From the IMG/VR virus record IMGVR_UViG_3300032242_001466, positions 1-23,192 of that record: a DNA stretch of 23,192 nt, one strand, 5' to 3'. Numbering within the stretch: the stretch's first letter is position 1; the number at the start of each line of letters is the position of its first letter. This DNA is from a virus. This document shows, one piece after another, positions 1 through 23,192 of this stretch. The notes beneath the pieces were generated by a model. That model did not search any database, had not been told where the DNA came from, and saw only the letters and a program-made list of their open reading frames with translations. The translations under genes and the position numbers were made by a program.

Positions 1-23
1 AGGATATCCATAATCGTAAACAA

Positions 24-392
24 ATGGCATTAGATAGACTTAAAGATTTTATAAAAGAAGGAATTGTTGTAGATACTAGTGAATTTTTAGAAAGATGTGG
101 ATTGGGTTCTATGAATGAAAAATTGAGTGCTAAATATAAACGTTCAATAGATTGTTCTCACCCAAAAGGATTTTCACAAAGAGCACATTGTCAGGGTAGA
201 AAGAAACATGAAGTGATTGAAGAAGCAATGGAATTATTTTTAGAAAGAAATTGTCCAACTGACCAAGCTAAATGGTCAGCATCAAAAGCAGCAGCAAAGA
301 AAAAGTTTGATGTATATCCATCAGCTTACGCAAATGGATGGGCTGCAAAAAATTACAAATCAAAGGGAGGAGGTTGGAAAACCTGTAAGTAA
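24..392 (+). CDS. Small phage protein with a Cys-containing motif and a Lys/aromatic-rich C-terminus
   Basis: A 122-residue protein, probably virion-associated, of unknown function. Two segments look conserved-domain-like: a basic stretch with two cysteines at about residues 38-58 (KYKRSIDCSHPKGFSQ, then AHCQGRKK), and a C-terminal segment with the pattern KKFDVYPSAYANGWAAKNY followed by a KSKGGGWK-like end. From memory, such C-termini recur in small or multidomain proteins of marine phages and giant viruses (DUF5872-like); I cannot confirm this here. The reading frame stays open from base 3 to the ATG at 24, so the true start may lie upstream of the window and the product could be longer. 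The next gene begins directly after its stop codon (TAAATG), so the two are likely co-transcribed. Confidence 0.7.
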   Translation: MALDRLKDFIKEGIVVDTSEFLERCGLGSMNEKLSAKYKRSIDCSHPKGFSQRAHCQGRKKHEVIEEAMELFLERNCPTDQAKWSASKAAAKKKFDVYPSAYANGWAAKNYKSKGGGWKTCK

Positions 393-1214
393 ATGATTAA
401 CGAATGTATTATTGTATCCAAAGAAGTTGGTAATAAATTTATTCTTGCTAAAAATAGAGATAGAGCTTATAAGCCTGTTTTAGAAATAGTACACACTATA
501 ATTGATGGTGTTGAGGTAGCTTACTTACATGATGTAACAACGGATTGGAGTGAGGGTATGAACGAATATGGTATTGGTGTAGTAAACGCAGCACTTTTAG
601 TTGGACATGATGAAGCTGAACATAAGATAGTTAAAAAAGGTGGTAAACCTGGACCTGATGGAGATAAAATGAGAAATATTATTAAGCAAAAAACTCTTAA
701 AGAAGCAATTAAATCAGCAATTACATATAAAGGTAAAAGTAATTTAGCACTTAAAGGACATACATTCATATCTTCCCCAAAATATATGGTTAGTATTGAA
801 TCTACATCAAAACACAAACCTGATATTAAATTGCATAATACGGAATCACCAGTAGTTAGAACTAACCATGGACATTTATTTACTGATGCCGGATATACAA
901 ATGGTATTAAGTATCTTTCATCTAAAATGAGAAAAATATCAGCAGAAAAAGTAGTTGATAAAGTAAAAAATTGGGAAGATATTGGACCGGCAATGAGAAA
1001 ACAATTTTTTTCAAAAGAATCTCAATTAAATATGAGAAGAAACACCGCTGAAATGTTTACATCTTCTCAAACTATAATGAATTTAACTGATAGAATCTTA
1101 GAAATTGAATATTTTAAAGATAAAGTTGAACGATTTGAAGGTATAAAAACAAACTTACCAAAAGGATATACCCCTAAAATACAAATTAAGGTTCAAGCCT
1201 TAAACGAATCCTAA
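393..1214 (+). CDS. Probable Ntn-hydrolase-fold amidase/acyltransferase (choloylglycine hydrolase / peptidase C45-like)
   Basis: A 273-residue protein whose N-terminus resembles Ntn hydrolases of the linear-amide C-N hydrolase group. Cys5 sits in MINECIIVSK and is followed about 16 residues later by KNRDRAYKP (Asn21, Arg22, Asp23), which matches the RN-x-D signature after the catalytic cysteine. Further family-like features are WSEGMNEYGIGVVNAAL (about 52-67) and VVRTNHGHLFTDAGY (about 154-168), where Asn158-His159 recalls the TNH motif of C45 enzymes. In the family, the N-terminal cysteine is the nucleophile once preceding residues are removed, so MINE would have to be cleaved off. The substrate is unknown; in a phage it could be a lipid amide, a peptide or a cell-wall bond. 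It abuts the preceding gene with no gap and is followed by a promoter-like gap. Distant similarity only; function inferred. Confidence 0.6.
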   Translation: MINECIIVSKEVGNKFILAKNRDRAYKPVLEIVHTIIDGVEVAYLHDVTTDWSEGMNEYGIGVVNAALLVGHDEAEHKIVKKGGKPGPDGDKMRNIIKQKTLKEAIKSAITYKGKSNLALKGHTFISSPKYMVSIESTSKHKPDIKLHNTESPVVRTNHGHLFTDAGYTNGIKYLSSKMRKISAEKVVDKVKNWEDIGPAMRKQFFSKESQLNMRRNTAEMFTSSQTIMNLTDRILEIEYFKDKVERFEGIKTNLPKGYTPKIQIKVQALNES

Positions 1215-1229
1215 GTTTTCATAGAAATC

Positions 1230-1238
1230 ATATTTATA
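1230..1238 (+). promoter_or_regulatory. Candidate phage late promoter element (ATATTTATA), copy 1
   Basis: ATATTTATA lies in the 50-base gap after the Ntn-hydrolase-like gene, 26 bases before the ATG at 1265. The same nonamer occurs in four other gaps of this window. The A-rich leader between motif and start has no Shine-Dalgarno sequence. Promoter function is inferred from position and recurrence. Confidence 0.55.
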
Positions 1239-1264
1239 TACATACAAAATGTAAATAAATTACT

Positions 1265-1657
1265 ATGTCAACAGAATTTGAATTATTTCCTGGTAAATCT
1301 CTAAGTGGATTATTCCAAGACATATACAACAATCAAACGCAAAAGAAAGTAAAAATAAGCGAACTAATCAATGAATTGAAAAATATGGTTAGACATGCTG
1401 GTGATATGGGAACTGTAGGTCCTATAATCTCATCCCTAATAGATAGTTCCGTTAAAAATGATGACCAATTGGTTAAATTAGCTGCATTAGCTCAAAAGTT
1501 AGTAGCAGCAGATAAAAAAACAGAAGGGCAAGAAGGATTTCTTTCTGCATTTGAAAAAGAACAATTACTTAGAGATTTAGAAGAAACTAAATTAGAAGTT
1601 GAAAGAGTTGATGATTTGGAATTTGAGTTAGAAGATTTAAAAAAGAAAATGAAATAA
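1265..1657 (+). CDS. Small alpha-helical/coiled-coil phage protein, unknown function
   Basis: A 130-residue acidic, helical protein that I do not recognise. The N-terminus (MSTEFELFPGKSLSGLFQDI) is followed by a helical segment containing VRHAGDMGTVGPIISSLID (about 42-60). The last ~40 residues are Glu/Leu/Lys-rich with heptad-like spacing (LLRDLEETKLEVERV and onward), suggesting a coiled coil. It is the first gene after a candidate late promoter and directly precedes the hub/spike gene (1 base between stop and start). It could therefore be a small baseplate hub component or an assembly chaperone; this is inference from position alone. Confidence 0.75.
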   Translation: MSTEFELFPGKSLSGLFQDIYNNQTQKKVKISELINELKNMVRHAGDMGTVGPIISSLIDSSVKNDDQLVKLAALAQKLVAADKKTEGQEGFLSAFEKEQLLRDLEETKLEVERVDDLEFELEDLKKKMK

Positions 1658-1658
1658 A

Positions 1659-2891
1659 ATGCCAATTCAAAACGCACAAACATCAACAGCAACAGTAACA
1701 CAATTTTCTGGAGGAGATAAATCAGAATCATCATATGGTATTGTTTATTCTATAATATTAGATGAATCACACCCATTACTAAAAAATAAAAAAGAAGATA
1801 TTGGTTTAATTGGTGCAATTGAATTTAGATATTCTAATAGAGCAACATCAACGGATAAAAATTTACCAATAGCATATCCATTTGATAAAAACTTTAAAAA
1901 TCTTCCTGTAAAAAATGAAACTGTTGAAATTGTAAAAGGTAGTGTTGGTCAAATATTTTATAAAAGAATAGGAGCGGAAATATCACCAAATGTAAACACA
2001 GATGGAACTTATATACGTTCAAATTATAATCCAGACTCAGTTGGTTCTGGCAAAAAAGAAAGTTATAATAAAGTTCAAGAAACTGGAATATCAAGAACAA
2101 ATGCAGATGATTCTACAAAATACGATGGGTATGGTGATTATTTTAAAGCACAACCTAATATTCATAAATTAAAACTTTATGAAGGTGATATGTTATTGGA
2201 AAGTAGATTTGGACAATCAATTAGATTTTCTGGATATAATAATCCTAAAAAAGAATTTTCACCAACAATTATAATAAGAAATGGCGAAAATTCAATAATA
2301 TCTCAAAAAGATATAAATTCTTCAATTGAAGAAGATATAAGTAGAGATGGTAGTTCTATCGTATTATCATCAAATCAAAATCAGCTAGCATTTTTACCGG
2401 GAACAGTTGATGATAAAGGAAAAACAGATTTTCAAACTAAACCAGAATCATTTCATAATTATCCATCAAAATTTATAGGAGACCAAATACTTTTAAATTC
2501 TGGAAGAATAATACTTTCTGCAAAAACAGCAGAAATGATATTTTTTTCTAAAAAAAATTATGGATTTATTTCCGATGGAGCTTTATCTATTGATAATAAA
2601 CTCGGAATAGATGCAACTGTTGGTGATGATATTAATATTATGACTAATGATAGAGATATTAATTTAATTACTGGTAATGGTTCTGTTTTTATTGGTAGTA
2701 AAGAATTAGAACCAATGGTAAAAGGACAAAAATTAGTAGATTTATTAGCAGAACTGATTGATGCAATAACACAGCAAATATATCTAACACCATCAGGTCC
2801 TTCTGCAACTGGACCTACAAATGTATCTCAATTTGGTTCAATAAAATCAAAATTAAATACTATTCTTAGTAAATTAAACCAAACATCTTAA
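1659..2891 (+). CDS. Baseplate hub/spike protein, gp5-like
   Basis: A 410-residue structural protein that probably forms the central hub and spike of the contractile-tail baseplate. The N-terminal ~100 residues contain IGLIGAIEFRYS and a stretch ending in EIVKGSVGQIFYKRI, consistent with an OB-fold of the type found in gp5/VgrG-like hub proteins. The middle (about 170-300) is beta-rich, with KLYEGDMLLESRFGQSIRFS followed by FSPTIIIRNGENS. The C-terminal half shows short repeating beta strands (DDINIMTNDRDINLITGNGS), as in a trimeric beta-helix spike, then a helical tail (LVDLLAELIDAITQQ). No T4-type lysozyme domain is visible. Cell-wall cutting appears to be supplied by the next two genes instead. 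The gene is joined to the next by a TAATATG junction. Confidence 0.75.
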   Translation: MPIQNAQTSTATVTQFSGGDKSESSYGIVYSIILDESHPLLKNKKEDIGLIGAIEFRYSNRATSTDKNLPIAYPFDKNFKNLPVKNETVEIVKGSVGQIFYKRIGAEISPNVNTDGTYIRSNYNPDSVGSGKKESYNKVQETGISRTNADDSTKYDGYGDYFKAQPNIHKLKLYEGDMLLESRFGQSIRFSGYNNPKKEFSPTIIIRNGENSIISQKDINSSIEEDISRDGSSIVLSSNQNQLAFLPGTVDDKGKTDFQTKPESFHNYPSKFIGDQILLNSGRIILSAKTAEMIFFSKKNYGFISDGALSIDNKLGIDATVGDDINIMTNDRDINLITGNGSVFIGSKELEPMVKGQKLVDLLAELIDAITQQIYLTPSGPSATGPTNVSQFGSIKSKLNTILSKLNQTS

Positions 2892-2892
2892 T

Positions 2893-4080
2893 ATGTCTTG
2901 GCAAATATTCAAAAATAATATTTTAAGTAGAGCTAATTCACCAGAAGGTATAAAAACTTTAAATGAAATAGCTGAATTATATGCAACTGAATATGATGCG
3001 GCAATAAAAAGAGGTGGTGATACAATTAATCATATTCCTGTAATGGAAGGGAATGTTGATACAATGAAAGAAATGTTCAAAATGGCATTTCAACAAGGTG
3101 CAAATTCAGTAAGACCATACGATTTAGTTGGAAATATGGGTAATGGAGTATTGGCATATTGGCAAGGGGTTCAATTAAATAAATCTCCAATCCCATTAAT
3201 TCCAGCAGCAGGTTCTACTATAAATGTTTCAATAACATCTGCGGTATGTACTAATCCGGGACAATGGCAACTTGGTGCACCAGGCACACCAGCATCAGAT
3301 ACGCCATCAACCCCAGAAGAAGTTGAGCAAAAAACTATTGAAGAAGACCATATTGAGTTTGATAAAAATCAATATGTTTATCAACAACAATTTCCTAGCG
3401 AAGAAGAGGCTATGAATAATAATAGTCAAGTAACACAAAAAGAAGCTTTATCTAATGTTCAACAATTTAATCAGTCACAAGTAATTGTTGATAATCAGCA
3501 ATCACCAAAACCAATACTTGTTGGTAGGGGAGATGAGGCATTATTTAAAAAATGTGGAAATGGTGAATGGCCTGCTTTAGGACAGCCAGGTAATTTTATA
3601 GTAGATAGTACAGAAAATACAGGAACAAAATGTTCAGCACCTATAAGATACTGGTATAAAGTAAATCAAAAATATTTAACAAAAAATTGTACCGAAATAT
3701 TATTTCCAACAATAAAGGGAGATAAAAAAATAATGATACATAAAGATTTGGCAGCAATAATAAAACCAGCATTAGTAGAAATAAAATCAACTGGGTTGCA
3801 TAAATATATAGCAACTTGTGATGGTGGGATGGCGGTTAGAAATGTAACTTGCGGAAGTAGATTTTCAAATCATAGTTGGGGAACTGCAATTGATATGAAT
3901 GCTGGGGTGTATCCATATGGAACTAAATTTGGAACTGATGGTGTATATTCTGGAAAAACAAAATTAAGAGATTTTACTCCATTTGATACTGGATTTTTAC
4001 AAGTAGCTCAAATATTTAAAAAACATGGAATGACGTGGTTGAGTAATAATGACCCAATGCACGTTTCAATATACGAATAA
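2893..4080 (+). CDS. Tail-associated protein with C-terminal M15-type D-Ala-D-Ala peptidase domain
   Basis: A 395-residue two-part protein. Residues 1 to about 115 form a structural-looking N-terminal module (MSWQIFKNNILSRANSPEG, then YDAAIKRGGDTINHIPVM). A Gln/Glu/Asn-rich low-complexity linker spans about 130-205. The C-terminal ~190 residues match zinc peptidases of family M15 (VanY/endolysin type): FSNHSWGTAIDMN supplies the S-x-H-x6-D pattern with His327 and Asp334 as zinc ligands, and DPMHVSI near the end supplies Asp387 and zinc-binding His390. Family members cleave peptide cross-links of peptidoglycan. Its place immediately after the hub/spike gene suggests the enzyme rides on the tail tip and opens the cell wall during infection. 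Several cysteines in the C-terminal domain (such as CGNGEW, KNCTE, ATCDGG, VTCGS) could form disulfides. Confidence 0.85.
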   Translation: MSWQIFKNNILSRANSPEGIKTLNEIAELYATEYDAAIKRGGDTINHIPVMEGNVDTMKEMFKMAFQQGANSVRPYDLVGNMGNGVLAYWQGVQLNKSPIPLIPAAGSTINVSITSAVCTNPGQWQLGAPGTPASDTPSTPEEVEQKTIEEDHIEFDKNQYVYQQQFPSEEEAMNNNSQVTQKEALSNVQQFNQSQVIVDNQQSPKPILVGRGDEALFKKCGNGEWPALGQPGNFIVDSTENTGTKCSAPIRYWYKVNQKYLTKNCTEILFPTIKGDKKIMIHKDLAAIIKPALVEIKSTGLHKYIATCDGGMAVRNVTCGSRFSNHSWGTAIDMNAGVYPYGTKFGTDGVYSGKTKLRDFTPFDTGFLQVAQIFKKHGMTWLSNNDPMHVSIYE

Positions 4081-4081
4081 T

Positions 4082-5089
4082 ATGTCAGCATTACCTCCTA
4101 CAAATGATACAACAATAATAATAGATGAATTTATAGCATATGCTACTGCTCATTTACAAACTGTTAGTGGAATTATAAATACAATATCATTATACCCACC
4201 AGTTGGAACTCCGGGTCCTGGTATTGTTCAATGGAATGGATATTTTGTTGATGAAGCTCAACCTGGTGGAGGAGCCGTACCACCCGAATCTGATTTTAAA
4301 ATGACAGATGATGATATTGCTGAAAAAAAGAAAGAAATTGCACAGGCTGAGGAAACTATAAATAATCCTAATGCATCTGAAGAGCAAGTCCAAACTGCAA
4401 CAGAATATAAAGAACTTTTAACACAAGAAGTAGAAACTAAAGAATTTAATTCAATACCAAATGAAAATGTAAAACCACAAGAAGTAGAAACGCATGTAGA
4501 TAATATAGTTAAAATAGCAAATAGTGACCCTAGTTTTAAATGTGATATTGGATTGAAGGTAGTAGAAGCTGCAAGAAAAGATATTGGTATTTTGGAAACT
4601 GGAACTGCTGCAAATCATGGGGCTGGTAAAAACTATGGAGGTAAATTAAATCCAAATGGAGAATCGCCAGTAGGACAAGCTGGTAGAATAGATACTATGG
4701 TTAGTTTAGCAGGATTAGATAATCAGGCTCAAGTTAGAGCAACTGGAGAAGGTTATTATTGGTGCGCATCAGCAGTAACCGCTTGGTGGAAATCAGCAGG
4801 ACTTAAAACACCTCCTGGCGCTGCATCTTGTAAAAGTTGGGCTAGTTGGGGTAAAAGTAAAGGATTATATTCTAAAGTTCCAACTGTTGGAGCAGCTGCA
4901 TTATATGGACCTGAGGGTAAAGAACATCACATTGGAATTGTAGCATCGGTTAGTAATGGTAAAGTAACTACAATAGAAGGAAACACAGGTGGTGGTGGAT
5001 TTAATAGAAATGGGTGCGGATGTTTCTTAAAAACTCCTAATGTTAAGAATATAACTGGATATGTTATTCCGCCGGGTTGTAATAAATAA
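4082..5089 (+). CDS. Tail-associated protein with C-terminal CHAP-type peptidoglycan hydrolase domain
   Basis: A 335-residue protein. The frame also has an ATG at 4049 inside the previous gene, but the ATG at 4082 is preferred because it forms the TAATATG junction used repeatedly in this window. The N-terminal part (about 1-155) includes a Gly/Pro-rich stretch (YPPVGTPGPGIVQWNGYF) and an acidic helical linker. The C-terminal ~180 residues look like a CHAP (NlpC/P60-like) cysteine hydrolase: GEGYYWCASAVTAWW carries the likely nucleophile Cys228, KEHHIGIVASV the likely His283, and TIEGNTGG the polar residues Glu299/Asn301. Such enzymes cut amide bonds in peptidoglycan. It directly follows the M15-bearing protein, so the baseplate region encodes two wall hydrolases of unrelated fold. 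Confidence 0.8.
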   Translation: MSALPPTNDTTIIIDEFIAYATAHLQTVSGIINTISLYPPVGTPGPGIVQWNGYFVDEAQPGGGAVPPESDFKMTDDDIAEKKKEIAQAEETINNPNASEEQVQTATEYKELLTQEVETKEFNSIPNENVKPQEVETHVDNIVKIANSDPSFKCDIGLKVVEAARKDIGILETGTAANHGAGKNYGGKLNPNGESPVGQAGRIDTMVSLAGLDNQAQVRATGEGYYWCASAVTAWWKSAGLKTPPGAASCKSWASWGKSKGLYSKVPTVGAAALYGPEGKEHHIGIVASVSNGKVTTIEGNTGGGGFNRNGCGCFLKTPNVKNITGYVIPPGCNK

Positions 5090-5097
5090 AGTTTTAA

Positions 5098-5106
5098 ATA
5101 TTTATA
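5098..5106 (+). promoter_or_regulatory. Candidate phage late promoter element (ATATTTATA), copy 2
   Basis: This copy sits in the 35-base gap after the CHAP gene, 18 bases before the ATG at 5125. It is followed by an A-rich leader (AACATAACAAAACAAT) similar to the leaders at 16663 and 19557. It would drive the baseplate wedge block. Function is inferred from recurrence. Confidence 0.55.
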
Positions 5107-5124
5107 AACATAACAAAACAATAT

Positions 5125-5628
5125 ATGGACACAGATAAACTATTAAAAGCTATACAAATCCTTATAAAAGAGGAATTGAAGGAGCAATTACCTGCGTTAA
5201 TCAAAGAATCCGTTCAAAAGGAAGTAAAAAGATTATTAAGTGAAGGTAAACAACCAGCACCAAAAAAAGAATCAGCTGGTATTTCAATGGCAAAAGCTAT
5301 TTTAGAAGATGAACCAATTATGGAATCAGTTCAACAAAAAGAAGCACCATTAAAAACATACAGCAAAAATCCAATGATTAACCAAATTCTTAATGAAACA
5401 AGAGGTGGAATACCACAAGGTGATGGTGGATTTAAAACTATGAGTTTTGGACAAGGTGATATGGGCTCTATTGTAGGTAGAACTGCAATAGCTGACAAAA
5501 TGGGATATGGTGATTTAGCTAAAGGACCTCAATCAACTGGATTAGGTGTTCAAACTGGAGTACCTGAATTAGATAAAGCATTAAATAGAGATTATTCTGA
5601 GCTTGTAAAAAGATTTAATAAAAAATAA
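5125..5628 (+). CDS. Putative baseplate-associated structural protein, unknown family
   Basis: A 167-residue protein not recognised with confidence. The first ~42 residues are strongly helical and charged (LIKEELKEQLPALIKESVQK), a probable coiled-coil or oligomerisation helix. A flexible KQPAPKKE linker follows, then a Gly-rich part with KNPMINQILNETRGGIPQG and FGQGDMGSIVGRTAIADKMG. The end is helical and basic. It opens the transcription unit that leads into the gp25 and gp6 homologues and overlaps the gp25-like start by one base (TAATG), so a baseplate wedge or assembly role is likely from context. Confidence 0.7.
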   Translation: MDTDKLLKAIQILIKEELKEQLPALIKESVQKEVKRLLSEGKQPAPKKESAGISMAKAILEDEPIMESVQQKEAPLKTYSKNPMINQILNETRGGIPQGDGGFKTMSFGQGDMGSIVGRTAIADKMGYGDLAKGPQSTGLGVQTGVPELDKALNRDYSELVKRFNKK

Positions 5629-6056
5629 TGGCAATAGTATTAGGTTCAAAGATAGTAAAAGATACCAAAGCATATAATGATTATGCATTGGGAATATCAT
5701 TGCCTATACAAATTGGAGATGTTGCATTTAATCAAACATTTAAAACCATTGACCAAGTAAAAACAAATATAAAAAGTTTGTTGCTTACAAAAAAAGGGGA
5801 AAGATTAATGCAACCTGAATTAGGAAGTGGATTGCAAGAAGTATTATTTGAACAAATAGATGATGAAATTGCAACTAAAATTGAAGATACAATAGTTAGT
5901 ACTATTTCCAAATGGTTACCATATGTTACAATACAACAAATAAATGTAGATACAAAAAAAGAATTAAAAGATAAAAATGAAATTGATGTATCAATAACAT
6001 TTACATTAGGAAATTCAACTAATTTGGAAAGCATAACATTCACAGTACAAGGATAA
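5628..6056 (+). CDS. 25: Baseplate wedge protein, gp25/GPW family
   Basis: A 142-residue member of the GPW/gp25 family (T4 gp25 is 132 residues). The family pattern is clear: FNQTFKTIDQVKTNIKSLLL, TKKGERLMQPELGSGLQEVL, then FEQIDDEIATKIEDTIVSTI and ISKWLPYVTIQQINV. A beta-rich end follows. In T4 and related contractile systems, gp25 is a core wedge protein that sits near the tube-sheath junction and helps start sheath assembly. It is followed 5 bases later by the gp6 homologue, its structural partner in the wedge, an arrangement conserved from P2 (W, J) to T4-like phages. The start overlaps the previous stop (TAATG). Confidence 0.93.
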   Translation: MAIVLGSKIVKDTKAYNDYALGISLPIQIGDVAFNQTFKTIDQVKTNIKSLLLTKKGERLMQPELGSGLQEVLFEQIDDEIATKIEDTIVSTISKWLPYVTIQQINVDTKKELKDKNEIDVSITFTLGNSTNLESITFTVQG

Positions 6057-6061
6057 TAACA

Positions 6062-8101
6062 ATGGCAATAAACACAATAAACAAAAACTTTAAGAATAAT
6101 GGTAAGGATATAAAATATCTTAATAAAGATTTTGCAAGCTTTAGAGCTAATCTTATAGAATTTGCAAAAACTTATTTTCCAAAAACATATTCTGATTTTA
6201 ATGAAACATCACCTGGTATGATGTTTATAGAAATGTCATCTTACATTGGTGATGTATTATCTTATTATGTAGATGATACTTTGAAAGAATCAATGATGGT
6301 TTATGCAGAAGATGTTGAAAATGTAATTTCATTGGCTCAATATTTGGGTTACAAACCAAAAGTAACATCACCGGCATTAACAACACTTTCAGTTTATCAA
6401 TTAGTGCCGGCAATAGGAACTGGTGTAAATAATAAACCTGATGAAACTTATTATTTAAGAGTAAAAGAGGGAATGGAAGTAACTTCTAAAAGTAAATCCA
6501 TTTCATTTATAACAACTGATGTTGTAGATTTTTCAGATAGTACAGATAGAGAAATAGTAGTTTATCAAAATGATGCAACTACTTCAGAACCAACATTTTA
6601 TTTAGTTAAAAAATATATACAAGCAATATCAGCAACTAAAATAACTAAGCAATTTACTTTTTCAGATTATCAAGCATTCCAAACAATAAATTTAGATGAT
6701 ACTAATATAATACAAATAATTGATATAAGAGATTCTAATAATAATAAATGGTATGAAGTTCCATATTTGGCACAAGAAATGGTTTTTGTTGACCAACCAA
6801 ATACGGAATCAAATGACCCTGATTTATATCAATTTAAATCAACTGTACCATATATTTTAAAAACAATAAAAACGCCAAGAAGATTTGTTACAAAGGTAAA
6901 TTCAAATAGTACAATGACTATTCAATTTGGTTCTGGTGATGCTGGTGCAAATGATGAATTATTAGTACCTAATTTTAAAAATGTTGGACTTGGATTACCA
7001 AATTCAATTAATAGATTGGAAGAATCATTTGACCCAACTAATTTTTTAAAAACAAAAACATACGGAACATCACCATCAAATACAATATTAACTGTTAGTT
7101 ATTTTGTGGGCGGTGGTATTGATTCTAATATTCCTACGGGTGACTTAACAAGAATTACAAAAATAGAATATGATAATGATATATCTGTATTCACACAAAT
7201 ACAGCAATCAACATTTAGTTCTATAAGAAGTTCTGTAGCTGTTGATAACGAAGTACCTGCTGTTGGTGGTAGAGGTGGAGAAACGATAGAAGAAATTAGA
7301 CAAAATGCTTTGGCAAATTTTGGTGCACAAAATAGAGCAGTTACTTCAAAAGATTATCAAATAAGAGCTTTATCTATGCCATCCAAATTTGGGGGTATAT
7401 CTAAAGCATATGCAACTGCAGATGGTACATTGGATAATAATTCACCATCTTCTATATTAGCATCTCCAAATCATATGCAAGAATTTACTGATTTGGTAAT
7501 GAACTTTGTAAATTCAACTGCTAATGGAAACAAACCGTCTACTCAATCAATTCAAACTGATTTAAAAAATTATTTTGTTGGTAAAACTACAAATGAAAAA
7601 GAAAAAAATAATCCATTTGCAATTAATTTATATTTGTTAGGATATGATGGTAATGGAAATCTTACAAATCTTAATAGAGGAGTAAAAGAAAATCTTAAAA
7701 CATATTTAAATGAGTATAAAATATTGACAGATGGTGTTAATATTATAGATGGCTTTATTATAAACATAGGTGTTAATTTTGAAATAGCAGTATTAAAAAA
7801 TTATAATAAAAGTGATGTACTTACTAATTGTATAACTCAATTGAAGGATTATTTTAGTATTGATAATTGGACATTTAATCAAACTATAAACATTAGTGAA
7901 ATAGAATTATTGTTAGCAAATGTAGAAGGAGTATCATCAGTTCCTATGTTAGAATTTATAAATAAATGTGGTGGAAAATATTCTTCTAATTCTTATAATA
8001 TAACTGCTGCAACTAAAGGAAAGGTAATCTATCCATCGTTAGACCCTTCGGTTTTCGAAATTAAATTTCCAAATGCGGATATAAAAGGTAGAGCTAAATA
8101 A
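6062..8101 (+). CDS. 6: Baseplate wedge protein, gp6-like (gpJ-related)
   Basis: A 679-residue protein, close to the ~660 residues of T4 gp6. The N-terminus carries the recognisable wedge signature KDIKYLNKDFASFRANLIEF, then FPKTYSDFNETSPGMMFIEM and SYIGDVLSYYVDDTLKESM. The region around 400-450 (GGRGGETIEEIRQNALANFG, VTSKDYQIRALSMPSKFGG) is the J-like core shared by contractile baseplates. The C-terminal part (about 555-670) has INIGVNFEIAVLKNYNKSDV and a segment with VEGVSSVPMLEF, typical of the terminal domains. Gp6 dimers form the ring that ties wedges together around the hub. It follows gp25 and overlaps the next gene by one base (TAATG). Confidence 0.93.
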   Translation: MAINTINKNFKNNGKDIKYLNKDFASFRANLIEFAKTYFPKTYSDFNETSPGMMFIEMSSYIGDVLSYYVDDTLKESMMVYAEDVENVISLAQYLGYKPKVTSPALTTLSVYQLVPAIGTGVNNKPDETYYLRVKEGMEVTSKSKSISFITTDVVDFSDSTDREIVVYQNDATTSEPTFYLVKKYIQAISATKITKQFTFSDYQAFQTINLDDTNIIQIIDIRDSNNNKWYEVPYLAQEMVFVDQPNTESNDPDLYQFKSTVPYILKTIKTPRRFVTKVNSNSTMTIQFGSGDAGANDELLVPNFKNVGLGLPNSINRLEESFDPTNFLKTKTYGTSPSNTILTVSYFVGGGIDSNIPTGDLTRITKIEYDNDISVFTQIQQSTFSSIRSSVAVDNEVPAVGGRGGETIEEIRQNALANFGAQNRAVTSKDYQIRALSMPSKFGGISKAYATADGTLDNNSPSSILASPNHMQEFTDLVMNFVNSTANGNKPSTQSIQTDLKNYFVGKTTNEKEKNNPFAINLYLLGYDGNGNLTNLNRGVKENLKTYLNEYKILTDGVNIIDGFIINIGVNFEIAVLKNYNKSDVLTNCITQLKDYFSIDNWTFNQTINISEIELLLANVEGVSSVPMLEFINKCGGKYSSNSYNITAATKGKVIYPSLDPSVFEIKFPNADIKGRAK

Positions 8102-9174
8102 TGTATAATTTTATTACAGCATCAAAAGATGCATCAGTTTATTTACAACAAAGAAATCAAAATACTGGTTTAGACCAGGTATTAGAAGTTAGTAAAGTTT
8201 ATTATGGTGGTATTAAAGATGTATCAAGGGCTTTAATTAAATTTGATATATCTTCATTGCATACTGGTTCTAGTGTAGGTGAGGCAACTTTAATATTAAA
8301 AGATTGTCAATCAAATGAAATACCTTTAGATTATACTTTATATGCTTTTCCAATTTCTGGAAGTTGGCAAATGGGTTCTGGTACTAGATTTGATAATATT
8401 ACAACTGCTGGAGTTAGCTGGAATTATAGAGAAGGAGATTCTAAATCAGCATGGTTAGGCGATACAACTACTGATGGACAAATTCCAAATTTTGCAGCCG
8501 GTTCAACTGGTTCTTATTCTGGATTTGGTGGAGTTTGGTACACAACATATACATCATCTCAAAATTATTCTTATAGTACGGCAGATGTATCTATGAATGT
8601 AAAACCAATGTTATTATCTTGGATTAGTGGCTCTATTCCTAATAATGGTGTAATATTAAAATATTCTGATACTTTAGAAAACGATACCGAAGATTATGGT
8701 ATATTGCAATTTTTTAGTAAAGAAACACATACAATACATCAACCAAAAATTAGAATAGGTTGGGATGACCAAATATTTAATACAGGTTCATTACAACCAT
8801 TAACAATAGAACAATTCAAAATTGGAATAACAAATGGTAAAAGTCAATATAAATTAGGAACTAAACCAAAATTAAGAATATTTGGTAGAGAACTATATCC
8901 TCTTAAAACATTTAATAACTATTTAAATCAATATTCAACAACATATTATTTACCAGCTGCATCTTATTATCAAATTAAAGATGATGCTAGTGGAGATATA
9001 ATAATTCCTTTTTCTAATTATTCTAAAATTAGTTGTGATGAAAATGGAAGTTATGTTCAATTGGATTTTACGAATTGGGAAGTTGATAGGACTTATAGAA
9101 TAGAATTTAAAATAACATTTAATGATGGTGATGTTTATTTTGATAATGATATAACATTTAGCGTTGTAAAATAA
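8101..9174 (+). CDS. Beta-rich tail/baseplate protein with DNRLRE (CBM96-like) domain
   Basis: A 357-residue beta-rich protein. Residues 1 to about 220 fit the DNRLRE pattern found in surface and carbohydrate-associated proteins: an opening ASKDASVYLQQRNQNTGLDQ, then VSRALIKFDISSLHTGSSVG, a middle with Trp/Gly/Ser-rich loops (GSWQMGSGTRFDNITTAGVS), and a late strand with NNGVILKYSDTLE. A second beta domain occupies about 230-357 (QYKLGTKPKLRIFGRELYP to the end). The place right after gp6 corresponds to the gp7-gp12 region in T4, so a peripheral baseplate or receptor-contact role is plausible. A direct sugar-binding role is inference; in other phages such domains may be purely structural. Confidence 0.65.
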   Translation: MYNFITASKDASVYLQQRNQNTGLDQVLEVSKVYYGGIKDVSRALIKFDISSLHTGSSVGEATLILKDCQSNEIPLDYTLYAFPISGSWQMGSGTRFDNITTAGVSWNYREGDSKSAWLGDTTTDGQIPNFAAGSTGSYSGFGGVWYTTYTSSQNYSYSTADVSMNVKPMLLSWISGSIPNNGVILKYSDTLENDTEDYGILQFFSKETHTIHQPKIRIGWDDQIFNTGSLQPLTIEQFKIGITNGKSQYKLGTKPKLRIFGRELYPLKTFNNYLNQYSTTYYLPAASYYQIKDDASGDIIIPFSNYSKISCDENGSYVQLDFTNWEVDRTYRIEFKITFNDGDVYFDNDITFSVVK

Positions 9175-9175
9175 A

Positions 9176-10264
9176 ATGATACAAACAGGTTTAAAAAACG
9201 AAAAATTAGTTGGAAAGATTTTGGTTAGTGGTTCTTTAAGCATTAATCAAAATACTGGAAGTGTTGGATTTACACTAATAGATGAATCCGACCCAAACGC
9301 TGGTGTCATTTCTGGTAGATTAACAAAGCCTGGATATAATAATTCCGAATTGGTAAAATCAATTGATACAAATATTGTAGAATTAATTCCAATCACCGCA
9401 CCAGAATTGCCTGACACAGTACTTCGTTCAATATACAACCCAGTAACTCAATCTGTAATTGATTTAACTGCACAAATAGAAGTTCTGAATAAAAATGTAT
9501 TAGATTTACAAGGAAAAATAACTCAATTAGAAATTGTATCTCAAAGTTTGAGAGTTGATGTAGATAATCAAACATTAATAGCTGCAACATCACAAAATCA
9601 AACATCTCAAGCTAATTCAAAAGTTCAAAGTTCAATTACCGATTTACAAAATGCAATTCAAAAAGCAACATCCGAAGCAATTCAGAGAGTTTCTTTATTT
9701 GCTAGAAATCAATCATTACAACAAGAGATAGATTCATTAAGAGCACAATTAAATGCTAAAAACCAAGCTATTGCAGCTGGTGGAGTTTCTACTGGACAAT
9801 TATCAACAATTGTTTTTGAAAAAGGTGACCCTACTAAATTGCAAGGTAACAATAAGCAAATGATTGGCATGGATTATGGTGGTGGTTATGGGTCTCAAGC
9901 ATCCGCAGGAAAATTTGCAGCACCTGGTAATGATTATGGAAAAACATTCCAAACATATTTTGAAATTGTAGCAGGACCTAAAGATGTTAATGTTGATTTA
10001 AAATTTAGTGGTGGTGTTAATCAAAGTATATGGGATTATGGATTTAGTATTCCTGTTGTTGTTAAGGCAAACGAAACAAAACGTTTTGATATAAATAAAC
10101 CAAGCACATATTTAAATAAATTATCTGGTCAACACGGTGGTGGACTTTTTTCACACTCAAGCCCAACAGAATATGATTTTACAATGACAGTAAGTGTAAG
10201 TGCTACAGATAACTCAAAAACAGAAAGTAAAGATTTCACTTTCCATTTATGGAATCATAATTAA
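9176..10264 (+). CDS. Fibre-like baseplate protein: beta head, long coiled coil, C-terminal beta domain
   Basis: A 362-residue protein in three visible parts. Residues 1-90 include KLVGKILVSGSLSINQNTGS and look beta-rich. About 95-200 is a long coiled coil (LTAQIEVLNKNVLDLQGKIT; later SLQQEIDSLRAQLNAKNQAI). About 215-362 is a Gly-rich then beta-rich terminal domain (MIGMDYGGGYGSQAS, ending in FHLWNHN). This organisation is typical of trimeric whiskers or short fibres that project from a baseplate. No specific family was recognised. It lies between the DNRLRE protein and the gene at 10270 in one tightly packed unit. A receptor-contact or fibre-anchor role is likely but inferred. Confidence 0.65.
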   Translation: MIQTGLKNEKLVGKILVSGSLSINQNTGSVGFTLIDESDPNAGVISGRLTKPGYNNSELVKSIDTNIVELIPITAPELPDTVLRSIYNPVTQSVIDLTAQIEVLNKNVLDLQGKITQLEIVSQSLRVDVDNQTLIAATSQNQTSQANSKVQSSITDLQNAIQKATSEAIQRVSLFARNQSLQQEIDSLRAQLNAKNQAIAAGGVSTGQLSTIVFEKGDPTKLQGNNKQMIGMDYGGGYGSQASAGKFAAPGNDYGKTFQTYFEIVAGPKDVNVDLKFSGGVNQSIWDYGFSIPVVVKANETKRFDINKPSTYLNKLSGQHGGGLFSHSSPTEYDFTMTVSVSATDNSKTESKDFTFHLWNHN

Positions 10265-10269
10265 TTAAT

Positions 10270-11679
10270 ATGGCAATACAAAGTTTTAAAGATATAATAG
10301 ACTCAAAAGGGTATAGGATTAATTCAAAAGATAGAGAAATCTTTGAAACATCTGATTTACAATCTTTTTTTGGATTAAGTGATAATGATGCCATTGAGTT
10401 TATAGTATATGATGCAAATGATAATCAATTACCTCAAGCTGATTTTGGTATGGTTAGATATGTACCACTTACAACACAAAATATTAAAGATTATTTTTTA
10501 ATAGCTGATGGAACAATATTTCAAGCTTATAGCTTTCCAAATGAATACTTTATTGATGTTGAAAGATTGTTAGCAGAAGCTGGATATGTAAATGGTATAT
10601 TTAAAACACAAATTACTCTTATTAATAAAAGAGCTGGGAGCGATAAACAATTTGATAAACTATGGATTTCAGAAATATCTCCATCAAGAACTGAAATAAG
10701 ATTAATGCCATTAAATAGACCTGAAAATGTTGGAACTGATTTATTTGAAAGATATGGTATATTTGTAAAGGATGGACATTTTAGAGAAGATACAATTGAA
10801 TATGCAATACAATTTATTGAAAAAATAAATCCAACACAAATATCATCTTTTATTAAAAACAAATATGGTTCTAATTGGTTTGATAAAATGAATGCTGAAT
10901 TTAAAATACAAGGGTTTGAAGTATTTTCAACAAATGTATATAATAAATTCATGCAATCTGCTTTATATGAATTTACAAATAGAAATTCTAATATAAGAGA
11001 TTTGAATTATGGCAAACCTAATTTAAATAAACCATCAATAGAATTAACTAAAGATATAATCAAAACTACTATTATACGACTTTTAATTAAAGCAATAGAT
11101 TTTTATTTATCAATACCTGATGTAAAAGTAAATGCAACGTATGATATTGAAACCGACACATCTATGGATATTGTTGGACAAGTATTACAAAGAAAGCAAT
11201 CTGATACTTTAATAGATACATCAAATCCAGTTATAACTAAAGCGGAAAGGATTAAAGTAGTTCAAACAGATGCACAATTAGAATTACAAAAGCAAATTGA
11301 AAAAGAACTACCGCCAGCTACACCACCACCTCCAGCAGATACACCAACTACAACAACTAAAGTAAGTCATATGTATTCTTATAGAGGATATAGCGGTGGT
11401 ACTATTTATTGGACAGATAGTTCGGGAACTCAACGTTCTATGTACACTAATCCAAATCAAGAATATCAAATAGGATGTGCACAAGAAGGTACTTTAAGTG
11501 GATTTGGTCCATTTACAATAGTAAGTGAATGTGGTGATGTACCAACTCAAATACAGCCAGCAGTAATAACCGGAGGTGGTTCGGGAGGAGGAGCTGGTTT
11601 TGTTGGGATATCAAATAATGATTTTTTATTTGGACAGGGAGTTATTGATAAGTTTAATAAAGATAATAAATTTGAATAA
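10270..11679 (+). CDS. Baseplate/tail structural protein with proline-rich linker and C-terminal add-on domain
   Basis: A 469-residue mosaic. The N-terminal ~330 residues form a structural core (GYRINSKDREIFETSDLQSF, AIEFIVYDANDNQLPQ, WISEISPSRTEIRLMPLNRP, then helical segments) that looks like a conserved T4-like baseplate component; it may be a wedge protein, but I cannot assign it to gp8 or another T4 protein. A Pro/Thr-rich linker follows at about 348-362 (PPATPPPPADTPTTTTK). Then comes a small domain with SYRGYSGGTIYWTDSSG and two cysteines (IGCAQEG, VSECGD), and a Gly-rich tail (GGGSGGGAG) before a short terminal segment. The small domain looks like an inserted surface-exposed module. 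The stop overlaps the next start (TAATG). Confidence 0.7.
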   Translation: MAIQSFKDIIDSKGYRINSKDREIFETSDLQSFFGLSDNDAIEFIVYDANDNQLPQADFGMVRYVPLTTQNIKDYFLIADGTIFQAYSFPNEYFIDVERLLAEAGYVNGIFKTQITLINKRAGSDKQFDKLWISEISPSRTEIRLMPLNRPENVGTDLFERYGIFVKDGHFREDTIEYAIQFIEKINPTQISSFIKNKYGSNWFDKMNAEFKIQGFEVFSTNVYNKFMQSALYEFTNRNSNIRDLNYGKPNLNKPSIELTKDIIKTTIIRLLIKAIDFYLSIPDVKVNATYDIETDTSMDIVGQVLQRKQSDTLIDTSNPVITKAERIKVVQTDAQLELQKQIEKELPPATPPPPADTPTTTTKVSHMYSYRGYSGGTIYWTDSSGTQRSMYTNPNQEYQIGCAQEGTLSGFGPFTIVSECGDVPTQIQPAVITGGGSGGGAGFVGISNNDFLFGQGVIDKFNKDNKFE

Positions 11680-14600
11680 TGGTAAATATTGATTACTTAG
11701 ATGGTGGTATTGTAGTATCTGGTGTACAACTTAATGATGGTGCACAATCATTTATGGTGCCATCTGGCGGAGGTGGTGGGGGAAATTCATTACCACCAAT
11801 TACTCCCAATCAATTCCAAGGATTCAATGGTGATAGAACTAAGATATTAAGAGTAAATTCAAATATAAAAGGAGCTTCTATAATTGTAGATGATGTAAAT
11901 ACATTCAAAACAACCCCAAATGTAATTAATTCTTTATTAAGTGATATATTATCAAATGGGGCTAAATCAATAAGAGTTCAAAAAGAGGGATACGTTTCAA
12001 ATGAAATGTTTCAATTGTCTGTATTAAAAAATCCTGATTATTATAATGGTATAACAACTTATAATGCTGGATTAACAATAACAAATGAAAGATTATATAG
12101 TGATAAAGACCCATATAAAATAAATGTAAGATATTTTGTAAATGATGTAGAACAACCATATGATAATACAAATGATTCTCAAATTTTAGATATAACATTT
12201 AATTTAAAAGCGGGTGTAGTTCCAATTGATATAAAACCAACTGAGGATACTAAAACATTTAAATTAACAATCACATCCGATTTAGATAATTCGGCAGTTG
12301 TTATACAAAATAATAAAACTTCTACAAAATTAATATCTGGATTAAATAGTATAATTGGAAACTCTGGAGATACATTTTCATTATCTTCATCTGATTTAGC
12401 AAATTATAGAATAATAACTATTAATGGTTCATCAACTACCGGTCAATTTAAACCATTGACAGCAGTTGGAACAGATAGTTTATCAACAAGTATAACTTTA
12501 AATGGCGATTATAGTTTAAATATTACTACTGAAAAGGTAAATACAGCTCCTATTGATTATCCAACAATTTCATTAAATAATCAAAATATTGATAGGACAT
12601 ATAATATCAATAGTAAAGCAGATATACCAATTGGATTTTCAGCATCAGTAAATACAACAAAAGTTACTGTATATGTGAATAATAAACCATATACATTTAC
12701 AAATATACAAGAAGGTATAGTGTTACCTGCATCTGTATTTAATACAATAGGAAATTATAAAATTGTATTAGTTCCATCAAATAATATGGGCGATGGGGAT
12801 GCTATTAATGTAACGTATACTGTTGTTGATGACATTTATGTGGGTGTTCCTGATATTAGAAATATAACATATCCGGCTGATATAATGGGGCCTGACTATG
12901 TTGGTACTGATGTAAACTTTTCAATAAAATATGATAGCGTAAACGCAGATTATGTAAATCTTCATATAGGAAGTGGTACTGGATATATTAGATTGGGAGC
13001 AAGTGGAATCCAACAATTAAATGTTGCTTCGCTTTTAAATTTATCAAACAAGAATTATACAGAAAATGAAAATTTAATTTCTTTTCAGATAAAATTAATA
13101 CCATATAATATAAGTGGTAGAGAAGTTGTTAGTGGTAAAGAAGAAGTCTTATCAATTAAATTTTATAAAGGTAAACTTACAATTCCTAGAGCAACAGTAA
13201 TTAATAGATTGTTAGAGGCATTTGAATCTCAATTTGATGATATAGACTCAAAAACACCAAATGATACTTCTAAATATCTTACTCACTTAGTTCACTTGGG
13301 GGATAGTAATAATAAAGTAATTACAACTTGGACAGGTAGTAATGGTACATTAATATTAAAATTATATGAACCATTAGATACAACTGTTCAACCAAATCAG
13401 CAAGTTTGGATTTCTAAATTACAATCAAATCCAATAATAGATACATTAACTTTAGTTGGTGTAAATGAATCTTTTTGTCCTCCATTAAAAGGACCTAACT
13501 TTGCATTAGAAGTAGATAATGGATTTGGTTATAAAGTATATGATGATTTATTAGCAAGTGGTTCTACAACATCTACCGATTTATTAAACAAATATTTACA
13601 AGACCAAAATATTGATACAACAAATTTAAATATACAATATACAAGTGGTTCTGATTATTTATTTAATAATTTTATAAATTTTAGTTCCGCGGAAGAAAGA
13701 GTTAATAACTTTTTATATAAAATTCAACTAATAGAAAACTATCAGTCCAAACATATAGCATTGACTGGGAGTGTAAATAATGGTTCTGTATCTGCTTTAA
13801 ATGATTCAAATAAAGTTAATGATTCTATAAATGAAATAAAAAGAAAATTTGATGGATTTGAGCATTTTTTATATTATGATGTTAGTTCATCATTAGGATA
13901 TCCAAAAGATTCTTATAATGTTCCATTATTATCAACTAATCAATTAGTAATTGATTGGTATGATTCTTTAGTTCAAACTGCATCTTTATTTGATAGTACT
14001 AATCCAAATTATTTAGTAAATAATATTCCTGAATTTATAAAAGAAGACTACCAAAATGAGCAGTTTGCAACTTTCTTAGATATGATTGGGCATCATTTTG
14101 ATACAATTTGGTCTTATATAAATGGATTAAATAGAAATAAAAAAGTAGGATATACAGAATCTACTGGTATGATGAACAATATGGTTTATCATATGCTAGA
14201 ATCTTTAGGTTGGGAAGGTAGAAAAGCTTTTGATTCTCAATTTTTATGGGAATATGCATTTGGTACTAATAAAGATGGTACTCAAAAATATTCAATGCCA
14301 CTTAAAACGGCAAACGAAGAAGTTTGGAGAAGGATATTAGCAAACTTACCATATCTATTAAAGAATAAAGGAACTGCTAGAGCTATGAAAGCTATTATGG
14401 CTTGTTATGGTGTTCCTCAATCTATGTTAACTATAATGGAATTTGGTGGACCTCAAGACCCTGAACAAGGTGGTGTAACTAAATTTACATATGATGATAG
14501 AACCGCAGCTTTAGTAATGTCAAATAATTCTTCATTATCTATTCCATGGCATACTGTATCATCTACAACAAAATACCCACAATCAATAGAATTTAGAGTT

Positions 14601-16625
14601 AAACCATCATCGTATGGCACATACTCTTTAATTTCAGGAAGTAATTTTGGAGTAAATTTAATTCAAACAACGGGTTCTTTTGCTAGATTGGATATTGATT
14701 TAGGAATGGGAACTGGTTCTGCTTACTCATATTTCTTAGAACCATTCTTAAGCGGTTCACCAGCAGCACTAACATATTATATGGACCAAAGTATATACTA
14801 TGTTTCTGATGCTGATGTTGTTACTGGAAGTTTAGAGTTTCCTGTATCATTGGATTATTATTCAAATGTATTAATTAATAGACATGATTTAGGTGGAAAT
14901 TCTTCTTGGTATGAAGTTAATTATTCAACTACCGATGGTCATAGAATAATAACTTATGCTAGTATGTCAATTATGGCTACTACTGATATATGGCAAAGCG
15001 GTTCATCTTTAACTTTTGGTGGAAATGGATTTTTTGGAAATATAGATGAATTTCGTTTATGGAAAACTCCGTTGGAAATATCTAAATTTAAAAATCATAG
15101 TTTATTTCCAGATGCAATAAATGGTAATTCATATACAGCATCTACTGCAGATTTAGTATATAGATTGGATTTTGAATATCCTAAAGATAGAACATTGGAT
15201 AATAATATTAAGAATGTTTCTATTAGTAGTGAATATGGAGAAAATTATGCGTATGCACAAAATTTTTATTCAGCATCAGTATATCCATATCAATATCAAC
15301 CATATGATAGAACTATTACTGGAGATGTTCCATCTGTTGGATTTGGCTATGGTAATAAAATTAGATTTGAAGATATTGAATTGGTAAGTGATTTATCTTA
15401 TAAAGTTAGAGCAACTAAAAAATCATTTGATAGAGCACCGATTGATTCATCTCGTTTAGGATTATTTCTTTCTCCAACTAAAGAGTTAAATATGGATATC
15501 CTAAAAGCATTTGGTGATTTTAATATAGATAATTATATTGGTGACCCTCATGATGAATATAAAGAGGAATATTCTGAATTAAAAGATTTAAGAGAATATT
15601 ACTTTGAAAGATTGGATAGAAATATAAATGAATATATTCAGTTAATAAAATACATTGATAAATCTTTGTTTGATGTATTGCATGATGTTGCGCCAGCTAG
15701 AGCAAAAGTTTCTAAAGGATTATTGATTGAGCCTCATTTCTTAGAAAGAAGTAAAACTCGTTGGGATAAACCTACAACAGAATATAACAATATTGAAGCT
15801 GATATTATTGCAAATAATTTTAATCAAATTGAAGCACAATCTTTAGTAAAAGATGCTTTATTGGATGCATCTCAAGCAGCTACATTTGATTTTGAATATA
15901 ATAATATTGAAGCCGATATAATAGCTGATGAAGCTTATACATTAGTAGCAACAACTCCTATGTATAATAGTGAAATTGATTATGCATTTAGTGGTTCTTT
16001 GTTTGCTGAATTACCTATGTGGGATGTTTCAATACAAGTACCAACTGGCTCTGCTAGTGGTGAATTGGATGATACTATATTTAAAGCAATTGGTATGGAT
16101 GCAAACTCTTTAGATATTGCTGGATTTGGATTATATGCAAAAAATGGAGTAGGTATTGTTAAAAATATTGATTCTAAAGGAAATATAACTTCATCAAGAC
16201 AAATAATAGATTTGGTTGAAAAACAATATAATAAAAATATATTAACTCAAACCGCAGGATATCCTGTAAATGGAGCACAGCTTGGTGACCAAGTAGTATA
16301 TGATGTAGTTAAAGTAACTAATACAAAATATGAAGTTTCATTAATACCATTCTATACAGCATCATATGGAGTTCCATATCAACCAAGTGTAGGTGGTAGT
16401 ACTGTTAGTGTGACTCCTTTAAATGGTTACTTCCCATCACATTATCGTTATAAGCATAGTTTAAGTGAAGGTTTACTACGCTCTTATCATAAGGGTTCTA
16501 CGCAAAGTGCTACAACAACACCGGATGGATTAGACCCGGTACAAACATTCACAACTAATCCTAACATTCTTAGAGTGGCTAAGACAGGACGTGGTTCAGG
16601 TGAACCAATTCTTGAAGTGGACTAA
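11679..16625 (+). CDS. Giant baseplate protein: gp7/P2 gpI-like region plus LamG-type lectin domain
   Basis: A 1648-residue protein, the largest in the window (T4 gp7 is about 1030). It opens with a Gly-rich stretch (VPSGGGGGGNSLPP), followed by some 450 residues of repeated beta domains, probably Ig-like. About 785-920 resembles the P2 gpI/gp7 tail-protein pattern: FATFLDMIGHHFDTIWSYIN, then WRRILANLPYLLKNKGTARA and MKAIMACYGVPQSM. About 965-1170 is a concanavalin/LamG-like domain, from QSIEFRVKPSSYGTYSLISG to GFFGNIDEFRLWKTPLEISK. A helical region follows, with YIQLIKYIDKSLFDVLHDVA and RAKVSKGLLIEPHFLE. The motif EYNNIEADIIA occurs twice, at 1368-1378 and 1406-1416. The likely role is the peripheral wedge arm with a carbohydrate-contact module. 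The final ~150 residues use somewhat more GC-rich codons. Confidence 0.75.
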   Translation: MVNIDYLDGGIVVSGVQLNDGAQSFMVPSGGGGGGNSLPPITPNQFQGFNGDRTKILRVNSNIKGASIIVDDVNTFKTTPNVINSLLSDILSNGAKSIRVQKEGYVSNEMFQLSVLKNPDYYNGITTYNAGLTITNERLYSDKDPYKINVRYFVNDVEQPYDNTNDSQILDITFNLKAGVVPIDIKPTEDTKTFKLTITSDLDNSAVVIQNNKTSTKLISGLNSIIGNSGDTFSLSSSDLANYRIITINGSSTTGQFKPLTAVGTDSLSTSITLNGDYSLNITTEKVNTAPIDYPTISLNNQNIDRTYNINSKADIPIGFSASVNTTKVTVYVNNKPYTFTNIQEGIVLPASVFNTIGNYKIVLVPSNNMGDGDAINVTYTVVDDIYVGVPDIRNITYPADIMGPDYVGTDVNFSIKYDSVNADYVNLHIGSGTGYIRLGASGIQQLNVASLLNLSNKNYTENENLISFQIKLIPYNISGREVVSGKEEVLSIKFYKGKLTIPRATVINRLLEAFESQFDDIDSKTPNDTSKYLTHLVHLGDSNNKVITTWTGSNGTLILKLYEPLDTTVQPNQQVWISKLQSNPIIDTLTLVGVNESFCPPLKGPNFALEVDNGFGYKVYDDLLASGSTTSTDLLNKYLQDQNIDTTNLNIQYTSGSDYLFNNFINFSSAEERVNNFLYKIQLIENYQSKHIALTGSVNNGSVSALNDSNKVNDSINEIKRKFDGFEHFLYYDVSSSLGYPKDSYNVPLLSTNQLVIDWYDSLVQTASLFDSTNPNYLVNNIPEFIKEDYQNEQFATFLDMIGHHFDTIWSYINGLNRNKKVGYTESTGMMNNMVYHMLESLGWEGRKAFDSQFLWEYAFGTNKDGTQKYSMPLKTANEEVWRRILANLPYLLKNKGTARAMKAIMACYGVPQSMLTIMEFGGPQDPEQGGVTKFTYDDRTAALVMSNNSSLSIPWHTVSSTTKYPQSIEFRVKPSSYGTYSLISGSNFGVNLIQTTGSFARLDIDLGMGTGSAYSYFLEPFLSGSPAALTYYMDQSIYYVSDADVVTGSLEFPVSLDYYSNVLINRHDLGGNSSWYEVNYSTTDGHRIITYASMSIMATTDIWQSGSSLTFGGNGFFGNIDEFRLWKTPLEISKFKNHSLFPDAINGNSYTASTADLVYRLDFEYPKDRTLDNNIKNVSISSEYGENYAYAQNFYSASVYPYQYQPYDRTITGDVPSVGFGYGNKIRFEDIELVSDLSYKVRATKKSFDRAPIDSSRLGLFLSPTKELNMDILKAFGDFNIDNYIGDPHDEYKEEYSELKDLREYYFERLDRNINEYIQLIKYIDKSLFDVLHDVAPARAKVSKGLLIEPHFLERSKTRWDKPTTEYNNIEADIIANNFNQIEAQSLVKDALLDASQAATFDFEYNNIEADIIADEAYTLVATTPMYNSEIDYAFSGSLFAELPMWDVSIQVPTGSASGELDDTIFKAIGMDANSLDIAGFGLYAKNGVGIVKNIDSKGNITSSRQIIDLVEKQYNKNILTQTAGYPVNGAQLGDQVVYDVVKVTNTKYEVSLIPFYTASYGVPYQPSVGGSTVSVTPLNGYFPSHYRYKHSLSEGLLRSYHKGSTQSATTTPDGLDPVQTFTTNPNILRVAKTGRGSGEPILEVD
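15780..15926 (+). repeat. Protein-level repeat EYNNIEADIIA inside the giant baseplate gene
   Basis: The eleven residues EYNNIEADIIA are encoded at 15780-15812 and again at 15894-15926, 114 bases (38 codons) apart. Between them lies a looser match (FNQIEAQSLV). The two exact copies differ at several synonymous positions (AAC/AAT, GCT/GCC, ATT/ATA, GCA/GCT), so the repeat is not a recent DNA duplication. Confidence 0.85.
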
Positions 16626-16648
16626 TCTAATGAAAATAAAAATTAGTT

Positions 16649-16657
16649 ATATTTATA
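16649..16657 (+). promoter_or_regulatory. Candidate phage late promoter element (ATATTTATA), copy 3
   Basis: This copy sits in the 55-base gap before the structural gene at 16681, 23 bases from its ATG. The leader contains TAGAAAAACAATT (16663-16675), shared exactly with the leader at 19557-19569. Function is inferred from recurrence. Confidence 0.6.
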
Positions 16658-16680
16658 GAAAATAGAAAAACAATTACAAA

Positions 16681-17304
16681 ATGGGATATTTAGATAATTC
16701 AACCATAACAGTCGATGCTATACTTACTAAAAAAGGTAGACACAAATTAGCACAAGGACAATCTTTAAACATTACTAAGTTCGCTTTAGGTGATGATGAA
16801 ATTGATTACGCATTATACGAACCAGCGCATCCAAAAGGTTCTGCTTACTATGATGCAGCTATTTTAGCACTTCCAATTACGGAAGCTAGTCCTGATGAAA
16901 CTCAAGTACTAAGATACAAATTAGTAACTTTACCAAAAGGTACAACTAAAATACCTGTGGTTTCTTTAGGTGTTGCATCTATTGGTGTTTATCAAACTGA
17001 TGGTGGTGTTGGTATGACTCCTACTACATCTCCTGCTGGAAACGCTTCAGCTGGATACACAGTAGTATTAGCAGACCAAAGAGCAGGTACATTGACAGTA
17101 ACTAAGGGTTCAACTGGAAGTGGTACTGTTCCTGTTTTCTTAGGTGAAGAAATTACAACAACTGCACAAGTAGTAAGTGGTTTAGAATTTAGATTCACTC
17201 CAAATCCAAACTTAACATCTGATGTTAAAACAACAATAACTGTTTATGGTAACGAAACGGGAGGTTCACAATCAATCCCAGTAACTGTAACTTATAAACT
17301 ATAA
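16681..17304 (+). CDS. Virion structural protein with conserved N-terminal domain and C-terminal Ig-like domain
   Basis: A 207-residue protein. The N-terminus MGYLDNSTITVDAILTKKGR continues to LNITKFALGDDEIDYALYEP and GSAYYDAAILALPITEA. I recall this pattern from structural proteins of marine T4-like phages, without a defined function. The C-terminal ~85 residues (VVLADQRAGTLTVTKGST to the end at VTVTYKL) look like a small Ig-like beta sandwich. It has its own candidate promoter and A-rich leader. Codons here and in the next gene are less AT-biased than in the baseplate block, which may indicate high expression. It could be a tail-tip or neck component or a decorating protein; this cannot be settled from sequence alone. 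Confidence 0.75.
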   Translation: MGYLDNSTITVDAILTKKGRHKLAQGQSLNITKFALGDDEIDYALYEPAHPKGSAYYDAAILALPITEASPDETQVLRYKLVTLPKGTTKIPVVSLGVASIGVYQTDGGVGMTPTTSPAGNASAGYTVVLADQRAGTLTVTKGSTGSGTVPVFLGEEITTTAQVVSGLEFRFTPNPNLTSDVKTTITVYGNETGGSQSIPVTVTYKL

Positions 17305-17319
17305 AAATAGATATATAAA

Positions 17320-18540
17320 ATGGCACTAATTAATGACCCAAATATAACCTCCCAAATAGCAGCATTAGCTAACTCTGGACAGGTTGACACAAATCAAATC
17401 GTATCTATTCTTAATAGTGTACTCCCTTCTGGTCAGCAAATATCAAACGCTACTGGTGGAGTAACTACTGGAATTTATAAAAGATTTGGTGATTTCGATA
17501 AAGTAAATGCTAAAGTTGAAGTAGTAACAACAGGATTATGGAGTAATGATAATGGCGAATTAACAACATTCTATACATCATCTACACAAAATTCATCTAC
17601 ATCAGCTCAATACTATACAAATGTTTATGAATACAATCCACAAGTAAGTGCATCTGCAGAAGTTAATTTTGCTGTATCTTATGGACATTATGATGGTAGT
17701 GGTTCTGCAACTTTAGATGTTAATCAAGATTCTTTGGAAGCAACTAAAGGAACATATTTCCAATATAAATCATTATTATTAGAAACTGGAGTTGATAAAT
17801 TTTTATTCCAAAATAGTGCTGGTACAACAACTGCATCTGATGATATCTATGTGATAAATGTTCAAAGAGCTCGTTATAGAGAAGCTATGGATGCTGGTAA
17901 TTGGGAATTGCACTTGAGTGGTTCTAATGGATTATTTAAATTTATTGATGATAGTGGTAAGAAATTCTCTGATACCGCTGGTAAGGCTGGTAGAGTATTT
18001 AATGTAGTTAGTGGTGGATTGAATTTAGGAACTCAAAATGATGCAACTGTTGCAGCAACAACTGATACTACAACTGGTTTAGGTTTTGGTACATTCTATC
18101 CTGATAGAGGTATTATTGTATTGAATCCAAAAGCAATTGGTTCTATGATAGGAACTGTAAGAGATAGTGGTGGTAATTTGATTGGAAACTTAAGTGGTTC
18201 TGCATCAACAGCGGCTGAACAATATAATCATAAGAGATTATTCTACGCAATTAGTGGTAGTGGTAATTTTGAAGCAAGAAGAACTGAAAATGTATCAACT
18301 CAACACTTCTTTGTAAGAGCAACAAATAGAGAATTTAACTATTCCAATAATCCTACATATGTAAGTGATACAGCAGGAGACTTTACAGTATCTACTTTTA
18401 ATACTGACCCTTATAGTTATGTAACAACTGTAGGATTGTATAATGATTCAAACGAAATGATTGCAGTAGCTAAAACTTCGCAACCAATCGCTAAATCATT
18501 TGATAAGGAAATCCTAATAAAAGTTAAATTATCATTTTAA
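17320..18540 (+). CDS. Virion structural protein, paralogous at its C-terminus to the gene at 18609
   Basis: A 406-residue structural protein. Residues 1-45 are helical (MALINDPNITSQIAALANSG). The core begins at GIYKRFGDFDKVNAKVEVVT and contains TTGLWSNDNGELTTFYTSST, FAVSYGHYDGSGSATLDVNQ, FGTFYPDRGIIVLNPKA and an EFNYSNNP motif. It ends with DPYSYVTTVGLYNDSNEMIA followed by VAKTSQPIAKSF and VKVKLSF. The last block is shared in pattern with the next gene (TTIGFYDDDLNMVAVAKL). The family looks like T4-like marine phage virion proteins that I cannot name. An intrinsic terminator directly follows, so it ends the transcription unit opened at 16649. The short leader (ATAGATATATAAA) before its ATG may add a weak promoter. 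Confidence 0.75.
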   Translation: MALINDPNITSQIAALANSGQVDTNQIVSILNSVLPSGQQISNATGGVTTGIYKRFGDFDKVNAKVEVVTTGLWSNDNGELTTFYTSSTQNSSTSAQYYTNVYEYNPQVSASAEVNFAVSYGHYDGSGSATLDVNQDSLEATKGTYFQYKSLLLETGVDKFLFQNSAGTTTASDDIYVINVQRARYREAMDAGNWELHLSGSNGLFKFIDDSGKKFSDTAGKAGRVFNVVSGGLNLGTQNDATVAATTDTTTGLGFGTFYPDRGIIVLNPKAIGSMIGTVRDSGGNLIGNLSGSASTAAEQYNHKRLFYAISGSGNFEARRTENVSTQHFFVRATNREFNYSNNPTYVSDTAGDFTVSTFNTDPYSYVTTVGLYNDSNEMIAVAKTSQPIAKSFDKEILIKVKLSF

Positions 18541-18564
18541 TACGAATTAAGATAAACTGAGAAT

Positions 18565-18583
18565 CCCCCGAAAGGGGGTTTTT
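18565..18583 (+). terminator. Rho-independent terminator
   Basis: CCCCC (18565-18569), a GAAA tetraloop, and GGGGG (18574-18578) form a perfect five-pair GC stem closed by a stable GNRA-type loop, followed by TTTTT (18579-18583). It begins 24 bases after the stop of the structural gene ending at 18540 and stands out in very AT-rich DNA. It is the only strong intrinsic terminator I saw in the window. Confidence 0.9.
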
Positions 18584-18593
18584 CATTTGTAGA

Positions 18594-18602
18594 ATATTTA
18601 TA
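18594..18602 (+). promoter_or_regulatory. Candidate phage late promoter element (ATATTTATA), copy 4
   Basis: This copy lies just after the terminator and restarts transcription for the gene at 18609. Only 6 bases separate motif and ATG, much less than at the other four sites (18-26). If this is the promoter element, the mRNA would be nearly leaderless. Function is inferred from recurrence. Confidence 0.5.
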
Positions 18603-18608
18603 GATAAT

Positions 18609-19541
18609 ATGTTAAAGGAAATACCAAAATCAGATATTATTGTTAGACCTTTCAAAGTTTATAAAGAATGGACTTTGGATAATAATGATGTACCTACTGT
18701 ATATGGAACTAATATTATTGGTAATACATTTGACCCATCATCAGACCCACAAAGTAATGGATTATATCAAAGATTAGTATATGATTCTATTGCAGCTCAA
18801 TTTTATTTAAATTCGGCAACAGCTTCTTTATTTACAGAAGTTGGGCATAGAAAATCATACGCTTCAACGGATGAAAGAATAATTGGAAACGATATAGCAG
18901 TTATTTCAATTCCGCAAGTTAATTATGGAGAGGGTATAAAAGTTGGGTCTGCAATTTTAAATGATGGTACGAATGATTATGTTGATGATGGATATTCCAA
19001 TTTAGTTTATAATAATGAAATATATGGTAATGTATTTTATGATAGAGGATTAATTGTAATGACTAAAAATATTACAAATGGAGCATCTTTTTTAAATTAT
19101 TCATTATACTTTCGTTCAACTAAAACTATATATGAAAATGAAATTTTTGTTTCAGTATTAGAAAACGAATTTAATACATCTACAAACCCATCATCTTATT
19201 TTGAAGATGGTAATAGTGTGCAAACAGTAACACTTACCAATCCAAATGACCCAATGTTAACACAAACATATCAGAAAGATATACCTGTAGCTGGGATTAG
19301 ATATATTAGAAATTCAAATTTTCCATTTACATCTTCATTAAATCCAAATATATTTGCTAGTTTTGATGATTATTTAGAAAGTGGTTCTGTAGACCCTACT
19401 GGTTCATATTTAGCACCATATATTACTACAATTGGATTTTATGATGATGATTTAAATATGGTTGCAGTTGCTAAATTACCAAGACCAATAAAGTCACTAC
19501 CAGACTATCCAGTAAACTTTATTGTTCGTTTTGACACATAA
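18609..19541 (+). CDS. Virion structural protein, paralogue of the preceding structural gene
   Basis: A 310-residue protein with N-terminus MLKEIPKSDIIVRPFKVYKE. The middle has TEVGHRKSYASTDERIIGND and IYGNVFYDRGLIVMTKNI, the latter matching the PDRGIIVLN block of the gene before it. An EFNTSTNPSSYFEDG segment corresponds to EFNYSNNPTYV, and the end YLAPYITTIGFYDDDLNMVA then VAKLPRPI parallels the previous gene's last 50 residues. The two are therefore diverged paralogues with a shared C-terminal module, while the N-terminal parts differ. The terminator and separate promoter between them suggest they are made in different amounts. The exact virion location is unknown. Confidence 0.75.
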   Translation: MLKEIPKSDIIVRPFKVYKEWTLDNNDVPTVYGTNIIGNTFDPSSDPQSNGLYQRLVYDSIAAQFYLNSATASLFTEVGHRKSYASTDERIIGNDIAVISIPQVNYGEGIKVGSAILNDGTNDYVDDGYSNLVYNNEIYGNVFYDRGLIVMTKNITNGASFLNYSLYFRSTKTIYENEIFVSVLENEFNTSTNPSSYFEDGNSVQTVTLTNPNDPMLTQTYQKDIPVAGIRYIRNSNFPFTSSLNPNIFASFDDYLESGSVDPTGSYLAPYITTIGFYDDDLNMVAVAKLPRPIKSLPDYPVNFIVRFDT

Positions 19542-19545
19542 TGTT

Positions 19546-19554
19546 ATATTTATA
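19546..19554 (+). promoter_or_regulatory. Candidate phage late promoter element (ATATTTATA), copy 5
   Basis: This copy sits in the 34-base gap after the structural gene, 21 bases before the ATG at 19576. The leader repeats TAGAAAAACAATT (19557-19569), identical to the leader before the gene at 16681. It would drive the three small genes at 19576-20391. Function is inferred from recurrence. Confidence 0.6.
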
Positions 19555-19575
19555 CATAGAAAAACAATTTAAGAT

Positions 19576-19773
19576 ATGTCAAGTTTAATTGATTTATACA
19601 CAAAAAACACTCCTAAGACGGGTAAAATAGATTCTAAAGGTACTGATAAAACTATCATTGAAGATAAAAAATCAGATGATAAAACTTTAGAAAAGTCTAG
19701 ACATGGAAAATTAGGAACTGGAGTTGGTGGATATGATAACCAAAAAACATATTCATCTCAGATTAAAAGATAA
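19576..19773 (+). CDS. Small basic hydrophilic protein, unknown function
   Basis: A 65-residue, Lys/Asp/Thr-rich protein, probably largely disordered (SKGTDKTIIEDKKSDDKTLE), ending with GKLGTGVGGYDNQKTYSSQI. No family was recognised. It is supported as a gene by its own promoter-like motif with a conserved A-rich leader, and by the TAATATG junction to the following gene. It could be a small virion or assembly protein given that its promoter is of the late type. Confidence 0.65.
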   Translation: MSSLIDLYTKNTPKTGKIDSKGTDKTIIEDKKSDDKTLEKSRHGKLGTGVGGYDNQKTYSSQIKR

Positions 19774-19774
19774 T

Positions 19775-20188
19775 ATGAGCTGGAAATTTAATGGAAATAT
19801 TGTTACAGAAGAAAGCACCCCTCAAGGTGCTATTGGTTTTGTATATAAAATTATACACAAACCAACTGGAAAATATTATATAGGAAAAAAATCCCTAAAT
19901 CAAGTAAGAAGATTAAAACCCTTAAAAGGTAAGACTAGAAAAAGAGTTGTAAGAAGTTCTTCTGATTGGGAAAAATACTATTCATCAAATGAATGGATTA
20001 AATCAGAAGTAAAAGCTGGTAAAAGTGAAGATTTTGAAAGAGAGATTATTCAGTTTTGCTATTCTAAAAAATCTTTAACATATTTTGAAGTATATTGGCA
20101 GTTTAAATACGATGTACTTTCAGACCCAAATTCAATAAACGAAAACCTTATGGGAAAATTCTTCCGTAGGGATATAATAAACCAATAG
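19775..20188 (+). CDS. GIY-YIG-type protein, SegE-like putative endonuclease
   Basis: A 137-residue protein. An upstream in-frame ATG at 19724 lies inside the previous gene; the ATG at 19775 is preferred because of the TAATATG junction and the start MSWKFNGNIVTEES. The domain begins with GAIGFVYKIIHKPTGKYYIG, a GIY-YIG-type hairpin (G-F-V-Y then Y-Y-I-G), followed by a basic segment (LKGKTRKRVVRSSSDWEKYY) that gives candidate catalytic arginines, and a glutamate in LTYFEVYWQF. SegE-like GIY-YIG proteins of T4-like phages are usually called homing endonucleases. Some copies are single-domain and may act on other DNA. No intron or insertion footprint is visible nearby. Confidence 0.75.
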   Translation: MSWKFNGNIVTEESTPQGAIGFVYKIIHKPTGKYYIGKKSLNQVRRLKPLKGKTRKRVVRSSSDWEKYYSSNEWIKSEVKAGKSEDFEREIIQFCYSKKSLTYFEVYWQFKYDVLSDPNSINENLMGKFFRRDIINQ

Positions 20189-20190
20189 TT

Positions 20191-20391
20191 ATGCAAATAC
20201 CTGAAATCGCAAAAAAGTACGGAATTTCCGAAGCATTTTTAAATGCAAAAGATGATGCTTTATTAATAGCAGCAGATTCTTTATTAGACCTTAAAGGAAT
20301 GGTGGAAGCCAACCAACCAAGAGGTGAAGTTGCCGCAAAATTACAATTTTTATCTGATTTTTTAAGAGATTGTAAGAACGCTAACCATTAA
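20191..20391 (+). CDS. Small helical protein, unknown function
   Basis: A 66-residue, probably all-helical protein (MQIPEIAKKYGISEAFLNAK, then AADSLLDLKGMVEANQPRGE). The first helices vaguely resemble a helix-turn-helix start (IAKKYGISEAFL), but there is no convincing recognition helix. It lies 2 bases after the GIY-YIG gene and just before the host-type promoter of the replication block, whose -33 element begins right at its stop codon. No function can be assigned. Confidence 0.6.
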   Translation: MQIPEIAKKYGISEAFLNAKDDALLIAADSLLDLKGMVEANQPRGEVAAKLQFLSDFLRDCKNANH

Positions 20392-20423
20392 TTTGGTAAA
20401 TTCCCATAATTTTCGTATATTTG
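20392..20423 (+). promoter_or_regulatory. Bacteroidota-type promoter for the replication block
   Basis: TTTG (20392-20395) and TATATTTG (20416-20423) are separated by 20 bases. This matches the Bacteroidota housekeeping promoter pattern, TTTG at -33 and TAnnTTTG at -7 with 19-21 bases between. The primase ATG follows 17 bases later without a Shine-Dalgarno sequence. The late-type ATATTTATA motif is absent here, consistent with early transcription by unmodified host RNA polymerase. Confidence 0.75.
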
Positions 20424-20440
20424 TATAGAATATACATAAT

Positions 20441-21379
20441 ATGCTATCTGGGAAGAATAAACTAACAGTCATTAACATTTTGGACACCGCATTGGGTGTG
20501 GGTTCATCTTTGAAAGGAAATGAACAGGCCCACCATTGCCCATTCTGTAATCATCATAAAAAGAAACTTCAAGTAAACTTAGATACCCAAAGATGGCATT
20601 GTTGGGTATGTGATTCTAAGGGTCGTTCAATACAATCCCTTCTCCGCAAACTCAATGTGGATATAAGAGACCTTAATAAGTTAAGAGACATCTATGGGGA
20701 TGAGGATTATACCTTAGTTGAGAAAGATGAATATGTAGCTAAATTACAATTACCATCAGAATTTAAGCAATTATATTTTAAACCAAAAGGATTAAATCCA
20801 GAATATAATCAAGCTATGAATTACCTAAAAGAAAGAGGTATTACTCAATCAGATATAGTTAAATACAATATCGGTTATTGTTCAGAAGGATTATATTTTG
20901 GTAGAATCATTGTTCCATCGTATGATGAGAATGGTGATTTGAATTACTTTGTAGCTCGTTCATATTACAAAGAAGAACGAATGAAATATAAGAACCCACC
21001 AGTTAATAGAGATGTTATTGTATTTGATAATCAAATCAATTGGAATGAACCTATTACTTTATGTGAGGGTGTGTTTGATTCATTCTCAATTAAGAGAAAT
21101 TGTATTCCATTGCTTGGTAAATTTTTATTGAGTAAACTAAAGAATAAGATTATAGAGAAAGGAGTTAAGGAAGTAACCATTATGCTAGATTCAGATGCTA
21201 TTGCAGATTCAACTAAGCATACTGATTATTTTATAAAAAATGGTATTAATGTAAAAAATATTATACCAACTGATAAGGATGCTGGTGAAATGGGATTTAA
21301 AGCAGTTAGAGAATTATTAAAAGGAGCAACACAAACTGGATGGGATGACTTAGTTCTATCCAAATTAAATAATATATAA
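20441..21379 (+). CDS. 61: DNA primase, gp61/DnaG-type
   Basis: A 312-residue primase (T4 gp61 is about 340) that makes RNA primers for lagging-strand synthesis with the replicative helicase. The zinc-binding domain is at about 30-60: HHCPFCNHHKKK gives Cys33 and Cys36, and WHCWVCDSKG gives Cys54 and Cys57. A linker follows, then the catalytic core with KYNIGYCSEGLYFGRIIVPS and RSYYKEERMKYKN. The Toprim motifs are ITLCEGVFDSFSIKRN with Glu209 and VTIMLDSDAIADS with Asp250/Asp252; a third acidic patch (TDKDAGEMGF) follows near 278-287. It is the first gene after a Bacteroidota-type promoter and opens the replication/recombination block. It is joined to the next gene by TAATATG. Confidence 0.92.
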   Translation: MLSGKNKLTVINILDTALGVGSSLKGNEQAHHCPFCNHHKKKLQVNLDTQRWHCWVCDSKGRSIQSLLRKLNVDIRDLNKLRDIYGDEDYTLVEKDEYVAKLQLPSEFKQLYFKPKGLNPEYNQAMNYLKERGITQSDIVKYNIGYCSEGLYFGRIIVPSYDENGDLNYFVARSYYKEERMKYKNPPVNRDVIVFDNQINWNEPITLCEGVFDSFSIKRNCIPLLGKFLLSKLKNKIIEKGVKEVTIMLDSDAIADSTKHTDYFIKNGINVKNIIPTDKDAGEMGFKAVRELLKGATQTGWDDLVLSKLNNI

Positions 21380-21380
21380 T

Positions 21381-21575
21381 ATGAGAGAAATTAAAGAAGT
21401 TGTATCAGATGCAGCATTAGGATTGGTATTTGAAAAGAAAGAGGACATAATAATGTGGGATATAACCATATCATTCGCAGATGGTAATCATTATCAAATA
21501 AAAGTTCCAAAAGCATTTATAGAGGAAGTATATTCTATTGGATTTAATGAAGGATGTAATAAAAATAAAAAATAG
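21381..21575 (+). CDS. Small protein between primase and SbcD-SbcC-like gene, unknown function
   Basis: A 64-residue protein that I do not recognise. The second half (MWDITISFADGNHYQIKVPK) could form a small beta sheet followed by a helix (AFIEEVYSIGFNEG). An internal ATG at this Met (about residue 25) is an alternative start, but the upstream start fits the TAATATG junction with primase. It ends with a TAGTATG junction to the recombination gene. By position it may act with replication proteins; nothing in the sequence proves this. Confidence 0.6.
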   Translation: MREIKEVVSDAALGLVFEKKEDIIMWDITISFADGNHYQIKVPKAFIEEVYSIGFNEGCNKNKK

Positions 21576-21576
21576 T

Positions 21577-23192
21577 ATGAATAGATTAAAAACTATTTAC
21601 CATATAGCGGATATACACATCCGTAACATCAAAAGACACAAAGAGTTTAGAGAAGTATTTAACTCTATGTTTGAGGAAATTAGAAAGAGAGGAACTGAGG
21701 ATGCTATTATTTACTTAGCAGGGGATATAGCTCATGCTAAATTGGAAATGAGTCCCGAGTTGGTAAAAGAGATTAGTTGGTTACTTACGGAATGTTCTAA
21801 TACTTGCGAAACTATTATGATTGCTGGTAATCACGATTGTAATATGAACAATTCGGACAGATTGGATGTACTTACTCCAATTGTAGATGCATTAAAATTA
21901 CCAAACCTACATTACTTAAGAGATACGCAAGTTTATTCTATTGGAGGAATTGATTTTGCAGTATTCAGTATATTTGATAACAAAGATAATTGGCCTAAAG
22001 CAAATACTTTATTTGGAAACAAAAAGATTGCATTATTTCATGGACCTGTTGATAACTCCACAACCGATGTTGGTTATGTAGTTAGTAGTAGACATTTTAC
22101 AACTGATATATTTGATGGATATGATTTAGCTTTATTAGGAGATATCCATAAAAGACAAGAGATGATATCACCAAGCGGATGTAAGGTGGTATATGCCGGC
22201 TCTTTGGTACAACAAAACTTTGGTGAGACATTAGATAAGCACGGATTCTTAGCTTGGGATTTAGATACAATGACTTACGAAGAAATTGATATCAAAAACG
22301 ATTATGGTTATTACACTTTAGATGTTGATGGTGGTATTGTACCGGATGTGGATGATATGCCTTTATACCCTCGTTTAAGAGTTAGAGTATCCAATACTGA
22401 TACGGCAGATACTAAAAGAATGATGGCTGATATTACGGCAAAGTATGGTGTAGAAGATTTTACAATCATTAGAACGGATACATTTAATAAGAAGAAAACC
22501 AACGATAGAGAAGCAAGATTGGATGTTGATACTGTAGCTGATATAAACCATCAAAACTCTTTAATAGGAGAATATGTGGAACGTATGATGCCATTTGTGA
22601 CAAAGGAAGATTTAGCTGGAATTGAGAAAATAAATCGTGACATTAATAGCAGAATTCAACCATCAGAACTACAAAGAAACATTAGTTGGAAACCAATTAA
22701 GTTTGATTTCAGCAATATGTTTTCATACGGAGAGAGAAACGTAATCAATTTTGATAAGGTAAACGGATTGATGGGATTATTTGCACCAAACGCTCAAGGT
22801 AAATCATCTCTATTTGATGCAATCTCATTCTGCTTGTTTGATAAGTGCAGTAGGGCTTACAAAGCATCTGCTATTATGAATAATCGTAAGTTAGATTTTC
22901 ATTGTCAATTGGAATTCTCCGTAGATGGAGTTGTATATGGTATTCGTAGAGAAGGAAGAACAATCAATAAGGGAAAGAACGTAAAAGTGGATGTTGATTT
23001 TTGGAGAGAAGGAGATACCGGTAGGGAATCACTTAACGGAACGGAAAGGAGGGATACCAATCAAGTCATTGAAACCTATGTGGGAAGATATGAGGATTTC
23101 ATTATGACTGCCCTTTCCCTACAAGCTAACAACGCCCTATTCATTGATAAATCACAATCGGAGAGAAAGGACTTGATGGCTCAGTTTATGGG
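21577..23192 (+). CDS. Fused SbcD-SbcC (gp47-gp46, Mre11-Rad50-like) recombination nuclease, N-terminal part
   Basis: An open frame of 538 codons that continues beyond the window, with no stop. Residues 1 to about 250 are an Mre11/SbcD-type metallophosphoesterase: HIADIHIRN (Asp12, His14), YLAGDIAHAK (Asp50), MIAGNHDCNM (Asn85, His86, Asp87), LFHGPVDNS (His155), and LLGDIHKRQ (Asp189, His191). A linker and capping region follow. From about 376 an SbcC/Rad50-type ATPase begins: FSNMFSYGERNVINFDKVNG, Walker A APNAQGKSSLFDAI (Lys409, Ser410), and later FIMTALSLQANNALFID with the Q-loop Gln516. In T4 these are separate proteins, gp47 and gp46, that resect DNA ends for recombination-dependent replication. 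Here both are in one chain. The coiled coil and Walker B half are expected downstream of the window. Confidence 0.9.
   Translation, partial: MNRLKTIYHIADIHIRNIKRHKEFREVFNSMFEEIRKRGTEDAIIYLAGDIAHAKLEMSPELVKEISWLLTECSNTCETIMIAGNHDCNMNNSDRLDVLTPIVDALKLPNLHYLRDTQVYSIGGIDFAVFSIFDNKDNWPKANTLFGNKKIALFHGPVDNSTTDVGYVVSSRHFTTDIFDGYDLALLGDIHKRQEMISPSGCKVVYAGSLVQQNFGETLDKHGFLAWDLDTMTYEEIDIKNDYGYYTLDVDGGIVPDVDDMPLYPRLRVRVSNTDTADTKRMMADITAKYGVEDFTIIRTDTFNKKKTNDREARLDVDTVADINHQNSLIGEYVERMMPFVTKEDLAGIEKINRDINSRIQPSELQRNISWKPIKFDFSNMFSYGERNVINFDKVNGLMGLFAPNAQGKSSLFDAISFCLFDKCSRAYKASAIMNNRKLDFHCQLEFSVDGVVYGIRREGRTINKGKNVKVDVDFWREGDTGRESLNGTERRDTNQVIETYVGRYEDFIMTALSLQANNALFIDKSQSERKDLMAQFM

Follow-up and report, generated by a model that had tools for sequence, protein, structure and literature searches.

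A predicted C45-like cysteine Ntn hydrolase encoded beside the virion genes of a group of uncultured T4-like phages

The stretch of DNA that was analyzed (the window), a virus record of 23,192 bases, carries T4-like baseplate genes, among them gp25 (PF04965, E 1.1e-13) and a gp6-like wedge gene (PHROG 219), as well as M15 peptidase and CHAP protein genes. Near its start lies an open reading frame whose product begins MINEC (Table 1). The initial annotation had described this product as an Ntn-hydrolase-like enzyme encoded among tail genes, with a cysteine at residue 5, a KNRDR motif and a later RTNHG motif. In the translation all three are where they had been placed (C5, 20-24 and 156-160), and the description of the surroundings is right, as the downstream ORFs resemble hub/spike, M15 and CHAP lysin, gp25 and gp6 genes. 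The stop codon of the preceding ORF directly abuts the start of the Ntn gene; that ORF (window 3-392), which is cut at the window start, matches DUF5872 weakly (E 0.0012, below the cut-off) and was assigned to PHROG 27331. The M15 peptidase and CHAP lysin genes stand in tandem (window 2893-5089), and in relatives the lysin slots are filled by two CHAP enzymes, two M15 enzymes or a single enzyme, such that the hub lysin cassette looks modular. A gene for a SegE-type GIY-YIG endonuclease (window 19724-20188; Pfam PF19835, E 1.4e-26) was also found among the structural genes.

Table 1. Features of the Ntn hydrolase locus (positions are those of the window)
Feature	Position	Strand	Basis
C45-like cysteine Ntn hydrolase gene, 273 aa	393..1214	+	NF040521 match; AlphaFold2 model; fold matches to IAT, NAAA, BSH and TANGO2
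Leader peptide MINE, predicted to be removed	393..404	+	Leader pattern in homologues
Cys5, predicted N-terminal nucleophile	405..407	+	Invariant (114/114); aligned with Cys103 of IAT, Cys126 of NAAA, Cys2 of BSH
K20-N21-R22-D23-R24 motif	450..464	+	Invariant (114/114); N21 and D23 correspond to IAT Asn119 and Asp121
R156-T-N158-H-G160 motif	858..872	+	Invariant (114/114); N158 corresponds to the oxyanion-hole Asn (IAT Asn246)
R180, corresponding to IAT Arg268	930..932	+	Invariant (114/114); Asn-to-Arg spacing +22 in both
ATATTTATA, late-promoter-like motif between the Ntn gene and the hub genes	1230..1238	+	All 5 copies intergenic
Conserved 130-aa neighbour gene, used as independent bait	1265..1657	+	Ntn gene just upstream in 66/66 tested loci

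Relatives of the protein were confirmed in viral contigs, 301 in the first scan and 441 with a wider query. Among the named phage records (n = 50,697, tblastn), only Chryseobacterium phages MA9V-1 and MA9V-2 matched, at 42% identity; a match to Eggerthella phage EL753P1 (E 0.3), whose gene is in an apparent head-gene position, was taken as chance. In hmmscan the window protein matched NF040521 (C45_proenzyme) with an E value of 6e-6, and 31 of the 49 dereplicated relatives matched it at E <= 1e-3 (best 3.1e-11). Together with the fold search described below, this match supports the assignment to Ntn hydrolases of the C45/choloylglycine type that had been made from the sequence. However, the NF040521 scores shown were ~26-38 bits, well under the curated cut-off of 85 bits, and for that reason we do not claim formal membership of the C45 family. 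Pfam AAT (PF03417) had weak matches in three of the 49 members, and neither CBAH (choloylglycine hydrolase) nor TANGO2 was present in the Pfam scan lists of those members; Pfam matches to DUF6641, DUF6961 and 2-Hacid_dh were rejected as weak and inconsistent. Searches of the PDB by sequence alone, with the protein and with profiles, gave no credible match, and no cellular relatives were detected by tblastn in two genome-contig scans that used patterns fitted to the phage proteins. When the profile was compared with that of a Rhodococcus C45 protein, the C, NxD, GMNEYG, S-S-x-x-R and T-x-x-S blocks, which include C-terminal ones, were aligned, with the same C...NxD spacing as in the phage protein; at a probability of 54% this lends support without being decisive. 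Two BFVD entries, A0A1B1IVH7 and A0A8S5L6I8, were also noted, namely a 944-aa viral protein that contains this Ntn domain (TM 0.91, 37% identity) and a 355-aa protein of Myoviridae sp. ctA4D8, which is a distant relative (23%).

Structure prediction and fold comparison had been suggested as a check on the initial annotation, and the AlphaFold2 model (49-row alignment; pLDDT 87.1, pTM 0.87) has the alpha-beta-beta-alpha Ntn-hydrolase fold. The best Foldseek matches were acyl-CoA:isopenicillin N acyltransferase (IAT; 2x1c, rank 1, E = 1.2e-8), CV2077, choloylglycine hydrolase and NAAA, and the VIA-align Z values were 21.6 for CV2077, 20.1 for NAAA, 19.9 for IAT, 17.6 for BSH, 16.9 for acid ceramidase and 16.4 for TANGO2. 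Residue 5 of the model (or the precursor stretch 1-5) falls at the nucleophile of the solved relatives, with the alignment beginning at residue 5 in most rows, and the nucleophiles facing it in the structure alignment are Cys103 of IAT, Cys126 of human NAAA, Cys2 of BSH and Cys2 of TANGO2. The catalytic residues of IAT, as numbered in a paper on TANGO2 (PMC13044924), are Cys103, Asn119, Asp121, Asn246 and Arg268. In that numbering Asn119 and Asp121 are at +16 and +18 from the Cys and Arg268 is at +22 from Asn246, and the phage residues C5, N21, D23, N158 and R180 have these same offsets.

All five residues are invariant in the 114 distinct homologues (114/114). They include Cys5 and Asn158, loss of which in close homologues would, according to the initial annotation, have spoken against an Ntn hydrolase, and the conservation of Cys5 and its alignment with known nucleophiles support the catalytic role proposed for it. 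The basic residues K20, R22, R24 and R156 are likewise invariant in the homologues. We consider it very probable that the window protein is a cysteine amidohydrolase of C45-like type whose function depends on a free N-terminal Cys, and a chemistry that would employ that Cys, an Asp, an Asn oxyanion hole and an Arg is well supported by analogy with the solved enzymes.

A leader of 4-12 aa precedes the Cys in 107 of the 114 distinct homologues. Leader lengths are mostly 4, 5 or 7 residues, with Met counted and with a few ATG-less leaders, whose true length is unsure, cut at 4 residues by the script; the sequence is variable apart from the last residue, which is always Glu. The other seven homologues start directly with Met-Cys, with no other start codon upstream within reach, and at least three changes between the Glu-Cys and Met-Cys states were seen on a quick maximum-likelihood tree. 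This pattern, with its repeated switches, strongly suggests that the form with a free N-terminal Cys is the working one, and the natural Met-Cys homologues lend support to the prediction that MINE would be lost to free Cys5. The alpha-chain propeptide of C45 enzymes (~90-100 residues) is absent, since the NF040521 match begins near position 100 of 313. As methionine aminopeptidase is unable to remove MINE, the Glu-Cys forms, if their Cys is to become N-terminal, would need either self-cutting or a protease. An invariant residue just before the cut is also compatible with removal of the leader by an outside protease, of the host or the phage, in which case the Glu would not be there for self-cleavage; to our knowledge, moreover, Glu is not the residue at the cut sites of IAT, NAAA or acid ceramidase. 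Against such a protease, which we consider unlikely, the leaders differ in length and in sequence except for the Glu, and Ntn hydrolases of the C45/IAT type usually self-cleave. Self-cutting of the first few residues is the reading we prefer, and it is apparently what switches on the phage enzyme, which by type belongs with penicillin acyltransferase and acid ceramidase. Because homologues of both kinds, Glu-Cys and Met-Cys, occur in nature, they offer a clean set in which the minimal self-cleavage of Ntn hydrolases can be studied.

Among 106 distinct loci, the Ntn gene is followed by the 130-aa neighbour and then a spike-like 410-aa gene in 66, by the gene for a 225-aa protein and that for the large subunit of terminase in 18, and by a polynucleotide kinase-like gene in six. 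When the 130-aa neighbour was used as bait, the Ntn gene was directly upstream in 66 of the 66 tested loci; of 14 loci initially excluded for short upstream DNA, four show the end of the Ntn gene and ten have almost nothing upstream to test. With gp6 as bait, the gene was, by our reading of the matches, present in 16 of the 17 contigs with >=7 kb upstream of gp6 (one copy broken), and in that set the 35-kb contig G049 has no Ntn gene. Three of 66 copies (L368, L372 and L380) are apparently broken by an internal gap or deletion or a frameshift, for which assembly error is possible. Over 3,597 pairs the median dN/dS ratio (Nei-Gojobori) was 0.14 and the highest 0.47, and the gene is, as judged from these sequences, under purifying selection. 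A large group of uncultured T4-like phages retains the Ntn gene beside virion genes and keeps it very faithfully; we designate it near-core in this clade only, because the loci sampled are the closest relatives of the window.

By gp6, the nearest named phages are Flavobacterium phage immuto (39%) and Microcystis phage Mel-JY01 (41%), in neither of which was the Ntn gene matched by tblastn of the named phage records; MA9V-2 has the Ntn gene, but a search made without a positive control gave no gp6 match in it. Because of these opposite patterns, it seems that the gene is passed from one phage lineage to another. The host is probably a member of the Bacteroidota, to judge solely by the MA9V and immuto relatives. 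Less can be read from the hub neighbourhood than one might think, because other phages have the gene upstream of terminase or portal genes and because, in the window, a promoter-like motif lies between it and the hub genes.

Copies of this motif, ATATTTATA, lie at window positions 1230, 5098, 16649, 18594 and 19546, all on the + strand and 7-27 nt before the next ORF. All five are intergenic, though intergenic DNA makes up only 326 bases of the window; the total count by itself is not above chance, with five reached in 21 of 100 shuffles. The 8-base core of the motif was found in 63 of 113 homologous downstream stretches. Over all loci the + strand has about five times as many copies of a shorter form, ATATTTAT, as the - strand, and this form occurs within 61 nt upstream of the Ntn gene in 33 of 110 homologues, where ~2 would be expected from the + strand rate. 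The motif has the look of a late promoter (that of T4 is TATAAATA), and ATATTTATA is a probable late promoter of this phage group. Since the motif is 3' of the Ntn gene in the window and the gene start abuts the upstream stop, the Ntn gene of the window belongs to the upstream unit and not to the hub operon.

We propose that the nascent protein would fold and that Cys5 would attack its own Glu4-Cys5 bond, freeing the Cys5 alpha-amino group, while in the Met-Cys sister forms the host methionine aminopeptidase would remove the Met. In the freed enzyme D23 would hold the Cys5 amino group, N158 and N21 would polarise the substrate carbonyl and R180 would position the Cys, and the enzyme would then hydrolyse, or transacylate, an amide bond. 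Our best guess at its role is that it would be made late in infection, would attack an anionic amide, N-acyl or peptidyl, in the envelope of a Gram-negative and probably Bacteroidota host, and would so help lysis or release. The envelope N-acyl-amide idea stems from the nearest solved relatives and the late-gene position, and the choice of substrate from family analogy and the run of invariant basic residues (K20, R22, R24 and R156); we put forward this substrate tentatively. A more specific version, which we regard as unlikely, is that this near-core late enzyme would cleave a carboxylate-bearing amide, such as an N-acyl amino-acid lipid or a glutamyl amide of the envelope, to aid lysis, with the invariant Glu of the leader acting as a substrate mimic in a basic pocket formed by those four residues.

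The same fold might instead act on an intracellular small molecule, such as an acylated amino acid, a signal, a defence messenger or an antibiotic-like compound, and serve host takeover rather than lysis. This alternative is a serious one, if short of an even chance, as the gene is not tied to one structural operon (it stands before baseplate genes, before terminase or beside a polynucleotide kinase-like gene) and is also found in the Chryseobacterium jumbo phages MA9V-1/2, which are of another lineage; its adjacency to late genes and the late-promoter-like motif upstream in 33/110 homologues suggest late synthesis, which tells against it. In most loci the gene keeps a fixed place upstream of the hub genes, which are accompanied by M15 and CHAP lysins, and this would suit an enzyme that works on a tail or capsid protein by trimming or acylating it, or one that enters with the tail. 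We consider a role of that kind improbable given the alternative gene locations in sister phages, the lack, among the fetched homologues, of any copy fused to a virion module (none has a reading frame >322 aa) and the fact that the solved structures nearest to it are of amidases and acyltransferases that act on small molecules. That the protein is a catalytically dead Ntn fold kept for structure or binding is highly improbable, as its five catalytic residues are invariant and Glu-Cys and Met-Cys are the only two states between which the leader switches, a restriction that a need for a free N-terminal Cys would explain.

In the literature on phages and Ntn hydrolases, as far as titles and the openings of abstracts go and with subscription journals poorly covered, no phage-encoded enzyme of the C45/IAT type was described, and none was found for an acid ceramidase-like or choloylglycine-like phage enzyme; this absence is weak evidence. 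The leader pattern, the missing propeptide, the near-core status, the purifying selection and the late-promoter-like motif are new here. If active, the protein would be a widespread, near-core phage enzyme, and it would point to an undescribed envelope or small-molecule step of infection in T4-like phages.

Among known systems, TANGO2/NRDE (8sv7) has the Met-Cys start and later NRD motif of part of the phage family and a similar fold, but it has Lys166 where the phage protein has Arg180, its Cys-Asn-Asp spacing differs and no Pfam TANGO2 match was seen. Choloylglycine hydrolase and penicillin V acylase (PVA; 3hbc and 2iwm) are alike in fold (Z about 17) and differ in residue spacing, with no sequence-profile match seen; members of that family gain their N-terminal Cys when the Met is taken off or, as in B. 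sphaericus PVA, when a short leader is lost. The NAAA and acid ceramidase structures (6dy2 and 5u81) share the fold and the Cys/Asp/Asn/Arg set, and the two enzymes hydrolyse amides of N-acyl lipids, an activity that the phage enzyme may have in common with them, whereas their Asn-to-Arg spacing is +13, against +22 in the phage protein, and their alpha chain is large. IAT (MEROPS C45; 2x1c and 2x1d) has the same fold and the five catalytic residues at equal spacing, and its precursor, which frees an internal Cys, can be likened to the phage protein; its alpha chain, however, has 102 residues, where the phage proteins have a Glu-terminated leader of 4-12 aa or the Met alone, its pocket residues Trp120 and Phe122 correspond by position to phage Arg22 and Arg24, and identity is about 12%. 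The closest named counterparts are the hypothetical proteins of the Chryseobacterium jumbo phages MA9V-1 and MA9V-2 (e.g., WNN12488.1), which come from phages of another lineage than the window and have a 12-aa leader, and which are 42% identical over the full length with all motifs kept.
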